Source of the DNA: Corallococcus sp. EGB
GTDB lineage: Bacteria > Myxococcota > Myxococcia > Myxococcales > Myxococcaceae
Assembly: GCF_019968905.1 (NCBI RefSeq)
Contig: NZ_CP079946.1
Span: 3,100,001 to 3,164,000, forward strand
Direction of reading: 5' to 3'
Length of the DNA: 64,000 nucleotides
Position 1 is the first letter of the stretch. The number at the start of each line of letters is the position of its first letter. Under the pieces are notes generated by a model. The model searched no databases and was not told the DNA's origin. It saw only the letters and a list, made by a program, of their open reading frames with translations. The position numbers were made by a program, and so were the translations under genes. Below are positions 1-64,000 of this stretch, one piece after another.

Positions 1-582
1 CAGGAGCTGACGCAGCCGGAGGGCGACCGCGACTTCCGGGGCGGCTACCGTGTGGTGGAGGAGCTGGCGCGCGCGCTGGGCGACCGGCTGCTGGTGAAGG
101 AGACCGGGTGCGGCATCGGCCCGGACGTGGCGCGGCGCCTGGTGGAGCTGGGCGTGTCCAACGTGGACGTCTCCGGGCTGGGCGGCACGTCGTGGGTGCG
201 GGTGGAGCAGCTTCGCGCGGTGGGCTCGCAGGCCCAGGTGGGCGCGGAGTTCAGCGGCTGGGGCATCCCCACCGCGGCGGCCATCGCCAGCGTGCGCAAG
301 GCGGTGGGGCCGGAGGCGCGGCTCGTCGCCAGCGGCGGGGTGCGCGGTGGGCTGGAGTCCGCGAAGGTGCTCGCGCTGGGCGCGGACCTGGCGGGCATGG
401 CGCTGCCGCTGTTCCGGGCCCAGCAGCAGGGGGGATTGCCGGCCGCCGAGGAGGCGTTGAAGGTCATCCTCACCGGGCTGAAGCAAGCGCTGGTGCTGAC
501 GGGAAGCCGTACCGTCACGCAATTGCGCCAGCGGCCCCGCGTGGTGACCGGAGCGTTGAAGGATTGGTTGGCGGCGTTGTGA
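1..582 (+). CDS. fni: Type 2 isopentenyl-diphosphate delta-isomerase, C-terminal part (5' end outside window)
   Basis: The frame is open from base 1, so the gene begins upstream of the window. This FMN- and NADPH-dependent enzyme interconverts isopentenyl and dimethylallyl diphosphate. The visible part has the family's QPEGDRDFRG segment, KETGCG, DVSGLGGTSW, EFSGWGIPT and the phosphate-binding SGGVRGG loop of the TIM barrel, then a normal C-terminus. It is the first visible gene of a mevalonate operon and lies 33 bases before the HMG-CoA reductase start, so its place at the end of the pathway fits. The family call is secure; only the N-terminal half is missing. Confidence 0.93.
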   Translation, partial: QELTQPEGDRDFRGGYRVVEELARALGDRLLVKETGCGIGPDVARRLVELGVSNVDVSGLGGTSWVRVEQLRAVGSQAQVGAEFSGWGIPTAAAIASVRKAVGPEARLVASGGVRGGLESAKVLALGADLAGMALPLFRAQQQGGLPAAEEALKVILTGLKQALVLTGSRTVTQLRQRPRVVTGALKDWLAAL

Positions 583-615
583 TGCAGGGTGGATCCCAGG
601 TTGGGAAGGAAGAAC

Positions 616-1944
616 ATGTCTGACACCGTGACGTCCCGGCTCGCCGGATTCCACAAGCTGCCCCTGGAAGAGCGCCTGGCGCGCATCGGCCAGATGTTCC
701 GCCTGACCGAGGCGGAACTGGAGCAGCTGCGCGGAGAGAGCGGCCTGGACCTGTCCATCGCCAACCAGATGATCGAGAACGCGGTGGGCACGTTCTCCCT
801 GCCGCTGGGCCTGGGCCTCAACCTCAACGTCAACGGGCGCGACTACCTGGTCCCCATGGCCGTGGAGGAGCCCTCCGTCGTCGCGGCGGTGTCGTTCGCG
901 TCCAAGATCGTCCGCGAGGCGGGCGGCTTCACCGCGGAGGCCGACGAGTCGATGATGATCGGCCAGGTGCAGGTCTCCAACTACGGCGACCCCGGCCTCG
1001 CGTCCGAGAAGATCCTGGAGGCGAAGGATCAGATCGTCGCCCTGGCCAACAGCTTCCACCCGGCCATGGTGGCCCGCGGCGGTGGCGCGAAGGACGTGGA
1101 GGTGCGCCTCCTGCCCGCGCCGGAGGGGCCGCGCGGCGAGCCGCTGCTCATCGTCCACCTCCTCATCGACGCGCAGGAGGCGATGGGGGCGAACCTCATC
1201 AACACCATGGCGGAGGGCGTGGCGCCGCTGATCGAGCAGCTGACGGGCGGCCGGGTGTACCTGCGCATCCTGTCGAACCTGGCGGACAAGCGGCTCGCGC
1301 GCGCCACGTGCCGCATCCCGCTGCCGCTGCTGGCGGACTTCGGCCTGCCGGGCGAGGTGATCGCCGAGGGCATCGCCCAGGCGAGCCGCTTCGCCGAAGC
1401 GGACCCGTACCGCGCCGCCACGCACAACAAGGGCGTGATGAACGGCATCGACGCGGTGGCCATCGCCACGGGGCAGGACTGGCGCTCCATCGAGGCGGGC
1501 GCGCACGCGTTCGCGTGCCGCAAGGGGCAGTACCGCCCGCTGTCCACCTGGTACCTGGAGGAAGGGCACCTGGTGGGCCGCATCGAGCTGCCGCTGGCGC
1601 TGGGCCTGGTGGGGGGGCCCATCAAGATCCACCCGGGCGCGCAGGTGGCGCTCAAGCTGATGCGCGCCACCAGCGTGCGCGAGCTGTCCATGGTGTTCGC
1701 CGCGGTGGGCCTGGCGCAGAACTTCGCCGCGCTGCGGGCCCTGGGCTCCGTGGGCATCCAGAAGGGCCACATGGCCATGCACGCGCGCAGCGTCGCGGTG
1801 ACGGCGGGCGCGCGCGGCGGGGACGTGGAGAAGGTGGCCAACCTGCTGGTGAAGGCCGGACACGTGAAGGTGGAGAAGGCGCGGGAGATCCTCGCGAGCC
1901 TGCCGCCGGAGACGCCCGCCATCGCCACCCTCACCAACGGCTGA
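616..1944 (+). CDS. mvaA: Hydroxymethylglutaryl-CoA reductase, class II (degradative-type)
   Basis: This enzyme interconverts HMG-CoA and mevalonate. The 442-residue protein aligns by eye along its length with the Pseudomonas mevalonii class II enzyme. Catalytic residues are visible: Glu84 in VEEPSVVA, Lys272 in THNKGVMNGID, Asp288 in GQDW and His385 in GHMAMHAR. The ATG at 616 was chosen over the upstream in-frame GTG at 589 because a GGAAGGA ribosome site sits just before it and MSDTVTSRL matches the family N-terminus. Class II enzymes are best known for mevalonate catabolism, but its place among the kinases and decarboxylase suggests biosynthesis here. Cofactor preference cannot be read from the sequence. 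Confidence 0.96.
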   Translation: MSDTVTSRLAGFHKLPLEERLARIGQMFRLTEAELEQLRGESGLDLSIANQMIENAVGTFSLPLGLGLNLNVNGRDYLVPMAVEEPSVVAAVSFASKIVREAGGFTAEADESMMIGQVQVSNYGDPGLASEKILEAKDQIVALANSFHPAMVARGGGAKDVEVRLLPAPEGPRGEPLLIVHLLIDAQEAMGANLINTMAEGVAPLIEQLTGGRVYLRILSNLADKRLARATCRIPLPLLADFGLPGEVIAEGIAQASRFAEADPYRAATHNKGVMNGIDAVAIATGQDWRSIEAGAHAFACRKGQYRPLSTWYLEEGHLVGRIELPLALGLVGGPIKIHPGAQVALKLMRATSVRELSMVFAAVGLAQNFAALRALGSVGIQKGHMAMHARSVAVTAGARGGDVEKVANLLVKAGHVKVEKAREILASLPPETPAIATLTNG

Positions 1945-2035
1945 CCCGGAAGCGCCCCCGACCCGAGGGGGCGCTTGACGGGACCGGGCGGCGCGCGGAA
2001 TGAAGCGTCCGCCCCCCTTCCGCGTGCCAGGTGCC

Positions 2036-2986
2036 ATGACTTCCGCAAAGAATCCCCTGGTCGCCTTCGGTGCCGGCAAGGTCATCCTGCTGGGCGAGCA
2101 CAGCGTGGTGTACGGCTACCCCGCCATCGCCGGCCCCCTGAGCATCGGCGTGGTGGCGCGCGGCATGCCTTCGCGCTCGTGCGTGCTGGACGTGCCGGTG
2201 ACCGCGGACGCGGCGCAGAAGCGGCTGATGCGCAAGGCGTTCGCGCGGGCGGCGCGGCTTGTGGGCGAGCCGAAGGTGAAGGTGACGCTGGAGCCGCAGC
2301 TGCCGCTGTCCGCGGGGCTGGGCAGCTCCGCGGCGCTGGCGGTGGCCACGTCGCGCGTGCTCTTGCAGGCGGCGGGGCAGGCGCCCACGGCGAAGGCGAC
2401 GGCGCGGCTGGCGTGGGAGATGGAGCAGGAGTTCCACGGCACGCCGTCCGGCGTGGACCACACCACCAGCGCGGAGGAGAAGCTCATCCTCTACCGGCGG
2501 GTGCAGGCGCCGGCGGGTGTCACCGGACGGGCGCGTGAGCTGAAGAGCCCCAGGCCGGTGTCGGTGGTGGTGGCGCTGGCGGGGGCGCGCAGTCCCACGA
2601 AGCTGACGGTGGGGGCGCTGCGCGAGCGGCAGGCGCGGTGGCCGGAGCGCTACAAGCGGCTCTTCGGTCAGGTGGGCAGGCTCGTCGCCGAGGCGGCGAA
2701 GGCGGTGGAGGCGGGTGACGTGGAGGGTCTGGGGGACGCGATGAACGTCAACCAGGGCCTGTTGAACGCGCTGGGGCTGTCGTCGCCAGCGCTGGAGGAC
2801 ATGGTGTTCCGGCTGCGCTCGCTGGGCGCGCTGGGGGCCAAATTCACCGGGGCGGGAGGTGACGGTGGCGCGGTCATCGGCCTCTTCCCCGAACCGGAGC
2901 CCGTGGTCGCGCGGCTGACGCGCGACGGCGTGCGCTGCTTCGCGAGCCAGCTCGCGGGGCCGCGGGCCCAGGGAGGCATTCCATGA
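2036..2986 (+). CDS. mvk: Mevalonate kinase
   Basis: This GHMP-family kinase phosphorylates mevalonate to 5-phosphomevalonate. The N-terminal strand GAGKVILLGEHSVVYG, the ATP-binding loop PLSAGLGSSAALA and the C-terminal KFTGAGGDGGAV loop appear in the expected order. At 316 residues it has normal length. An upstream in-frame ATG at 2000 would add 12 residues; 2036 is preferred because the conserved strand then starts close to the N-terminus, though neither start has a strong ribosome site. Its stop overlaps the next start (ATGA at 2983), which indicates translational coupling to the decarboxylase. Confidence 0.94.
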   Translation: MTSAKNPLVAFGAGKVILLGEHSVVYGYPAIAGPLSIGVVARGMPSRSCVLDVPVTADAAQKRLMRKAFARAARLVGEPKVKVTLEPQLPLSAGLGSSAALAVATSRVLLQAAGQAPTAKATARLAWEMEQEFHGTPSGVDHTTSAEEKLILYRRVQAPAGVTGRARELKSPRPVSVVVALAGARSPTKLTVGALRERQARWPERYKRLFGQVGRLVAEAAKAVEAGDVEGLGDAMNVNQGLLNALGLSSPALEDMVFRLRSLGALGAKFTGAGGDGGAVIGLFPEPEPVVARLTRDGVRCFASQLAGPRAQGGIP

Positions 2987-3969
2987 AGGCAACGGTCCGG
3001 GCGCATCCCAACATCGCGCTCGTGAAGTACTGGGGAAAGCGCGACGAGGCGCTCATCCTCCCGCACCAGTCCAGCCTGTCGCTGACGCTGGCGCCCATCC
3101 ACGTGACGACGACGGTGGAGTTCGGCGCGTCCGCGGACGCGGTGGAGCTGCACGGCCACGTGGCCAAGGGCAGCGAGCGAGACCGCGTGCTGCGCCTGCT
3201 GGACGCGGTGCGGGTGCAGGCGGGGCGCGACCTGGGGCCCGCGAGGGTGGTGTCGCGCGGGGACTTCCCCATGGCGGCGGGCCTCGCGAGCAGCGCGGCG
3301 GGCTTCGCGGCGCTGGCGGTGGCGGGGCGCGCGGCGGCGGGGCTGCCGCAGGACACGCGGGCGTCCAGCATCCTGGCGCGGCGGGGCAGCGGCTCCGCGT
3401 GCCGCAGCGTGCAGGGCGGCTTCTGCGAGTGGATGCGCGGCGAGCGCGCGGACGGCGAGGACAGCTACGCCGTGCAGCGCTTCGACGCGGGGCACTGGGC
3501 GGACCTGCGCATGGTGGTGGCCATCCTCGACCGCGGCGAGAAGGAGGTGAAGTCGCGGGACGGGATGAAGAACACGGTGGAGACGAGCCCGTACTACCCG
3601 GCCTGGGTGAAGGACGCGGAAGCCGAAGTGCCCCGCGCCCGGGAGCTCATCGCGAAGAAGGACCTGGAGGCGCTGGGCGAGCTGTGCGAGCGCAACGCGT
3701 GGCGCATGCACTGCACGACGCTCTCGGCGGAGCCACCGCTCTCCTACCTGAGCCCGGCGACGCTGGGGCTCATCCAGCACCTGAAGGAGCAGCGCAAGAA
3801 GGGCGTGCCGGTGTGGTTCACGCTCGACGCGGGGCCGAACCCGGTGCTGCTCACGGACGCGGCCCATGAAGTCGCGGCGGAGGCGCTGGCCCGCGCCTGC
3901 GGCGCCGTGGACGTGGTGCGCTGCGTGCCCGGCGGTGACGCGGCGCTGCTCACCGAGCACCTGTTCTGA
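2983..3969 (+). CDS. mvaD: Diphosphomevalonate decarboxylase
   Basis: The enzyme uses ATP to decarboxylate 5-diphosphomevalonate to isopentenyl diphosphate. The 328-residue protein begins MKATVRAHPNIALVKYWGKRD, with the family signature NIALVKYWGKRD. It then has the GHMP loop MAAGLASSAAGFAAL, the RRGSGSACRSVQGGF segment that carries the active-site serine and arginine, and the C-terminal TLDAGPNPVLL containing the catalytic aspartate. The start overlaps the mevalonate kinase stop by four bases. It acts one step after phosphomevalonate kinase and one step before the isomerase, both of which flank it in this operon. Confidence 0.96.
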   Translation: MKATVRAHPNIALVKYWGKRDEALILPHQSSLSLTLAPIHVTTTVEFGASADAVELHGHVAKGSERDRVLRLLDAVRVQAGRDLGPARVVSRGDFPMAAGLASSAAGFAALAVAGRAAAGLPQDTRASSILARRGSGSACRSVQGGFCEWMRGERADGEDSYAVQRFDAGHWADLRMVVAILDRGEKEVKSRDGMKNTVETSPYYPAWVKDAEAEVPRARELIAKKDLEALGELCERNAWRMHCTTLSAEPPLSYLSPATLGLIQHLKEQRKKGVPVWFTLDAGPNPVLLTDAAHEVAAEALARACGAVDVVRCVPGGDAALLTEHLF

Positions 3970-4101
3970 CGAACTGCGCGTTTCGCTGGAGCGGGCACGA
4001 GGCTCCAGCGGATGCGCCGCTCGCTCCGCCTGGCGGAATGACTCCAACGCATGCGTCCGGCCGCAGCACGGCGCGCCGCGCGTGCACGAGGTAACGCATC
4101 G

Positions 4102-5181
4102 ATGGACCGAGCGCTCTCCGCCCCGGGCAAGCTGTTCCTCTCCGGCGAGTACGCCGTGCTGTGGGGCGGCGTGTCCCGCCTCGCCGCCGTGGCGCCGCGC
4201 ACGGCCGCCTATGTGCGCAGGCGCCAGGACTCGCGCGTGCACATCTGCCTGGAGGAGGGGACGCTCCAGGGGCTCACCACGCCCCGGGGCGTGAGGTGGG
4301 ACCGCGACGTGCCCGCCGGGTTCTCCTTCGTCGCGCGCACGCTGGATGAGGCCCTGCGCGCGCACGGCCGCGCGAGCGTGGGCTTCGACCTCGCGGTGGC
4401 GCCGGGCGCGCTGGGCCCGGGCGGCCACAAGCTGGGCATCGGCGGCAGCGCCTCCGCGACGGTGCTCGCCGCGGAGGCCGCGCGCTTCGTGCTGGAGGAG
4501 AGGTTCGACGTCCTCAAGCTCGCGCTCACCGCGCACACGCTGGGGCAGGGCGGCAAGGGCAGCGGCGGCGACGTGGCGACGAGCTTCGCGGGCGGCACCG
4601 TGCGCTACCGGCGCTACGACGTCACTGCGCTCGCGGACGCCGCCAACACCGGCCGCTTCAACGCCGCGCTCGCGGAGTCCCCGCCGGTGGACCTCTGGCG
4701 CATGCCCGCGCCCCGCGTGTCCATGCTCTACGCCTTCACCGGCGAGAGCGCCTCCACCAGGCTCCTCATCGGCCAGGTGGAAGCGCGCCTGGAGGACTCC
4801 GGCCGCAAGGCCTTCGTGGCGCGCTCGGACGCGCTGGGCCACGCGATTGAAGACGGCCTGGGCGGCGGCGACTTCCGCGCCTTCTCCGAGGCCGTGAGGG
4901 CCCAGCACGCGCTGCTGTTGGAGCTGGGCCCGCTGGAGACCGAAGGCATGCGCCGCGTGCTGGCCATCGCCACGTCGTACCAGTGCGCGGGCAAGCTCTC
5001 CGGCGCGGGCGGCGGCGACGGCTGCATCCTCTTCGCCCCGGACGCGGAGGCTCGCGAGGCCCTGCGCCAGGGCCTGGAGTCGCGCGGCTTCCTCACGCTG
5101 ACGCTCGACGTGGAGCAGGGCGTGCGCGGCGAGGCGCAGGCCGACGCGCGGCTTCGCGGCTGGGTGGACGCGCTCACGTGA
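4102..5181 (+). CDS. Phosphomevalonate kinase (GHMP family)
   Basis: This is a third GHMP kinase, 359 residues. It shows SAPGKLFLSGEYAVLWGG at the N-terminus, the ATP loop LGIGGSASATVLAAEA, a GQGGKGSGGDVATSF segment and the C-terminal CAGKLSGAGGGDGCI loop. GQ..KGSGGDV is typical of ERG8-type phosphomevalonate kinases, and mevalonate kinase and decarboxylase are already present upstream, so phosphorylation of phosphomevalonate is the remaining step. ATG 4102 follows a GAGGTAA ribosome site at good spacing; an upstream in-frame ATG at 4051 has none. A 132-base gap separates it from mvaD, the largest gap within the operon. The assignment relies partly on context. Confidence 0.85.
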   Translation: MDRALSAPGKLFLSGEYAVLWGGVSRLAAVAPRTAAYVRRRQDSRVHICLEEGTLQGLTTPRGVRWDRDVPAGFSFVARTLDEALRAHGRASVGFDLAVAPGALGPGGHKLGIGGSASATVLAAEAARFVLEERFDVLKLALTAHTLGQGGKGSGGDVATSFAGGTVRYRRYDVTALADAANTGRFNAALAESPPVDLWRMPAPRVSMLYAFTGESASTRLLIGQVEARLEDSGRKAFVARSDALGHAIEDGLGGGDFRAFSEAVRAQHALLLELGPLETEGMRRVLAIATSYQCAGKLSGAGGGDGCILFAPDAEAREALRQGLESRGFLTLTLDVEQGVRGEAQADARLRGWVDALT

Positions 5182-5211
5182 AAACAGTGCGGCGCGCGCC
5201 CGGGCCCGCCG

Positions 5212-6390
5212 TTAGAACATGTGACCGAACGTGATGTAGAAGCGCTGACGGCCCGTCTCGGTGGAGCGCGCGTAGTCCATGCGCACCACGGCCGCGCGGC
5301 GCGAGAAGCGCAGGCCGCCGCCGATGCCCGGGTGCCACTCATGCCACTTGCCGTCCGTCACCCCCGGATGCCACACGCGGCCCAGGTCCAGGAACACCAC
5401 CGCGCCCAGCGCCAGCGGCTGCCCGAAGACGGACATCCGCGCCGCCTGGAAGCGCAGCTCGGAGTTGCTGAACGCCTTCACGTTGCCGGCGAAGCGGTTG
5501 CGCTCGATGCCGCGCACGCTGCTCATGCCGCCAATGCCCTCGGACACGTTGACGCCGCCCGTGGTCATCCACTCGAAGAACGGCACCTCGCCAAAGAGCA
5601 TGTCCAGCGTGAGCCGCTGCGCGAAGACGAGCCGTGGCGTGAGGCGGATGTAGCGGCGCTCGCTCAGCGTCACGCCCGCGTACTGGTAGCGGCTGAAGGT
5701 GGCCAGGCCCGACACGCGCAGCGCCACCTCCTCCACGCCGCCGGACGTCGGGTCGGACTCGTCGTCGCGCGTGTCCCAGAGCGCGCCGGCGAGCAGCTGC
5801 CCGCTGGGCCCGCCCTCGATGCCGATGGGCTTCTCCTGCGCCAGGATGGACGTCGCGTAGGGTGACACGCGCGTGTAGCGCCAGCCGTAGCCCACGTACG
5901 ACTGGAACGGGTGCCCCTCACCGAAGGGCCGCCCGCGCAGACGCACCCAGAGGCCCGGCGAGCCCTTGTCGTAGTTGTACTTCTCGTCATCCACGTTGCC
6001 CCGGAACTCCGGGGCGGACAGGTTGCCCGCGCCGAAGAAGGGGCTGCTCTTCTCCTGGCGGTACTCCAGCCGTCCTTCCAGCCGCAGGGGCCCCAGCAGC
6101 TGCGGGCCGTCATAGCGGAGGTAATGATTCATGGCGCCGCGCGAGCTGAAGAACACTTGCGCGGATAACGCGTGCGCATAAGGAAGCTTCTTGCCATCCC
6201 CGTAGAGGTACATGCCTCCCACGGCGCCGTAGCCGAAGCCCTGGTCCGAGCTGAACGACAACAGAGGCAGCGCGATGCCATCCATCGTCGGCGTCTGCTT
6301 CACCGGCACCAGCCCGGGCGCCGTGCGGCCGGCGGCCACGGCGCTCAGTGACATCAGCATGAAGAAGAGAAAGACGACTGGAGCCAGCAT
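5212..6390 (-). CDS. BamA/TamA (Omp85)-family outer-membrane barrel protein
   Basis: The 392-residue protein starts with a signal peptide (MLAPVVFLFFMLMSLSAVAAG) and continues as alternating beta-strand sequence rich in aromatic residues. It has the LLAGALWDTRDDESDPTSGG stretch and a late SSVRGIERNRFAGNVKAFSNSELRF segment, which contains the (V/I)RG(Y/F/I) lid-lock type motif of Omp85 barrels. It ends in FYITFGHMF with a terminal phenylalanine, as expected for a BAM substrate. No POTRA domains precede the barrel, so it resembles short surface-antigen (D15)-like proteins. ATG 6390 was chosen because it starts the signal peptide and follows a GGGG-containing site. It diverges from the next gene. 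Function unknown beyond the barrel class. Confidence 0.8.
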   Translation of the reverse strand: MLAPVVFLFFMLMSLSAVAAGRTAPGLVPVKQTPTMDGIALPLLSFSSDQGFGYGAVGGMYLYGDGKKLPYAHALSAQVFFSSRGAMNHYLRYDGPQLLGPLRLEGRLEYRQEKSSPFFGAGNLSAPEFRGNVDDEKYNYDKGSPGLWVRLRGRPFGEGHPFQSYVGYGWRYTRVSPYATSILAQEKPIGIEGGPSGQLLAGALWDTRDDESDPTSGGVEEVALRVSGLATFSRYQYAGVTLSERRYIRLTPRLVFAQRLTLDMLFGEVPFFEWMTTGGVNVSEGIGGMSSVRGIERNRFAGNVKAFSNSELRFQAARMSVFGQPLALGAVVFLDLGRVWHPGVTDGKWHEWHPGIGGGLRFSRRAAVVRMDYARSTETGRQRFYITFGHMF

Positions 6391-6458
6391 CGAAACCCCG
6401 TGAAGCCCCTGGGGGGCGGATCGATTCCAGCCCGGGACAGGACGCCCTTTCCGCCCGC

Positions 6459-6477
6459 CTGCTCTCCAAGAGAGCAG
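6459..6477. repeat. 7-bp inverted repeat in the divergent intergenic region
   Basis: Arms CTGCTCT and AGAGCAG are perfectly complementary around a 5-base loop. The repeat lies between the divergent starts at 6390 and 6545. It has no T-run, so it is more likely an operator or chance hairpin than a terminator. Confidence 0.35.
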
Positions 6478-6544
6478 CACGGCCCCGGAAGCTCCTGTCC
6501 CCCTGAATGCCCATTTTGCATTGGGGGATGGGGGAGCCGTCAAC

Positions 6545-8137
6545 GTGCGAGAAAGTCTCAACGAGCTCGTCAGCGAGAATTCACGAAACTGGGCGAATAC
6601 CCTCGTCCGGAGGATTGGAACGAAAGTTCCACCGGTGGCGGCACGTCGGCCCCGGAACGCTCTGCTCGTCCATCTGGACGGGGTGCCGAAGGCGCTGCTG
6701 GACGAAGCCATCATGAACGGGCGGATGCCCTTTGTTTCACGGCTCATCCGCTCTGGCGCGTATCACCTGGATAACGCCTTCTGGGGCGCGCCCACGTCCA
6801 CGCCGTTCTTCCAGGCGGGGCTGCTCTACGGGCTGCGTCACCCGAACCTGCCGGGCTACAGCTGGTACGACCGGACGCTCGGCCGCAAGGTGCAGATGAA
6901 CGCGCCCGCGGACGCGATGGCCATCGACGCGCGCCTGCGAGGCCACGGCCGCACGAGCCTCCTGGACCAGGGCGGCCACACGTACTTCTCGCTCTTCCAC
7001 GCGGGCGCCATGAACCGCATGTGCATGAGCACGCTGTCGAGCTTCAAGCTCATGGCGCGCTCGTTCGCGTACGAGATCCAGGGCCTGGGGGCGGCGCGCA
7101 CGCGCAGCGCCTGGGACTTCGTGCGTTCCTTCGGCATGGAGTCCTGGCAGGCCGTGCGGGAGGTGCGCCAGTGGGCGGACGCCCTCAAGGACTGGCGCCA
7201 TGAGCACGGGTTCCTGTTGAGCCGCATCCTCCTCCAGCGGTTGGGCTGGAGCTTCGCGTACACCAAGTCCCTGGTGGACATGGTGCGCGGCGTGCCGCTC
7301 ATCTACCTGGTCTACGGCAACTACGATGAGGTGGCCCATCGCCGGGGCCCGCGCTCGAAGCTGGCCATGGAGGAGCTCTACCGGGTCGACGCGTCGCTCG
7401 CGGGGCTCTACGCCGTGGCCCGCGCCGCGCCGGTGCCCTACGACGTCATCCTCCTGTCGGACCACGGCCACGTGGACAGCCTGCCCCTGGAGCAGCGCCA
7501 GGGCCGCCGCCTGGAGGCCGTGCTCTTCGAGGGCGAGGTGCCCCCGCTGCAGGACGACGTGCTCCGGGGCCTGCTCGACGGCCGCGCTCCGCCGGCGCCG
7601 GACACCGGCGCGCACGAGCCCTTCACCCCGGTGGTGGTGGAGGCCGGCAACTTCGCGCACATCTACCTGAGCGGCCGTCCCACGCCGATGGAGGCGCGCG
7701 AGCTGTTGGCGCGTCACCCGGAGGTGCTGGCGCGGGCCGCGAGCAACCCGGACATCGGCATGGTGGCGATGCGCCGGGGCGCGGAGGCGGTGGTGGTGAT
7801 GGGCGGGGGCGTCTACGGCCCGGCGGACCTGGACCGCGCGCCGCTCTCCAGCGAGTACAGCCGGCACGCCGTGGCGGAGTTCCTCCACGGGCTGCCGCGC
7901 ATGGACACCGCGGGGGACCTGGTCCTCTTCGGCGAGGCCATCCAGCGGGGCGGCACGGTGGGCTTCGCGTGGGAGTTCGGCTCGCACGGCGGCCTCACGC
8001 GCGTGGAGTCCGACAGCCTGGTGCTGTGGCCCGCGAGCGGCCCGGTGGACCTGTCCGGCCTGAGCCACTGCGCGCGGCTGCACGAGCGCCTGGCGGAGGC
8101 CTACCTGGACACCGGCCCGCTGCGGATCCTGCATTGA
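6545..8137 (+). CDS. Alkaline-phosphatase-superfamily (phosphodiesterase-type) enzyme
   Basis: About 530 residues. The metal-site pattern of the superfamily can be followed: Asp45 in LVHLDGVP, a candidate nucleophile Thr86 in GAPTSTPFFQ, Asp261 and His265 in NYDEVAHRRG, Asp306-His307 in LLSDHGH and His481 in FGSHGGL. This fits a two-metal phosphodiesterase or phosphatase, but the substrate is unknown. There is no signal peptide. GTG 6545 is preferred because GGGGGAG lies nine bases upstream; a TTG at 6521 is also possible. The next gene, 20 bases downstream, encodes a flippase-like membrane protein, which suggests a joint role in lipid or envelope precursor metabolism (inference). Confidence 0.72.
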   Translation: MRESLNELVSENSRNWANTLVRRIGTKVPPVAARRPRNALLVHLDGVPKALLDEAIMNGRMPFVSRLIRSGAYHLDNAFWGAPTSTPFFQAGLLYGLRHPNLPGYSWYDRTLGRKVQMNAPADAMAIDARLRGHGRTSLLDQGGHTYFSLFHAGAMNRMCMSTLSSFKLMARSFAYEIQGLGAARTRSAWDFVRSFGMESWQAVREVRQWADALKDWRHEHGFLLSRILLQRLGWSFAYTKSLVDMVRGVPLIYLVYGNYDEVAHRRGPRSKLAMEELYRVDASLAGLYAVARAAPVPYDVILLSDHGHVDSLPLEQRQGRRLEAVLFEGEVPPLQDDVLRGLLDGRAPPAPDTGAHEPFTPVVVEAGNFAHIYLSGRPTPMEARELLARHPEVLARAASNPDIGMVAMRRGAEAVVVMGGGVYGPADLDRAPLSSEYSRHAVAEFLHGLPRMDTAGDLVLFGEAIQRGGTVGFAWEFGSHGGLTRVESDSLVLWPASGPVDLSGLSHCARLHERLAEAYLDTGPLRILH

Positions 8138-8157
8138 AACCGGGGAAGGGGAGGACC

Positions 8158-9240
8158 ATGCGGCTTCCCAACGCCAGCGGACGCACGTGGCTCAAGGTGC
8201 TGGGGGGCCTCGTCGGGCTCGCCCTGTCCCTGCTGCTGCTGTCCACCGCCTTCTTCAAGTGGAACCTGCGCGGGCCCGGCGACCTGCTGATTCCGCGCTT
8301 CCCGTTGGACAAGTTCGTCCACGACCTGCCGGGCCACCTGGTGTGGTTGATCCCGTTCATGCTGCTGCAGGCGTCGCTCGTGCCGTTGCGGGCGGTGCAG
8401 TGGCAGGCCACGCTGCGCAAGCCCATCCCGTTCAAGGACCGCTTCCAACTGGTGGGCATCGGCGTGTTCGTGCACAACGCGCTGCCGGGGAAGCTGGGCG
8501 AGGTGACGCGCTCCTTCCTGCTCTCGCGCACCCACCACCTCCCCTTCATCCGGAGCCTGGGCTCCGTGGGCGTGTGCAAGCTGATGGAGTTCGCCTGCCT
8601 GATGCTGCTGGTGGCCCTGTCCTTCCTGGGCCCCTTCGGCGACACCATGGCCCACTTCCGCACGGAGCTGCACGTGGCGCTGTCGCTGTGCATCGGCCTG
8701 GTGGCCCTGGTGGTGCTCCTGGCCCACTGGGCGGCGCCGCTCGGCCGCTGGCTTCACCGGCGCCACACCATGCCCCGCGTGGACAGCTTCCTGAACCACG
8801 TGGGCGAGGGCCTGGGCACCGCCCGGTCCTTCAAGGGCATGGCGAAGGTGTTCTTCTTCTCCGTCTTCCCGGTGTTCGCCTCCGCGCTGGCGTACGGCCT
8901 GGCGCTGCGCGGCGTCCACATCCCCGGAGGCCTCTTCGCGGGCGCCGTCGTGCTGGGCGCCATCTCCCTGGGGCAGTCCCTGCCGGGCGTCCCGGCGGGC
9001 ATGGGCATCTACTACTTCGTCACCAGCTGGGCCGCGCGCGCGCTGGGCTCCCCTCCGGAGGAGGCGGCGGCCTTCGCCACGCTCACCCACCTGGGCACGG
9101 TCATCAGTCAGGTGGCGCTGGGGGCCTGGTGCGTGCATCGCTCCAAGCTGCGGATCCGCGACCTGCGCAAGGGAGGCCGGCTGGCCAACGCCGCCGCGCA
9201 CCACGTGGCGCACGAAGCCGTGGAGCCCGCGCCGCCCTGA
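8158..9240 (+). CDS. Lysylphosphatidylglycerol synthase transmembrane-region (UPF0104) protein
   Basis: The 360-residue integral membrane protein has several hydrophobic segments. It opens with WLKVLGGLVGLALSLLLLST and carries VFVHNALPGKLGEVTRSFLL, close to the family signature N.(L/F)P.R.GE..R. It ends with a basic tail. The family includes the flippase portion of MprF and many stand-alone membrane proteins of unknown cargo. ATG 8158 has a strong GGGGAGGA site. It probably forms an operon with the phosphatase-fold enzyme at 6545-8137. Transport or flipping of a lipid-linked substrate is inferred, not shown. Confidence 0.75.
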   Translation: MRLPNASGRTWLKVLGGLVGLALSLLLLSTAFFKWNLRGPGDLLIPRFPLDKFVHDLPGHLVWLIPFMLLQASLVPLRAVQWQATLRKPIPFKDRFQLVGIGVFVHNALPGKLGEVTRSFLLSRTHHLPFIRSLGSVGVCKLMEFACLMLLVALSFLGPFGDTMAHFRTELHVALSLCIGLVALVVLLAHWAAPLGRWLHRRHTMPRVDSFLNHVGEGLGTARSFKGMAKVFFFSVFPVFASALAYGLALRGVHIPGGLFAGAVVLGAISLGQSLPGVPAGMGIYYFVTSWAARALGSPPEEAAAFATLTHLGTVISQVALGAWCVHRSKLRIRDLRKGGRLANAAAHHVAHEAVEPAPP

Positions 9241-9278
9241 GCCCGCGTGAAGGAGAGAGCAGGGCGGGAAAACAAAAA

Positions 9279-9303
9279 GGGCCCCGACTTGTGGTCGGGG
9301 CCC
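9279..9303 (-). terminator. Intrinsic terminator of tRNA-Leu
   Basis: A perfect 10-bp stem (GGGCCCCGAC / GTCGGGGCCC) with loop TTGTG is followed on the minus strand by TTTTTGTTTT. It begins 13 bases after the tRNA 3' end. The plus-strand side has no good T-run, so it serves mainly the tRNA. Confidence 0.9.
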
Positions 9304-9316
9304 TTCGTTGACTTCA

Positions 9317-9400
9317 TGCCCAGGAGAGGACTCGAACCTCCATGCCCTTGCAGGCGCTAGACCCTGAATCTAGTGTGTCTACCAATTCCACCACCTGGGC
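9317..9400 (-). tRNA. tRNA-Leu (anticodon CAG)
   Basis: Read on the minus strand, the acceptor stem GCCCAGG pairs with CCTGGGC, followed by discriminator A at 9317. The anticodon arm CTAGA-TTCAGGG-TCTAG gives anticodon CAG. A variable arm and the T-arm GGTTCGAGTCC are present. The 3' CCA is not encoded. The discriminator A and the long variable arm fit a leucine tRNA. Confidence 0.95.
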
Positions 9401-9440
9401 AGGTGGCTCGCGGCGCCTTGCGGCGCTGCGATGGGCGAGA

Positions 9441-9469
9441 CGTATAAAGAACCTCCCCCGCCCGGTCAA
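9441..9469 (-). promoter_or_regulatory. Promoter of tRNA-Leu (-35 TTGACC, -10 TATACG)
   Basis: On the minus strand, TTGACC (9464-9469) and TATACG (9441-9446) are separated by exactly 17 bp, about 40 bp upstream of the tRNA. This is a housekeeping-sigma arrangement. Confidence 0.82.
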
Positions 9470-9484
9470 GCATCCTTTTTCAGG

Positions 9485-9862
9485 CTACTTCTTCAGGGGC
9501 CAGCGCCCCTCCGCCTCGAGCTTCCGGCGGACCGCCGGGTTCTCATCCATGAAGGCGACGAGGGACTCCTCGGTGATCTCCACCGTGACGTCCTCGCCGC
9601 CGACCTCCGTCTGGCACGACAGGCGGGAGTACGGCCGGACGTCGAAGCCCATGTCCAGGCGGTCCATCTCGTCGTCCCGCTGCTCGCTCAGCGAGTCCAG
9701 GCCCTTGCGGACCCAGACGTGGCAGGTGGAGCACCCGCAGACGCCGCCGCAGCTGTGGCCCACCTGGGCCTCGCCCTTCTCCGCGGCGTCCAGCAGCGTG
9801 GTGCCCGCGGGAACGTCCACGGCGACCTCGGCCAGGGGGCTCTTGAAGGTGACCTTGGGCAC
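9485..9862 (-). CDS. fdx: ISC-type [2Fe-2S] ferredoxin
   Basis: The 125-residue ferredoxin is the electron donor of the ISC pathway. The cluster ligands appear as HSCGGVCGCSTC plus the distal LSCQTE cysteine, the normal plant/adrenodoxin-type spacing. The last 20 or so residues (ENPAVRRKLEAEGRWPLKK) form an extra short helical tail. It is the last gene of the isc operon, three bases after hscA. No terminator is seen directly after its stop, and the next feature downstream is the tRNA-Leu promoter. Confidence 0.94.
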   Translation of the reverse strand: MPKVTFKSPLAEVAVDVPAGTTLLDAAEKGEAQVGHSCGGVCGCSTCHVWVRKGLDSLSEQRDDEMDRLDMGFDVRPYSRLSCQTEVGGEDVTVEITEESLVAFMDENPAVRRKLEAEGRWPLKK

Positions 9863-9865
9863 GGC

Positions 9866-11710
9866 TCAGTACTCCTCCACGGAATGGCCAGACACCACCT
9901 GGGTGATGGCGCGGTTCATGACCCGTTCGATGAAGCCTCGGGACGCCTCATCCAGCGCGTGCAGGGCCTCCTTCACGGCCAGGTAGTCCCTGCCCCCGGC
10001 GGCCTCGCGCACGCGCGCCATGGCGGCCTGGATGGCCTCCGGCTCGCCGGGCTGGAGCAGGGCGGCGTTCTCACGCAGCTGCCGGTCGGCCTCGGAGAGG
10101 ACGCGCTCGGCCTCCACCTGCTGCTCGCGCAGCTGACGGGCCTGGATGTCCTCCTCCGCGAAGTCGATGGAGTCGAGGAGCATCTTTTCAATCTCCTCCT
10201 CTGTCAGGCCGTGGCTGGGCTTCACGGTGATGGCCTGGGCCACGCCGGTGCTCTGCTCCTTCGCGGAGACGGACAGGATGCCGTCCGCGTCCACCTGGAA
10301 GCGGACCTCGACGCGGGCCATGCCGGCCGCCATGGCGGGGATGCCGGAGAGCGTGAAGCGCGCGAGGCTGCGGTTGTCCTGCACCAGCTCCCGCTCTCCC
10401 TGCACCACGTGCACGTCCAGGCCCGTCTGGCCGTCCTTGAACGTGGTGAACACCTGCGCCGCCGCCGTGGGGATGGTGGAGTTGCGGGGGATCAGCTTCT
10501 CCGTGATGCCGCCCATCGTCTCCAGGCCCAGGGACAGGGGGATGACGTCCAGGAGCAGGACCTCGTCCTGACGGTCGCCGTCGGTGAGGAGGCTCGCCTG
10601 GACCGCGGCGCCCAGCGCCACGACCTGATCCGGATCGATGTCGCCCAGGGGCTCGCGGCCGAACAGCTCCGCCACGAAGCGGCGCACCGCGGGCACGCGC
10701 GTGGAGCCGCCCACCAGGATGACGCCGTCCAGCTCCCCGGCCGCCACGCCCGCGTCCTTCAGGGCCCGCCGGCACACCGCGCCCGTCTTCGCGATGAACG
10801 GTTGGATCCACGCCTCGAGGTCCGCGCGGGACACGGGCTGCGAATGGCCGTCCACGCTGAGGGTGACCTCGGAGGCGTCGGTGAGGGCCTCCTTCGCGCG
10901 GCGCGCGGCGACCATCACCTCCGCGATGCGCGCGGGCGAGGGGGACGCCACGCCCATCGCCTGGAGCACGTGCTGCGCGATGGCGCGGTCGAAGTCGTCG
11001 CCGCCCAGCGCGGAGTCACCGCCGGTGGACTTCACCTCGAAGACGCCGTCCTCCAGCTTGAGGATGGAGATGTCGAACGTGCCGCCGCCCAGGTCGTAGA
11101 CGGCGAACATCCCCTGGCTGCCCTTGTCCAGGCCGTACGCCAGCGCGGCGGCGGTGGGCTCGTTGAGCAGCCGCAGCACCTCCAAACCCGCGAGCTTCCC
11201 CGCATCGCGAGTAGCCTGGCGCTGGGCGTCGTCGAAGTAGGCGGGCACGGTGATGACGGCCTGCTCCACCTTGCCGGAGAAGTGCGCCTCCGCCCGGCGC
11301 TTCAGCGCGCGCAGGATTTCACCGGAGACCTCGATGGGCGTCACCGGCTGGCCGCCGGACACGTTGAAGCGCACCACGTTGGCGCCGGGGGCGAAGTCGT
11401 AGTGGCCCAGCTTGCGCGTCTCCGGATCATCCGGGCTGCGGCCCATGAAGCGCTTCACCGACACGATGGTGTCCGTGGGGGCCTCGGCCGCGAGCTTGCG
11501 CGCGCGGGCGCCCACCACCACGCCGCCGTCCCTGCCGTAGTGCACGACCGACGGGAGGAGCAGCGAGTCGCCCTCGTCCACCGGGACGCAGCGGGGTTTG
11601 CCCTGCGACACGGAGGCCACGAGCGAATGCGTCGTGCCCAGGTCGATGCCCACCACGTGGCCCTTCGGCTTGAGCGGGTCGTGGATCTGCAGATAGCCGT
11701 TGTTGCTCAC
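9866..11710 (-). CDS. hscA: Fe-S assembly Hsp70 chaperone HscA
   Basis: The 614-residue DnaK-type chaperone helps release the cluster from IscU. The N-terminal ATPase has [24 protein letters not shown] and [14 protein letters not shown]. The substrate domain includes [13 protein letters not shown], and a helical lid follows. It begins with GTG, and that start overlaps the hscB stop (GTGA), so the two are translationally coupled. Its place directly after the J-protein gene and before ferredoxin distinguishes it from general DnaK. Confidence 0.95.
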
Positions 11711-12255
11711 GCGAGCACCTCCTCCTCGAACGCGTCCACCTGCTCGAGGAAGCGCGTGAAGTAGCGCACCCGCCCCAGCGCGTGCGATGCCTTTCTCACC
11801 CCGTCCGGAGAATCCCCCTCGCCCTCCAGCGCCCCGAGCGCCGCCACGGCCACCTGGAGCGCCGCTGCCTTGCGGCCCGCCACGTCCCGGGCCATGGCCT
11901 GGGCCTTCGGCAGGTCCTTCGCCGCGATGGCCTCGTCCAGGGCCTCGCGCAGCTCCATGACCTCCTCCAGGAACTCCAGGGGCATGTCCTTCTGGGCGCC
12001 CGCGTCCTCGCGGTCCAGGTCCACGCCATGGAGCTTGAGCAGATAGAAGGCGCGGCGCACCGGGTCCTTCAGCGTCTTGAAGGCCTCGTTGAGGGCGGTG
12101 GTGCCCTCCACGGCGGCCAGGCGCGCCTTCGCGTCACCGGGCGCGACGCGGTCCGGGTGCAGTTGGAGCGACAGCTCCCGGTACTGCTTCTCCAGGGCCG
12201 GCACGTCCACGGCGTGGGAGCGGGGCAGCCCGAACACGTCGAAGTGGGTCCTCAC
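11707..12255 (-). CDS. hscB: Fe-S assembly co-chaperone HscB
   Basis: The 182-residue J-protein partner of HscA begins with a J-domain ([20 protein letters not shown]) that contains the HPD motif in LQLHPDR. A C-terminal IscU-binding helical region follows. A GTG start at 12255 was chosen because GAGGA lies nine bases upstream and the family N-terminus begins there; a longer open frame to 12603 has no family similarity. It sits just downstream of a strong terminator after iscA, so it may be expressed at a lower level than iscSUA. Confidence 0.92.
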
Positions 12256-12300
12256 GATGGGGAGTCCTCGGGGGAATCGAAAGGAAGAAGCGGGGAAACG

Positions 12301-12332
12301 AAAAAAGGGGCCCGGCACCGGGCCGGACCCCT
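12301..12332 (-). terminator. Intrinsic terminator or attenuator between iscA and hscB
   Basis: On the minus strand, AGGGGTCC-GGCCCGGTGCCGGGCC-CCT folds into a GC-rich hairpin and is followed by six T residues. It lies 49 bases after the iscA stop and 46 bases before the hscB start, inside the isc operon. Read-through would set the ratio of scaffold genes to chaperone genes. Confidence 0.8.
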
Positions 12333-12380
12333 GCGGCCCGCTCCCTGACCAACGGGGCGGGCGGGAAGGCCTCGTGGGCT

Positions 12381-12764
12381 TCAGACGGAGAAGCTCTCTC
12401 CGCAGCCGCAGGCAGCCTTGACGTTGGGGTTGTTCAGCTTGAAGCCGGACGCCATCAGCGTCTGCTCGAACACCAGCTCCGTGCCGATGAGGTACAGGTA
12501 GCTCTTGGGGTCCACGAAGACGCGCACGCCGTCGCGCTCGAACACCTTGTCGCGCTCGCGGGACTTCTCCGCCCACTCCATGGAGTACTGGAGACCGGAG
12601 CACCCGCCACCCTTCACGGCGATGCGCAGGCCGGCCTCCGGCGTCTGCCGCTCCTCCAGGAGTTGCTTGAGGCGCGCCACGGCGCTGTCCGCCAGGCCAA
12701 TGCCCTTGGGGGCCGGCTTGGGGGGCGTCTGAGGGGCCTGGGTCGTCTGGGCCTGCTCGTTCAT
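12381..12764 (-). CDS. iscA: IscA/ErpA-type Fe-S carrier protein
   Basis: The 127-residue A-type carrier has the three conserved cysteines: VKGGGCSGLQY and the C-terminal AACGCGESFSV. The first 20 or so residues are a Pro/Gln-rich extension (MNEQAQTTQAPQTPPKPAPK) not typical of IscA. It lies between iscU and hscB, which supports IscA rather than ErpA, though sequence alone does not fully separate them. Confidence 0.92.
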   Translation of the reverse strand: MNEQAQTTQAPQTPPKPAPKGIGLADSAVARLKQLLEERQTPEAGLRIAVKGGGCSGLQYSMEWAEKSRERDKVFERDGVRVFVDPKSYLYLIGTELVFEQTLMASGFKLNNPNVKAACGCGESFSV

Positions 12765-12805
12765 GGGGTCGTCCTCAATCCTGGAAGTGAAGTGCCGCGA
12801 GGGGC

Positions 12806-13198
12806 CTACGACTGCCGCGCCGCGCGCTTCTTCTTGAAGTCCTCGATGGCCGCCTTGATGGCGTCCTCGGCCAGCACGGAGCAGTGGATCTTCACCGGGG
12901 GCAGCGCCAGCTCCCGGGCCACGTCCTTGTTGGAGATGGTCATGGCCTGGTCCACCGTCTTGCCCTTCACCCACTCGGTGACGAGCGAGCTGGACGCGAT
13001 GGCGGAGCCGCAGCCGAAGGTCTTGAACCGCGCGTCTTCAATCACGCCCGCGTCGCTGATCTTCAGCTGGAGGCGCATCACGTCGCCGCAGGCGGGAGCG
13101 CCCACGAGGCCGGTGCCGACGTTCGGGTCGTTCTTGTCGAGCGTCCCCACGTTGCGGGGGTTCTCGTAGTGCTCGATGACCTTCTCGCTGTAAGCCAT
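12806..13198 (-). CDS. iscU: Fe-S cluster assembly scaffold IscU
   Basis: The 130-residue scaffold has the ligand cysteines in GAPACGDVM, FKTFGCGSAIASSS and KIHCSVLAEDAI. The LPPVKIHCS segment contains the HscA recognition motif LPPVK. It ends in a basic FKKKRAARQS tail. It is the second gene of the operon, separated from iscS by 120 bases. Confidence 0.97.
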   Translation of the reverse strand: MAYSEKVIEHYENPRNVGTLDKNDPNVGTGLVGAPACGDVMRLQLKISDAGVIEDARFKTFGCGSAIASSSLVTEWVKGKTVDQAMTISNKDVARELALPPVKIHCSVLAEDAIKAAIEDFKKKRAARQS

Positions 13199-13318
13199 GC
13201 GTCTAACGCTCCTTCATCATCCAACGCTTGAACTGATGCGCCATCCGGGCAACCGATGCGCGGCCGGGCGGGCGGGGGCTTCCGTGCCCGGCGGGAAGTC
13301 TTGAGGCGAGGGGAGCGC

Positions 13319-14683
13319 CTAGTGCGCGGTCCACTCGATGCTCTTGAGGTCGATGCCTTCCTTGGCCATCTCGTACAGGGGGCTCATGTCTCGCAACTTG
13401 CGGACTTTGTCCACCACCAGGCGGATGACGAAGTCGACCTCCTCCTCGGTGTTGAAGCGGCCCAGGCCGAAGCGGATGGAGCTGTGCGCCATGTCCTCTT
13501 CGACTCCCAGCGCGCGCAGCACGTAGGAGGGCTCCAGCGACGCGGACGTGCACGCGGAGCCGGAGGACACCGCGACGTCCTTGATGGACATCATCAGGGC
13601 CTCGCCCTCCACGTAGGCGAACGACAGGTTGAGGCTGCCCGGCATGCGGTGCTCCAGGCTGCCGTTCACCGTCACCATGTCCAGCTGCTCCAGGATGCCC
13701 GTGCGCAGCCGCTCGCGCAGGCGGAACAGGCGCGCGGACTCCTCCGGAAGCTCGTTCTTCGCCACCTCCGCCGCCGCGCCGAAGCCGACGATGGACGCCA
13801 CGTTCAGCGTGCCGCTGCGCATGCCGCGCTCGTGGCCGCCGCCGTCCACCATGGGCGCGATGCGCACGCGCGGCTTGCGGCGCACGTAGAGGGCGCCCAC
13901 GCCCTTGGGGCCGTACATCTTGTGGCCGCTGATGGAGGCCAGGTCGACGTTCATCTTCTCCACGTCGAAGGGCACCTTGCCCACGCCCTGCACCGCGTCG
14001 CAGTGGAAGAGGACGCCCTTCTCCCGGCACAGCTTGCCAATCTCCGCCACCGGCTGGACCACGCCGATCTCGTTGTTGGCGAACATGATGGAGACGAGCA
14101 CCGTCTTCGGCGTGAGGGCCGCGGCCAGCTTCTCCAGGCTCACGCGGCCGTCGCGCTCCACGTCCAGGTAGGTGACGCGCGCGCCGCCGGTGGGCATCTC
14201 CGCCCACTTCTGGAACGTCTCGTCGGCTTCCAGGTGGTGCTTCGCCGCGAGCTCCGGGACTTCTTCCGGCGTCACGTCGCGCCCGGCCAACTGGCCCAGG
14301 CGCAGCAGCTTGAGCTCGTCCAGGCGCTCCTGGCGCACGCGCTCCAGGCGCTTGCAGGTGTCCAGGACGGCCTTGTGCTCCGTCTTCAGGGTGATGATGT
14401 GGTCGCCCTTGGACTTGTAGAACTCGATGACGCCCTTGATGGCCAGGTTGTCGGATTCGGTGGCGCCGGAGGTGAAGACGATCTCCTTCTCCGACGCGCC
14501 AATGAGGTCCGCCACCTGCCGCCGCGCCTTCTCCACCGCGGCCTCGGCCTTCCAGCCGAACGCGTGATTGCGGCTGGCCGCGTTGCCGAAGTCCTCGCGG
14601 AGGTAGGGCAACATCGCCTCCAGCACCCGCGGGTCCAGCGGGGTGGTCGCGTGGTTGTCCATGTAGATGGGCAGGTTCAGCAT
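13319..14683 (-). CDS. iscS: Cysteine desulfurase IscS with a ~50-residue insertion
   Basis: This PLP enzyme supplies sulfur from cysteine to IscU. The 454-residue protein follows E. coli IscS closely: [13 protein letters not shown], the PLP lysine Lys255 in [28 protein letters not shown], the active-site Cys378 in [14 protein letters not shown] and the C-terminal SIEW. E. coli IscS has 404 residues; the extra length is one block at about residues 115-166 (14186-14341), between KRLE and ARVTYL. ATG 14683 has a GAGGA site and starts at the family N-terminus. It is the first gene of the isc operon and is preceded by a near-consensus promoter. Confidence 0.96.
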
Positions 14684-14786
14684 GAAATCCTCAGGAAGAA
14701 GTGACGCAGGAGGGTGGAACGTCCCTCCGCTCCCCGGCGACGCGGTGGGTCCGCGCGCAGCGGCAGGGTCTACACGGGCCCACACG

Positions 14787-14811
14787 AATGTGGACCGGAC
14801 TGGTCAATTAT
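14787..14811 (-). promoter_or_regulatory. Candidate IscR type-1-like operator over the isc promoter
   Basis: On the minus strand a 25-base element has half-sites ATAATTGACC and GGTCCACATT around AGTCC. It has the length, spacing and GAC-N7-GTC core of IscR type-1 sites; by hand about 16 of 25 positions match the published consensus. It overlaps the -10 box and the probable transcription start, a position suited to repression. The match is imperfect and no iscR gene is adjacent. Confidence 0.5.
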
Positions 14812-14834
14812 AAAATCGACCCCCCTCGGGTCAA
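14807..14834 (-). promoter_or_regulatory. isc operon promoter (-35 TTGACC, -10 TATAAT)
   Basis: TTGACC at 14829-14834 and a perfect TATAAT at 14807-14812 are 16 bp apart on the minus strand. The expected start is about 14800, leaving a leader of roughly 115 bases before iscS. This is the clearest housekeeping promoter in the window together with that of the tRNA. Confidence 0.88.
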
Positions 14835-14908
14835 GGGAACATGGGGCGCAATGCCCCTGTGTCCGACGCGTCGGGTCGAGGAGCGCTCCGGCGGGGTCCA
14901 ACGCTCCT

Positions 14909-14927
14909 CCGGAGTGGAGCACTCCGG
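14909..14927. repeat. 8-bp inverted repeat upstream of the SPFH gene
   Basis: CCGGAGTG and CACTCCGG form a perfect repeat with a 3-base centre (GAG), 124 bases before the SPFH start. It could be an operator; no factor is recognised. Confidence 0.4.
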
Positions 14928-15050
14928 CTGTGCCGGGTTGGAGCGGGGAGAGCCGAAACGGCGCTTCGCGAGCCCATAAGTGCCCGTTTCGTGGCCCCGC
15001 GGGAGATGGCCGGGGGCCTGCACTGGAGCGGTCGCGGAGGGTGCGAACAC

Positions 15051-16664
15051 ATGAGCGCCAACGCGAAGTCACAGGCCCGGAGCAACGCCCACGAGACGCA
15101 GTCGGAGGGAACGGGGCGGCCGTCGCTGATCCGCCTGGAGGGGGGACTGGAGCGCTCCCGCTACGCGGACGGCTGGCGGGCGGGCAAGCCCGCGGAGGAC
15201 CCGGAGAAGGTGAAGAAGTGGGGGCTCATCACCGCGCGGCCCAGCGAGTTCCTCATCCACATGCGCCGGGGGCGCGTGCGCGAGGTGAGCGGCCAGGGCG
15301 CCAGCTGCTTCAAGCTGCCCGGGGACTCGGTGGCCATCGTGCCCACCAGCATCCAGCGCCTTCAGTTCACCGCGGATCAGGTGACGAACGAGAAGGTGGG
15401 CGTAGCGGTGACGGGCCTGGCGGTGTACCGCATCGCGGATCCGCTGGTGGCCTTCCGGATGCTCAACTTCAGCTACCCGGAGCGCGCGCAGGAGAAGCTG
15501 GCCGAGCTGCTCGGGGAGATGTTCGTGGGCGCGGCGCGGCGGCTGGTGGCGAACCTCTCCGTGGAGGAGGTCCTCACCCGGCGCAAGGAGGGCATCGCGG
15601 CGGAGTTGATGCGCGAGATCGCCCCGGTGCTGTCCGGGAAGGGCCGGATGGAGGACCGCACCGACTCGGGCTGGGGCGTGCTGCTGGACACGATTGAAAT
15701 CCAGGACGTGCGCGTCCTGTCCTCCGCCGTCTTCGAGCACATGCAGGCGCGCTTCCGCCGCGAACAGGAGCGGCAGGCGCGCGAGGCGGAGCTGGCCAAG
15801 GAGCGCTTCGTGCGGCGCGAGGAGACGGAGGCCGAGCGCCTGCTCAACCTCCAGAAGCTCGCCGCGCGAGAGGAGGTCCGCCAGCGCACGCAGGCCTCCG
15901 AGGAGCAGGCGCAGATGGAGCAGCTCGCGCAGGAGGCGCGGCTGGCCCAGGCGAAGATGGAGCAGGCGCGCCAGCAGCAGCAGGAGCGCACCGCCGTGGA
16001 GCGCGAGGTGGCGCTCGCGAAGCTGAACGCACAGGAGGAGGTCCGCACGCGCACGGAGGCCTTGAAGGAGCAGGCCCGGCTGGAGGCGCTGGCCACGGAC
16101 GCGCGGCTGGAGGAGGCGCGGCTGACGAGCGAACGGCAGCTCGCGTACAACCGCGCCCAGGGTGAGCTGGAGCAGCTGCGCTGGGAGCAGGAGGCGGAGG
16201 CCGCGAAGGCACAGGTGGAGCTGGAGCGGCTGCGCCGCCAGCAGGAGGCGGAGTCCGCGCGCCATGACATCCAGCTGGCCGAGGCCCGGCAGGAGGCCGA
16301 GCAGTTGTCCGCCCGGCTCCAGGTGATGCTCGCGAAGCAGGCCATCGCGGAGGCGGAGGCCGGCATCGCGGAGCTGGAGCTGCGGCGCACGCGCGCGCTG
16401 CAAGGGCTGGAGATGGAGCGGGCGAAGGCGCTGCGCGACATCGAGAACTCGGTGAGCCCGGAGGTCATCCAGCTGACGCTGGCGCGGCAGCTGCCCCAGG
16501 TGGCGGCGGCCTTCCAGCAGAAGATGGGCGAGGTGCACGTGACGGCGGTGGATGGCGCGAATCCCTTTGGCTACATCGCCGCCGCCGTGGAGGGCGTGAT
16601 GGGGCTGGCGCGCTCCGCCGGACTGAAGGTGCCTGCCTCCCCGGCGCAGCCGCCTGTGGGGTAG
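15051..16664 (+). CDS. SPFH/band-7 domain protein with long coiled coil
   Basis: The 537-residue protein has an SPFH-like domain at about residues 50-235 (WGLITARPSEFLIHMRRG to LDTIEIQDVRVLS). A Glu/Arg/Gln-rich heptad region follows at about 235-490 (REQERQAREAELAKERFVRR and similar), then a short C-terminal domain. Flotillin-like proteins of this kind form oligomeric scaffolds. No transmembrane segment or signal peptide is visible, so membrane attachment is not evident. ATG 15051 has GGAGG upstream and opens the protein; a longer frame to 14841 has no support. Specific role unknown. Confidence 0.78.
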   Translation: MSANAKSQARSNAHETQSEGTGRPSLIRLEGGLERSRYADGWRAGKPAEDPEKVKKWGLITARPSEFLIHMRRGRVREVSGQGASCFKLPGDSVAIVPTSIQRLQFTADQVTNEKVGVAVTGLAVYRIADPLVAFRMLNFSYPERAQEKLAELLGEMFVGAARRLVANLSVEEVLTRRKEGIAAELMREIAPVLSGKGRMEDRTDSGWGVLLDTIEIQDVRVLSSAVFEHMQARFRREQERQAREAELAKERFVRREETEAERLLNLQKLAAREEVRQRTQASEEQAQMEQLAQEARLAQAKMEQARQQQQERTAVEREVALAKLNAQEEVRTRTEALKEQARLEALATDARLEEARLTSERQLAYNRAQGELEQLRWEQEAEAAKAQVELERLRRQQEAESARHDIQLAEARQEAEQLSARLQVMLAKQAIAEAEAGIAELELRRTRALQGLEMERAKALRDIENSVSPEVIQLTLARQLPQVAAAFQQKMGEVHVTAVDGANPFGYIAAAVEGVMGLARSAGLKVPASPAQPPVG

Positions 16665-16746
16665 CCGCGTCCGCTGCCTCCGCATATAGAAAGGGGCCGC
16701 TTCCGGAGCCTGTGCGGTCCGGAGCGCGCGGAGGCGGAAGGCACGC

Positions 16747-18171
16747 ATGGACACGAAGAAGCTGACGCTGGCGGCGGTGGTGGCGGGAGTGGCGGTGGCG
16801 GTGGTGCCGTGGCTTTTGCCCTCCGGCCCGAGCACAGGGCTGGACGCGGCCCGGTTCCTGGAGTCCGGCAATCTCGCGTGGGGCGCGCTGGTGGTGTTCG
16901 CCGGCGGTCTGCTCACCGCGATGACGCCGTGCGTGTATCCGCTCATCCCCATCACCGTGTCGGTGTTCGGCGCGCGCAAGGCGGAGGCGCGGGGCCGCTC
17001 GCTGGCGCTGACGACGTCGTACATCGTGGGTATGGGCGTGGTGTTCAGCGCGCTGGGCGTCCTGGCGGCGAAGACGGGCCAGGCCTTCGGCTCCATGCTG
17101 GGCAGCCCCGTGGTGGTGATGGGCCTGGCGCTGTTCCTGCTGTTGTTGGCCTCGTCGATGTTCGGCGCGTTCGAGCTGGCGCTGCCGTCGTCGATGCAGA
17201 CGAAGCTCAGCAACGTGGGCGGCGCGGGCATCGCTGGCGCGTTCGTGATGGGCAGCGTGTCCGGGTTCCTGGCGGCGCCGTGCACGGGGCCGGTGCTCAC
17301 GGGCCTCCTGGCCTTCGTGGCGAAGTCCGCGAACACGACGCTGGGCGCGACGCTGCTGTTCATCTACGCGCTGGGCATCGGCGTGCCGTTCTTCCTCATC
17401 GGCGTGTTCACGGTGCGCCTGCCGCGCGGTGGCGTGTGGATGGAGTGGGTGAAGAGCGTGCTGGGCATCATGCTGGTGGCGCTCGCGTTCTCGTACCTGA
17501 AGGACGCGTTCCCCTGGGCGCGCGACGCCGTGAAGGCGCTGGGCGCGGAGGTGGGCCAGGTGCCCGGCGCGGTGATTGCCGCGGTGCTGGTGGTGGTGGG
17601 CGTGTGGGTGGGCGCGGTGCACCGGTCGTTCAAGGAGGGCGCGCGCGAGTTCGGCTTCAAGGCGCTGGGCGTGGCGCTGGTGGTGGGCGCGTTGGTGGTG
17701 CGCGGCGGGGCGCTGGACGCGCGGCCCACGGGCGAACTGTGGGTGCGCATGGGCCTGCAGGAGCGCCCCGTGGCGCCGGCCTGGCAGTGGCACCACGTGC
17801 TGCCGGCGAAGACGGCCTCGTTCGACGCGGGCCAGTTCGAGCAGGTGCTCGCGGCGGCGAAGCAGGAGGGCCGGCCGGTGCTCATCGACTTCTTTGCGGA
17901 CTGGTGCGCGGCCTGCAAGGAGCTGGACCGGCTGACGTATCCGTCCTCGGAGGTCATCTCCCAGGCCGAGGACAGCCACTTCCTCACCATCAAGATCGAC
18001 GCGACGAACAGCAGCGACCCGCTGGACGCGCTGATGGAGAAGCTGGGCGTGGAGGGCCTGCCCACGGTGGCCTTCGTGAACCCGGACGGCACGGTGCTGA
18101 CGAAGCCTCGCGTGACGGGCTTCCTGGAGCCCGCGCCCTTCGCGGCGGAGATGCGGAAGGTCCTCCAGTAG
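16747..18171 (+). CDS. DsbD-like thiol:disulfide interchange protein (no N-terminal alpha domain)
   Basis: The 474-residue protein starts with a membrane anchor and then has the DsbD/CcdA-type core, with cysteines in AMTPCVYPLIPI and LAAPCTGPVLTG. A C-terminal thioredoxin domain carries Cys387-Ala-Ala-Cys390 in FADWCAACKEL. Such proteins pass electrons from cytoplasmic thioredoxin to the periplasm. The N-terminal periplasmic domain of E. coli DsbD is absent, so a separate periplasmic acceptor is needed. The gene ends 15 bases from the convergent DTW-domain gene. A TATAGA word at about 16685 may be its -10 box. Confidence 0.9.
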   Translation: MDTKKLTLAAVVAGVAVAVVPWLLPSGPSTGLDAARFLESGNLAWGALVVFAGGLLTAMTPCVYPLIPITVSVFGARKAEARGRSLALTTSYIVGMGVVFSALGVLAAKTGQAFGSMLGSPVVVMGLALFLLLLASSMFGAFELALPSSMQTKLSNVGGAGIAGAFVMGSVSGFLAAPCTGPVLTGLLAFVAKSANTTLGATLLFIYALGIGVPFFLIGVFTVRLPRGGVWMEWVKSVLGIMLVALAFSYLKDAFPWARDAVKALGAEVGQVPGAVIAAVLVVVGVWVGAVHRSFKEGAREFGFKALGVALVVGALVVRGGALDARPTGELWVRMGLQERPVAPAWQWHHVLPAKTASFDAGQFEQVLAAAKQEGRPVLIDFFADWCAACKELDRLTYPSSEVISQAEDSHFLTIKIDATNSSDPLDALMEKLGVEGLPTVAFVNPDGTVLTKPRVTGFLEPAPFAAEMRKVLQ

Positions 18172-18186
18172 GAGGCCGCTTTCGCG

Positions 18187-18777
18187 TCAGAGGTAGTTCT
18201 CCCAGCCCAGCCGGCCCCGGCTCGCGAGCACGCGCTCAATCATCAGCTCGTGCAGCGTGAGCAGCGGCTTCGCCACGTCCTCGCCCTCCAGCCGCGCGAG
18301 CGCTCCGGCCATGGCCTCCAGCGTGGACATCCCATCCGGATGTGGCGGCTTGCGCAGGCGGCGCGTGTCCGGCGCGGGCGGAGGCAGCCTCAGGCCCGGC
18401 AGCCGCCGCAACGCGGGGACGCGCTGCACCATGCGCCGCGCCTGCGCCCAGCTCCCATCGATGACCACGAGTCGCTTCGGCGGAGGCCCCTCCGCCTCCG
18501 GTGCGTCCGGGAACAGGAGCCACGTGTCCGGCGCGTCCAGCACCGACGGATCGAACGGCGTCCCCGGCGCGCCATAGGACACGATGTGGCAGCGGGGCAG
18601 CGCCAACGCCGCGATGCGGGCGGTGTTGGTGCTCTTCTGCGACTCCTTGTTGTGCCGGATGATGAGCAGCTCCGTGCGCGTGGGCACCACGGGCACTTCC
18701 GCGCACAGGCACAGGGCCGTGGGCAGGTAGCACCGCGCACAGCGGCCCGCCAGGTCCTCCGGGGTGCTCGACCTCAT
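18187..18777 (-). CDS. DTW-domain tRNA-uridine aminocarboxypropyltransferase
   Basis: The 196-residue protein has an N-terminal cysteine cluster (CARCYLPTALCLC), a RHNKESQKSTNTARI segment, the DTW-family signature seen here as VIDGSWAQARRM, and the later LRKPPHPDGMSTLEA block. Characterised DTW proteins (TapT, TuaA) transfer the aminocarboxypropyl group of SAM to uridine in tRNA, making acp3U. Ser replaces the Thr of the DTW motif, a common variation. Its start overlaps the stop of the upstream gene by four bases (ATGA), so the two are co-transcribed. Confidence 0.85.
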   Translation of the reverse strand: MRSSTPEDLAGRCARCYLPTALCLCAEVPVVPTRTELLIIRHNKESQKSTNTARIAALALPRCHIVSYGAPGTPFDPSVLDAPDTWLLFPDAPEAEGPPPKRLVVIDGSWAQARRMVQRVPALRRLPGLRLPPPAPDTRRLRKPPHPDGMSTLEAMAGALARLEGEDVAKPLLTLHELMIERVLASRGRLGWENYL

Positions 18778-19331
18778 TTCGCCGCGGTGCGGTAGCGCTC
18801 CATCAGGGCTCGCGCTTCCCGCAGCTTCTCCTCGACGAAGCGGTCGTCCGCGTCCGGTTCGTACTCGGCGTCTGGTGGATCCAACTGGAAGAGGGCGGAC
18901 AGGCTCGCGGGGGCGACCTCCAGCCACTCGGAGGTGCGGGTGAGCGCGGCCTGCCGGCGCCCGGCGAACGTCTCCGGCCCGTCCTCCGGCCCGCACCGGC
19001 AGATGCGCGCCGAGTCCCCGGACACGTCCACGTAGAGTCCCAGCACCTCCGCGTCCACCTCCGCCGCCAGGGCACAGGTGGCCTCGCTGACGTAGGCCGC
19101 CATGGCCTGCGCCGCGCTGCGCTCCGTCAGCGAACGCACCAGGTAGACCTGCCACCCGGCCTCCGTGAGCGCCCCGGCCTCGCTCAGCGGCGCCAGCTCC
19201 GCCGGCGGCGCCTGGATGCGCGTCAGGAGCCGGCGCACCGGCACCTCCAGCCGCTCCAGCCGTGCGTTCGACGCGGGGCAGAAGAAGACCACGCGGTACT
19301 CTCGACTGTCGGCGGCGGTTTCCATGGGCAT
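18774..19331 (-). CDS. Hypothetical protein upstream of the DTW-domain gene
   Basis: About 185 residues with no family I recognise. It is soluble, with no signal or membrane segment. It has an early YRVVFFCPASNARLERLEV segment, a Cys pair in ARICRCGPEDG, and an acidic then helical C-terminus (DDRFVEEKLREARALMERY). ATG 19331 is preferred over TTG 19355 and ATG 19325 because a GGGA lies nine bases upstream. Its stop overlaps the DTW gene start, so a link to RNA modification is possible but unproven. Confidence 0.6.
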   Translation of the reverse strand: MPMETAADSREYRVVFFCPASNARLERLEVPVRRLLTRIQAPPAELAPLSEAGALTEAGWQVYLVRSLTERSAAQAMAAYVSEATCALAAEVDAEVLGLYVDVSGDSARICRCGPEDGPETFAGRRQAALTRTSEWLEVAPASLSALFQLDPPDAEYEPDADDRFVEEKLREARALMERYRTAAK

Positions 19332-19816
19332 ACGGCGGTGTCCCAAGAGGACCAAAGGACTCCCCAGGCACGCAAGGGGGGAGTTTCACCCGGGCGCGCT
19401 TCCCCGGGCCCCGGAGGGCCTCCCGCCCGGCCGGGACGCGACCCGCCGGGGCATGTCCCCCCGCCTGACCCGACCCGCGGGGCCCGCCACCCCACCGTCC
19501 GCGGCGGAGCCGCACCCACTCCAACGCTCCCGCCGCCCCCAAGTCGCAGGGGCCGGGCGCTCGCCCATTTTTCCACGCTGATTTTCCGCACCGGGCAGGG
19601 CGCACCCACCGGGAGGCAAATCACACCCACGGAGAGGCATTACGCCAGGGAGTGCCTGGATGTCTGTCTATTCCATGCAATGGATTGGCGTCTGCTTGAA
19701 GTGTTGCAGCCGGACTGCCCGTCGTGAGGTGCGGTGAAGCGCGCCCGCGTTTGTCGCATCCGTGAGAGAAAAAGAATCCGGCCCTCGGCGTTCTCTGGGG
19801 GAAGGGAGGCGGTCGC
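19332..19816. other. Intergenic region upstream of the ECF sigma gene
   Basis: No convincing gene in 485 bases. It is extremely GC-rich to about 19560, then more balanced. Two small inverted repeats are seen: CCAGG/CCTGG at 19645-19659 and TCCAT/ATGGA at 19672-19684. An autoregulated ECF promoter would be expected here, but I could not identify one with confidence. Confidence 0.55.
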
Positions 19817-20398
19817 ATGGTGCCAGGGAGGGAGGAGCCGCCGGCCCGGGAGGGCTCGGGAGGGGAGTTCGCCGCGTTCGCGATCCGCCATCAGCCGGTG
19901 CTGGTCGCCATCGCGCGCAATGTCTGCGGCAAGGGTGCCAGTGATTGCGACGACCTGGTTCAGGACGTGCTCTTGCGCGCGCTCCTGCAATGGGAGCGGC
20001 TCAAGCGCTGGCCGGACCCCGCGCGCCGCGCCTGGCTGGTGCGCGTGCTGCACAACCGGTTCCTGGACCAGTGCCGCCGCCAGGGCGCGGAGACGGACCG
20101 CCGGGTGGACCTGCACAACGTCCACATGCTCTTCGAGGACCCGGAAGCCGCGCCAGAGCCCGAGCAGTGGGAGTACGTCACCGAGGACGAGCTGCGTCAG
20201 GCCGTGGCCCGGCTCAACGAGAAGCTGCGTCAGGCGTTTGAGCTGCACGCGCGGGGCCTGCGCCACGCGGAGATCGCCCGGCGGATGAACACCCCCAGCG
20301 CGGGAACGGTGGGCACCTGGCTCTTCCACGCCCGCCGCCGCCTCAAGGCCATGCTCCACGACACCGCCGAGCGCCGCCGTCAGGAGAGGGAACGATGA
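19817..20398 (+). CDS. ECF-type RNA polymerase sigma factor
   Basis: The 193-residue protein has a sigma region 2 (FAAFAIRHQPVLVAIARNVC to ARRAWLVRVLHNRFLDQCRR) and a region 4 helix-turn-helix (LNEKLRQAFELHARGLRHAEIARRM, then GTVGTWLFHARRRLKAML). The DDLVQDVLLRAL stretch is the conserved 2.2 core-binding part. ATG 19817 follows GGGAGG. Its stop overlaps the start of a zinc-finger anti-sigma-like gene, the normal arrangement for an ECF sigma and its regulator. The signal sensed is unknown. Confidence 0.9.
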   Translation: MVPGREEPPAREGSGGEFAAFAIRHQPVLVAIARNVCGKGASDCDDLVQDVLLRALLQWERLKRWPDPARRAWLVRVLHNRFLDQCRRQGAETDRRVDLHNVHMLFEDPEAAPEPEQWEYVTEDELRQAVARLNEKLRQAFELHARGLRHAEIARRMNTPSAGTVGTWLFHARRRLKAMLHDTAERRRQERER

Positions 20399-20868
20399 GC
20401 ACCCCGTGTGAGGACCTCCAGCCCTTCCTGGACGGAGACCTGCCCGCCGAGGACCAGCGCCGCATCCGCGGCCACCTGGCCCACTGCGACGTCTGCTCCC
20501 GGCGCTTCCACGACCTCCTGCAACTGGAGATGCTCGCCCGGCTCGCGCTGGAGGACGCGGCGGAGAGCGAGCGCTGGGTGTCCGCCCGCCAGGTCCGCGA
20601 CAGGGTCCCCGGCTCGTGGGACGACGACGTGCCGGGGACCTGGCCCGGGGACGTGCTCGCCGGGCAGGTGCCCCCGCCTCCGGAGCGTGAGGGCCGCGCG
20701 TGGCACCAGGGCGCCCGCCGCTTCCGCCGCCGCTGCCCGGGGTGCGCCAACTGCTGCCCCTGGTTCGCGAAGGCGGAGTCGGTGGAGGCCGTGAGCGCCC
20801 CGCGCCTGCCGTGCCCACGCACCAGCCGCTCCGGTGGGGCGTCGCTGCGCCCCCGCACGCGCCGCTGA
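20395..20868 (+). CDS. Small zinc-finger anti-sigma-like protein without membrane segment
   Basis: The 157-residue protein has an N-terminal ZAS-type motif, His27-x3-Cys31-x2-Cys34 in GHLAHCDVC, followed by helical sequence (LLQLEMLARLALEDA). The second half is unusual: no transmembrane helix, many Pro and Arg, and a second cysteine group CPGCANCC at 114-121. The start overlaps the sigma gene stop. The odd C-terminal composition could mean an ancestral frameshift or a real redox/metal-sensing tail; no other frame looks better. A cytoplasmic anti-sigma factor is the likely role. Confidence 0.72.
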   Translation: MSTPCEDLQPFLDGDLPAEDQRRIRGHLAHCDVCSRRFHDLLQLEMLARLALEDAAESERWVSARQVRDRVPGSWDDDVPGTWPGDVLAGQVPPPPEREGRAWHQGARRFRRRCPGCANCCPWFAKAESVEAVSAPRLPCPRTSRSGGASLRPRTRR

Positions 20869-20932
20869 CGGTGGCGCTCCGGCCGCCTGCTCCTCCCTGG
20901 GGGGCAGGCGAGAAGCCGGCGCAGAACGCTGA

Positions 20933-20963
20933 GAGCGGAATCCAACAAGGATTGGGTCCGCTC
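20933..20963 (+). promoter_or_regulatory. Stem-loop between the two anti-sigma-like genes
   Basis: GAGCGGA-ATCC pairs with GGAT and TCCGCTC around loop AACAA, with a 4-base bulge (TGGG) on the 3' side. It has no T-run, so it is more likely an mRNA processing or stability element than a terminator. Confidence 0.5.
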
Positions 20964-21015
20964 GCGTTTCGCAAGGGACGGGAGGCGGCCGCGCGACTCC
21001 GGGCCCTGACGATTG

Positions 21016-21864
21016 ATGGACCTCTGGTGCAAGAAGCTCTACCGGTTCCTCGATGGGGAGCTGGAGTCGGGGGACGAGGAGCACTTCCGGCTCCATCTGG
21101 CCCTCTGCCGCGAGTGCGCCAGCGGACTGCATGACGCCATGCAGTTGGAGATGCTCAGCGTCCAGGCCCTGTGTGGCGCGGTGGCCCACAACGACGCGCC
21201 GCCTCCGCCCGCGCCCCTGCGGACGCCATCGCGTCTGCGCCTCCCGCGGGGCCGGTGGTGGCAGGCGCTGGGGGCGGTGGTGGCCGTGGGGCTGGGGGCG
21301 CTCGCCGCGCTCATGCTCGGGGACGGGTTCCACCCGAGGGACGTATGGCGGGGGGATGCGTCCGCGCGGGAGCTGGAGGCGCGCGTCGCGTACCCGGCCG
21401 CGGACCGCTACCTCCCCTATGTCCCCGTCCGGACAGGGGAAGGGGACGGGGCGGACCCGGCGCCGGAACCGCCGGTGTCCCTGCGGGCGTTGGCGGCGCT
21501 GGAGGAGCGGGGGGACCTGCACGGCATCGCGGCGGCCTACCTGGTGCGTGGGGAGCTGCGTCAGGCGGCGGACTTCCTCGCGCGCACCGCGCCGTCGCTG
21601 GACCGGGACAATGACCGGGCCGTGGTCGCGATGGCGGCGGGGGACTGGCGGGGGGCGCTGGACCTGCTCGAAGGCGTGCTGCGTCAGGCACCGGACCATC
21701 CCCAGGCCCTGTGGAACCGGGCCCTGGTGCTGAGGGCCCTGGGGAGCCCGCTCCAGGCGGCGGAGGCCTTCGAGTCGGTGGCCCGCCGGGGGGAGCCGGG
21801 GTGGAGCGAGGAGGCTGGAATCCGGGCACTCGCGCTGAGGCAGGGGGGCCGGTTCCTGAAATGA
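21016..21864 (+). CDS. Membrane-anchored zinc-finger anti-sigma-like protein with TPR-like C-terminus
   Basis: The 282-residue protein begins MDLWCKKLYRFLDGELES and has a ZAS motif His27-x3-Cys31-x2-Cys34 (HLALCREC). A single transmembrane helix follows at about 82-100 (WWQALGAVVAVGLGALAALML), then a periplasmic part with tetratricopeptide-like helices (ALAALEERGDLHGIAAAYLV, AGDWRGALDLLEGVLRQAP, ALVLRALGSPLQAAEAFES). Its first 50 residues resemble those of the preceding small protein, which suggests duplication. ATG 21016 lacks a clear ribosome site; a TTG at 21013 is possible. It could transmit an envelope signal to the ECF sigma factor encoded at 19817. Confidence 0.75.
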   Translation: MDLWCKKLYRFLDGELESGDEEHFRLHLALCRECASGLHDAMQLEMLSVQALCGAVAHNDAPPPPAPLRTPSRLRLPRGRWWQALGAVVAVGLGALAALMLGDGFHPRDVWRGDASARELEARVAYPAADRYLPYVPVRTGEGDGADPAPEPPVSLRALAALEERGDLHGIAAAYLVRGELRQAADFLARTAPSLDRDNDRAVVAMAAGDWRGALDLLEGVLRQAPDHPQALWNRALVLRALGSPLQAAEAFESVARRGEPGWSEEAGIRALALRQGGRFLK

Positions 21865-21964
21865 CGCGGGCGCGAACCAAGGATTTTTGCGGTCGGCGTC
21901 TAATTATCGAGGGGCGGCGTGGTGGCGGCGGGGGGACGGATGACACCGCACCCGGGGGGACGCG

Positions 21965-22180
21965 ATGTACCGCATCGAAGCGTGGAGCCAGGGGGACGGC
22001 GCGCCGTGGGCGCCCGGTTCCAACGGGGGCGCGGGGGTGCGGCCAGAGGACGCGGCCCGGGAGAGGGGCTTCCGGGACGACGAGCAAGAGGGGGACGGGG
22101 AAGAAGCCTCCCGGGATGAGCGTGAGGCATCGGACTTCGACGTTGAGGAAAGCGACCTGGATTGGGTCGCCAGCTACTGA
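21965..22180 (+). CDS. Small acidic hypothetical protein
   Basis: The 71-residue frame starts with ATG after a GGGGGGA ribosome site and encodes MYRIEAWSQGDGAPWAPGSN followed by a highly acidic C-terminus (EEASRDEREASDFDVEESDL and WVASY). There are no cysteines, signal peptide or membrane segment, and I recognise no family. The strong ribosome site and free-standing position favour a real gene, but short frames are common by chance in GC-rich DNA. Confidence 0.45.
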   Translation: MYRIEAWSQGDGAPWAPGSNGGAGVRPEDAARERGFRDDEQEGDGEEASRDEREASDFDVEESDLDWVASY

Positions 22181-22466
22181 GGTAACGGCGCGCGCGGTTG
22201 GGTGTCCGCGCTCCAAGCGGCCTTCGGGGGAGGGCCGCCGCTTCCAGTGGATTCGCCGGCCGTGAGGCCCGGCGGGTTCCCGGAGTCCCGGACCGGGGGG
22301 GACGAGGACCCGGAAGCGTGATGGAGCAAGGCCACCCGAGCGGGTGAGCAGGTGGGATGCGCCCCAGGCCCTCCGTTCCCGGACCCCATGGTTCCGGGAG
22401 CGGGGGGCTTCGGTTTGGGAGGCGCGCTACGCTGCCCGGCCTTCTTCCCGACCCGGAGTTCCCGAC

Positions 22467-23816
22467 ATGAAACATTGGCGTGGCGTCCTTCTGTCCACCC
22501 TGAGCCTGGGCTGCCTGGCGGCGTGCGCCACCGCGCCCGTGCGCGACACCGCCGTCCCCGCGTCCTCGCCCGTTCTGCCCCCGTCCCGGGAGCGGGCCCT
22601 TCGCGAGGCCTGGCTGGCGGAGCGCCACGGGCTGCTGCTGGACATGATGCGCCGGCATGGCGTGGGCATGTGGGTGGTGGTCAACGAGGAGTTCCACGAC
22701 GACCCGCTGACGTCCTGGGTCGCGCCGCCCATTCCGTACGAGGGCAACCGCGACGTGTTCGTCTTCGTGGACGCGGGCGACGCGGGGCTCCAGAAGGTGG
22801 CGCTGACGGGCTACGCCACGGAGGCGGTGTCGCGCTTCTTCGTGACGCCGCCGGTGGAGCGCAATCAGGCGGAGTCGCTCGCGGACCTGGACGCGCGCTA
22901 CCACCCGCGCACCATCGCGCTGGCCATGGACGGGCGGCGGGGCGTGACGCGCGGCCTCACGCATGACAGCTACAAGTGGCTGGTGGAGGCGCTGGGGCCC
23001 ACCGCGGAGGCGCGCTTCGTGAGCGCGGCGCCGCTCATCGAGGAGTACCTGGACACGCGGCTGCCCGGCGAGTTCGCGCCCTACCGCGACCTGGTGGCGC
23101 TGACGGAGTCGCTGGTGAAGCGGGCGCTCTCCAACGAGGTGGTGGTGCCCGGCAAGACGACGGTGGGGGACGTGCGCCGCTGGCTCTTCGACGCGCTCTT
23201 CGAGGCGCGCGTGGGCACGTGGTTCCAGCCGGACCTGCGCGTGCAGCGGCAGGGCATGAAGGACGGCTTCTCCCGGGGCTTCCTCGCGGTGGCGGACGAG
23301 GCGGTGGTCATCCAGCGCGGGGACCTGCTGCACGTGGACTTCGGCGTCACGGCGCTGGGCCTGAACACGGACTGGCAGAAGATGGCGTACGTGTTGAAGG
23401 ACGGTGAAAAGGACGCGCCCGAGGGCCTGAAGCGCGCGCTGGCGAACACCCACGCGCTGCAGGACGCGCTGATGCTGCGCGCGTCGCGGCCGGGGCGTAC
23501 GTCGGCGGACGTCTACGACGCGACAATGGCGGAGATGAAGGAGCGGGGCATCGAGGCGAAGGTCTACAGCCATCCGCTGGGTGCGCAGGGCCATGGGCTG
23601 GGGGCGTCCATCGACTTCCGCGCGGCGTCGCGCTCGGAGGCGCCGCGGCTGTTGCGCAAGGGCTCGTACCTCGCGGTCGAGCTCAGCACCACCACCGCCG
23701 TGCCTGAGTGGGGCGGGCAGCAGGTGGCGGTGATGCAGGAAGATCCGGCGTACCTGACGGACGAAGGCTGGCGGTTCTTCGTGCCGCGCCAGGACGCCTT
23801 CTATCTCATCCACTGA
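22467..23816 (+). CDS. M24-family metallopeptidase (Xaa-Pro aminopeptidase-like) lipoprotein
   Basis: The 449-residue protein has a lipoprotein signal with lipobox LAAC and Cys20. A pita-bread fold follows: metal ligands can be followed as Asp in LLHVDFGV, Asp in LNTDWQK, His in GAQGHGLGA and Glu in LAVELSTTT. The last expected Glu is less clear, in AVMQEDPAY. Secreted M24 proteins cleave N-terminal residues before proline or act as related aminopeptidases. ATG 22467 was chosen because it begins the signal peptide; the longer frame from 22344 has no support. Confidence 0.83.
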
Positions 23817-23838
23817 CGACACGAAGGGAGCGGACGTG

Positions 23839-24678
23839 ATGCGCGTGGGCAGGCCATGGACGACGTTCAGAAGGGAGGGGCGCGCGCTGCTCCTCCTGGG
23901 ACTGGGACTCACGGGATGCAGTGCCGCCAGCGGGGACGAAGCCCCCGCGAGGCAGGAGCGTCCCCTGGTCGCGGAAGCCGCGCTCCGGCCGCCGCGCGCG
24001 GTGGACAGCCTGCTCGGCCTGTTCGACCAGACGGCCTCCGTGGTGGAGGGCGAGGTCACGGACGTGCGCGGTGAGTATTCGCCGCGCACGGGCCCGTGGA
24101 CGGTGGTGACGCTGGGCAACGTTCGAGCGCACCTGGGAGCCGCGCCCCGGGAGCTGCGCCTCAAGCAGGCCGGCGGCGTGATGCCAGATGGACGTCAGCT
24201 CGTGGTGAGCCATGTGCCCCGCTTCGTGCGGGGCGCTCGCTATGTGGTCTTCCTGCGCAACACCGGGTGGAGCCTGTCGCCGGTGCTGGATGAGCACGCG
24301 TTCCGCGTGGAGTCGGTGGGAGGCCGCGAGGTGCTCGTGGGGGCCGAGGGCGGGCTCGTTTCCGGCCTGGGCTCGGAGGGGGTGCGGCAGACGTCGCCGG
24401 TGTTCGAGACGGTGGACCTGACGGGGGCTCGCCCGGCGCTGCGCGCGGAGGCGCAGGCTCGGGGGGCTCCGGAGGGCATGGAGCGCGAGGCGTTCCTCAC
24501 GCTGCTCCAGAGCCACCTGCGCGCGCGCGGCCTCACCGTGGCGGGGACGTTCCGCGAGGAGCCCGTCACCGCCGCGTCGTCGCTGTCCGTGCCCGTGACG
24601 CCCGCCGTGGGCGCGCCAGGAGTGCCGGGTGCCGTTCCCCTCCAGCCCGAGCGGGACCTCCCGCCCGGCCAGCCGTGA
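23839..24678 (+). CDS. Secreted lipoprotein found beside a zinc metalloprotease
   Basis: About 279 residues. The N-terminus has a basic region, a hydrophobic stretch and lipobox LTGC. The middle is a beta-rich domain (VVEGEVTDVRGEYSPR, VVTLGNVRAHL, LRLKQAGGVMPDGRQL, RFVRGARYVVFLRN). Similar domains occur in myxobacterial exported proteins next to matrixin-like proteases, as is the case here; a chaperone, inhibitor or substrate role is conceivable but unproven. ATG 23839 follows AAGGGAG; a GTG at 23836 is also in frame. The stop is 12 bases before the protease start. Confidence 0.65.
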   Translation: MRVGRPWTTFRREGRALLLLGLGLTGCSAASGDEAPARQERPLVAEAALRPPRAVDSLLGLFDQTASVVEGEVTDVRGEYSPRTGPWTVVTLGNVRAHLGAAPRELRLKQAGGVMPDGRQLVVSHVPRFVRGARYVVFLRNTGWSLSPVLDEHAFRVESVGGREVLVGAEGGLVSGLGSEGVRQTSPVFETVDLTGARPALRAEAQARGAPEGMEREAFLTLLQSHLRARGLTVAGTFREEPVTAASSLSVPVTPAVGAPGVPGAVPLQPERDLPPGQP

Positions 24679-24689
24679 TGAGGTCCGCC

Positions 24690-25709
24690 ATGAAGACAAC
24701 GACATTCGTGGGCGTCGTCGCGGCGCTGGTGTTGGGCGGCATGGAGGCGGGAGCCGCCGCCTGGGACACGTGCAACGGGACGCCGGTGAAGTGGTACAGC
24801 GGGCCGGTGGTGTACCGGAACCGGTGCAGCATCCCGGACTCCGGCAACGTCAATACGGCGTACTGGAACGGGCTGCGGCAGTGGGACGACCTGTCCCATC
24901 TCGTCGCGGGCTACAACGTGAACCCGGTGACGGACTGCTCGTTGGACCACAGCGACGGGCAGAATGAGATCGGCCTGTGTGACCGGGCGGCCATCGACGG
25001 GAACAACGGCGTGACGTACTCGGTCGTGGGGCTGTGCTTCATCGGGAGCAACGGCATCGACGAGGCGGACGTCTGCATCGCCAGCGACCTGGACTTCACG
25101 CCGCGCACCGGCAATGCGTTCGGCACGTCGGGCCGGAGCACGTTCGTGCACGAGTCGGGGCACTTCTTCGGCTTCAAGCACGAGGGTGGGCACAGCATCC
25201 TGCGCACCTCCCCGCCGCACCTGGTGACGGGAGGCTCCGAGTCCTCCACGCTGTGGCCCACGAACGCGCAGGGCATGAACGCGCTGTACGGCTACTCGGT
25301 GTCGAAGCCGAACCTGCTGCCGTCCGCCATGGGCGTGGTGGGGGACGTGGCGCAGACGTTGGACCCCGCCGGCACGAAGTCGGTGTGCCGGGGCACGGCG
25401 CAGAGCGTGAAGTTCTACGTGGGCAACCTGGGCAACGTGGCCGTGTCGTCGTACTCGATGCGCGTGCGACTGAGCCCGACGGCGCCGCCGAATGGCTACT
25501 ACGAGTCCACCAACGTGGTGGCCACGTTCAACCACTCGCTGGGCGCGTTCTCGGAGGGCATCTACTCGCTGGGCTTCACGGTGCCGGCGACGCTGCCGTT
25601 CAACACGTACTACGTCTACCTGGACATGGACCCGGCGGGCGCGGTGGATGAGTTGCGCGAGAACGACAACACCACCGTCAGCGCCATGCTCCTGCGGGTG
25701 GGGTGCTGA
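24690..25709 (+). CDS. Secreted zinc metalloprotease (HExxHxxGxxH) with CARDB-like C-terminal domain
   Basis: The 339-residue protein has a signal peptide (MKTTTFVGVVAALVLGGMEAGAA). Its catalytic domain carries the metzincin motif HESGHFFGFKH, with zinc ligands His154, His158 and His164 and base Glu155, as in matrixin or pappalysin proteases. From about residue 225 there is an immunoglobulin-like CARDB-type domain ending VDELRENDNTTVSAMLLRVG. Several cysteines suggest disulfides. ATG 24690 follows GAGG; GTG 24675 and ATG 24678 are alternatives. It lies in a run of three exported-protein genes. Confidence 0.86.
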   Translation: MKTTTFVGVVAALVLGGMEAGAAAWDTCNGTPVKWYSGPVVYRNRCSIPDSGNVNTAYWNGLRQWDDLSHLVAGYNVNPVTDCSLDHSDGQNEIGLCDRAAIDGNNGVTYSVVGLCFIGSNGIDEADVCIASDLDFTPRTGNAFGTSGRSTFVHESGHFFGFKHEGGHSILRTSPPHLVTGGSESSTLWPTNAQGMNALYGYSVSKPNLLPSAMGVVGDVAQTLDPAGTKSVCRGTAQSVKFYVGNLGNVAVSSYSMRVRLSPTAPPNGYYESTNVVATFNHSLGAFSEGIYSLGFTVPATLPFNTYYVYLDMDPAGAVDELRENDNTTVSAMLLRVGC

Positions 25710-25711
25710 GC

Positions 25712-26353
25712 ATGCGGCCTGCGGTCGTGATGGCGGCGCTGATGCTGGGGGCGTGCGCGAAGCCGAAGGAGGACCGGGTGATGTCGCGCCAGGCGCTCAC
25801 GGCGGAGCGTCCCCAGCCACGAGGCGCGGCCACAGTGCGCACGGACGAGGGCATTTATTCCGCCCCGTCCGTGCGGTTCAGCGCCGACTTCCTGGAGAAT
25901 CCGCCGGCGACGTTGAGGCTGGTCACGCTGAGCGCGCAGTCCGAAGACGGGAGCACCTGGCGCTTCCGCATGGCGGTGGATGAGAAGTTCGTGAAGTCGA
26001 AACACGCCACCGCGCGGATCATCCCGCAGAACTTGTTGGGACCGGGTCTGGCGGTGGTGGACTCCCAGAAGGCCCGCGGGCCCTCGGTGCTGATGGAGGA
26101 GGGCATCCTGGACCTGACCGTCACGGGGAACCAGGCGAAGGGTGAGGTGCGAACGAAGGACGGACGCGTGCGCGCGACGTTCGAGGGACCGCTCACCGTC
26201 GAATGCATGGTGCCGCCCGGATGGCTGAGCAAGGCGAATGCGCAAGCAGCACCCGCGCCCGTCCCGGCTTCGCCCGGGGCGGGGGCGGTCCGGGTGCTCG
26301 ACGAAGCACTGGCCACGCCGCAATGCCGGTCCGTGGCGGAGTCCTTCCGCTGA
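25712..26353 (+). CDS. Hypothetical lipoprotein in the metalloprotease gene cluster
   Basis: The 213-residue protein has a short signal with lipobox LGAC and Cys15. A beta-rich region follows (GIYSAPSVRFSADFLENP, LRLVTLSAQSEDGSTWRFRM, RVRATFEGPLTVECMVPP) and a Pro/Ala-rich C-terminal stretch. It starts two bases after the protease stop, so it is almost certainly co-transcribed. I recognise no family; exported partner of the protease is the simplest inference. Confidence 0.7.
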   Translation: MRPAVVMAALMLGACAKPKEDRVMSRQALTAERPQPRGAATVRTDEGIYSAPSVRFSADFLENPPATLRLVTLSAQSEDGSTWRFRMAVDEKFVKSKHATARIIPQNLLGPGLAVVDSQKARGPSVLMEEGILDLTVTGNQAKGEVRTKDGRVRATFEGPLTVECMVPPGWLSKANAQAAPAPVPASPGAGAVRVLDEALATPQCRSVAESFR

Positions 26354-26364
26354 GGCCATGCCCC

Positions 26365-26394
26365 CCCGTGGGCCCTTCGAGCCGGGCCCACGGG
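26365..26394. terminator. Bidirectional hairpin between convergent genes
   Basis: CCCGTGGGCCC and GGGCCCACGGG form a perfect 11-bp stem with an 8-base loop, located between the convergent stops at 26353 and 26400. There is no T-run, so termination may be partial or Rho-assisted. Confidence 0.7.
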
Positions 26395-26399
26395 AGGCG

Positions 26400-28031
26400 T
26401 CACTCCGCGTCCCGGCCGCTCACCTCGGACCAGGTCAGCCCGATGCGGGCCAGGTACTTCCGGAGCCGGTCCGCGTCGTTGACGCTCTTCTTCTGCGCAC
26501 GCGACTGCGCGAACAACGTCCGGCCCGCGTCCGACAACGAGCGCGCGGAGCGGCACACCGTCACCACATCCGCGAGCTGCACGCGGTCGAACCGGTCCAG
26601 CGCCGCCGCGCGCGCCGCGCCCATCACCTCCGCCAGCACGTCCTCACACCCGGACGTCGCGGATGCGCCCGTCGGCCCCCACTGCGCTCGCAGGCGCTCC
26701 AGCTCTTCGTCCACCACGTCACGGGTCATGCGCCCACCGGCCGCGAGCGTGGACATGCGCAGCACCGCTGCATTGAGGTCCCGGAAGTTGCCGCTCCACC
26801 GGGCCTCCGGTGACGTGGCGAAGCGCAGGAAATGCTCCTGTGCCTCCTTGCTCATCGTCACCCGCGTGCCCAACGCCTGGGAGGCCTGATCCAGCTCGTA
26901 CTGCAGGTTGGGCGCGATGTCCTCCGGACGCTCGCGCAGCGCGGGCAACCGGAAGGTCCACAGGTTGATGCGCGCGAGCAGGTCCTCGCGGAACCGTCCC
27001 CGCTCCACGTCCAGCTGGAGGTCGCGGTTCGTCCCCGCGATGAGCTGGAAGTCGCTCTCCGCCTCCTTGTCCGAGCCCACTGGCAGGAACCGCTTGTCCT
27101 CCAGTGCTCGCAGCAACATGGCCTGTTCGTCCGCGCCCAGCTCACCAATCTCGTCGAGGAACAGCACGCCGCCGTTCGCCTGCCGCATCAGCCCGGGCCG
27201 GTCTCCCACCGCGCCCGTGAAGGCGCCCTTCACGTGGCCGAAGAGGGTGGACATCGCGCCGTCGCCGCGCAGCGTGGCGCAGTTCAGGTCCACGAACGGC
27301 CCCGTCACCTGGTTGCGCGCCTTCTTCAGCGCGTAGATGCGCTTCGCGAGCTGTGACTTGCCCGCGCCCGTGGGGCCCGTCAGCAGCAGTGGCGCGCGGG
27401 ACTGCACCGCCACCTGCTCGATCCGCTCGATGAGCCGGTTGAACGCGGCGTTGCGCGTATCGATGCCGGACTTGAGGAAGGACAAGCCCTCGCGCTGCTG
27501 TTGGCGGAAGCGCGCCGCCAGCGTGTCGTAGTTCGACAGGTCCAGGTCGATGATGGCGTGCGTGCCCGCCGCCCCGTCCTGCTTCGCCTTGCCTGGAGAC
27601 GTCTGCACCAGCCGGCCCGGAATCAACCGGCTCTCCACCAACAGGAACATGCAGATCTGCGCGATGTGCGTGCCCGTGGTGATGTGCACCAGGTAGTCCT
27701 CGTCCTCCGGATGGAAGGACTGCGCGCGCACGTGGTCCAGGAGCGCGCCGTACGTCTCCTCCAGGTTCCATGGGTCCCGGATGGGCAGGGACGTCAGCCG
27801 CACCTGCGTCTCTGGAGACACCTGCCCGATGTCGTCCCGGATGACCGCCGCCAGTGACGTCGCCGCGGGCGGGTGCAGGAGCTCCAGCCGGTGCACCAGC
27901 AGGTCCTCCTGCTGGCACAGCGACACCGTGGGCCGCCACCGCGACCAGCGGTGCGCCCCCATCCCCGTGTCCAGCGTCGTCCCCAGCATCCCGATGACGA
28001 CCGTCCGCCGTGCCTTCGTCTTCTGAGCCAT
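26400..28031 (-). CDS. rtcR: Sigma54-dependent RNA-repair regulator RtcR
   Basis: The 543-residue regulator activates rtcBA. Residues 1-180 are the RtcR sensory domain (CARF-like; VVIGMLGTTLDTG, HITTGTHIAQICMFLLVESR). The AAA+ domain has Walker A GPTGAGKS at 219-226, the sigma54-contacting GAFTGA at 269-274 and Walker B VLFLDEIG at 289-296. A C-terminal region with a possible helix-turn-helix follows. It diverges from rtcB, and the intergenic region contains a sigma54 promoter pointing to rtcB, the expected arrangement. Confidence 0.95.
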   Translation of the reverse strand: MAQKTKARRTVVIGMLGTTLDTGMGAHRWSRWRPTVSLCQQEDLLVHRLELLHPPAATSLAAVIRDDIGQVSPETQVRLTSLPIRDPWNLEETYGALLDHVRAQSFHPEDEDYLVHITTGTHIAQICMFLLVESRLIPGRLVQTSPGKAKQDGAAGTHAIIDLDLSNYDTLAARFRQQQREGLSFLKSGIDTRNAAFNRLIERIEQVAVQSRAPLLLTGPTGAGKSQLAKRIYALKKARNQVTGPFVDLNCATLRGDGAMSTLFGHVKGAFTGAVGDRPGLMRQANGGVLFLDEIGELGADEQAMLLRALEDKRFLPVGSDKEAESDFQLIAGTNRDLQLDVERGRFREDLLARINLWTFRLPALRERPEDIAPNLQYELDQASQALGTRVTMSKEAQEHFLRFATSPEARWSGNFRDLNAAVLRMSTLAAGGRMTRDVVDEELERLRAQWGPTGASATSGCEDVLAEVMGAARAAALDRFDRVQLADVVTVCRSARSLSDAGRTLFAQSRAQKKSVNDADRLRKYLARIGLTWSEVSGRDAE

Positions 28032-28037
28032 CAGGAT

Positions 28038-28049
28038 AGATATTTATCT
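28038..28049. promoter_or_regulatory. AT-rich palindrome between rtcR and rtcB (possible RtcR site)
   Basis: AGATA-TT-TATCT is a perfect inverted repeat in an unusually AT-rich patch. It lies about 60 bases upstream of the rtcB sigma54 promoter and seven bases from the rtcR start codon. An enhancer for RtcR, or a site controlling rtcR itself, is plausible. Confidence 0.45.
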
Positions 28050-28101
28050 CATGGGATATGGATTGCCAGCCTGCCTGGGGAGCTCCCCTCGGGAGCGGCG
28101 T

Positions 28102-28117
28102 TGGCACGCGGGCTGCT
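28102..28117 (+). promoter_or_regulatory. Sigma54 promoter of rtcBA
   Basis: TGGCACGCGGGCTGCT matches the -24/-12 consensus: GG at 28103-28104 and GC at 28115-28116 with exactly ten bases between, and a perfect TGGCAC. It lies about 60 bases before the rtcB ATG and next to the gene for a sigma54 activator. Confidence 0.9.
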
Positions 28118-28177
28118 CTAGCTCCCCCACGTGACCGGGACACAGCGCCCGGTCGAACGACCGAAAGGTGCAGAGCC

Positions 28178-29413
28178 ATGGACCGTGTGAACGCGAACTA
28201 CGAGGTGCTGTCGGACGAGGCGGGCCGCCCCATCAAGGCTTGGACGGTGGGGGTGCCGTTCGAGGACGAGGCGAAGAAGCAGCTTCGCAACCTCCGGGGC
28301 CTGCCCTTCATCCACAAGTGGGTCGCCGTGATGCCGGACGTGCACCGCGGCTACGGCGCGACGGTCGGGAGCGTGGTGCCCACGGTGGGCGCGGTGGTGC
28401 CGGCGGCGGTGGGCGTGGACATCGGATGCGGGATGATCGCCGTGCGCACGACGCTGCGCGCGGATCAGCTGCCGGACTCGCTGCGCGGGGTTCGCTCAGC
28501 CATCGAGGCGGCGGTTCCGCATGGCCGTACGGATAACGGTGGGCGTAACGACCGCGGCGCGTGGAAGGACCCGCCCGTTACGCATACCTCCGCTTGGGCC
28601 CGCCTGGCGGAAGGGTACGCCCGCATCGTGGAGAAGCATCCGCGCATCGGCCGTGGGCCGGAGCTGGCGCACCTGGGAACGCTGGGAACCGGGAACCACT
28701 TCATCGAGCTGTGCGTCGATGAGTCGGATGGCGTGTGGCTGATGTTGCACTCCGGGTCGCGCGGAGTGGGTAACCGCATCGGAAGCCACTTCATCGAGCT
28801 GGCGAAGGAGGACATGCAGCGCTTCTTCATCCACCTGCCGGACGCGGACCTGGCGTACCTGCCGGAGGGAACGGAGCACTTCCATGACTACGTCTTCGCG
28901 GTGAGCTGGGCGCAGGACTTCGCGGCGATGAACCGCGAGCTCATGCTGCACTCGGCGGTGCAGGCCCTGAAGGCGAGCGGCGAGCTGCCGCCGTTCGAGC
29001 TGTCCGAGTCCGCGGTGAACTGCCACCACAACTACATCTCGCGTGAGCACCACTTCGGAAAGAACTGCTTCGTGACCCGCAAGGGCGCGGTGCGGGCGCG
29101 CGAGGGCGACATGGGAATCATCCCCGGCAGCATGGGGGCCCGTTCCTACATCGTCCGCGGGAAGGGAAACGCGGATGCGTTCCATTCGTGCAGCCACGGC
29201 GCGGGCCGGGTGATGTCGCGGGAAGCGGCGAAGAAGCGCTTCACGCTGGAAGACCACGCGAAGGCGACCGCGGGCGTGGAGTGCCGCAAGGACGTGGACG
29301 TGATTGACGAGACGCCGGCCGCGTACAAGCCCATCGACGCCGTGATGGCCGCGCAGGCGGACCTGGTGGAGGTCGTCCACACGCTGAAGCAGGTGGTGTG
29401 CGTGAAGGGTTAG
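28178..29413 (+). CDS. rtcB: RNA-splicing ligase RtcB
   Basis: The 411-residue GTP-dependent ligase joins RNA 2',3'-cyclic phosphate or 3'-phosphate ends to 5'-OH ends. Conserved blocks are visible: MPDVHRGYGATVGSV, GVDIGCGMIAVR with the metal-binding cysteine, LGTGNHFIEL, HSGSRGVGN, CHHNYISREHH, RKGAVRA, IIPGSMG and the guanylylated histidine in CSHGAGRVMSR. ATG 28178 was chosen because the family N-terminus begins there; an upstream in-frame extension to 28058 is not conserved-looking and would include the promoter. Confidence 0.96.
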   Translation: MDRVNANYEVLSDEAGRPIKAWTVGVPFEDEAKKQLRNLRGLPFIHKWVAVMPDVHRGYGATVGSVVPTVGAVVPAAVGVDIGCGMIAVRTTLRADQLPDSLRGVRSAIEAAVPHGRTDNGGRNDRGAWKDPPVTHTSAWARLAEGYARIVEKHPRIGRGPELAHLGTLGTGNHFIELCVDESDGVWLMLHSGSRGVGNRIGSHFIELAKEDMQRFFIHLPDADLAYLPEGTEHFHDYVFAVSWAQDFAAMNRELMLHSAVQALKASGELPPFELSESAVNCHHNYISREHHFGKNCFVTRKGAVRAREGDMGIIPGSMGARSYIVRGKGNADAFHSCSHGAGRVMSREAAKKRFTLEDHAKATAGVECRKDVDVIDETPAAYKPIDAVMAAQADLVEVVHTLKQVVCVKG

Positions 29414-29473
29414 CCGAAGGGAAGCCTTACCCGCCGTCCTGTGGAGGTGCGCATGCCGGGATGAAGACACCGA

Positions 29474-29541
29474 GGCGCCCGTTCTCCCCAAGAGGTCCGC
29501 GCAAGCGGCCGTGAGGGTGGGGGAGCGGGCGCCGCTATTTT
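29474..29541 (+). ncRNA. Nested structured RNA element between rtcB and rtcA
   Basis: GGCGCCCG-tt-CTCCCC (29474-29489) pairs with GGGGAG-CGGGCGCC (29520-29533), a 14-bp stem with a 2-base bulge. Inside is a second hairpin, GG-t-CCGC-GCAA-GCGG-CC, capped by a GCAA (GNRA) tetraloop. TATTTTTC follows at once. It may be an intrinsic attenuator that lowers rtcA expression or the end of a small RNA. The pairing is directly seen; the function is inference. Confidence 0.6.
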
Positions 29542-29599
29542 TCAAATCAGGGATGAGATGCTGCGCACGTCCGCGAGCGCGCAAGGGAGCACCACGCAC

Positions 29600-30616
29600 A
29601 TGGTTCGCATCGATGGTTCACAGGGGGAAGGGGGCGGCCAGGTGCTGCGCACCGCGCTGTCGCTGTCGCTGGTGACGGGCGCTCCGTTCGAGATGGTCAA
29701 CGTGCGCGCCGGCCGCGCCAAGCCGGGCCTGCTGCGTCAGCACCTCACCGCGCTCAAGGCCGCGGAGGCCGTGGGCGCAGCGGAGGTGACGGGCGCGGAG
29801 CTGGGCTCCAGGCAGCTGTCCTTCCACCCGCGCGCGCTGACGGCGGGCAACTACCACTTCGCGGTGGGCACTGCGGGCAGCGCGACGCTCGTGTTCCAGA
29901 CGGTGCTGCCCGCGCTGCTGCGCGCGGAAGGGCCGTCCACGCTGACGCTGGAGGGCGGGACGCACAACCCGGCGGCGCCGCCGTTCGACTTCCTGGAGAA
30001 GACGTACCTGCCGATGCTGCGCCGCATGGGCCCGCGCGTGGACGTGGCGCTGGAGCGGCCCGGCTTCTATCCGGCCGGCGGCGGACGGTTCCGCGTGGAC
30101 ATCCACCCCGCGAAGCTCCAGCCGCTCCAGTTGCTGGAGCGCGGCCGGGTGCTGCGCACGGAGGCCGTGGCGCAGGTGGCGGCCATCCCGTTCGACGTGG
30201 CGAAGCGCGAACTGGCGGCCGTGGCCGCCGTGCTGAAGCTGCGGCCGGATCAGCAGCGCCCGGAAGAGCTCAAGCGCGCCTTCGGCCCGGGCAACGTGCT
30301 GCGCGTCGAGGTGGAGAGCGAGCACGTGACGGAGGTCTTCACCGGCTTCGGCGAGCGCGGCAAGCGCGCGGAGGTCGTGGGCGAGGAGGTCGCCTCGAAG
30401 GTGAAGCGCTACCTGGACGCGGGCGTGCCCGTGGGCGAGCACCTGTGTGATCAGCTCCTGCTGCTGTGCGCCCTGGCGAAGGGCGGCACCTTCCGCACCC
30501 TGGCGCTGGACAGCCACTCGCTCACGCAGCGCGAGACGATGGCGCACTTCCTCGACGTGAGGGTGGACGTCCGGGAGCTGGAGCGCGACGTGCGCGAGGT
30601 GACGGTGCGCGCCTGA
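29600..30616 (+). CDS. rtcA: RNA 3'-terminal phosphate cyclase RtcA
   Basis: The 338-residue enzyme uses ATP to convert RNA 3'-phosphate to 2',3'-cyclic phosphate. It shows GSQGEGGGQVLRTALSLS at the N-terminus, RAKPGLLRQHLTALKA, the GGTHNPAAPPFDFLEKTYLP block and the adenylated histidine in VGEHLCDQLLLL. ATG 29600 begins at the family N-terminus after a GGGAG at slightly long spacing. It is the second gene of the rtcBA operon, separated from rtcB by 186 bases that contain the structured element. Confidence 0.95.
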   Translation: MVRIDGSQGEGGGQVLRTALSLSLVTGAPFEMVNVRAGRAKPGLLRQHLTALKAAEAVGAAEVTGAELGSRQLSFHPRALTAGNYHFAVGTAGSATLVFQTVLPALLRAEGPSTLTLEGGTHNPAAPPFDFLEKTYLPMLRRMGPRVDVALERPGFYPAGGGRFRVDIHPAKLQPLQLLERGRVLRTEAVAQVAAIPFDVAKRELAAVAAVLKLRPDQQRPEELKRAFGPGNVLRVEVESEHVTEVFTGFGERGKRAEVVGEEVASKVKRYLDAGVPVGEHLCDQLLLLCALAKGGTFRTLALDSHSLTQRETMAHFLDVRVDVRELERDVREVTVRA

Positions 30617-30622
30617 CGTGAA

Positions 30623-30648
30623 GACAGGGCAGGGCGGTGCCCCCTGTC
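30623..30648 (+). terminator. Hairpin after rtcA
   Basis: GACAGGG pairs with CCCTGTC, with an inner GGGC/GCCC pairing, seven bases after the rtcA stop. No T-run follows, so it could be a weak or Rho-assisted terminator. Confidence 0.55.
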
Positions 30649-30753
30649 CGGCCGGATGCCCGACGGGCGGACGAGGCACCCCCGTCGGCGGGGCTCAACC
30701 CGTGGCGTTACCTCGCGGTCTTCCTACGTTGTGACTCGTGGGGGAGGCTGCGC

Positions 30754-31611
30754 GTGGCGGAAGTCCCTGAGGTCGAAATCATCGTTCGTGACCTGAAGCA
30801 GGCCGTCGTGGGCCGCCGCTTCGTGGGCGCGGAGGTGCTGGTACCCGCGGCGGTGCGCTTCGTGTCTCCGCGGGACTTCGTCCAGGACCTCCAGGGCCGC
30901 AAGGTGCTCGCGGCCGAGCGGCGCGCGAAGTTCATGCTGCTGACCCTGGATGACGGGCAGACGCTCGCCCTGCACTTCATGCTCTGGGGCGAGCTGCAGC
31001 TCAAGCCCGCAGGCAGTGAACGGCCTCCCGAGACGCTCGCCGTGCTCACGCTGGAGGGCAACGAGGAGCTCCAGCTCACGGACACGCTGGGCTACGCGCG
31101 CGTGGCGCTGGGACCCACGGCCCGCCTGGCGTCGCAGCTCAAGCTGGAGGAGCTGGGGCCGGATGCGCTCGATGCGTCCTTCACGCCGGAGGTCCTGGCG
31201 AAGCAGCTTCGTCGCAGGCGCAGCCCGCTCAAGACGGTGCTCCTCAACCAGCGCGTGCTCGCGGGGCTGGGCAACCGCGACGCGGATGAGAGCATGTGGG
31301 CCGCGGGCATCGATCCCCGGCGCCTGGCGTCATCGCTGTCTCCCGCTGAAATCCTCCGGCTGCACCGGGGAATCCGCGGCGTGCTGGAGGAGGGACTGCG
31401 GCTGCGCGGAACGCAGCGCGACCTGTTCGGCGTGCAGGGGCTGGCGAAGCACCGGCGCAACATCTTCGGGAAGACGGGCGCGCCGTGTCCCCGCTGCGCG
31501 ACGCCCGTGTCTCACCTGCGCATCGGAGGCCGCAACACGCACTGGTGCGCGCACTGCCAGCCCTCGGAGGGGGCTCCGGCTGAAGCTCCGGCGCAGGCAT
31601 CGCTGCTCTGA
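30754..31611 (+). CDS. Fpg/MutM-family DNA glycosylase with Ala in place of catalytic Pro2
   Basis: The 285-residue protein has the Fpg plan: AEVPEVEIIVRDL at the N-terminus, RRAKFMLLTL with the hairpin lysine, HFMLWGEL, the helix-two-turn-helix region LAGLGNRDADESMW, and a C-terminal zinc finger CPRC-x16-CAHC with GGRNTHWC. In active Fpg proteins the initiator is removed and Pro2 is the nucleophile; here residue 2 is Ala if the GTG at 30754 is the start. The GN-IY-A motif also reads GN-RD-A. No upstream start restores MPE. It may be a variant lyase, a DNA-binding relative or an inactive paralogue. Confidence 0.82.
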   Translation: MAEVPEVEIIVRDLKQAVVGRRFVGAEVLVPAAVRFVSPRDFVQDLQGRKVLAAERRAKFMLLTLDDGQTLALHFMLWGELQLKPAGSERPPETLAVLTLEGNEELQLTDTLGYARVALGPTARLASQLKLEELGPDALDASFTPEVLAKQLRRRRSPLKTVLLNQRVLAGLGNRDADESMWAAGIDPRRLASSLSPAEILRLHRGIRGVLEEGLRLRGTQRDLFGVQGLAKHRRNIFGKTGAPCPRCATPVSHLRIGGRNTHWCAHCQPSEGAPAEAPAQASLL

Positions 31612-31631
31612 CAAGGCCCCGGGGGGCTGGT

Positions 31632-31889
31632 ATGAACGGGAGCGTGTCCGACGTTCCCGTCCCCTCGCCCCTGTCCCTCGATGACGCGCTCGTGCGCGCG
31701 AGCGAGGAGCTCCAGTTCCCCAGCTACTACCAGTCCAGCGTGCGCCCGCTCTTGCGCAACCCGGAAGGGCGCTGGCCCCACTGCTGTGGCGGGGGCTGCG
31801 AACCGTGCGCCCAGACGCTCATCCGCGTCGCCCTGCGCGCGCTGGAGCTGATGGGCACGCCGCGCCAGAGCCCCCTGCCGGACTTCTAG
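31632..31889 (+). CDS. Small cysteine-cluster protein
   Basis: The 85-residue protein has a compact cysteine group, HCCGGGCEPC, at residues 50-59, followed by a helix (AQTLIRVALRALELMG). CC-x3-C-x2-C clusters occur in small oxidoreductase-like and metal-binding proteins; I cannot name a family with confidence. It starts 20 bases after the Fpg-like gene and its stop overlaps the convergent barrel gene by four bases. Confidence 0.6.
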   Translation: MNGSVSDVPVPSPLSLDDALVRASEELQFPSYYQSSVRPLLRNPEGRWPHCCGGGCEPCAQTLIRVALRALELMGTPRQSPLPDF

Positions 31890-32545
31890 AAGAGCCGCGT
31901 CCCCAGTCCCACGCGCCCCGTGAGCCCCAGCCGCGTGTGGCCCGCGCCCGCGCGCTCCTGGAACGTCTCCACGCCCACCTGCCCCGCCGCGAGCAGTGAC
32001 ACGTTGCCGCCCAGGTACACCTCCACGCCCAGGCCCCCCAGCGCCTGGAAGCGCCGCTGCTTGTCGCCGGTGAGCCCCAGGTCGATGGGCAGGTCCACGA
32101 GGCCCAGCACCTCCACGGTGTCCGCCACCCGGTAGCCCGCCACCATCCCCGGCAGGATGCGCACCAGCACGCCGGAGAAGTTGTCGTCGTCCATGTACGT
32201 GGAGCCGGAGTTGAGCACCAGGCCCACGCCCAGCGTCGGCGCCAGGCTGAACGCTCCGCGCCGCACCACCTCCTTGCGGCCCACGAGCTCCAGCGACACG
32301 CCCAGCTTGAACCAGTCGAAGCGCGCCCGCGCCTCCACCTCCAGCGCGCCCAGCCCCTGCCGGAACCCCACGCCCACCTCCGGCGCGCCCGTGTAGCCAT
32401 AGAGCGCCGTCGCCCCCGCGGGCAGCATCACCGGCGCCACCACGGAGCCGAGCGGGTCCTCCTGCGAGAAGGAGACCTCGGCTTCCTGCGCGAAGGCCAG
32501 GGCGGGCACGACAAGGAGGGCAACCAGAGGGGTGAGGCGCATCAT
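31886..32545 (-). CDS. Predicted outer-membrane beta-barrel protein
   Basis: The 219-residue protein has a signal peptide (MMRLTPLVALLVVPALAFAQ) and then glycine-rich alternating strands (ALEVEARARFDWFKLGVSLE, LAPTLGVGLVLNSGS, FQALGGLGVEVYLGG). It ends GLTGRVGLGTRLF with a C-terminal phenylalanine typical of outer-membrane barrels. No specific family recognised. The start is ATG 32545 or the adjacent ATG 32542. It converges on the small cysteine-cluster gene with a four-base overlap. Confidence 0.65.
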   Translation of the reverse strand: MMRLTPLVALLVVPALAFAQEAEVSFSQEDPLGSVVAPVMLPAGATALYGYTGAPEVGVGFRQGLGALEVEARARFDWFKLGVSLELVGRKEVVRRGAFSLAPTLGVGLVLNSGSTYMDDDNFSGVLVRILPGMVAGYRVADTVEVLGLVDLPIDLGLTGDKQRRFQALGGLGVEVYLGGNVSLLAAGQVGVETFQERAGAGHTRLGLTGRVGLGTRLF

Positions 32546-32650
32546 GGGTCCACCCTACCGTGGGATGCACTCTGGCCAAAACCCAACGAATCCAGGGACT
32601 TGGGGGCAGGTTGTGCATTTGTAGGTGTTCCCTGGAAGAATGGGGAATCC

Positions 32651-33784
32651 ATGGTTGCCCATCTGCACGTCGCGCCGCCTCCTGAGACCTCCACGCCCGC
32701 GGGAGGACGTGATGCGCTCGCCCTGCCGGGCGGGGCCGGGGGCTGGGTGCTGCTGGTGGGGGCGACGGCGCGGCCCGAGGTGGCGGAGGCGCTGTCTCGG
32801 GAGGGCTTCGAGCCCGTGCGCGTGGACGGCGCGCATGGGGCGCTGGCGCGGCTGGGCGTCGAGCCGGGAGCGGCGCGGTCCGGTCCGGAGTCGGTACCGC
32901 CTGGTCCGGACGCAGGGCTGCCCCGGCTGGTCGTCATCGACGCGGACCTGCCGGACGGCGACGGCTTCAGCCTCTGCGGCATGCTCCGGGCGGACGCCCG
33001 GTCCGCGCACCTGCCCGTGCTGCTGGTGGCGCGGTACGCGGAGGAGTTCCATCGCGACCTCGCCGCGGGCGTGGGCGCGGACGAGTACCTGGTGGAGCCG
33101 GTGGACGCGCGCGACGTGGCGGTGCTCGCGCGGCTCAAGGCGGGGCGGCGCGGCGGGGAGGACGTCTACGACGCGCACACCTCGAGCCTGCCCCTCGTCG
33201 CGCTGGTGCGCGCGCTCCTGTCCGGCGTTCGCTCGGGGCGGGTGGTGCTGGCGGAGGACTCGGGCGCGCTCGTCTTCCGCCACGGCCTGGTGGTGGATGC
33301 GACCTTCCACGGCGAGCGCGGAAGCCTCGCGTTCCGGCGCCTGGTGTGCTTCGGCACGGGCGCGTACACGGTGACGTTCGGCCCGGAGCTGCAGCGGGGC
33401 ACCTTCTCCATGGACCGCCCGTTCCTGTGCGAACAGGTGGTGCCCGGCCTGGAGCGCTTCGAACAGCTGCGCGTCAAGGGCCTGCCCCTGGCGGCGCGGC
33501 TTACGGTGGACTTCAACCGGCTGTCGCAGGAGCTGCCCTCGCTCCCCGAGGACGTGGAGCAGGTGGTCCGCCTCTTCGACGGCCGGCGCACCGTGCGCGC
33601 GATGCTCCTGGAGTGCCGCTTCCCGGAGGCCCTGGCCTACGAGGCGGCGACCCGGCTGTTCATGCTGGGCGTGCTGGTGCCCGCCATCCTGGTGGAGGAG
33701 CGCGAGCGCGCCCGGGAATCCGCGGGCCCACCCCGCCTCTTCGAGCCCGTCCTGGCGCCAGAGCCGGGGCCGGACGCGTCGTGA
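32651..33784 (+). CDS. Response-regulator-like protein with DUF4388 domain
   Basis: The 377-residue protein has a receiver-like domain at about 30-165, with the phospho-acceptor region VVIDADLPDGDGFSLCGML and PVLLVARYAEEFHRDLAAG followed by ADEYLVEPVDARDVAVL. A DUF4388-type region comes next (LVALVRALLSGVRSGRVVLA, ALVFRHGLVVDATFHGERG). DUF4388 domains are frequent in myxobacterial signalling proteins. There is no DNA-binding domain, so output is probably by protein contact. ATG 32651 is preferred to an upstream frame at 32600. Confidence 0.72.
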   Translation: MVAHLHVAPPPETSTPAGGRDALALPGGAGGWVLLVGATARPEVAEALSREGFEPVRVDGAHGALARLGVEPGAARSGPESVPPGPDAGLPRLVVIDADLPDGDGFSLCGMLRADARSAHLPVLLVARYAEEFHRDLAAGVGADEYLVEPVDARDVAVLARLKAGRRGGEDVYDAHTSSLPLVALVRALLSGVRSGRVVLAEDSGALVFRHGLVVDATFHGERGSLAFRRLVCFGTGAYTVTFGPELQRGTFSMDRPFLCEQVVPGLERFEQLRVKGLPLAARLTVDFNRLSQELPSLPEDVEQVVRLFDGRRTVRAMLLECRFPEALAYEAATRLFMLGVLVPAILVEERERARESAGPPRLFEPVLAPEPGPDAS

Positions 33785-33872
33785 GGGTTTGACTCGGGCG
33801 GCCTGCTCGGGGCACAAGGCCGGGAACGCCGCGGGCTGAACGCCCGTCCACCCCACGCCGAGCCTGCCCGCC

Positions 33873-34622
33873 ATGTCCGGTCACAACCGATGGTCGAAAC
33901 TCAAGCGCCGGAATGCCGTCCTGGGCGTGGCCAAGGGAAAGCTCTACTCCAAGGCCATCAAGGAGATGACCGTCGCCGCGCGGCTGGGCGGCGGTGACCC
34001 GTCCAGCAACGCCCGCCTGCGCGTGGCCGTGGGCCTGGCGCGCGAGGCGAACATCCCGCGCGACACCATCGAGCGCGCCATCAAGAAGGGGACGGGCGAG
34101 CTCGCCGGCGAGTCCTACGAAGAGGTGACGTACGAGGGCTACGGCCCCGGCGGCGTCGCGCTCATCATCGAGTGCCTCACCGACAACCGGAACCGCTCCG
34201 CCAGCGACGTGCGCAACCTCCTGAGCAACTACGGCGGGAACATGGGCGCGGAAGGCGCCGTGGGCTGGATGTTCCACAGGAAGGGCGCCATCGCCGTGAA
34301 GCCCGGCCCCTCCGAGGACCAGGTGATGGAGCAGGCCCTGGACGCGGGCGCCGAGGACGTCGTGGACCAGGGGCCGGACGGCTTCGAGGTGCGCACCGCC
34401 CCGGCGGACCTGCACGCGGTGGGCGCGAAGCTGGAGGCCGCGGGCCTTCCCCTGGGCGAGCAGAAGTGGACCTTCGTGCCGCAGAACACCGTGAAGGTGG
34501 AAGGCGACAACGCGAAGCGCTTGTTGAAGCTGATGGACGCGCTCGACGACAACGACGACGTGCAGCACGTGTACGCCAACTTCGAAATCGACGAGTCCCT
34601 GATGGAGTCGCTGTCCACGTGA
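33873..34622 (+). CDS. yebC: YebC/TACO1-family protein
   Basis: The 249-residue protein starts MSGHNRWSKLKRRNAVLGVAKGKLYSKAIKEM, a family hallmark, and contains NIPRDTIERAIKKG, YEGYGPGGVALIIECLTDNRNR and the C-terminal DDNDDVQHVYANFE. Family members are variously reported as transcriptional regulators and as ribosome-associated factors relieving stalling. It lies just upstream of ruvC and ruvA, a common arrangement in bacteria. Confidence 0.95.
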   Translation: MSGHNRWSKLKRRNAVLGVAKGKLYSKAIKEMTVAARLGGGDPSSNARLRVAVGLAREANIPRDTIERAIKKGTGELAGESYEEVTYEGYGPGGVALIIECLTDNRNRSASDVRNLLSNYGGNMGAEGAVGWMFHRKGAIAVKPGPSEDQVMEQALDAGAEDVVDQGPDGFEVRTAPADLHAVGAKLEAAGLPLGEQKWTFVPQNTVKVEGDNAKRLLKLMDALDDNDDVQHVYANFEIDESLMESLST

Positions 34623-34657
34623 TGCCCTGAAGGGGCGCGTGGGAAAGGAACGGGCCG

Positions 34658-35239
34658 GTGCGGGTACTCGGCGTGGACCCAGGCAGCCGCTTCATGGGCT
34701 TCGGGGTGGTGGAGGAGAAGAAGGGCCGGCTCGTGCACCTGGGCCATGGCATCATCAAGGTGGTGGAGTCCGCGCCCCTCGCTGAACGCCTGAAGGACCT
34801 GCACGCCGCCCTGAGCGCCGCGCTCGGGCGCTACCAGCCGGAGGCCGTGGCCGTGGAAGGCCTCTTCACCTTCCGCAACGCCCGCAGCGCCCTGGTGCTG
34901 GGACACGCGCGCGGCGTGGCCCTGCTCGCCGCGGCGCAGGCGGGCCTGCCCGTGCACGAGTACGCCCCCGCCAGCGTGAAGAAGTCCGTGGGCGCCAGCG
35001 GCGCGGGCGGCAAGGACGCCGTGGCGCGCATGGTGCGCACGCTGCTCGGCGTGGATGAAGCGACGCTGGAGCGCGCGGATGCCAGTGACGCGCTCGCCGT
35101 CGCGCTGTGCCACCTCAATCACTTCCGCGTGGGCATGCCCCGCGCCGTCTCGCCTGGAAACGGCAAGCGCAAGGGGGCCGCGTCGGTGCTCGCGGACCGC
35201 CTGTCGTCCGCCTACCAGCGCCCGGAGGCCCGCCGATGA
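34658..35239 (+). CDS. ruvC: Holliday junction resolvase RuvC
   Basis: The 193-residue endonuclease begins RVLGVDPGSRFMGFGVVEE with the first catalytic aspartate. AVAVEGLFTFRNARSALVLG carries the catalytic glutamate, and the C-terminal DASDALAVALCH carries the last acidic residues. It starts with GTG. A basic tail of about 30 residues (GKRKGAASVLADRLSSAYQR) extends past the usual end. Its stop overlaps the ruvA start (ATGA). Confidence 0.96.
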   Translation: MRVLGVDPGSRFMGFGVVEEKKGRLVHLGHGIIKVVESAPLAERLKDLHAALSAALGRYQPEAVAVEGLFTFRNARSALVLGHARGVALLAAAQAGLPVHEYAPASVKKSVGASGAGGKDAVARMVRTLLGVDEATLERADASDALAVALCHLNHFRVGMPRAVSPGNGKRKGAASVLADRLSSAYQRPEARR

Positions 35240-35850
35240 TCGCCCGGCTGCGTGGCAACGTGTTGGAGAAGGGCCCCGAGGACGCCGTCATCGACGTGAA
35301 CGGCGTGGGCTACCGCGTGAACCTTTCCACCGTGTCGCTGGGCAAGCTGCCCGCGGACGGCCAGCCGGTGGATCTGCGCATCCGCACCGTGGTGCGCGAG
35401 GACGCCTTCGAGCTCTTCGGCTTCCTCTCCCCCGCGGAGGAGGAGCTCTTCCAGCTCCTCAACACCGTCTCCCGCGTCGGTCCGCGCATGGCCCTGGGCG
35501 TGATGTCCGGCATGGAGGTGGGCGAGCTCATCGCGGCCCTGTCGCGCGGTGAGACGAGCCGGCTCGCGAAGATCCACGGCGTGGGCAAGAAGACCGCGGA
35601 GCGCCTGGTCCTGGAGCTCAAGGAGAAGGTGCGCAACCTCCACTCGGAGGGCATCGCGCGCGGCACCACCCCCCGCGCCCCCGTCGCCTCCGGCAACAAG
35701 GCGGACCTCGTCTCCGCGCTGCTCAACCTGGGCTACAAGCAGCCCCAGGCGGAGAAGGCCGCGGACGTCGTCATCGAGCGGCTGGGTCCGGACGCTGCCT
35801 TCCAGACCCTCTTCCGCGAAGCCCTCAAGTCCCTGCGCTCCAGCCCGTGA
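35236..35850 (+). CDS. ruvA: Holliday junction DNA helicase subunit RuvA
   Basis: The 204-residue protein binds four-way junctions and loads RuvB. It starts MIARLRGNVLEKGPEDAVIDVNGVGYRV and has the two helix-hairpin-helix motifs (LLNTVSRVGPRMALGVM and LAKIHGVGKKTAERLVLELK) and a C-terminal RuvB-binding domain (DLVSALLNLGYKQPQAEKAA). It overlaps ruvC by four bases. ruvB is not adjacent but lies about 3 kb downstream. Confidence 0.96.
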   Translation: MIARLRGNVLEKGPEDAVIDVNGVGYRVNLSTVSLGKLPADGQPVDLRIRTVVREDAFELFGFLSPAEEELFQLLNTVSRVGPRMALGVMSGMEVGELIAALSRGETSRLAKIHGVGKKTAERLVLELKEKVRNLHSEGIARGTTPRAPVASGNKADLVSALLNLGYKQPQAEKAADVVIERLGPDAAFQTLFREALKSLRSSP

Positions 35851-35944
35851 CTTCCGGACGCCGCGCCGCCCTCCAGTGCGAGCCCCGGGGCCTCATGGGG
35901 CGGGAAAACCTCGGAAGATAAGCGCAAGTCTTTTTCCTGTAGAA

Positions 35945-35968
35945 ATCCGCTGCCGTCACACAGCGGAT
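35945..35968. repeat. 8-bp inverted repeat downstream of ruvA
   Basis: ATCCGCTG and CAGCGGAT are perfectly complementary around an 8-base spacer, 95 bases after the ruvA stop. A CTTTTTCC run precedes it on the plus strand. It may be an operator or a hairpin in the leader of the following lipoprotein gene. Confidence 0.45.
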
Positions 35969-35980
35969 GCTTGCTTCGTT

Positions 35981-35996
35981 CGTCTGACGTCAGACG
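35981..35996. promoter_or_regulatory. 16-bp perfect palindrome (CGTCTGACGTCAGACG)
   Basis: The palindrome has no central loop and lies 140 bases upstream of the propeller lipoprotein start. A perfect gapless palindrome of this length suggests a binding site for a dimeric regulator. Confidence 0.5.
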
Positions 35997-36136
35997 GCGA
36001 TCCACGCTGCTCATCGGATGACACCCTTGAGCAATCCTGGCCGGCCATGAGCTGGCCCATTCCGCTGAAGTCATCAATTTCCAGCGCCGGTGCGGCGACC
36101 CTGACGGGCTCGCGCTGCGCCCAGGAGGCGTGTGTC

Positions 36137-37633
36137 ATGGCGGCGTGGCGTGCTGTTCGGGTCCTCGTACTGCTGCTCTCGGGCGTCCTCGGGGCGGGGT
36201 GCGGAGGGCTGACGGACGGCGGGGACGTGTCGGGGGTGGGCGGGGCGTCGGGGGCGTTGGCGGCGGAGAGGGTGGGCTTGGGTGGAGGACCTCGGCCCTG
36301 CGGCCAGGCAGCGCGGCTCGTGGGGGACCTGTGGCCGGGCGCGGAGGGCTCGGCGCCGGAGGCGCTGGTGGAGCTGGACGGGCGCGTCGTCTACGTCGCG
36401 AATGACGGCGTGTCGGGCCGCGAGCTGTGGGTGACGGACGGGAGCGGCGCGGACCCGCGGCTCGTGATGGACCTGCGGCCCGGGGCGTATGGCAGCACGC
36501 CGCGCTTCCTCACGCGGATGGGCGGGCGGCTGTTCTTCGTCGCGGACGACGGCGTGCACGGGCCGGAGCTGTGGCGCACGGACGGCACGGTGAAGGGCAC
36601 GGTGCTGGTGGCGGACATCCGGCCCGGGACGCAGGGCAGCGCGCCGGACGGGCTGACGGTGGTGGCCGGGCGGCTGTACTTCACCGCGGATGACGGCGTG
36701 CACGGCCGCGAGCTGTGGAGCACGGACGGCACGGCGAATGGCACCCGGCTCACGCAGGAGTTCGCGCCTGGGCCGGGCTCGCTGTTCCTCGACGACCTGA
36801 AGGAGTGGAACGGGAAGCTGGTGCTGGTGGCCTACGGCAGCACGGTGAACCTGTGGGTGGTGGATGGGCACTCCGGCAGCTCGCGGGTGTTGTTCACCGG
36901 CCCGGAGCAGTCCGTCGTCTTCTCGCTGACGCCGGCGGGCAAGGACCGGCTCTTCTTCCTCGCGGACATGGGCCTGGGCGAGGCGGACCTCTGGGTGACC
37001 CGAGGCCAGGGCCTCTCCACCCTCCCCTTGTTGCACTTCGCGGGGGACTACCCGGCGGAGCTCACGGCGCTGGGCAACGCCGTGTACTTCATGGCCGGCG
37101 CGGAGGGCTTCTTCGGCGAGCCCGGCGACCTGCTCCACGGCGGCGAGCTGTGGAAGAGCGACGGCACGCTCCCGGGCACCCGCCTGGTGAGGGACCTCCA
37201 TCCGGGGCCCCAGGGCTCGCTGCCCTCCGGGCTGACGGCGCTGAACGGGCGGCTGTACTTCGCCGCGGATGACGGCGTGCACGGCCGCGAGCTGTGGAGC
37301 ACGGATGGCACGGCGCAGGGCACGATGCTCGTGCAGGACCTGGAGCCGGGCCCCCTGGGCAGCGCCCCCGGCGCCTTCGCGGCGGCGGACGGGTGGCTCT
37401 TCTTCTCCGCCACGACGTCCGGCCGCGGCCGCGAGGGCTGGTACTCCAATGGCAACCCGGGCCGCGTGGAGCCGATGCGCGACATCGCGCCCGGGGGGCT
37501 GGACTCGAACCCCCGGGGCTTCGTGCGCGCGGGGGGCTCCGTCTTCTTCACCGCCACGCGCCCGGAGCAGGGCGAGGAGCCGTGGTCGCTGCCCTTCCTC
37601 CCCGCGGCCCGCTGCGCCCTCCTGGCGGAGTGA
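36137..37633 (+). CDS. ELWxTDGT-repeat beta-propeller-like lipoprotein
   Basis: The 498-residue protein has a lipoprotein signal with lipobox LGAGC (Cys22). Six or seven repeats follow, of the type GRELWSTDGTANGTRL then a short PG-x-GS turn and LYFTADDGVHG. The ELWxTDGT repeat family is predicted to fold as a beta-propeller and is often exported; its ligands are unknown. ATG 36137 follows AGGAGG at eight bases. An upstream open frame reaching into ruvA is a shadow. It ends seven bases from the convergent metallo-beta-lactamase-fold gene. Confidence 0.78.
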   Translation: MAAWRAVRVLVLLLSGVLGAGCGGLTDGGDVSGVGGASGALAAERVGLGGGPRPCGQAARLVGDLWPGAEGSAPEALVELDGRVVYVANDGVSGRELWVTDGSGADPRLVMDLRPGAYGSTPRFLTRMGGRLFFVADDGVHGPELWRTDGTVKGTVLVADIRPGTQGSAPDGLTVVAGRLYFTADDGVHGRELWSTDGTANGTRLTQEFAPGPGSLFLDDLKEWNGKLVLVAYGSTVNLWVVDGHSGSSRVLFTGPEQSVVFSLTPAGKDRLFFLADMGLGEADLWVTRGQGLSTLPLLHFAGDYPAELTALGNAVYFMAGAEGFFGEPGDLLHGGELWKSDGTLPGTRLVRDLHPGPQGSLPSGLTALNGRLYFAADDGVHGRELWSTDGTAQGTMLVQDLEPGPLGSAPGAFAAADGWLFFSATTSGRGREGWYSNGNPGRVEPMRDIAPGGLDSNPRGFVRAGGSVFFTATRPEQGEEPWSLPFLPAARCALLAE

Positions 37634-37640
37634 GGCTGCG

Positions 37641-38726
37641 TCAGGCCGCGCGCCGCACCGCGGGCGTGGGGTGCAGCCCGCCCGCGTTCGGCGCGGGCAG
37701 CACCACGGTGGGCCCCAGGCCCGGGGCCAGCAGGTGCGGGGTGAGCTGCGATGACGGGTGGAAGTTCACGAATGACGCGTCGTGCGCGGACGGGCCCGCG
37801 AAGAGCTTCTCCACCACCATGGACGCGTACTGCTCCAGCGAGTCCTCGCGCGTGTTGCCGTTGAGCACCACCTCCCAGCCCATCTGCTCCGCGAAGCGGC
37901 GCACGCCGGGGATGCGCGACAACAGCGGCGTGTAGCTCTCCGTGCTCACGCCGTTCTCGCTCACCACGAACACCTCATTCGCGGTGGCCACCGCCAGGGA
38001 CATGTTGCCCTGCGTGTGCCCGGGCGTGCTGAGCAGCGCCGTGCCCTGGCCCAGCCAGGTGTCCCCGTCCAGGAGCACCACGCGGTCGTCGGGGATGGCC
38101 GCGCCGCCGGGCACGAACCACACGTGCTGCATGGGGTGCAGGTGCTTCACCATGGTCCACTCCGCGCGCTGCACCAGCAGCTTCGCCCGGGGGAAGACGG
38201 GCGCGGTGCCGGCGCCGCCCAGCCAGCCGCGCAGGTCCTGGATGTGCAGATGGTCGAAGGCCAGGTAGTCCACGTCCGACGGCGTCAGCCCCAGGTGCTC
38301 CAGGTGGGCCTGCACCGTGCCGTGGCGGATGGACATCACCTTGTCGGAGAGGAACGCGCCGTAGCGCTCCCGCAGCGCGCGGTAGAAGGGCGCCGCGTGG
38401 CCTCGCTCGTAGTCCGTGGGGTTGAAGAGCAGCGTGCGCCGCTGGCCGGTGCCTGCTTCCGCGAACTGCACCACCTGCATGCGGTTCGTCATCATCACGT
38501 ACGGCGCGGGGGACAGCGCCGCGCCGCTGAAGGCGAACAGGGTGGGGTAGGGGAACGTGATGAGGTCGCACGTGGCCACCGCCGCCACCGGCCCCTCCCG
38601 GACGAAGGCCTCACGGGCCTCCAGCGCGGCGCGGCGCAGCTTCTGCAGGCGCGGGCCGGGCGAGCGCTCGGCGCGGGCCTCCGGCAACAGGGGCAGGGGA
38701 CGGAACGGGGCAGAAGCGGAAATCAT
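37641..38726 (-). CDS. Metallo-beta-lactamase-fold protein with altered metal motif
   Basis: The 361-residue protein follows the MBL fold. The first metal motif reads His159-Leu-His161-Ile-Gln-Asp164 (FDHLHIQDLRGW), where the usual HxHxDH has Gln and Asp at the last two positions. STPGHTQGNMSLAV supplies the next histidine and VNFHPSSQ a last one; the usual bridging aspartate is replaced in VFVVSENGVS. One metal site may be retained. ATG 38726 follows AAGGGAG. Substrate unknown; no signal peptide. Confidence 0.72.
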   Translation of the reverse strand: MISASAPFRPLPLLPEARAERSPGPRLQKLRRAALEAREAFVREGPVAAVATCDLITFPYPTLFAFSGAALSPAPYVMMTNRMQVVQFAEAGTGQRRTLLFNPTDYERGHAAPFYRALRERYGAFLSDKVMSIRHGTVQAHLEHLGLTPSDVDYLAFDHLHIQDLRGWLGGAGTAPVFPRAKLLVQRAEWTMVKHLHPMQHVWFVPGGAAIPDDRVVLLDGDTWLGQGTALLSTPGHTQGNMSLAVATANEVFVVSENGVSTESYTPLLSRIPGVRRFAEQMGWEVVLNGNTREDSLEQYASMVVEKLFAGPSAHDASFVNFHPSSQLTPHLLAPGLGPTVVLPAPNAGGLHPTPAVRRAA

Positions 38727-38845
38727 GACGCGACTCCCTTCGAGCAGGGGGGCAGCCCCCCTGGCTGGCCGGTCGGCGTGCCGCTCCAAGTCTAGCGCCG
38801 CCAGAAGGGCAGCGACACGCGCCCCCTTCGCTGTATAGGGTCGGA

Positions 38846-39883
38846 ATGGCGATGGCGAGGAAGTCCGACGACACCCTCTCGGGAGATGTTCAGCCGGAAG
38901 ACATCCGGCTGGAGGCCTCCCTGCGCCCACGCACCTTCGACGAGTACGTGGGACAGGGCGCGGTCGTCGAGAAGCTCAAGGTGTACGTGGCCGCGGCGAA
39001 GAATCGCGGCGACGCGCTGGACCACTGCCTGTTCTCCGGGCCCCCGGGCCTGGGCAAGACGTCGCTCGCGCACCTCATCGCGAACGAGCTGGGCGTGGGC
39101 ATCCACGTCACCAGCGGCCCCGCGCTGGAGCGCAAGGGCGACCTTGCGGGCCTGCTCACCAACCTCAACGAGCGGGACATCCTCTTCATCGACGAAATCC
39201 ATCGCCTCAACGCCGCCGTGGAGGAGTACCTCTACCCGGCGATGGAGGACTTCCGGCTGGACATCACCATCGACACCGGGCCCGCCGCCCGCGCGATGAA
39301 GATCGACCTGCCGCCCTTCACGCTGGTGGGCGCCACCACGCGCACGGGCCTGCTTACGTCCCCCTTGCGCGACCGCTTCCAGATCCAGGAGCGGCTGGAG
39401 TACTACGAGCCCAGGTTCCTGGAGCAGATCCTGGACCGCTCCGCGCGCATCCTCGGCGTGCCCATGGACCGCGCCGCCAGCCGCGAGGTCTCCACCCGCT
39501 CGCGCGGCACGCCCCGCATCGCCAACCGCCTCTTGCGCCGCCTTCGCGACTTCGCGCAGGTGGAGGGCAACGGCCGCATCACCTACGACCTGGCGCACGA
39601 CTCGCTCAGCCGCCTGGGCGTGGACGCCAGCGGCCTGGACGCGATGGACCGGAAGATCCTCCTGACCATCCTGGAGAAGTTCGGCGGCGGCCCGGTGGGC
39701 GTGGAGACCATCGCCGCGAGCGTGGGCGAACAGCGCGACACCCTCGAGGACGTCTACGAGCCCTTCCTCATGCAGGAGGGCTTCCTCATGCGCACGCCCC
39801 GGGGCCGCACCGCCACGCTGCGCACCTACCAGTACTTCAAGAAGACTCCGCCCCCCAGCTCCCCGCAAGGCGCGCTCTTCTAG
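38846..39883 (+). CDS. ruvB: Holliday junction branch-migration ATPase RuvB
   Basis: The 345-residue AAA+ motor has [13 protein letters not shown], Walker [13 protein letters not shown], Walker [11 protein letters not shown], sensor 1 [19 protein letters not shown] and the arginine finger region [14 protein letters not shown], with a C-terminal winged helix. A TATAGG word at about 38834 is only 12 bases before the ATG, so the mRNA may be leaderless. The gene is separated from ruvCA by two unrelated genes. Confidence 0.97.
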
Positions 39884-39902
39884 CGCGCCCCCTTCTTCCG
39901 CC

Positions 39903-41387
39903 ATGAGCCAAGCCTCCGCGCCCGCCGTGCCCACGGTCCTCCCCAGTCCCCGCGACTCCTACGGCGACCTGATGCGCGCCTCACAGGCCACGCGCGCGGG
40001 CTTCCTCGCCGAGCGCGAGCGCTGGCTGCGCGGCGTCCCGGTGGAGGGCCGCGAGGAGCTGCTCTTCGAGTTCGAGATGTGGCTGCGCGCCGTGGAGCGC
40101 TACCTGAACCTCCACAACGCCGTGGTGGACGCCCGGGCCCGGCCGCTCGTCACGCGCGACTTCCACGAGGAGCTGGTGGACGTGCGCGACGCCATGGAGC
40201 GCGCCGTGCGCGTCGCCCGGCACCTGCAGGACCCGGAGAGCGACCCGAAGATGGTCTTCCGCAAGTACGTGGAGACCCAGCTCGCGGACGACCGCGTCCG
40301 CCGGCTGATGATTGAAGAGGAGCTGGATCAGGAGACCCCGCCGGAGAGCCTCTTCGTCGTGCGCGAGGCCTTCGACGCGCTGAAGAACCTGCTCGACAAC
40401 CTGCTCCAGCTGCCCCTCATCGGCCTGTCGCTGTTCCAGGACGTGGGCAAGCTGACGCTGCGGGAGATCGTCCTCAACCGCTACTTCCGCCCCTTCCGCC
40501 CGCTGGAGTTCCGCGTCGAGTACGACCGGCTGCGCTCCGTGCGCCTGCTGGACGTGCTGGGCTCGCTGCCGCAGGACACGCGGCCCCTGTTCACCACCGC
40601 GTTCCTGGGCCTCTTCCGCGTGCTGCACTACCTCACGCACGTGGACCCGGAGTCCCAGCCGCCCGTGCCCCGCCGCGTGCGCGTGCTCCTGTCCCTGGTG
40701 CGCGGCGAGGTCTCCGCCGTCGCCAGCTACCTGCACACGGAGCTGTCCCCCAAGGCGGGCCCCAAGCACCTGCAGGCCGCCGCGCTGCGCGCCGCGCGCG
40801 ACCTGGCCCGCGAGACGGACCGCATCGCCCGTGACGTGCTGGTGGACCTGGACCGCGACCCCGCCGCCCCCCTGCGCGCCGCGGAGGCCTTCACCACGCT
40901 CCTCCGCCAGCAGATCGTGGCGCTCGTGGACGCGCTGGCCCCCAACGGCTCGCTGGGGGATGAGGCCTTCGCCCACCTCACCAGCGCCCAGGACGCCGCC
41001 CTGCGTCTGCGCAAGGACCTGTGGGTCTACGCCCAGCTGTGCCGCGCCGCCGAAAGCCACCTGCGCGCGGAGGACGTGCCCGCGGCGGAGCGCGTCCTGG
41101 AGGCCCTCAAGTCGTTCCTCGACTACTTCCACGACGGCGGCTACCAGCTTTTGCGCTACGCGGACTACGACGCCTTCGATCGCTTCACCTCGCTGCTGGT
41201 GGAGCTGCCCTGGCCGCCGGAAGGCCCCGGCATCCGCAGCCGCCTGGCGGAGGACCTCCGGCGCTTCTCACAGACGCTGGAGACCACCTTCCACGCCGTC
41301 AGCCGGCGCTCCCTCCTGCAGGGCCGCGGCTTCGACCGGCCGGACGCGGAAGCCCTGCGCGACCGCTTCCTGCCGCCTGCCCGCTGA
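39903..41387 (+). CDS. Large all-helical hypothetical protein
   Basis: The 494-residue protein has no signal or membrane segment and appears almost wholly alpha-helical, rich in Arg, Leu, Glu and Ala (LLFEFEMWLRAVERYLNLHN, AFDALKNLLDNLLQLPLIGL, RVLHYLTHVDPESQP). I recognise no family. It starts 20 bases after ruvB and may be co-transcribed with it, though that does not establish a role in recombination. Confidence 0.68.
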   Translation: MSQASAPAVPTVLPSPRDSYGDLMRASQATRAGFLAERERWLRGVPVEGREELLFEFEMWLRAVERYLNLHNAVVDARARPLVTRDFHEELVDVRDAMERAVRVARHLQDPESDPKMVFRKYVETQLADDRVRRLMIEEELDQETPPESLFVVREAFDALKNLLDNLLQLPLIGLSLFQDVGKLTLREIVLNRYFRPFRPLEFRVEYDRLRSVRLLDVLGSLPQDTRPLFTTAFLGLFRVLHYLTHVDPESQPPVPRRVRVLLSLVRGEVSAVASYLHTELSPKAGPKHLQAAALRAARDLARETDRIARDVLVDLDRDPAAPLRAAEAFTTLLRQQIVALVDALAPNGSLGDEAFAHLTSAQDAALRLRKDLWVYAQLCRAAESHLRAEDVPAAERVLEALKSFLDYFHDGGYQLLRYADYDAFDRFTSLLVELPWPPEGPGIRSRLAEDLRRFSQTLETTFHAVSRRSLLQGRGFDRPDAEALRDRFLPPAR

Positions 41388-41724
41388 CCCACCCTCGCAG
41401 TCTTGATTCCCGTCAAGGCCCGGACTCCAAGTGAGCCCTGGATGTCCGTTTGCTTCCGGGCACCGGGCTGGGATAGAGACGCGCCCCTGTCGCGTGGGTG
41501 ACACGCACTCCGGGTTGGCGCGAAACCAACCGGACGCACCGGGTTCGAAGGATGGATTCCGGACATCGCTGTCACGGTGGGAGGAGCAGTGGTGGGTTTC
41601 CCAAGAGGGGTATCCGGGCCCCGGTCCCCTCCGGACCCGGTCCCGACGTCCGGTGCGCCAGCAGTTCCGAGGGGTTGGGAACGCGATGACCGCCCCTGGA
41701 GGCGATTCTTGTGTCACGGCCCCG

Positions 41725-41740
41725 TGGCATGTTGATTGCT
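41725..41740 (+). promoter_or_regulatory. Sigma54-type promoter upstream of lpxC
   Basis: TGGCATGTTGATTGCT has GG at 41726-41727 and GC at 41738-41739, exactly ten bases between, with TGGCA and TTGCT elements matching the -24/-12 consensus. It lies 95 bases upstream of the lpxC ATG. The match is as good as that of the rtcB promoter, but no activator gene is adjacent. Confidence 0.7.
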
Positions 41741-41753
41741 CAGATGTGCAGCG

Positions 41754-41781
41754 CGTCAGACCGCCGTGGAACGGCCTGACG
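41754..41781 (+). promoter_or_regulatory. Hairpin in the lpxC leader
   Basis: CGTCAG pairs with CTGACG, with an inner CCG/CGG pairing around loop TGGAA. It lies just downstream of the predicted sigma54 start point and about 53 bases before the lpxC ATG. Confidence 0.45.
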
Positions 41782-41834
41782 GAGCCGTACCCCGCGTGCG
41801 TCAGTACGAAGCAGTCCCCAGAGGCGACACCGAC

Positions 41835-42779
41835 ATGCACCAGCTCACCGACTTCCAGCGCACCCTCTCCCAGCCGGCCGTCTGCCGCGGCGTGGGGCTC
41901 CACTCGGGGGTGCCCGTGACGCTGACCCTGAAGCCCGCGCCCGCGGGGCACGGCATCGTCTTCGTGCGCACGGACCTGCCGCGCCCGGTGAGCATCCCCG
42001 CGCTGGCGGAGTACGTGGTGGACACGTCGCTGGCCACCACGCTGGGCCGCGACGGCGTGAAGGTGGGCACGGTGGAGCACCTGATGTCCGCGCTGGCGGC
42101 GCTGGGCATTGACAACGTGCGCGCGGAGCTGGACGGGCCGGAGGTGCCCATCATGGACGGCAGCGCGGCCCCCTTCACCCACGCCATCATGGAGGCCGGT
42201 TCGCGCGAGCTGGACGCCCCGCGCGAGTACCTGGTCATCAAGAAGAGCGTGGTGGTGTCGGACGGCGACAAGCAGGCCTCGCTCACCCCCGCCCGGCGCT
42301 TCCGCATCAGCTGCACCATCGACTTCGAGCACCCCGTCATCCAGGGGCAGTCCTTCGACGTGGACGTGAACGACCGGGGCTTCTCGCGCGAAATCTCGCG
42401 CGCCCGCACCTTCGGCTTCCTGCGCGACGTGGAGAAGCTCAAGACGCTGGGCCTGGCGCGGGGCGGCTCGCTGGAGAACGCGGTCGTCGTGGACGAGGCC
42501 GCCATCCTCAACCCGGACGGCCTGCGCTTCCCGGACGAGTTCGTGCGCCACAAGATCCTGGACGCCATTGGCGACGTGTCTCTGTTTGGCCGGCCGGTCA
42601 TCGGGCACATGACGGCGTTCAAGACCGGCCACGCGCTCAATCACAAGCTCGTGCGCAAGGTGCTGGCGGACCCCTCCAGCTTCGACATCGTCACCGCGCG
42701 CCGCCGGGACGTGGAGGGCCGTGAGGCGGGCCGTGGAAGCCTCGCTGGTGCGTTGGAGTTGGAGCCCCTGGTCGCCTGA
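41835..42779 (+). CDS. lpxC: UDP-3-O-acyl-N-acetylglucosamine deacetylase LpxC
   Basis: The 314-residue zinc enzyme catalyses the committed step of lipid A synthesis. Family blocks: RTLSQPAVCRGVGLHSG, the zinc ligand in GTVEHLMSALAALGIDN, PIMDGSAAPF, EISRARTFGF, the HKILDAIGD motif with His and Asp ligands, and the catalytic His in GHALNHKLVRK. ATG 41835 opens the conserved N-terminus; a longer frame from 41736 would include promoter sequence. Confidence 0.96.
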   Translation: MHQLTDFQRTLSQPAVCRGVGLHSGVPVTLTLKPAPAGHGIVFVRTDLPRPVSIPALAEYVVDTSLATTLGRDGVKVGTVEHLMSALAALGIDNVRAELDGPEVPIMDGSAAPFTHAIMEAGSRELDAPREYLVIKKSVVVSDGDKQASLTPARRFRISCTIDFEHPVIQGQSFDVDVNDRGFSREISRARTFGFLRDVEKLKTLGLARGGSLENAVVVDEAAILNPDGLRFPDEFVRHKILDAIGDVSLFGRPVIGHMTAFKTGHALNHKLVRKVLADPSSFDIVTARRRDVEGREAGRGSLAGALELEPLVA

Positions 42780-42835
42780 ACGGCGGACTGGCAATTCCTT
42801 GCCAGTCTCTGGGACCTCTATTAAGTCGGCGGCCT

Positions 42836-43930
42836 ATGTCCATGCGCTCTACTCGCATCGCCCTGGCCGCCCTCCTCGCGGCATCCCTCACCGCCGGCTG
42901 CAACAAGGAGAAGGCTCCGGCCAATGCCCAGGCGCCCGCCGCCCAGGCCCAGGCCGCCAATGCCGCGGAGCCGTCGCCGGACACCGTGGTGGCCACCTTC
43001 GGCAACGGCCAGAAGGTGACGTTCGGTGAGCTGAACGAGCGCATCAAGGAGCCGCTGGCCAACCTGGACAAGCAGAAGTACCAGCTGCGCAAGCGCGGCC
43101 TGGAAGGGCTGGTCACCGAGCGCCTGGTGAAGGAAGAGGCGACGAAGCGCGGCATCACCGAGGACCAGCTGCTCAAGGCGGAGATCGACGACAAGATCCC
43201 CGCGCCTCCGGAAGAGAAGATCAAGGAGGTCTTCGAGGGCGCCAAGGGCCAGCTGCCGCCGGGCGCGACCTACGAGCAGATGAAGCCGCAGATCGTGGAG
43301 TTCCTGTCCGGCCAGCAGAAGCAGGAGGTGGCCCAGAAGTTCTTCGACTCGCTCCGCCAGTCCGCCAACGTGAAGTACGAGCTGCCCGAGCCCCCGCGCC
43401 CGCCCGCGGAGCGCAAGCAGGTGGCCGCCACCGGCCCGTCCAAGGGTCCGGAGAACGCGCCGGTCACCATCGTGGAGTTCAGCGACTTCCAGTGCCCGTT
43501 CTGCAGCCGCGCCATCGGCACCGTGGACCAGGTGATGAGCACCTACGGCGACAAGGTCCGCCTGGTGTTCCGCCAGTTCCCGCTGGAGTTCCACAAGCAG
43601 GCGGAGAAGGCCGCCGAGGCCGCGCTGTGCGCCAACGACCAGGGCAAGTTCTGGGAGATGCACGACAAGCTCTTCGCCAACCAGTCGGCGCTGGGCGTGG
43701 ATGACCTGAAGAAGTACGCGGGCGAGCTGAAGCTGGACACCGCCAAGTTCAACAAGTGCCTCGACTCCGGTGAGAAGGCCGCGACGGTGCAGGCGGACCA
43801 GGCGGACGGCTCCAAGGTGGGCGTCAACGGCACGCCGGCGTTCTTCATCAACGGCATCATGCTGTCGGGCGCGCAGCCCTTCGACGAGTTCAAGAGCATC
43901 ATCGACGCGGAGCTCAAGGGCGCGAAGTAG
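42836..43930 (+). CDS. DsbA-like thioredoxin-fold lipoprotein with SurA-like N-terminal region
   Basis: The 364-residue protein has a lipoprotein signal with lipobox TAGC (Cys22). A helical region resembling the SurA/PpiC chaperone N-domain follows at about 50-180 (FGELNERIKEPLANLD, LVTERLVKEEATKRGITEDQ). The C-terminal half is a DsbA-like domain with Cys-Pro-Phe-Cys in FSDFQCPFCSRAIG and the cis-proline loop NGTPAFFING. It probably acts in envelope disulfide chemistry or folding. It lies 56 bases after lpxC. Confidence 0.82.
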   Translation: MSMRSTRIALAALLAASLTAGCNKEKAPANAQAPAAQAQAANAAEPSPDTVVATFGNGQKVTFGELNERIKEPLANLDKQKYQLRKRGLEGLVTERLVKEEATKRGITEDQLLKAEIDDKIPAPPEEKIKEVFEGAKGQLPPGATYEQMKPQIVEFLSGQQKQEVAQKFFDSLRQSANVKYELPEPPRPPAERKQVAATGPSKGPENAPVTIVEFSDFQCPFCSRAIGTVDQVMSTYGDKVRLVFRQFPLEFHKQAEKAAEAALCANDQGKFWEMHDKLFANQSALGVDDLKKYAGELKLDTAKFNKCLDSGEKAATVQADQADGSKVGVNGTPAFFINGIMLSGAQPFDEFKSIIDAELKGAK

Positions 43931-43958
43931 TCCGGCGGTACCTGCAGGGAGGGATGCG

Positions 43959-45197
43959 GTGGCGTCCAAACCCAGGGCCACGCCCCGCGTGAGCGGCGAG
44001 GCGGCTTCGCTCGAACTGGAGCGGCCGCTCGCCGCCGTCGTCTCTCCCACCCGGCCCCTCACGGCGCACTTCCTGGCGCCGGAGGGGCTGGTGCTCCTCC
44101 CGGAATCCCACGGCGCGGCCGGCTTCTTCGCCGGCAGCCTGGAGACGCTCTCGGTCGAGGAGGTCTTCGCCCAGATTCTTTCGGGCATCCGCACCGGCCA
44201 GCTCGTCGTGCAGCACGGCGGCGTGCGCCGCACGGTGGCCTTCCGCGACGGGCAGGTGGTGTTCGCCACCTCCAGCGAGCGCTGGGAGCGCCTGGGCGCG
44301 GTGATGGTGCGGCTGGGGCTGTTGACGGAAGCGAGGCTCACCCAGGCCCTGGCGCAGGTGACGCCCGCGCGCCGCATCGGGCAGGTGCTCACGTCGCAGG
44401 GCATCGTGTCGGAGGCCAGCCTCTACAGCGCCATGACCTTCGTGGTGCGCGAGGTGGTGCTCAACCTCTTCGAGATGGTGGAGGGCAGCTTCCTCTTCCT
44501 GGAGGCGAAGTCCCCGGCGGTGGACGCGGTGAAGCTGCCGGAGCGCACGCGCGACCTGGTGCTCACCGGCATCAAGCGCGCGGAGGAGACGGGCCGGCTG
44601 CGCCGCCGCTTCCCGGACGACATGCGGGTGAGGCCGGGCCCCCAGGGCGCGCTGCCCGGCGAGGAGGCCCTGTTCGCGAAGCTGGGCGGGGGCACGACGC
44701 TGGGCGCGCTCCGGGCCGCCTACGCGGGCAGCCAGTACGCCTTCTACACCGGCGTGGAGGAGGCGGTTCGCGGCGGCCACCTGGCCGTCAGCATTCCAGA
44801 GGCGCCCCCGGTCCCCACCCCCGCGGTGGAGGGCATGGCCTGGGAGCTGTTGTCCGCGGAGGAGCGCTACAACCTCCTCCTGTCGCTGGTGCACCGCGCG
44901 CTGCGCGAGGCGGGCCGCGACGTGGACCTGCTGCGCGGCTTCGTGGAGTCGCCGCCCCCGGGCCTGGAGAACGCCTACCAGGGCGTCACGCTGGGGCCGG
45001 ACGGGCGGGTGGACGTGGCCCGGCTGCGCGCCAACGTGTCCACCAGCGGCGGCGAGGCCGTGGGCCGGGCCATGGCGCTGGAGGCGCTGGACGCGTTCGT
45101 GTCCTACGCGCTGTTCTCCGCGCGCAACGTGCTGCCCGCGGACGTGGCAGAGCGGCTGGCCAACACCTACCGGACCCTCCAGGGCGGCCTGGCCTAG
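43959..45197 (+). CDS. DUF4388-domain protein
   Basis: The 412-residue protein has a DUF4388-type domain at about 45-190 (GFFAGSLETLSVEEVFAQIL, RTGQLVVQHGGVRRTVAFRD, GQVVFATSS). A MglB/PilZ-like linker, LGAVMVRLGLLTEARLTQAL, is followed by ASLYSAMTFVVREVVLNLFE. The C-terminal part is helical. GTG 43959 follows GGAGGG; the longer frame reaching back into the DsbA-like gene is a shadow. Such proteins are thought to act in polarity or signalling networks in myxobacteria, but the specific role is unknown. Confidence 0.72.
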   Translation: MASKPRATPRVSGEAASLELERPLAAVVSPTRPLTAHFLAPEGLVLLPESHGAAGFFAGSLETLSVEEVFAQILSGIRTGQLVVQHGGVRRTVAFRDGQVVFATSSERWERLGAVMVRLGLLTEARLTQALAQVTPARRIGQVLTSQGIVSEASLYSAMTFVVREVVLNLFEMVEGSFLFLEAKSPAVDAVKLPERTRDLVLTGIKRAEETGRLRRRFPDDMRVRPGPQGALPGEEALFAKLGGGTTLGALRAAYAGSQYAFYTGVEEAVRGGHLAVSIPEAPPVPTPAVEGMAWELLSAEERYNLLLSLVHRALREAGRDVDLLRGFVESPPPGLENAYQGVTLGPDGRVDVARLRANVSTSGGEAVGRAMALEALDAFVSYALFSARNVLPADVAERLANTYRTLQGGLA

Positions 45198-45324
45198 GCC
45201 CGGGCTGCCGCGCGGAAGTTTTCTCCGTCGAACAGCGCACACCGCCCCCGTGTGCCCCTGGCGGGCCCGGAGGCGGGTGCCCACGTTTTTCCCCACGGCT
45301 GGCGGCAGGCGGGGGACGAGCGAC

Positions 45325-45945
45325 ATGGGCGCGATGCGGATGTTGGGGTGGGGAGTGCTTCTGCTGAGCACGGCGTGTGGCGCGTCCCGGACGGCGGTGA
45401 CGCGGGCGGAGGAGCCCGGCACGGGCGGCTCCGGTACGGCCTCGGACGCGTCCGCGGTCGCGTCCACCACGCGGCGCTACGTGGACGAGGACCTGGGCTT
45501 CGAAATCATCCGGCCCACGGCGGAGTGGCAGCTGGACGAGACGAACGAGCGCACCCCGGAGGGGCTGGCGATTCCCGTCATCCTGCGCCACCGCGTCACG
45601 GGGGCCCAGGTGGTGCTGCAGGTGGCCCCCGGCGTGGCCACGCCCGTGCAGTTCGCGGAGCGGCTGACGCAGGGGCTGCGCCAGCAGCCGGGCTTCGTCA
45701 CCACGGATCCGCGGCCCATCGCGCTGTCGGACAACGCGGTGGGGTTCGACTTCCAGGTGGGGGAGGGCGTGCGCGGCAAGGTCGCCGTGCGCGAGGGCAA
45801 CTCCGGCCGCGTGCTGATGATGCTCGCCACCTGGCCCGCGGAGGCCTCCGCCACCATCACGGAGAGCGTGGACGCCCTGATGGCGGGCGTCCGTCCGCTC
45901 CCGGAGCCGAGCGTGGCCGTGCGCTCCACGCCGCGGACGCCCTGA
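45325..45945 (+). CDS. Hypothetical lipoprotein
   Basis: The 206-residue protein has a short signal peptide ending at LSTAC (Cys18), a Ser/Gly/Ala-rich linker, then a domain beginning RRYVDEDLGFEIIRPTAEWQ that resembles PsbP/DcrB-like lipoproteins in pattern only. ATG 45325 opens the signal peptide and has GGGGGACGAG upstream. It is followed by a strong hairpin before the convergent pepA. Confidence 0.65.
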   Translation: MGAMRMLGWGVLLLSTACGASRTAVTRAEEPGTGGSGTASDASAVASTTRRYVDEDLGFEIIRPTAEWQLDETNERTPEGLAIPVILRHRVTGAQVVLQVAPGVATPVQFAERLTQGLRQQPGFVTTDPRPIALSDNAVGFDFQVGEGVRGKVAVREGNSGRVLMMLATWPAEASATITESVDALMAGVRPLPEPSVAVRSTPRTP

Positions 45946-45960
45946 CTCAAGGAGCCCGGA

Positions 45961-45987
45961 GCCCCACGCGTTCAAGCCGCGTGGGGC
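45961..45987. terminator. Bidirectional hairpin between the lipoprotein gene and pepA
   Basis: GCCCCACGCG and CGCGTGGGGC form a perfect 10-bp stem with loop TTCAAGC between convergent stops at 45945 and 46004. No T-run is present. Confidence 0.72.
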
Positions 45988-46003
45988 CGGGGCGGGACGT
46001 CCC

Positions 46004-47608
46004 CTACGCGCGGGCGGACTTGCCCCTGGCGCGCTTCGCCGCGGGCTTCGCGGGGGCCTCCGCCTTCACGCGCTCCGGCTGCGAGGCGACCTCGGTGGCC
46101 TTGCGGCGCACCAGCTCCACCAGCGTGCGCGCGCCCACGCCCGTGGCGCCCTTGTTGAGGTAGCCGCGCTCCTTGGGGCTGTTGGACGGGCCGGCGATAT
46201 CCAGGTGCACCCAGGGCGTGTCGCCCACGAACTCCTTGAGGAAGAGGGCCGCGTTGATGGCGCCGCCCCAGCGCTCGCCGGAGTTCTTCATGTCCGCCAC
46301 CTCCGACCGCAGCGCGTCCTTCTGCAGGTCGCTGACGGGCAGGCGCCACATCTCCTCGCCCGCGGCGCGCGCGGCGGTGAGCACGCTGTTCACCGTGGCG
46401 TCGTCGTCGCCGAAGGCGCCCACGATGTAGTTGCCCAGCGCCACCATGCACGCGCCCGTGAGCGTCGCCAGGTCGATGATGGCGGACGGCTCGTGCTCGC
46501 CGGCCCAGGTGAGCATGTCGCCCAGCACCAGGCGGCCCTCCGCGTCCGTGTTGGTGATCTCCACCGTCTTGCCGGAGCGCGCGGTGAGGATGTCACCGGG
46601 CTTGTACGCCGTGCCGGACGGCATGTTCTCGCACGCGCCGATGAAGGCGTGCACGGGGAAGGGCGGCTTCACCACGGAGCCGATGACCTTCATCGCGGCC
46701 AGCACCGCGGCGGACCCGGCCATGTCCGTCTTCATGTCCACCATGCCCTCGGTGGGCTTGAGCGACAGGCCGCCCGAGTCGAACGTGATGGCCTTGCCCA
46801 CCAGCGCCAGCGGGGCGCGCTTCGCGTCCTTCGCGTTCTTCGGCGTGTAGACCAGGTGGATGAGCCGCGGCTCCTGCACGCTGCCGGCGGTGACGCCCAG
46901 GAACATGCCCATGTTCAGGCGTTCAATCTCCTTGCGCCCGCCAATCTCCGCGGTGAGCCCGCCCTCCTTGGCGGCCTGCTGCGCGGCCTGCGCCAGCTTC
47001 GTGGGCGTCACCACGTTGGGCGGCTCGTTGACCAGGTCGCGCGCCCAGTTGACGGCCTCCGCCAGCTTCAGGCCCAGCGTGAGCGCCTCGTCCAGCGCGC
47101 GCGACTTCTCCGTGCCCTCCGGCAGGGACAGCGTGGCGCGGCTGAGCTTGGGGGCGCCCTTGTCCTCGCGCGCCGAGGACTTGTACTTGTCGAAGCGGTA
47201 GACGCCCAGCTCCAGGCCCTCCACCACCGCGCGCACGGCCGTGGCCGCGTCCTCCGTGGCGGGCACGCGGAAGCCGATGGCCGTGGCCTTCAGCCGCTGC
47301 GCCGTCTTCGCCGCGCGGCCCGCGGCCAGCCGCAGCACCTCCGGCTGGAAGCGCGCGCGGTTGCCCAGGCCCAGGAGCAGGACGCGGTCCGCGCCCAGCC
47401 TTCCCAGGGTGTGCAGGAGGAAGGACTGATCCACCTTGCCCTTGAAGCCCTCCTGGGAGGCGGCGGCGCGCAGCTTGCCCTCCAGGGCCGAGTCCGCGGC
47501 CGTCAGCGGCGCGGGGGCGGAATCACCCAGCTCGCCCTCGAAGAGGGGGATGACGAGCAGCTCACCGCTCACCGGCGCGGCTTCACCGGAGACGAGACTG
47601 AATTGCAT
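46004..47608 (-). CDS. pepA: Leucyl aminopeptidase (M17)
   Basis: The 534-residue two-zinc exopeptidase has an N-terminal macro-like domain and a C-terminal catalytic domain. LVGKAITFDSGGLSLKP supplies Lys and Asp, MKTDMAGSAAVLAAM another ligand region, and NTDAEGRLVLGD is the family signature. The last 30 residues are a Lys/Ala/Pro-rich tail (AEAPAKPAAKRARGKSARA) not found in typical PepA. ATG 47608 starts at the conserved N-terminus; the open frame continues upstream only as a shadow. PepA homologues can also bind DNA, which makes the basic tail noteworthy. Confidence 0.93.
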   Translation of the reverse strand: MQFSLVSGEAAPVSGELLVIPLFEGELGDSAPAPLTAADSALEGKLRAAASQEGFKGKVDQSFLLHTLGRLGADRVLLLGLGNRARFQPEVLRLAAGRAAKTAQRLKATAIGFRVPATEDAATAVRAVVEGLELGVYRFDKYKSSAREDKGAPKLSRATLSLPEGTEKSRALDEALTLGLKLAEAVNWARDLVNEPPNVVTPTKLAQAAQQAAKEGGLTAEIGGRKEIERLNMGMFLGVTAGSVQEPRLIHLVYTPKNAKDAKRAPLALVGKAITFDSGGLSLKPTEGMVDMKTDMAGSAAVLAAMKVIGSVVKPPFPVHAFIGACENMPSGTAYKPGDILTARSGKTVEITNTDAEGRLVLGDMLTWAGEHEPSAIIDLATLTGACMVALGNYIVGAFGDDDATVNSVLTAARAAGEEMWRLPVSDLQKDALRSEVADMKNSGERWGGAINAALFLKEFVGDTPWVHLDIAGPSNSPKERGYLNKGATGVGARTLVELVRRKATEVASQPERVKAEAPAKPAAKRARGKSARA

Positions 47609-47749
47609 GGCGACGTGGACTCCTGGGACAAAGAGGGAGGGGGTGATCCGGGGGGCGTGACTGTAGACGCGCCGCGTGTTGCTCGCAAAGCGCTGGTTGC
47701 CACTCAAGCATTGCAATGCCCCGGCGCGCTGGATAGCTGTGCATTCCCA

Positions 47750-48646
47750 ATGCCCACCCTGCTGCTGCATCTGACGGCCATCGAACGGTTGGCCGCCCAC
47801 CCGGACGGGCTCCCCGCCGAGTGGGTGCGCGCGTTGTCCGAGGACCTGCCATACGCGCGGTTCGGCGCGGTGCTGCCCGACCTGCCGCTGTGCGCCGGCG
47901 TGCGCGGGGGACTGGGCGCGATGATCCAGCCGGAGGCCGGCTGGCCGCTCTTCGCGAGGCTGTACCACGAGCGCGCTCCGGTGGGCCTGGGCCTGAAGAT
48001 GGCGGAGCTCGTGGCCTCGGGGGCCCTCGTGGGCACGGAGGCCGGCCTGGCCATCCTCGCCGGCTACTTCACGCACCTGAGCCTGGACCGGCGCCTCCAC
48101 CCGCTGGTGGACCAGCTGGTGCTGCGCCACCGCCGCATGGGCGAGCGGGCCTGGGACGCGCGGCGGCAGGTGGAGTGGGCCCAGACGCTCTTCTTCCTCC
48201 GTGAGCAGGACGGCACGGACGGGGTGGGGACGTCCCGGCTGCGGGACAAGTTCCAGGTGGTGAAGAGCCCCGGCATCCCGCTGCGCGGCATCGGCCGGGG
48301 CATCTATGAGCTGGTGCGGCTGGCGTCGCAGGAGCGCGTGGGCCAGGCCCCCACCAAGGCGGAGCTGGACGGCTGGGTGCGCGGGCTCTACGTCTCCGGC
48401 CTCTTCCTCTCCAGCCCGCTGGGCCGCGTGCGCGCGCTGCCCGCCTTCTCACAGCTCTCCTTCCAGGAGCTGTACCGCAATGATCACTTCGACTTCGCGC
48501 GGGAGCTGGACGCCGCGCTGGACGTGACGCGCGGGCTCATCCGCAAGCTGAATGGCTACATGGCGCGCGGCACCTACACGCCGCGCACTCGCGCGCGCTT
48601 CCTGGAGGAGTTTCCAGAGGGCACGCTGGGCGCCACCGCCGCGTAG
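47750..48646 (+). CDS. Hypothetical protein, possibly zinc-dependent phospholipase C-like
   Basis: The 298-residue protein begins MPTLLLHLTAIERLAAHPDG and has a FGAVLPDLPL segment and FTHLSLDRRLHPLVDQLVL. The order of these His/Asp-containing helices resembles zinc-dependent phospholipase C-fold proteins (PF00882-like), but this is a weak pattern match. There is no signal peptide. ATG 47750 has no clear ribosome site. It diverges from pepA with a 141-base gap. Confidence 0.58.
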   Translation: MPTLLLHLTAIERLAAHPDGLPAEWVRALSEDLPYARFGAVLPDLPLCAGVRGGLGAMIQPEAGWPLFARLYHERAPVGLGLKMAELVASGALVGTEAGLAILAGYFTHLSLDRRLHPLVDQLVLRHRRMGERAWDARRQVEWAQTLFFLREQDGTDGVGTSRLRDKFQVVKSPGIPLRGIGRGIYELVRLASQERVGQAPTKAELDGWVRGLYVSGLFLSSPLGRVRALPAFSQLSFQELYRNDHFDFARELDAALDVTRGLIRKLNGYMARGTYTPRTRARFLEEFPEGTLGATAA

Positions 48647-48757
48647 TGAACGGATCCACACGGCCCGCGTCGCAGGGCCGCGTCCGAGTGCAGGGCATCC
48701 GACCAATCGAGCAGGTAGCCCCCGGGGATGAGCCGCTATCCGAAGCGAAGTGCGCCT

Positions 48758-48772
48758 CCTATCCTCGATAGG
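48758..48772 (+). promoter_or_regulatory. Hairpin covering the ribosome-binding site of the TSUP gene
   Basis: CCTATC and GATAGG form a 6-bp stem with a 3-base loop. The 3' arm includes most of the AGGGA ribosome site directly before ATG 48775, so the fold would hinder translation start. Confidence 0.4.
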
Positions 48773-48774
48773 GA

Positions 48775-49557
48775 ATGACGGTCTTCCTCCTCATGGCGGC
48801 GGGTGTGTTGGCGGGTGGTTTGGGGGCGCTCCTGGGCATCGGGGGCGGCATCGTCCTGGTGCCGGTGCTCGTGCTGGGTTTTGGAATCCCGCTGGAGCAG
48901 GCCGTCCCCGCGAGCCTGATGTGCGTGGTGGCCAACTCCTGCGCCGCCGCCGCCAGCTACGTGGAGAACAAACTGAGCGACTTACGGCTGGGGCTGGCGC
49001 TCGAGCTGGCCACGGTGATGGGGGCCATCGTCGGCGGGCTGGTCGCGGCCTTCGTGGCGGAGGCGATGGTGGCCGTGGTGTTCGGCCTCTTCACGCTCTT
49101 CGTCGCGCTGCAGATGATGCTCTTGCGCAACCCCGTCCAGGAGCCCGCGACGACGGCCAACTACGTGCCCGGCAACTACCCGCTGGGCATCTCCGGCTCG
49201 TTCGTGGCGGGCGGCCTGTCCGCGCTGCTGGGGGTGGGCGGTGGCCCGCTGAAGGTGCCGCTGATGACCTACGGCATGCGCGTGCCCTTCAAGGTCGCGA
49301 GCGCCACCAGCAACCTGATGGTGGGCGTCACCGGCGCCGCCAGCGTCGCGGCGTATGCGTGGCGCGGGCAGTTGAATCTCGGGCTCGTGGCCCCGTTGGT
49401 CGTAGGGGTGCTGGCCGGAGCCTCCGTGGGCAGCAAGCTGATGCTGAAGACGCCGACCGCGGTGCTCAAGAAGCTCTTCGCGGTCGTCCTGTTGGTCGTG
49501 GCCGGACAGATGTTGTGGAAGGGAGGGGAGGGGTTGTGGCCGAGCGTATGGAAATGA
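48775..49557 (+). CDS. TSUP (TauE/SafE) family membrane transporter
   Basis: The 260-residue integral membrane protein shows the two-fold repeat of the family: GGLGALLGIGGGIVLVPVLV at the N-terminus and SFVAGGLSALLGVGGGPLKV in the second half, each followed by hydrophobic helices. Members export or import sulfur-containing or organic anions; the substrate is not predictable here. The following gene encodes a DUF1634 protein that overlaps its end, a pairing often seen for TSUP genes. Confidence 0.86.
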   Translation: MTVFLLMAAGVLAGGLGALLGIGGGIVLVPVLVLGFGIPLEQAVPASLMCVVANSCAAAASYVENKLSDLRLGLALELATVMGAIVGGLVAAFVAEAMVAVVFGLFTLFVALQMMLLRNPVQEPATTANYVPGNYPLGISGSFVAGGLSALLGVGGGPLKVPLMTYGMRVPFKVASATSNLMVGVTGAASVAAYAWRGQLNLGLVAPLVVGVLAGASVGSKLMLKTPTAVLKKLFAVVLLVVAGQMLWKGGEGLWPSVWK

Positions 49558-50033
49558 GTGAAGCGGAGCCTGAACTACCCGGTGTCCACCCGTCGGTGAT
49601 GATTCCGGAGGCAGGACCACCCCGTCGCAACGTGCAGGCGACGTCGGTGGCGTTGGACGCGGACCTCCACGAGGAGCTCCCGCAGGAGCCCATCACCCAG
49701 CCGGAAGCGCTCCCACGCGAGCGCCGGGGAGCCCGGAGGCTCGCCGCCGGTGAGCGGTGGATCGCCCGGGTGCTGCGTGCCGGAGCCGTGGCGAGCGGGT
49801 GCATGTTCGTCACGTCACTGGGGCTGGAGCTGCTGCCGCGCGACGAGTCCGTGCACGTGGCCATCGACCTGCTGCGCAAGGGCGCGGCGTCCATGCTGCT
49901 GGTGACGCCGGTGGCGCGGCTGGCGATGGCGGGCACGCTGTTGGGCCTGCGCGGCGAGTGGCGCTATGCCGCCATCGCCGCGGGCGTCATGGGGTTGCTC
50001 GCGCTGGCGGTGGGCGCGGGCTTCCAGGCCTGA
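49536..50033 (+). CDS. DUF1634 membrane protein (TSUP partner)
   Basis: About 165 residues. A hydrophilic Pro/Glu-rich N-terminal part precedes three hydrophobic segments (AGAVASGCMFVTSLGLELL, LLVTPVARLAMAGTLLGL, YAAIAAGVMGLLALAVGAGF), matching DUF1634 topology. GTG 49536 is preferred because GGGAGGGG precedes it and it overlaps the TSUP stop; ATG 49548 is an alternative. It probably forms a complex or shares regulation with the transporter. Confidence 0.72.
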   Translation: MAERMEMSEAEPELPGVHPSVMIPEAGPPRRNVQATSVALDADLHEELPQEPITQPEALPRERRGARRLAAGERWIARVLRAGAVASGCMFVTSLGLELLPRDESVHVAIDLLRKGAASMLLVTPVARLAMAGTLLGLRGEWRYAAIAAGVMGLLALAVGAGFQA

Positions 50034-50067
50034 CGCACGGCCGGAGGCAACAGGACCGCGCGCGGGG

Positions 50068-50937
50068 CTACACGCCGCGCGCGGCGAAGTGCGCGAGGAC
50101 GCTCTTCACCTTCGCCACCTCGTCGTGCTGCTTGAGGTCCTCGTACATGGGCAGCACGGCCTCGAACTGCTCGCGGGCTGCGGGGTAGTCCTGCAGGTAG
50201 TAGCAGGACAGCCCCAGGTCCCAGCGCGCGCGGGCCTCGTAGACGTGGTCATGCAGCTCGCCGTACACGTCCACCGCGCGCAACAGGTGCGGCCGGGCGT
50301 TGTCGTGGTGGCCCAGGAGGCCCTCCGCCTCGCCCAGGAGCAGGTGCCCCAGCGCGAGCGCCTCCGGGTCCTCGCCCTGCTCCAGGAGCGGCACGGCCTC
50401 CAGGAAGCGCTTGCGGGCGGGCTCGTACTCGCCCTTGGCCATGCGGATGTCGCCAATGTCCAGGAGCAGCCTCGCCATGCGCTCCGTGTTGCGCGTCTGG
50501 CGGTAGAGGATGAGCGCCTCCTGGTACTTCTCCTCGGCGCCGTCCACCTCGCCCATGGCGCGCAGGGACTCGCCGATGCAGGCGCGCGTGAGCGCCTCGC
50601 CCTCGCGGTCGCGCGATTCATTGAAGAGCAGGGCGGCGGTGGCCATGTGCTCGATGGCGCCCTTGTGATCCTCGAAGTAGGCCTTCACCACGCCCAGTCC
50701 GAAGAGGGCCTGCGCCTGGCCGGCCTTGTTGCCCGCGGTCTTGAAGAGGCCGTAGGCCTCCTCGTAGTGCTCGCGGCTCGCCGCATGATCCTCCAGCATC
50801 CCGTACAGCTCCGCGAGCGCCACCAGCCCCTGGCCCACCTCCGCGGGCGAGCCGGTGATGCGCAGCGGGGCGAGCGCGTTCTTCTGCTTCTGGATGGCGT
50901 CGGCGATGTGGGCGCGTTCGTTGTCAGACGGGTGCAT
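50068..50937 (-). CDS. Tetratricopeptide-repeat protein
   Basis: The 289-residue soluble protein is made almost entirely of TPR helices, about six repeats (LVALAELYGMLEDHAASREH, ALFGLGVVKAYFEDHKGAIE, LLLDIGDIRMAKGEYEPARK, DLGLSCYYLQDYPAAREQFE). TPRs mediate protein contacts. It starts one base after the stop of the RamB-like regulator gene, so the two are co-transcribed; a role as its partner is possible. Confidence 0.8.
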   Translation of the reverse strand: MHPSDNERAHIADAIQKQKNALAPLRITGSPAEVGQGLVALAELYGMLEDHAASREHYEEAYGLFKTAGNKAGQAQALFGLGVVKAYFEDHKGAIEHMATAALLFNESRDREGEALTRACIGESLRAMGEVDGAEEKYQEALILYRQTRNTERMARLLLDIGDIRMAKGEYEPARKRFLEAVPLLEQGEDPEALALGHLLLGEAEGLLGHHDNARPHLLRAVDVYGELHDHVYEARARWDLGLSCYYLQDYPAAREQFEAVLPMYEDLKQHDEVAKVKSVLAHFAARGV

Positions 50938-50938
50938 G

Positions 50939-52546
50939 TCAGTTCTCGTGAACCTTGCGGCGGCGGGCGGCCCTGTCCAACGAATCCTGCTTCTCGCTGG
51001 ATTCAGCGCCGTTGCCAGGGGCTTCCGCGTTTCCGTTGCGCTCGCCCTTCTCCTTCTCGTGGACGAGCAGCGGGGAGAAGAAGCAGTCCTTCTTCGTGTA
51101 CTCGTCGAAGGCGAAGGCGAAGCGATAGCTGGCGGCCGCGCGCTGGTTGCAGTCGGTGCGCTCGCAGAAGCGGCAGGAGATGCCGCTGGGGATGGCGTCC
51201 TTGCGCAGGTCGTTGGTGGGCAGGCCGTACGCCAGGTACTTCGCGTTCTCCGCGTGCGTGCCCAGGCCGATGGAGTACGCCGTCCCCTTCACGATGGAGC
51301 CCTCGATGGGCTGCAGCTGCACCTTCGCGAAGCAGAAGTACGTCGTCCCGTCCGGCATGATGGAGTACTGCCGGGTGAGCTGGGACGGGTTGAGGAACGC
51401 CAGGTGCACCGCCCACTTCGCGCAGGAGCCACCACCGGACGCGAAGCGGATGCCGGTGCCGCTGTAGCGCTTGGAGATGTTCCCCGCGATGTCCGCGCGC
51501 AGGAAGTGGAAAGGCAGCCCCTGGCGCTTGGGGTCGGACAGGTTGCAGATGCGGTGGGCCACCGTCTCGTAGGTGGTGCCGAAGACGTTGGAGAGCAGCT
51601 CCACGTCGTAGCGCGTGCGCTGCACCTCCTTGAAGAACTCGCCGTAGGGCAGCATCAGCGCGCCGGCGAAGTAGTTCGCCAGGTTGACCTTGATGAGGCG
51701 CTCCGTCTCCCCGTGGCGCATGCGGCCCGCGCCCAGGATGCGCTCCACCAGCTTCTCGCGGTCCATCACCATCAGGCCCATGGACGCGGCCACCTGGAAC
51801 TTCAGCGGCTGCTCCGTGAGGTCCGGCGACAGCGTGAGCGTGCGCGCGTCCAGGTCCAACCGGCGCACCACGGAGGAGCCGCTGGCCGCGCGTTCAATCT
51901 GCACCTTGAAGTCGAACCGCTCCTCCAGCATGCGGATGAGCTGGCTGCTGGTGAGCTGCTGCTCCAGGCGGAAGTCGCGGCGCAGTCCCTCGGCCTGCTC
52001 CTCCAGCTCCGGGAAGTAGTTGCGGTGCTTCTCCAGGAAGTCGCTGACCTCGTCGAAGGGCGAGTAGTCGAAGCGCACGCCCGGCGTCGTGCTGCCCGGG
52101 CCGGACGTGGAGCCCTGCGTGCGCGTGCGCTCCTCCACGTTGAGCTGCGCGAGCACGTTCTCCAGCTGCGTGCGCGTGTTCTTGTAGAGGTTGAACAGCG
52201 CCGCGACGGTGCCGGCCAGCTTCGGTTCCGCGGACAAGGACTGGAGTGACTCCGAGTCGATGTCCAGGCTCTTGAGGAGCGGCTCATCGAGCAGCTTCGC
52301 CAGGGCCTCGTCCACGCGGCCCTCGCCCAGCGTGGACATGAACTGCTCGGGGTCCTGCTCGAAGTAGCGCAGCGCCTTCCACAAGAGCGGGAAGGGCATC
52401 ACGCGCTTGCCCTTCTCGATGAGATTCAGGTACGCGGGCGACACGCCCAGGTCCTTGGCCGCATCCGCCTGCTTGATGTTCCGCTGCAAGCGCAGGCCTC
52501 GAAGCTTCAGCCCCACGTTCGCGTTCAGAGCGTTGTCGTTGTTCAT
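50939..52546 (-). CDS. RamB/ScfR-family XRE regulator of short-chain fatty acid metabolism
   Basis: The 535-residue protein has an N-terminal XRE helix-turn-helix (GLKLRGLRLQRNIKQADAAK then DLGVSPAYLNLIEKGKR), a long helical linker, an ImmA/IrrE-like domain (KVNLANYFAGALMLPYGEFF) and a C-terminal DUF2083-type domain with a Cys cluster CRFCERTDC. RamB and ScfR control acetate, propionate or glyoxylate-pathway genes. No HExxH protease motif is visible, so proteolysis is unlikely. ATG 52546 was chosen at the conserved start; the longer frame to 52726 crosses the operator region. A repeat resembling RamB sites lies about 65 bases upstream. Confidence 0.85.
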   Translation of the reverse strand: MNNDNALNANVGLKLRGLRLQRNIKQADAAKDLGVSPAYLNLIEKGKRVMPFPLLWKALRYFEQDPEQFMSTLGEGRVDEALAKLLDEPLLKSLDIDSESLQSLSAEPKLAGTVAALFNLYKNTRTQLENVLAQLNVEERTRTQGSTSGPGSTTPGVRFDYSPFDEVSDFLEKHRNYFPELEEQAEGLRRDFRLEQQLTSSQLIRMLEERFDFKVQIERAASGSSVVRRLDLDARTLTLSPDLTEQPLKFQVAASMGLMVMDREKLVERILGAGRMRHGETERLIKVNLANYFAGALMLPYGEFFKEVQRTRYDVELLSNVFGTTYETVAHRICNLSDPKRQGLPFHFLRADIAGNISKRYSGTGIRFASGGGSCAKWAVHLAFLNPSQLTRQYSIMPDGTTYFCFAKVQLQPIEGSIVKGTAYSIGLGTHAENAKYLAYGLPTNDLRKDAIPSGISCRFCERTDCNQRAAASYRFAFAFDEYTKKDCFFSPLLVHEKEKGERNGNAEAPGNGAESSEKQDSLDRAARRRKVHEN

Positions 52547-52609
52547 GGCTCCAACTCCCGGTGGGTCGCGTCGGACGCGCGCTCCGACACCGGGTCTCTG
52601 GATCCACTC

Positions 52610-52633
52610 TGCAAACCGATTTACCGATTTGCA
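52610..52633. promoter_or_regulatory. Candidate autoregulatory operator of the RamB-like gene
   Basis: TGCAAA at 52610-52615 and TTTGCA at 52628-52633 form an inverted repeat around a tandem direct repeat, ACCGATTT twice (52615-52630). RamB-family sites contain a TTTGCAAA-like core. The element lies 64 bases upstream of the regulator's ATG. Confidence 0.55.
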
Positions 52634-52830
52634 ATCAACGTTTTCGGTCAGCTGGGGCGCTGTCCCGCAGGCGACGCGCGAAGGGTTGACTGCCTCCACC
52701 CTGGGCTTACAGGGACGTAATCCCATGTAATCACGCAGCTTTCAGGCGCCCCGGGTGTATGGCGGCGGCGCCCGGGCACCACGTTGTCAACCCTTGACTG
52801 ACGCGCTGCGACACCACTGGGGAAAAGTCA

Positions 52831-52853
52831 GTAAAAAGCGCCGGAATTTTTAC
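52831..52853. repeat. AT-rich inverted repeat GTAAAAA/TTTTTAC after fabF
   Basis: Seven-base arms are perfectly complementary around a 9-base GC-rich spacer, seven bases beyond the fabF stop. The composition is very unlike the surrounding DNA. It could end fabF transcription or serve as a binding site. Confidence 0.5.
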
Positions 52854-52859
52854 AGAGTA

Positions 52860-54110
52860 TTAACGACGCTCCTGGAGGCGCTGGAAGACGAGCGCGACGT
52901 TGGTGCCGCCGAAGCCGAAGGAGTTGCTCATGACGGCGTCCACGCGCGTCTCGCGGGCGGTGTTGGGCACGCAGTCGAGCGTGATGCGCGGATCCTGGTT
53001 CTCCAGGTTGATGGTGGGGGGCAGCACGCCGCGGGTGAGGGCGAGGATGCTGATGACGGCCTCGGCGGCGCCGGCCGCGCCGTTCATGTGGCCCGTCATG
53101 GACTTGGTGGAGGAGATGGCCAGCTGCTTCGCCGCGTCGCCGAACACCCTGGCCACGCCCTCCATCTCCAGGACGTCGCCGATGTCCGTGGAGGTGCCGT
53201 GGGCGTTGAGGTAGCCGATGTCCGCGGGCGCCACGCGCGCGTCCTTCAGGGCGGCCTTCATCGCGCGCTGGGCGCCCTCGTGGCCGGGCGCGGGCGAGGT
53301 GACGTGGTAGGCGTCGGAGCTGGCGCCATAGCCCGTCAGCTCCGCGAGGATGCGGGCCCCGCGGGCGCGGGCGTGCTCGTACTCCTCCAGGATGAGGATG
53401 CCCGCGCCTTCCGCGAGCACGAAGCCGTCGCGGTCCCGGTCGAACGGGCGGCTCGCCGCCTGGGGCGCGTCGTTGCGGGTGGACAGGGCCTTCATCGCGG
53501 CGAAGCCGCCCACGCCCAGCATGGAGATGGGGGCCTCCGCCCCGCCCGCGACCGCCACGTCGAACTCGCCGCGCTGGATGCCGCGCATCGCTTCGCCAAT
53601 GGCGTGGGCGCTGGTGGAGCACGCGGAGTTGGTGGACCAGGACGGGCCCTTGATGCCGTGGCGCATGGAGACGTAGCCGGGCGCCATGTTGATGATCATC
53701 TGGAGGATGAAGAAGGAGCTGATGCGGTCCGGCCCCTTCTCCAGCGCCTTGCGGTGGGTCTCCTCCAGGCTGCCAATGCCGCCGATGCCGGAGCCGATGA
53801 CGGTCGCCACGCGCTCGGCGTTCTGCTCGGTGATGACCAGCCCCGCGTCTTCAATGGCCATGTCCGCCGCGACCACCGCGAACTGCGCGAAGCGGTCCAT
53901 GCGGCGCACCTCGCGCCGTTCGATGGAGTCCTCCGGGTTGAAGCCCTTCACCTCGCCGGCGAAGCGGCAGTCCAGGGCGCTCGCGTCGAAGAGGGTGATG
54001 GGCCCCACGCCGCTCCGGCCGTTCACCAGCGCGTCCCAGCTCTTCTCCACGCCGATGCCACACGGGCTGATGAGCCCCATTCCCGTCACGACGACGCGCC
54101 GCTGTCCCAT
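52860..54110 (-). CDS. fabF: 3-oxoacyl-ACP synthase II
   Basis: The 416-residue ketosynthase elongates fatty acyl-ACP chains. It begins [18 protein letters not shown]. The catalytic triad is visible: Cys164 in [12 protein letters not shown], His304 in [11 protein letters not shown] and His341 in [12 protein letters not shown]. The C-terminal [14 protein letters not shown] is standard. ATG 54110 follows GGAG at six bases. It stands alone without acpP or fabD neighbours and diverges from a thioesterase gene, so it may be a specialised rather than housekeeping copy. Confidence 0.94.
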
Positions 54111-54187
54111 CACGAGCTCCTTGACCCCAAGCATTGACCGGGATGGTATTATGACCATCCTTCCATGAGTTCAAGCCCGGGAGTTTC

Positions 54188-54715
54188 ATGATGAGCGAGC
54201 AGGCAGGGAATCCGCGCACGCGGACGGTGACGTGGAAGGATCCCCGGGAGGGGGCCTCCGCGGCGAAGAAGCTGTCGGGCCTGGAGTACCTGCGGGCCAT
54301 CCAGCGCGGGGAGCTGCCCGCGCCGCCCATCGCGGAGCTGATGGGCTTCACGCCGGTGGAGGTGGAGGAGGGGCGGGTGGTGTTCGCGGTGAAGCCGGGC
54401 GAACACCACTACAACCCCATCGGGATGGTGCACGGCGGGCTGGCCGCGACGCTGATGGACTCCGCGATGGGGTGCGCCATCCACACGATGCTGCCTTTGG
54501 GCGCGGGCTACACGACGCTGGAATTGCACGTGAACTACGTGAAGGGCATCGCGCACGACACGGGGCAGTTGTTGTGCAGGGGCGAGGTCATCCACCTGGG
54601 CGGCCGCGTGGCGACGGCGCAGGGGCGCCTGGTGGACGAGAAGGGCACGCTCTACGCGCATGGCACGACGACGTGCATGGTGTTCCGCCCGCCGGGCGCG
54701 GGCGGCAAGGAGTAG
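54188..54715 (+). CDS. PaaI-type hotdog-fold thioesterase
   Basis: The 175-residue protein has a hotdog domain with the conserved GEHHYNPIGMVHGGLAATLM active-site region, then DSAMGCAIHTMLPLG and TLELHVNYVKGI. It probably hydrolyses acyl-CoA or aryl-CoA esters. It starts after GGGAG, next to divergent fabF, and ends five bases before a TetR-type regulator gene with which it forms an operon. Confidence 0.87.
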   Translation: MMSEQAGNPRTRTVTWKDPREGASAAKKLSGLEYLRAIQRGELPAPPIAELMGFTPVEVEEGRVVFAVKPGEHHYNPIGMVHGGLAATLMDSAMGCAIHTMLPLGAGYTTLELHVNYVKGIAHDTGQLLCRGEVIHLGGRVATAQGRLVDEKGTLYAHGTTTCMVFRPPGAGGKE

Positions 54716-54720
54716 GGACA

Positions 54721-55407
54721 ATGCGCTACACCGCCGAGCACAAGCAGGCCACGCACGCGCGCATCCTCGCGGCGGCGGAGAAGCTGTTCCGCGCGGAGGG
54801 CTTCAGCGGCGCGAGCGTGGAGCGGGTGATGAAGGCCGCGGGCCTGACGGTGGGCGGCTTCTACGCGCACTTCGCCTCCAAGGAGTCGCTGCTCGCGGAG
54901 TCGCTGAGCGCCTTCATGTCCGCGAACAGGACGCGCTGGCTCGCGGGCCTGGGCGCGGCGCGGGGGACGGAGTTCCTGGAGCGCTTCGCGCGGCGCTACC
55001 TGGGCCAGTACAACCGGGAGACGGGCGACACCGCCTGCATGATGCCGTCGCTCCTGTCGGACCTGACGCGCGCCACTCCGGAGGTACAGGCCGCGTTCGG
55101 GCAGGGGCTGGAGGACCTGGTGGGCCAAGCGCAGGTTCAGGTTCCCGCGCGCGAGGGCGCGACGCCCCGGCAGCAGATGCTGGCGACGGTGGCGCTGTGC
55201 TTCGGCGCGATGACGCTCGCTCGGGCCACCGCGACGCAGCCGCTGGCGGGGGAGATATTGGACGCGGCGCGCGCGCTGCTCATCGCGGGGGCGCCCGTGG
55301 AGGAGGGGAAGAAGGCATCCCCTCGGAAGCGCCGCCGGGCGGCCATCGTGGACGCGGGGAGCACGTCCGTGCGCCGGGCCCGCTCGTCGCGGAAGAAGCC
55401 CCACTGA
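54721..55407 (+). CDS. TetR-family regulator with basic C-terminal tail
   Basis: The 228-residue protein has a TetR helix-turn-helix (ILAAAEKLFRAEGFSGASVE then VMKAAGLTVGGFYAHFASKE) and a ligand domain resembling the AcuR/C-terminal group with Met-Met near the centre. The last 35 residues are strongly basic (KKASPRKRRRAAI and VRRARSSRKKPH), unusual for TetR proteins. It probably controls the thioesterase operon and perhaps divergent fabF. It starts at ATG 54721, five bases after the thioesterase stop. Confidence 0.85.
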   Translation: MRYTAEHKQATHARILAAAEKLFRAEGFSGASVERVMKAAGLTVGGFYAHFASKESLLAESLSAFMSANRTRWLAGLGAARGTEFLERFARRYLGQYNRETGDTACMMPSLLSDLTRATPEVQAAFGQGLEDLVGQAQVQVPAREGATPRQQMLATVALCFGAMTLARATATQPLAGEILDAARALLIAGAPVEEGKKASPRKRRRAAIVDAGSTSVRRARSSRKKPH

Positions 55408-55509
55408 GTGGACGCGCCGACGGCGCGTCGGCATTCCGCGCTGGACGGCAGGGCGGCCGCCGTGGAGTCCTTCCGCGCGGATGACGGACCGGGTGAGCAG
55501 GGGGCTGCG

Positions 55510-56958
55510 ATGAAGACGCTGGTGGCTCGCGCGGGGCTCCTGTGCCTCGCGCTCACGCTGGGGGCCTGTGCTTCCGTGCCCCTCGCCGCTCCGTGGGAGG
55601 CCGCGGATCACCTCCGCTACACCATCGTCTACACGAACGACCCCGCGCCGGGCCTGAACGTGGAGGTCCTCCTTCCGCGGTCGCTGCCGACGTCGGTTCC
55701 GCGCTCATCTCCGCTCGACTTCCTCTTCCGGCAGCCGGGACGGGTGCGGTCCCTGGTCGGAACGGGCGAGGACGGCACCCGCTTCGAGGTCTTCCCCCAG
55801 GCGGGAGGCGCGGTGCAGTTGCCCCGGGGAACGAGCGTCGTTCGCTACCACTACCCGCTGGCCTCCTCCCGTGGGGGCGGTGGCCGGCACATGTTCGGAG
55901 GAATGGGGGAGGGGGACGCGTGGCACGTGGCCGGCAAGGCCTATCTCCTGACCCCCCGCCACGTGACGCCCGAGCTGCGGGTGGACCTCACCGTGTCCGG
56001 CACGGACGCGCTCCTGCCCTGGACGCCGGACGACCGCGGCGTCTACCACCTGCGCGGCGAGGACCTCATCGACGCGGGCTTCCACGCCTTCGGCGGCAGG
56101 CGGTGCACGGTGCGCAGCGGTGAGTCCGTGCTGGAGGTCGCGCTGTTGGGCCGCTTCACGCACCTGACGGACGCGGACCTCTGCGCATGGCTCGAGCAGG
56201 CCGGGCGTGAAGTGCTCACCGTGCGCAAGGCCTTCCCGTATCCGCGCGTCACCGTGCGCGTCGTGCCCGTGCCCGGCGAGAACACGCCCGGGGTCTTCGG
56301 CATGACCCAGTGGAGCTCTCCGCCCAGCATCTCCATCCTCGTGGGGCAGGACGCCACCGCCGCGTCCTTCGCGAAGGACTGGGTCGCCCTCCACGAGATG
56401 CTCCACCTCACGCACCCGGCGCTGGTGCCCCGGGAGGCCTGGCTCACCGAGGGGCTGGCCACCTACTACACGGAACTCGCCCGCGCTCGCTCCGGACGCC
56501 AGACGGCACAGCAGGCCTGGCAGGAGCTGGCGGACGGCTTCGCGCGAGGCCGCGCCGCCGCACGCTCACGCACCATGAAGGAGGCCATCGCCGAGGAGGG
56601 GAACTTCCAGGCCATCTACTGGACCGGCGCGCTCTTCGCGCTCCACCTGGACGTGGAGCTGCGCCGCGCGACGCAGGGCCGGGCCCGCCTGGAAGACGTG
56701 CTGGAGCTGCTCGCCACGCGTGGCCCCATGGCGACGCTCGCCAGCTTCGGCGAAGCCGTGGACGCGGTCGCCGGTCAGCCCCTCTTCGATGCACTGCTCG
56801 CACGCCATCTGCCGGCCCCCGCCTTCTCCGAACAGGCTGCTTTGCTGGAGGAACTTGGCGTCAGAATTGACCCAGCTGGCGTCAAGCTCCATGCTGCCCC
56901 GAGCAGTGGGGTGCGTGAGGCGCTGGATGGCGGGCGGACCGCGGATGACGCGGGATGA
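55510..56958 (+). CDS. Peptidase-like lipoprotein with HExxH motif
   Basis: The 482-residue protein has a lipoprotein signal with lipobox LGAC (Cys20). The C-terminal half carries ALHEMLHLTHPALVPREAWL followed by TEGLATYYTEL, giving HExxH plus a downstream Glu as in gluzincin and M61-like proteins. The N-terminal half is beta-rich. ATG 55510 opens the signal peptide. Activity is plausible but substrate is unknown. Confidence 0.74.
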   Translation: MKTLVARAGLLCLALTLGACASVPLAAPWEAADHLRYTIVYTNDPAPGLNVEVLLPRSLPTSVPRSSPLDFLFRQPGRVRSLVGTGEDGTRFEVFPQAGGAVQLPRGTSVVRYHYPLASSRGGGGRHMFGGMGEGDAWHVAGKAYLLTPRHVTPELRVDLTVSGTDALLPWTPDDRGVYHLRGEDLIDAGFHAFGGRRCTVRSGESVLEVALLGRFTHLTDADLCAWLEQAGREVLTVRKAFPYPRVTVRVVPVPGENTPGVFGMTQWSSPPSISILVGQDATAASFAKDWVALHEMLHLTHPALVPREAWLTEGLATYYTELARARSGRQTAQQAWQELADGFARGRAAARSRTMKEAIAEEGNFQAIYWTGALFALHLDVELRRATQGRARLEDVLELLATRGPMATLASFGEAVDAVAGQPLFDALLARHLPAPAFSEQAALLEELGVRIDPAGVKLHAAPSSGVREALDGGRTADDAG

Positions 56959-57051
56959 ACCTCAGGAATGAGAAAGGGCCGTAACCGATTCCTGGTTGTC
57001 GCGTATCGCATGCATCCGCGAGGTTCGCGGCATCCGAAGATGAGGTCCGCC

Positions 57052-57675
57052 ATGTTCCGCAGCGTCCTGATGCTCGCCGCCACCCTGTCGCTGTCCGCGT
57101 CCGCCGCGGAGCCCGCGCCATCCGAAAAGCACTTCGTCTTTCATGATCCGAACAGCCGCGACACGGTGATGTTCGTGCTGGACGCGCCTCTGGAGGTCAT
57201 CAACGGCCTGTCCAACCAGGTGACGGGCCGCGTGGACGTGAAGGGGCAGAAGGCCAGCGGCCGCTTCCAGGTGCCGGTGAGCTCCATCAAGACCGGCAAC
57301 GAGACGCGCGACGGCCACCTGCAGAACGACCGCTGGCTGGACGCGGCGAAGCACCCGGACATCGTCTTCGAGTTCAAGGACGTGGCCCTCCCCGCGCCGC
57401 TCGCCAACGCGAAGCCGGTGGTGCTCAAGACGAAGGGCACCTTCACGATCCACGGCGTCACGCGCGAGGAGCCCGTGGAGGTGACGGCCACGTACCTCCA
57501 GGAGACGGCCGAGACGAAGAATCGCGCCGCGGGTGAGCTCCTGCGCGTGCTTGCGAAGTTCCAGATTCCCCTGGAGGCCTATGGCATCCAGCGCACCGAA
57601 GCGCTGCTGCTGAAGGTGGGCGAGCGGGCCGATGTCACCGTTGACGCCTGGGGCTCCACGCAGTTCAAGCCGTAG
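57052..57675 (+). CDS. YceI-family periplasmic protein
   Basis: The 207-residue protein has a signal peptide (MFRSVLMLAATLSLSASAAE) and a lipocalin-like YceI domain (FVLDAPLEVINGLSNQVTG, GRFQVPVSSIKTGNETRD, NDRWLDAAKHPDIVFEFKDV, GTFTIHGVTREEPV). YceI proteins bind isoprenoid quinones or other lipids. ATG 57052 follows GAGG; the 13-base sequence before it is the same as that before the metalloprotease at 24690. It lies 56 bases upstream of the RiPP-like precursor gene and may be linked to it. Confidence 0.87.
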   Translation: MFRSVLMLAATLSLSASAAEPAPSEKHFVFHDPNSRDTVMFVLDAPLEVINGLSNQVTGRVDVKGQKASGRFQVPVSSIKTGNETRDGHLQNDRWLDAAKHPDIVFEFKDVALPAPLANAKPVVLKTKGTFTIHGVTREEPVEVTATYLQETAETKNRAAGELLRVLAKFQIPLEAYGIQRTEALLLKVGERADVTVDAWGSTQFKP

Positions 57676-57731
57676 CAGTCGTTGTCTGTCCCCCCCGTAG
57701 TCACCCCACGCGGTATGAAAGGAAGCAACAC

Positions 57732-57977
57732 ATGAACGTCAAGGCTCTCGCGGCGGTCGTCGGCACCCTGTCCCTCGGCGCCCTGGCCACCGGCTGCGCG
57801 TCCAACAAGGCCTCGGAGGGCAAGGTGCACGCCGCTTCGCCGGGCGCGCCCGAGGCCTCCGAGTCCAGCGCGGCCCCCGCCGACGGCGCTGCGCCCGCCG
57901 CGACCCACGAGAAGGGCGCCGAGGGCAGCTGTGGCGCCGGTTCCTGCGGCGCTGGCTCCTGCAGCGGCAAGAAGTAG
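57732..57977 (+). CDS. Lipid-anchored HvfA/bufferin-like precursor peptide
   Basis: The 81-residue protein starts MNVKALAAVVGTLSLGALAT and has a lipobox ATGC with Cys22. A Ser/Ala/Pro-rich linker follows, and the protein ends with GAEGSCGAGSCGAGSCSGKK, which places cysteines at 67, 72 and 77 with regular five-residue spacing. HvfA and bufferin peptides carry repeated EGKCG-type tails whose Cys residues are modified by MNIO enzymes to bind copper; here EGSCG occurs once and GAGSC twice. The next genes encode an MNIO enzyme and a DUF2063 partner, which supports the call. The lipobox would tether the peptide to a membrane, an unusual feature. A good AAAGGAAG ribosome site precedes ATG 57732. Confidence 0.78.
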   Translation: MNVKALAAVVGTLSLGALATGCASNKASEGKVHAASPGAPEASESSAAPADGAAPAATHEKGAEGSCGAGSCGAGSCSGKK

Positions 57978-57986
57978 TCATCGCCC

Positions 57987-58015
57987 GGGAGGGCCTGCGT
58001 GACAGGTCTCCTCCC
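57987..58015 (+). promoter_or_regulatory. First stem-loop downstream of the precursor gene
   Basis: GGGAGG pairs with CCTCCC, with inner CCTG/CAGG pairing around a 5-base loop. It starts nine bases after the precursor stop and immediately precedes the stronger terminator. It may protect the 3' end of the short transcript. Confidence 0.55.
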
Positions 58016-58020
58016 AGGCT

Positions 58021-58063
58021 CGCGGGCGGCGGGAAGCGTTCTTCCTGCCGCCCGTGTTGTTTT
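58021..58063 (+). terminator. Intrinsic terminator between precursor and maturation genes
   Basis: A 14-bp stem (CGGGCGGCGGGAAG with CTTCCTGCCGCCCG, one G-T pair) with loop CGTT is followed by TGTTGTTTT. It can be extended by two further pairs. This should end most transcripts of the precursor gene, so MNIO and DUF2063 would be made from read-through or another promoter. Confidence 0.82.
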
Positions 58064-58124
58064 CCGCCTGTCGCATCCGCTGTCCCGGCTTCCAGCTGTC
58101 CCGACCTCCAAGGAGGAGCGCCGC

Positions 58125-58973
58125 ATGCCGTCCCCCCGCTACGCAGACCGCCATGGATTGAAGCCGCTGGGGGCGGGTATCGGGTTGCGCCGCGACTTCT
58201 ACGAAGCGCTGCCGCGCACGCCGCGCGCGCTGGACTGGGTGGAGATCATCCCGGAGAACTTCCTCACGCTGGGGGGCCGCTCCCAACGCGCCCTGGACGC
58301 GTGCCGCGAGCGCTGGACACTGCTGCCGCACGGCGTGGGGCTCAACATCGGTGGGCCGGACGCGCTGGATGACGACTACGTCACCCGCCTGGCCGCGCTG
58401 GTGAGGCGGCTGGACGCGCCGTTCTTCTCGGATCACCTGTGCTACTCGCGCCTGGGCGGCGTGCACCTGCACGACCTGTTGCCGCTGCCCTTCTGCGAGG
58501 CCGCGGTGGAGCACGTGGTGCCGCGCGTGCGCGAGGTGATGGCGCGCGTGGAGCGCCCGTTCCTCCTGGAGAACCCCAGCTACTACGCGGCCATGCCGGG
58601 CGGCACGCTGAAGGAGGCGGACTTCCTGCGCCAGGTGGTGGAGGCCGCGGACTGCGGCCTGCTCCTGGACGTGAACAACGTCTGGGTCAACGCGCGAAAC
58701 CACGGCTACGACCCGCGCGCCTTCGTGGACGCGCTGCCCCTGGAGCGCGTCGTGCAGATCCACCTGGCCGGCCACGACGTGCGCGAGACCGTCCTCATCG
58801 ACACGCACGGCGACCGCGTCTGCGACGACGTGTGGGCCCTGTACCGCTACACGCTGGAGCGCACCGGCCCGGTGTCCACGCTGATGGAATGGGACCAGGC
58901 CATCCCGTCGCTCGACGCCGTGCTGGACGAGGCGGATCAGGCGCGGGCCGTGCTCGCGGAGGGCGCGCGATGA
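58125..58973 (+). CDS. MNIO (DUF692) RiPP maturation oxidase, HvfB/BufB-like
   Basis: The 282-residue TIM-barrel enzyme belongs to the multinuclear non-heme iron oxidases. The metal-site pattern is complete: His104 in FFSDHLCYS, Glu149 in LLENPSYY, Asp182 with Asn184/Asn185 in LLLDVNNVWVN, His193 in ARNHG, His213 and His217 in QIHLAGH, Asp226 and His228 in DTHGD and Glu255 in MEWD. MNIO enzymes convert Cys (or other residues) of precursor peptides to oxazolone/thioamide or similar groups. ATG 58125 follows GGAGGAG. It overlaps the DUF2063 gene by four bases and probably acts on the lipoprotein at 57732. Confidence 0.92.
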   Translation: MPSPRYADRHGLKPLGAGIGLRRDFYEALPRTPRALDWVEIIPENFLTLGGRSQRALDACRERWTLLPHGVGLNIGGPDALDDDYVTRLAALVRRLDAPFFSDHLCYSRLGGVHLHDLLPLPFCEAAVEHVVPRVREVMARVERPFLLENPSYYAAMPGGTLKEADFLRQVVEAADCGLLLDVNNVWVNARNHGYDPRAFVDALPLERVVQIHLAGHDVRETVLIDTHGDRVCDDVWALYRYTLERTGPVSTLMEWDQAIPSLDAVLDEADQARAVLAEGAR

Positions 58974-59707
58974 AGCCGTCGCTGAGGCACTTCTTCGACA
59001 GCATGGACGCGTACCTCGCGGGCCCTGCTGGTGCCGAAGGGTTGTTGAAGCTCTCCGCGTCGCACCCGGGCTGGGACGTGGATCCGGAGCGCATGGCGCT
59101 CTATGGCCAGTTCGTGCGCGGCCACGTGCGCTCCACACTGGAGAAGCTCTTCCCGCTGACGCGCGAGGCGGTGACGCCGGGAGCATGGGACGCGCTGGTG
59201 GAGGGCTACACCCTCACGCGGCCCGCGCGGCACTACGAGCTCAACCGCCTGGGCGAGGGCTTCGCGCCCTTCATCGCGGACGCCGCGGACAGCCGCGGGC
59301 TGCCTGCGTTCCTGCCCGCGCTCGCGCGCTTCGAGTGGACGGACTTCGCCGTGTTCGCCTCCGAGGAGGTCATCCCGGAGGCCGTGGAGCGCCTGACGCC
59401 CAACCCCACGCTGATGGTGCTGGAGCAGCCCTACCGGCTCTGCGCCTTCGTCCGGGCCCATGGCGCGCAAGCCGTGCCCGCGGAAGGGGAGGAGCTGGCG
59501 CTGCTCTGGCGCCACCCGGAGCGGCTGGTGACCTTCTACATGGAGGCCACGCCGCCCGCGCTGCTGGTGCTGAAGATGGCCGTGGAGGGCCTGTCCGAGG
59601 ACGCCGTCACCCACGCCACCGGCATGGCCGCGGCGGACGTCCACGCGGAGGTGGTGCGCTTCGCGAAGGACGGGCTGGTGCTCCTGCCGGCGTCGGCTCT
59701 TTCCTGA
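58970..59707 (+). CDS. DUF2063 RiPP maturation partner, HvfC/BufC-like
   Basis: The 245-residue protein begins MKPSLRHFFDSMDAYLAGPA. It has the DUF2063 N-terminal helical domain (ALYGQFVRGHVRSTLEKLFP and LTREAVTPGAWDALVEGY) and a C-terminal part with strands and a possible winged-helix (AVEGLSEDAVTHATGMAAAD). Such proteins bind precursor peptides and deliver them to the MNIO enzyme. The start overlaps the MNIO stop, indicating coupled translation. Confidence 0.88.
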   Translation: MKPSLRHFFDSMDAYLAGPAGAEGLLKLSASHPGWDVDPERMALYGQFVRGHVRSTLEKLFPLTREAVTPGAWDALVEGYTLTRPARHYELNRLGEGFAPFIADAADSRGLPAFLPALARFEWTDFAVFASEEVIPEAVERLTPNPTLMVLEQPYRLCAFVRAHGAQAVPAEGEELALLWRHPERLVTFYMEATPPALLVLKMAVEGLSEDAVTHATGMAAADVHAEVVRFAKDGLVLLPASALS

Positions 59708-59836
59708 GGAACGTCTTCTTCCGGGCGGTTTCGCCGCAGCACGTCAAGCCTCAAGTGTCCTTCGCGGATCCTTTCGTGAAGACGCATGGCTAGGTTTGCG
59801 TCCAACATCGCGCAGGAACCCACCCGGAGGTTTTCC

Positions 59837-60400
59837 ATGAAGAAGACGCTGACCGCCGTGCTGCTGTCGCTGACCCTCGCCGCGCCCGTGATGGCCAAGG
59901 AGATTGCGGGGGTGAAGTACCCGGATACCGCCACCGTGGCCGGCAAGGAGCTGAAGCTCAACGGCGTGGGCCTGCGCAAGAAGGCCATCTTCAAGGTCTA
60001 CACCCTGGGCCTCTACGTGGAGAACCCCACGCAGGACGCCACCGCGCTGCTCAACGCGGACGAGGTCAAGCGCGTGCGCATGTTCATGAAGCGCGACCTC
60101 AAGAAGGAGCAGATCACCGAGGCCATCGAGAACGGCTTCAAGAAGAGCGCGGGCGCGAACATGCCCAAGCTCCAAGCGCGCCTGGACAACTTCAAGAACG
60201 CCATCCCCCCGGAGGTGAAGGAGGGCCAGGAGCTGACGCTGACCTACGTGCCCGGCAAGGGCACCACCGTGCAGGTGACGGGCGGCCAGTCCATCGAAGT
60301 GGAGGGCAAGGACTTCGCGGACGCGCTCTTCTCCGTGTGGCTGGGCAAGGACCCCGTGGACAGCGGCCTGAAGGAAGGCATCCTCGGCAAGGAGGACTGA
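59837..60400 (+). CDS. Chalcone-isomerase-like periplasmic protein
   Basis: The 187-residue protein has a signal peptide (MKKTLTAVLLSLTLAAPVMA). Its domain matches the chalcone isomerase-like family (VKYPDTATVAGKELKLNGVG, KVYTLGLYVENPTQDATALL, VFRKDL-type segment MFMKRDLKKEQITEAI and DFADALFSVWLGKDPVD). Bacterial members may bind fatty acids and lack proven isomerase activity. ATG 59837 follows GGAGG. It lies 129 bases after the DUF2063 gene and is followed by a strong terminator, so it may belong to the same locus. Confidence 0.8.
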   Translation: MKKTLTAVLLSLTLAAPVMAKEIAGVKYPDTATVAGKELKLNGVGLRKKAIFKVYTLGLYVENPTQDATALLNADEVKRVRMFMKRDLKKEQITEAIENGFKKSAGANMPKLQARLDNFKNAIPPEVKEGQELTLTYVPGKGTTVQVTGGQSIEVEGKDFADALFSVWLGKDPVDSGLKEGILGKED

Positions 60401-60432
60401 GCCTCCTCGCGTTTCACCCCCAGTCCTTCGCG

Positions 60433-60482
60433 CGCCCCGCGAGCGTCCCCTCTTCACGCGGAGGGGGCGTTTTCGCGGGGCG
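60433..60482 (+). terminator. Nested intrinsic terminator after the chalcone-isomerase-like gene
   Basis: An inner 9-bp stem (CGTCCCCTC with GAGGGGGCG) is followed by TTTT at 60470-60473. Outer arms CGCCCCGCG and CGCGGGGCG enclose it and form an alternative pairing over the T-run. It ends the transcription unit begun upstream. Confidence 0.78.
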
Positions 60483-60589
60483 TCGTCGTTTTCACGCGCG
60501 GCGCCATTGCTTCAATGGTGGACAGCCGCGGACGCCCCTGTCACAGGCGAGTGAGCTGAAACTGGAATGCCCCCGCGCATCAGGGGTTG

Positions 60590-62773
60590 ATGCGCGCCGG
60601 ATCCTCACCCCTGTCCGAGCTGGAGAACGCTTTGAAGCGACTGGCCCTGTTCGCTGCCTCCTGTGTCCTTGGCGCCGCCTGCAAGACGGCGGAGCCCACC
60701 CCCGAGCCGCCCCAGGCCTCCACCCCGGCCCCCGTGGCCGCCGCCGCGCCGGCCACGCCCGCGCCCGCTCCGGAGGCTTCGAATGTCCCCATGTCCGAGC
60801 GCCCCATGCCGCCGGGCCTGGACGCCGCGGTGATGGACCCGTCCGTGAACCCCTGTGACGACTTCTACCAGTACGCCTGTGGCGGCTGGCTGAAGACCAC
60901 GGAGATCCCCGCCGAGCGCGCGCGCTGGAGCCGCGGCTTCGAGACGGTGGCCGAGCGCAACCAGGCCGTGCTGCGCGACATCCTCACCAAGGCCGCGGAG
61001 GGGCAGGAGCAGGGCACCCCGGAAGAGAAGAAGCTGGGGGACTTCTACGGCTCCTGCATGGACGAGGCGAAGCTGGAGCAGTCGCTGCCCACGCTGCGCA
61101 CGTACCTGGCGAAGATCAACGGCATGAAGACGCCGCAGGACGTGGCCAAGGCGGTGGCGTGGCTGCACGCGCGCGACGTCAACGCGCTCTTCCGCGTGGG
61201 GTCGGATCAGGACCAGAAGGACTCCACGCAGGTCATCGCCTACGTGGACGCCGGCGGCCTGGGCCTGCCGGACCGCGACTACTACCTCAAGCCGGACGCG
61301 AAGATGCGCGAGGCGCGCACCGCGTACCAGGCGCACGTGCAGAAGGTGTTCGAGCTGTTGGGCGACGCGCCCTTCGTGGCCAGCCGCAAGGCCACGGGCA
61401 TCATGGCCATCGAGACGCGGCTGGCCAACGCGCGGCTGCCCAAGGACGAGACGCGCGAGCCGGAGAAGGTCTACCACCGCCTGGAGCGCCAGGGCCTGAA
61501 GCAGCTGGCGCCCGCCTTCCAGTGGGACACGTACTTCGCGCAGGTGGGGTTGCCGCCGGGTGAAGCGCTCAACGTGACGCAGCCGAAGTTCTTCTCGGAG
61601 GTGTCCGCGCTGGTGCGCCAGCAGCGCCCCGGCGACCTGGGGCCGTACCTGTCCTACCACCTGGTGAAGGACGTGCAGACCGCGCTGCCCAAGGCGCTGC
61701 GCGACGAGTTCTTCCGCTTCGAGTCCTCGGTGCTCACCGGCGCCAAGGCGGACCTGGCGCGCTGGAAGAAGTGCGTGGACGCCACGGACGACGCGCTCCC
61801 GCACGCCCTGGCCAAGCCCTTCATCGCGCGCACGTTCGGCGCGGACGGCAAGGCCACCACGCTGGACATGGTCCAGCAGATCGAGCAGTCCTTCGAGCGC
61901 AACCTGGACACGCTGTCCTGGATGGACGCGGACACGAAGGCCCAGGCGCTGGTGAAGGTGAAGAAGATCACCAACAAGATCGGCTACCCGGACCAGTGGC
62001 GCAGCTACGACGGTCTGACGGTGAAGCGCGACTCGTTCCTGGACAACCTGCTGGCGGCGGACGCGTTCGAGCAGGCGCGCCAGCTGCGCAAGGTGGGCCA
62101 GCCGGTGGACCGCCAGGAGTGGTTCATGTCGCCGCCCACGGTGAACGCCTACTACAACGCGGCCACCAACGAGATTGTGTTCCCGGCGGGCATCCTCCAG
62201 CCGCCGTTCTTCGGGCGGGACGCTTCCGCGGCGGTGAACTTCGGCGCCATGGGCATGGTGGTGGGCCACGAAATCACGCACGGCTTCGACGACGAGGGCC
62301 GCCAGTTCGACGCGGACGGCAACCTGCGCACGTGGTGGACCCCGGCGTCGGACAAGGCCTTCCGCGAGCGCGTGGCCTGCGTGAAGAACCAGTATGACGG
62401 GTACACCGCCGTGGACGACGTGAAGGTGAACGGCAAGCTCACCCTGGGCGAGAACGTCGCGGACCTGGGCGGCCTCAAGCTGGCGTACGCGGCCATGGAG
62501 GCGTACCTGGCGAAGCACCCGGACCAGGCGGCGAAGGCCAGCTCCTACCGCTTCACGCCGGGGCAGCAGTTCTTCCTCGCGCACGCGCAATCGTGGTGCT
62601 CGAAGATTCGTAACGAGGCTGCGCGGCAGCGGGCGATGACGGATTCGCACTCGCCGGCGTTCCTGCGCGTGAAGGGGCCGGATGTGAACCTGCCGCAGTT
62701 CCAGCAGGCCTTCTCCTGCCCCGCGGGGTCGCCGATGGTGGCGCCCGCCGCGAACCGCTGTGAGGTGTGGTAG
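60590..62773 (+). CDS. M13-family (neprilysin/PepO-type) metallopeptidase lipoprotein
   Basis: About 727 residues. The N-terminus has a lipoprotein signal with lipobox LGAAC, then a Pro/Ala-rich linker. The catalytic part has SVNPCDDFYQYACGGWL, NAYYNAATNEIVFPAGILQP, the zinc motif HEITH at about 560-564, TLGENVADLGGLKLAY with the third ligand and a C-terminal Cys-rich end CRVW-like (RCEVW). M13 enzymes cut small peptides. ATG 60590 follows AGGGG; a TTG at 60632 would give a typical short lipoprotein signal (LKRLALFAASCVLGAAC) and may be the true start. Confidence 0.9.
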   Translation: MRAGSSPLSELENALKRLALFAASCVLGAACKTAEPTPEPPQASTPAPVAAAAPATPAPAPEASNVPMSERPMPPGLDAAVMDPSVNPCDDFYQYACGGWLKTTEIPAERARWSRGFETVAERNQAVLRDILTKAAEGQEQGTPEEKKLGDFYGSCMDEAKLEQSLPTLRTYLAKINGMKTPQDVAKAVAWLHARDVNALFRVGSDQDQKDSTQVIAYVDAGGLGLPDRDYYLKPDAKMREARTAYQAHVQKVFELLGDAPFVASRKATGIMAIETRLANARLPKDETREPEKVYHRLERQGLKQLAPAFQWDTYFAQVGLPPGEALNVTQPKFFSEVSALVRQQRPGDLGPYLSYHLVKDVQTALPKALRDEFFRFESSVLTGAKADLARWKKCVDATDDALPHALAKPFIARTFGADGKATTLDMVQQIEQSFERNLDTLSWMDADTKAQALVKVKKITNKIGYPDQWRSYDGLTVKRDSFLDNLLAADAFEQARQLRKVGQPVDRQEWFMSPPTVNAYYNAATNEIVFPAGILQPPFFGRDASAAVNFGAMGMVVGHEITHGFDDEGRQFDADGNLRTWWTPASDKAFRERVACVKNQYDGYTAVDDVKVNGKLTLGENVADLGGLKLAYAAMEAYLAKHPDQAAKASSYRFTPGQQFFLAHAQSWCSKIRNEAARQRAMTDSHSPAFLRVKGPDVNLPQFQQAFSCPAGSPMVAPAANRCEVW

Positions 62774-62800
62774 GCCTTCGGGCCCTACCTGGAGGACGTC

Positions 62801-63049
62801 ATGGGAATCTGCTCGTGGCTGGTGTTGGGCGGTATCGCGGGCTGGCTGGCCAGCATCATCAAGGGCACCAATGCCCGGATGGGGATGTTCGCCAACATCG
62901 TCGCCGGCATCGTCGGCGCGATGGTGGGCGGCTGGGTGTTCAGCTTCTTTGGCGGCAGCGGCGTGACGGGCTTCAACCTGTACTCGCTGCTGGTGGCCAC
63001 GGTGGGTGCCGTCATCCTCCTGTCCATCCTCCAAGTCATCCGCAGATGA
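62801..63049 (+). CDS. GlsB/YeaQ/YmgE-family stress-response membrane protein
   Basis: The 82-residue protein has three hydrophobic segments with small-residue motifs (SWLVLGGIAGWLASIIKG, MFANIVAGIVGAMVGGWVF and LLVATVGAVILLSILQVIR), as in transglycosylase-associated GlsB proteins. These are small stress-associated inner-membrane proteins of unclear function. It follows the M13 gene by 27 bases. Confidence 0.86.
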   Translation: MGICSWLVLGGIAGWLASIIKGTNARMGMFANIVAGIVGAMVGGWVFSFFGGSGVTGFNLYSLLVATVGAVILLSILQVIRR

Positions 63050-63066
63050 CTCCCGGCGGTCGCTGA

Positions 63067-64000
63067 CTAGAAGAGCGACAGCTGGGGTGAGGTGGAGGGC
63101 CGCGCGGGGCGCCGGAAGGTGTCCGGCGCGGCCTCCGTGACGGACGAGGCGCGCATGCCCACCTTGCGCGCCGCCGTCGCGAAGAGCTGGTGGATGGTCT
63201 GGGCGTAGAGCCCTTCGCCGCGCATGCGGTGCTTGAAGCGGCTGTCGGTGAGCTCCCCGCCGCGCGTCTCGCGGATGCGGTGCAGCACCCGGTCCGCGCG
63301 CAGGGGCAGCTTCGCGCGCAGGCGCTCCTCGAACACGGCCTGCACGGGGCCGGGCAGCCGCAGGAGCGTGTAGTGCGCGCGCGTGGCGCCGGCCTCGCGC
63401 GCGGCGGTGAGCACCCGCGCGATGTCCTCGTCGTTGAGGCCGGGGATGATGGGGGCCACGGACACGGCCACGTCGATGCCGGCCTCCGTCAGCTTGCGGA
63501 TGGCGGCCAGGCGCCGCCTGGGCGTGGCCACGAGCGGCTCCATGGCGCGCGCCAGCTCCTCGTTGTGGAAGGGGAGGCTGATGCTCACGAAGAGCTTCGT
63601 CTCCGCCGCCAGGCGCTGGAGCACGTCCAGGTCGCGCTCAATCAGCACGCCCTTGGTGACGATGCCTACGGGGTTGCGGTACTCGGCGCAGACCTCCAGG
63701 CACCGGCGGGTGAGCTGGAGTGACGCCTCCAGGGGCTGGTAGCAGTCCGTGACGCCGCTGAAGACGACCGTCTCTCCCTTCCACGACGGGCGGTCGAAGG
63801 CCTCGCGCAGGAGCTCCGGGGCGTTGGATTTGACGACGAGGCGCGTCTCGAAGTCGGTGCCCGCGCCGAAGTCCAGGTACTGGTGCGTGGGGCGCGCGTA
63901 GCAGTAGGCGCAGGCGTGGAGGCAGCCCCGGTACGGGTTGACGCTCCAGGAGAAGCACACGTCCGGGCTGTCGTTGCTCGCGATGATGGAGCGGCTGTGG
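63067..64000 (-). CDS. PA0069/Rv2578c-family radical SAM protein (5' end outside window)
   Basis: The gene runs off the right edge. The visible frame reads HSRSIIASNDSPDVCFSWSV, then NPYRGCLHACAYCYARPTHQ with the radical SAM CxxxCxxC motif (Cys-Leu-His-Ala-Cys-Ala-Tyr-Cys), then ETRLVVKSNAPELLREAFDR, GVTDCYQPLEASLQLTRRCL and SVAPIIPGLND, a spore-photoproduct-lyase-related layout. An internal GTG at 63960 is not the start because conserved sequence continues upstream. Function of the family is unproven. It converges on the GlsB-like gene. Confidence 0.9.
   Translation of the reverse strand, partial: HSRSIIASNDSPDVCFSWSVNPYRGCLHACAYCYARPTHQYLDFGAGTDFETRLVVKSNAPELLREAFDRPSWKGETVVFSGVTDCYQPLEASLQLTRRCLEVCAEYRNPVGIVTKGVLIERDLDVLQRLAAETKLFVSISLPFHNEELARAMEPLVATPRRRLAAIRKLTEAGIDVAVSVAPIIPGLNDEDIARVLTAAREAGATRAHYTLLRLPGPVQAVFEERLRAKLPLRADRVLHRIRETRGGELTDSRFKHRMRGEGLYAQTIHQLFATAARKVGMRASSVTEAAPDTFRRPARPSTSPQLSLF

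Follow-up and report, generated by a model that had tools for sequence, protein, structure and literature searches.

The stretch of Corallococcus sp. EGB DNA that we analysed (the window, 64,000 nucleotides) carries a three-gene cassette at 57732-59707, which, as read from its open reading frames, encodes a lipoprotein precursor, a multinuclear non-haem iron oxidative enzyme (MNIO) and a DUF2063 partner (Table 1). An earlier note had described an 81-residue lipoprotein with a Cys tail, followed by an MNIO and an overlapping DUF2063 partner, and the open reading frames together with the matches to PF05114 and PF09836 confirmed this arrangement. From 57052 onwards the gene order on one strand is YceI, precursor, MNIO, partner, chalcone isomerase-like protein and M13 peptidase, with 56 bp between the YceI gene and the precursor gene downstream of it. 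The MNIO gene starts with an ATG codon that is preceded by AAGGAGGAG, and it overlaps the partner gene by 4 bp (ATGA).

Table 1 Features of the precursor-MNIO-partner cassette and of the gene upstream of it
Feature	Position in the window	Strand	Basis
YceI-family periplasmic protein	57052..57675	+	PF04264, E 8.8e-24; start codon uncertain, ATG 57040 or 57052
Precursor peptide, 81 aa, lipoprotein with Cys tail	57732..57977	+	Open reading frame; orthologues in 69/69 loci
Predicted type II signal peptide, residues 1-21 (MNVKALAAVVGTLSLGALATG)	57732..57794	+	Sequence
Cys22, predicted lipidation site	57795..57797	+	Lipobox LATGC
Core tail EGSCG-AGSCG-AGSCS, with Cys67, Cys72 and Cys77	57921..57965	+	Sequence
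MNIO, 282 aa, BufB/HvfB type	58125..58973	+	PF05114, E 3.1e-102
DUF2063 partner (PME-type 1), 245 aa	58970..59707	+	PF09836, E 2.1e-13

The MNIO matches PF05114 over its full length (341.8 bits against a cut-off of 25). Its closest curated model is BufB (NF050167), which it passes narrowly (314.4 bits, cut-off 310), and it falls below the cut-off for HvfB, so that its equivalog assignment is ambiguous. The closest solved structure, 3BWW, aligned at E 8.5e-57, and 17 polar positions, with H, D, E and N among them, show conservation of 98% or more across 127 MNIO copies. The partner scored 50.8 bits against PF09836 (cut-off 27.2), and a profile of 29 partners aligned with 3DEE at E 2e-8 over positions 26-163, which covers the NGO1945-like second domain in part. 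From these profile matches we assign it to the PME-type 1 (DUF2063) proteins. It did not reach the HvfC model (64 against a cut-off of 142), a result that we counted against the reading proposed below. An AlphaFold model of the partner, built from 5 sequences, had a pLDDT of 53.2 and was not used for a fold search.

We searched for the MNIO in 195 Myxococcota genomes and found a match in 126. The orthologous set consists of all 69 listed MNIO matches with at least 76% identity (76-100%), which come from 63 genomes of the window's family (Myxococcaceae), and these 69 enzymes stand on one side of a branch (100/96) in the MNIO tree. Homologues of the precursor beside MNIO genes in Myxococcota, envisaged in the earlier note, could be collected: in 69/69 orthologous loci a lipobox precursor adjoins the MNIO gene on the same strand, with -6 to 147 bp between the end of the precursor and the MNIO start, and all 69 loci have full-length MNIO and partner genes. 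The pattern is beyond chance. The lipobox with Cys22 (L18-A-T-G-C22) is present as the note had described it, and every orthologous precursor has LATGC, LAAGC or LASGC (LA[TAS]GC). The Cys tail, on whose conservation in homologues the note had staked its proposal beforehand, is likewise kept throughout, with the cysteines in the last 22 residues exactly five residues apart in 69/69 precursors; 40 of these carry two tail cysteines, 27 carry three and two carry four. The rule by which we picked precursors demanded a lipobox, and a lipobox-free automatic rule chose the same open reading frame in 67 of the 69 loci (one with another start); this second rule mis-picked the precursor at L058 and L125, where the rule with the lipobox was used instead, and the lipobox rule set the start of the L017 precursor 8 residues too early. 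Selection, too, marks the precursor as a real gene, with pN/pS values of 0.23 for the signal peptide, 0.92 for the linker and 0.72 for the tail.

Within the window's genus the locus was found in 14 of 16 genomes, and the two genomes that do not have it (G004 and G012) are assemblies of 960 and 890 contigs. An M61-like gene upstream is present in 15 of the 18 relatives tested and always lies within ~3 kb of the MNIO gene, and therefore the locus has been inherited in place. The YceI gene, in contrast to what a conserved partner would show, lies directly 5' of the precursor in only 25 of the 69 orthologous loci, and we rejected it as such; it is an optional neighbour that is perhaps co-transcribed with the precursor. 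Upstream proteins at two Buf2-type loci (L083 and L087) resembled YceI by eye and gave no Pfam match at E 0.1, and a wider link to this family was dropped. The precursor search found seven named loci, three from Corallococcus, three from Myxococcus and one in a record titled Comamonas; the precursors of L019 and L020, both from genomes of the window's genus, are identical to those of L003 (C. sicarius) and L004 (C. praedator), respectively. At E 1e-3, none of 72,556 plasmid records matched the precursor. In another order, the precursor of L074 (start codon chosen automatically) likewise has a lipobox and has the C-terminal end GAGSCGAGSCGG; the form therefore either predates the family or has two origins.

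In the published 5-mer register, the tail in the window reads as EGKCG repeats in which K is replaced by S. The earlier note had set this tail apart from the usual EGKCG, and a repeated EGKCG motif is indeed absent from it; the difference is, however, only that of a substitution variant, as EGKCG repeats (EGKCGEGKCGEGKCG or longer) are found in the orthologous precursors L045, L050, L051 and L121 of the sister genus g7. In the same genus the tail of L122 reads EGTCGEGQCGEGQCG, and L042 has a mixed tail, EGKCGSGSC. Across the 69 precursors, the residue that precedes the 169 tail cysteines is S in 106 cases, G in 36, K in 20, A in 3, T in 2 and Q in 2, and the residue that follows is G in 143, S in 17, N in 5, A in 3 and K in 1. 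The last tail cysteine is followed by Gly in 44/69 precursors and by Ser, as is Cys77 in the window, in 17/69. Precursors with K-tails are nested among those with S- and G-tails in the MNIO tree, which forces at least three label changes.

We found no Pfam family match for the window's precursor, nor a match to the BufA2 model or DUF2282; a 6-Cys precursor scanned for comparison (L079) passes BufA2 with 67.1 against a cut-off of 60. Against the HvfA model (NF050137) the window's precursor scored 13.5 bits, under the cut-off of 19.5, which we counted against the captophorin reading set out below. Two of the six clade precursors scanned pass this model (L121 with 19.7 and L053 with 22.8), and the other four miss it, including the EGKCG-bearing L045 (14.2). 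The comparison with the HvfA and BufA families proposed in the earlier note was thus negative for the window's own precursor and positive, for HvfA, in two of six orthologues. Because orthologous precursors carry EGKCG and two of the six pass the HvfA cut-off, we regard the tail, judged by its sequence, as a K-to-S (and E-to-A) variant of the EGKCG oxazolin repeat that is interchangeable with it, and not as a separate invention. The gene order, the enzyme families, the conservation of lipobox and Cys spacing and the interchange with EGKCG between orthologues are established here, and sequence comparison supports the earlier proposal of a bufferin- or oxazolin-like Cys-tail peptide modified by an MNIO and its DUF2063 partner.

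Published work, cited here from the sections available of each paper, allows the enzyme to be compared with FonB, in which Asp249 has been proposed as the catalytic base. In a model, Arg15 and Arg16 touch the Glu of EGKCG; Phe250 meets the two residues that flank the Cys, Lys and Gly, and its place is taken by Asp in Cys-Lys enzymes (PMC13097082). The equivalents in the window, whose positions come from the motif and the 3BWW alignment and not from FonB itself, are Arg22, Arg23, Asp257 and Gln258. The Arg-Arg pair is found in 68/69 orthologous MNIOs and the catalytic Asp is present. At the Phe250 site 68 of the 69 have Gln, even with EGKCG tails, and one has Ala; the specificity therefore differs from that of FonB, which we counted against the captophorin reading set out below. 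Among 32 more distant Myxococcota loci, this site holds Asp or Glu in 13 of the 16 with repeated Cys-Lys precursors and Gln, Asn, Ala, Ser or Thr in 14 of the 16 with other precursors, where the loci are related and the counts not independent (the precursor was mis-picked at L087, and L098 was dropped, having no candidate). In place of the Lys, FonBC tolerates Ala, Arg and Thr and rejects Phe and Glu (PMC13097082), and EGSCG and AGSCG should therefore be usable substrates. The simplest reading is that an enzyme with Gln admits many different residues before the Cys. At the position following the Cys, Gly and, among the double variants tested, Ala were the only residues that FonBC took (PMC13097082), whereas Cys77 is followed by Ser. 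We counted this against the captophorin reading, and the modification of Cys77 is thus the one of the three of which we are least sure.

Thiooxazole peptides are copper binders, and excess copper often induces the pathways that make them (PMC13097082). We consider it likely that the locus makes a lipid-anchored captophorin, that is, a 5-thiooxazole copper peptide, anchored in the outer membrane; we infer its modification, lipidation, sorting and copper role from relatives. The DUF2063 partner would bind the precursor in the cytoplasm and present the tail to the MNIO, which would oxidise Cys67, Cys72 and probably Cys77 to 5-thiooxazoles, with a loss of 4 Da each, before export. The tail peptide GAEGSCGAGSCGAGSCSGK has a computed [M+H]+ of 1545.57 when unmodified, ~1537.5 with two modified cysteines and 1533.48 with three. 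The modified peptide would be exported by Sec, diacylated at Cys22 and cut by signal peptidase II, and the lipopeptide, with Ala and not Lys at +2, would reach the outer membrane; there its thiooxazole tail, borne by a variable, probably disordered linker, would hold Cu(I) away from the cell. The metal could be other than copper. The +2 residue is Ala in 67/69 precursors, Val in 2 and never Lys, which argues against the inner membrane; Lys is found in 8 of 12 putative inner-membrane lipoproteins of M. xanthus (PMC3222651).

The Cys-x4-Cys spacing in every tail (69/69) could also mean that the locus is a published 'CxxxxC' precursor family (lipidated Cluster X), already described though uncharacterised. 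Lipidated precursors with a conserved CxxxxC motif are reported in PMC12636315, and 76 CxxxxC proteins, all from Pseudomonadati, were collected in PMC12452194. Compared by description only, the likeness takes in the signal peptide, the Cys-x4-Cys motif, the MNIO and the DUF2063 gene and, for Cluster X, lipidation. However, 54% of CxxxxC clusters have a Lactamase_B_2 gene (PMC12452194), and none lies beside the locus among the matches listed for the 8 genomes searched; a DoxX match beside the locus is also absent among the matches listed for 8 genomes, and the x4 spacing is equally a property of EGKCG repeats. This reading is possible but, in our judgement, unlikely, and Cluster X, which the available sections of PMC12636315 mention without characterisation, might include the window's precursor family. 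The lack of an adjoining DoxX gene in the 8 genomes checked was counted against the captophorin reading as well, as many known clusters have DoxX; in the window's genome (9.43 Mb) the nearest DoxX among the matches listed is ~34 kb from the locus.

A second alternative makes the precursor a lipoprotein with plain thiols, for metal binding or redox, and gives the MNIO another substrate. The K/S/G variation means that the residues next to the tail cysteines can change freely, as would be the case for an unmodified thiol ligand, and elsewhere in the window's genome there is another, distant MNIO-domain protein (~550 aa). But an MNIO gene and a partner gene adjoin the precursor on the same strand in all 69 loci, the orthologues carry EGKCG repeats, a known MNIO substrate motif, and no second full-length copy of the precursor was found in the window's genome, and we consider this explanation very improbable. 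The genome contains one further match to a GSCGAGSCG-type DNA pattern, which lies inside no precursor-like open reading frame and was taken as chance. We find it just as improbable that the tail carries a modification different from 5-thiooxazole, as the specificity residue Gln (68/69, with Ala in one), which is neither Phe nor Asp, and the ambiguous equivalog assignment could suggest, since all characterised MNIO-PME1 clusters in the available sections of PMC13097082 install 5-thiooxazole, FonB F250D still did so (PMC13097082), and the catalytic Asp and the conserved polar positions are retained.

Under the captophorin reading, the signal peptide might double as an enzyme-recognition leader. 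The signal peptide of the precursor averages 85% identity to that of the window over 18 genomes, compared to means of 51%, 15% and 30% for three control lipoproteins, 20% for BamD and 76% for a Pal-like lipoprotein, with control start sites that were chosen automatically and are in some cases probably wrong (for example L150 and L171). Over all pairs, identity is 79% for the precursor and, with the controls listed as before, 46%, 29%, 21%, 46% and 72%. The control loci used were 8/18 for the M13 peptidase, 11/18 for the second control, 15/16 for the M61-like protein, 18/30 for BamD and 27/30 for the Pal-like lipoprotein, with less similar matches left out, and rows without a signal peptide were dropped (0/8, 1/11, 4/15, 3/17 and 8/26, respectively). 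Because the Pal-like control, one of five, is nearly as conserved, the leader role is only suggestive. The bufferin authors mention preliminary evidence for a leader role of the signal peptide (PMC12452194), and in an Ala scan of FonA no single pre-core position was strictly required (PMC13097082).

The earlier note had taken the lipid anchor to be the unusual point of this locus, and in this it was anticipated by published work on MNIO peptides. MNIO RiPP-lipoprotein hybrids (DAG-RiPPs) have been reported, and two of them, DybA and NedA, were lipidated in E. coli (PMC12636315). NedA of Neisseria dentiae, a lipidated EGKCG oxazolin that loses 12 Da with NedBC (PMC12636315), resembles the window's precursor in its type II signal peptide, its three Cys repeats and its MNIO and partner; NedA keeps EGKCG, whereas the window, which is myxobacterial, has EGSCG-AGSCG-AGSCS. 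The EGKCG captophorins, namely oxazolin (HvfABC), fontiphorin (FonABC) and gonophorin (PMC13097082), share with the window a precursor, an MNIO, a DUF2063 partner, 5-residue Cys repeats, the two Arg and the catalytic Asp, and the window differs from them in Gln for Phe at the FonB 250 site, a degenerate pre-Cys residue, the lipobox and the lack of an adjacent DoxX gene. Lipoprotein signal peptides are also predicted in ~16% of Buf2 bufferins, for which a copper role has been proposed (PMC12452194). These have a lipobox, an MNIO and a DUF2063 protein in common with the window, but 6 or 12 Cys, and Cys-Lys type loci are acidic at the specificity site (13/16); neither property is found in the window.

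Judged by title and abstract, none of the papers listed on MNIO/DUF2063 enzymes and on copper in M. xanthus deals with this locus, and the main text of PMC12452194, in the sections available, mentions neither 'Myxococc' nor 'YceI'. Most likely the cassette represents, in myxobacteria, a peptide class that has been described only recently, with a changed tail motif. What may be new are the degenerate tail, the Gln enzyme clade, a minimal cassette that 63 genomes of one family have retained, and a possible link to outer membrane exchange. For this link, we hypothesized that the thiooxazole peptide is an outer-membrane or matrix-displayed copper trap that can be passed between kin by outer membrane exchange, as other Myxococcus lipoproteins with type II signals can, its signal peptide serving both as leader and as lipidation signal. 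We counted Ala or Val at +2 and Ala at +7 as hints for this idea: the +7 residue is Ala in 56/69 precursors, compared to 24% Ala overall in the mature peptides, and Ser in the window. Ala at +7 is needed for the matrix sorting of FibA (PMC3222651), and in M. xanthus a type II signal for the outer membrane is enough for transfer (PMC3325183). We nevertheless hold this proposal to be quite unlikely.

With this locus, the range of the captophorin/DAG-RiPP class comes to include a whole family of social, predatory bacteria. Its natural series of tails (EGKCG, EGSCG, EHGCG and EGQCG), paired with one nearly constant enzyme, makes the substrate rules of MNIOs testable. The place of a copper-binding lipopeptide in bacteria that exchange lipoproteins is likewise a testable question, and if the exchange idea were true, copper protection would be a shared good among kin cells.

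Conservation of the precursor, the predicted lipoprotein encoded beside the MNIO, extends past the lipobox, and positions +1 to +8 of the mature protein read C-A-S/T-x-K-x-A-E. Among the 69 loci with an orthologous MNIO, position +5 is a lysine in 62 and position +7 an alanine in 56. A stretch resembling CCACGCAGTACCGAAAGGAAG lies 5' of the precursor start codon in 12 aligned relatives, and part of it is likely the ribosome-binding site.

The cassette of precursor, MNIO and DUF2063 partner is present as a second copy in two genera (loci L055, L057, L058, L060, L063 and L125), where the precursor contains more cysteines; in three genomes the two copies are separated by approximately 55–66 kb. 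Mature precursors with six cysteines were found at six loci among the 69. At a further locus, L080 in genome G182, a precursor-like protein adjoining an MNIO carries repeats of DAGCPSCG(S/A)A, which differ from the other tails. We also observed a Myxococcus-type locus (L008) in BNCN01000006.1, a record titled 'Comamonas sp. KCTC 72670', and this title looks mislabelled.

Features located in this part of the analysis.
Feature	Position	Remarks
CCACGCAGTACCGAAAGGAAG-like stretch	window:57700-57731	upstream of precursor; slightly altered in the window
550-aa MNIO-domain protein	G000:C1:4593649-4595301 (L129:2650-4302)	MNIO domain N-terminal, long C-terminal extension

Other MNIO proteins are encoded in Corallococcus. 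Matches similar to the 550-aa protein occur in all 16 genomes of the genus, scoring 48.8–56.0 bits against the window's MNIO, and no obvious precursor lies beside the gene at L129. A different MNIO, ~40% identical and with the motifs YRWD and EMDSGFP, is found in all 15 other genomes of the genus (loci L024–L038); the window's genome has just a weak match of 52 residues to it. None of these 15 loci has a match to the window's DUF2063 partner, and a precursor candidate is absent at 10 of them; at the other five there is a 193-aa open reading frame.
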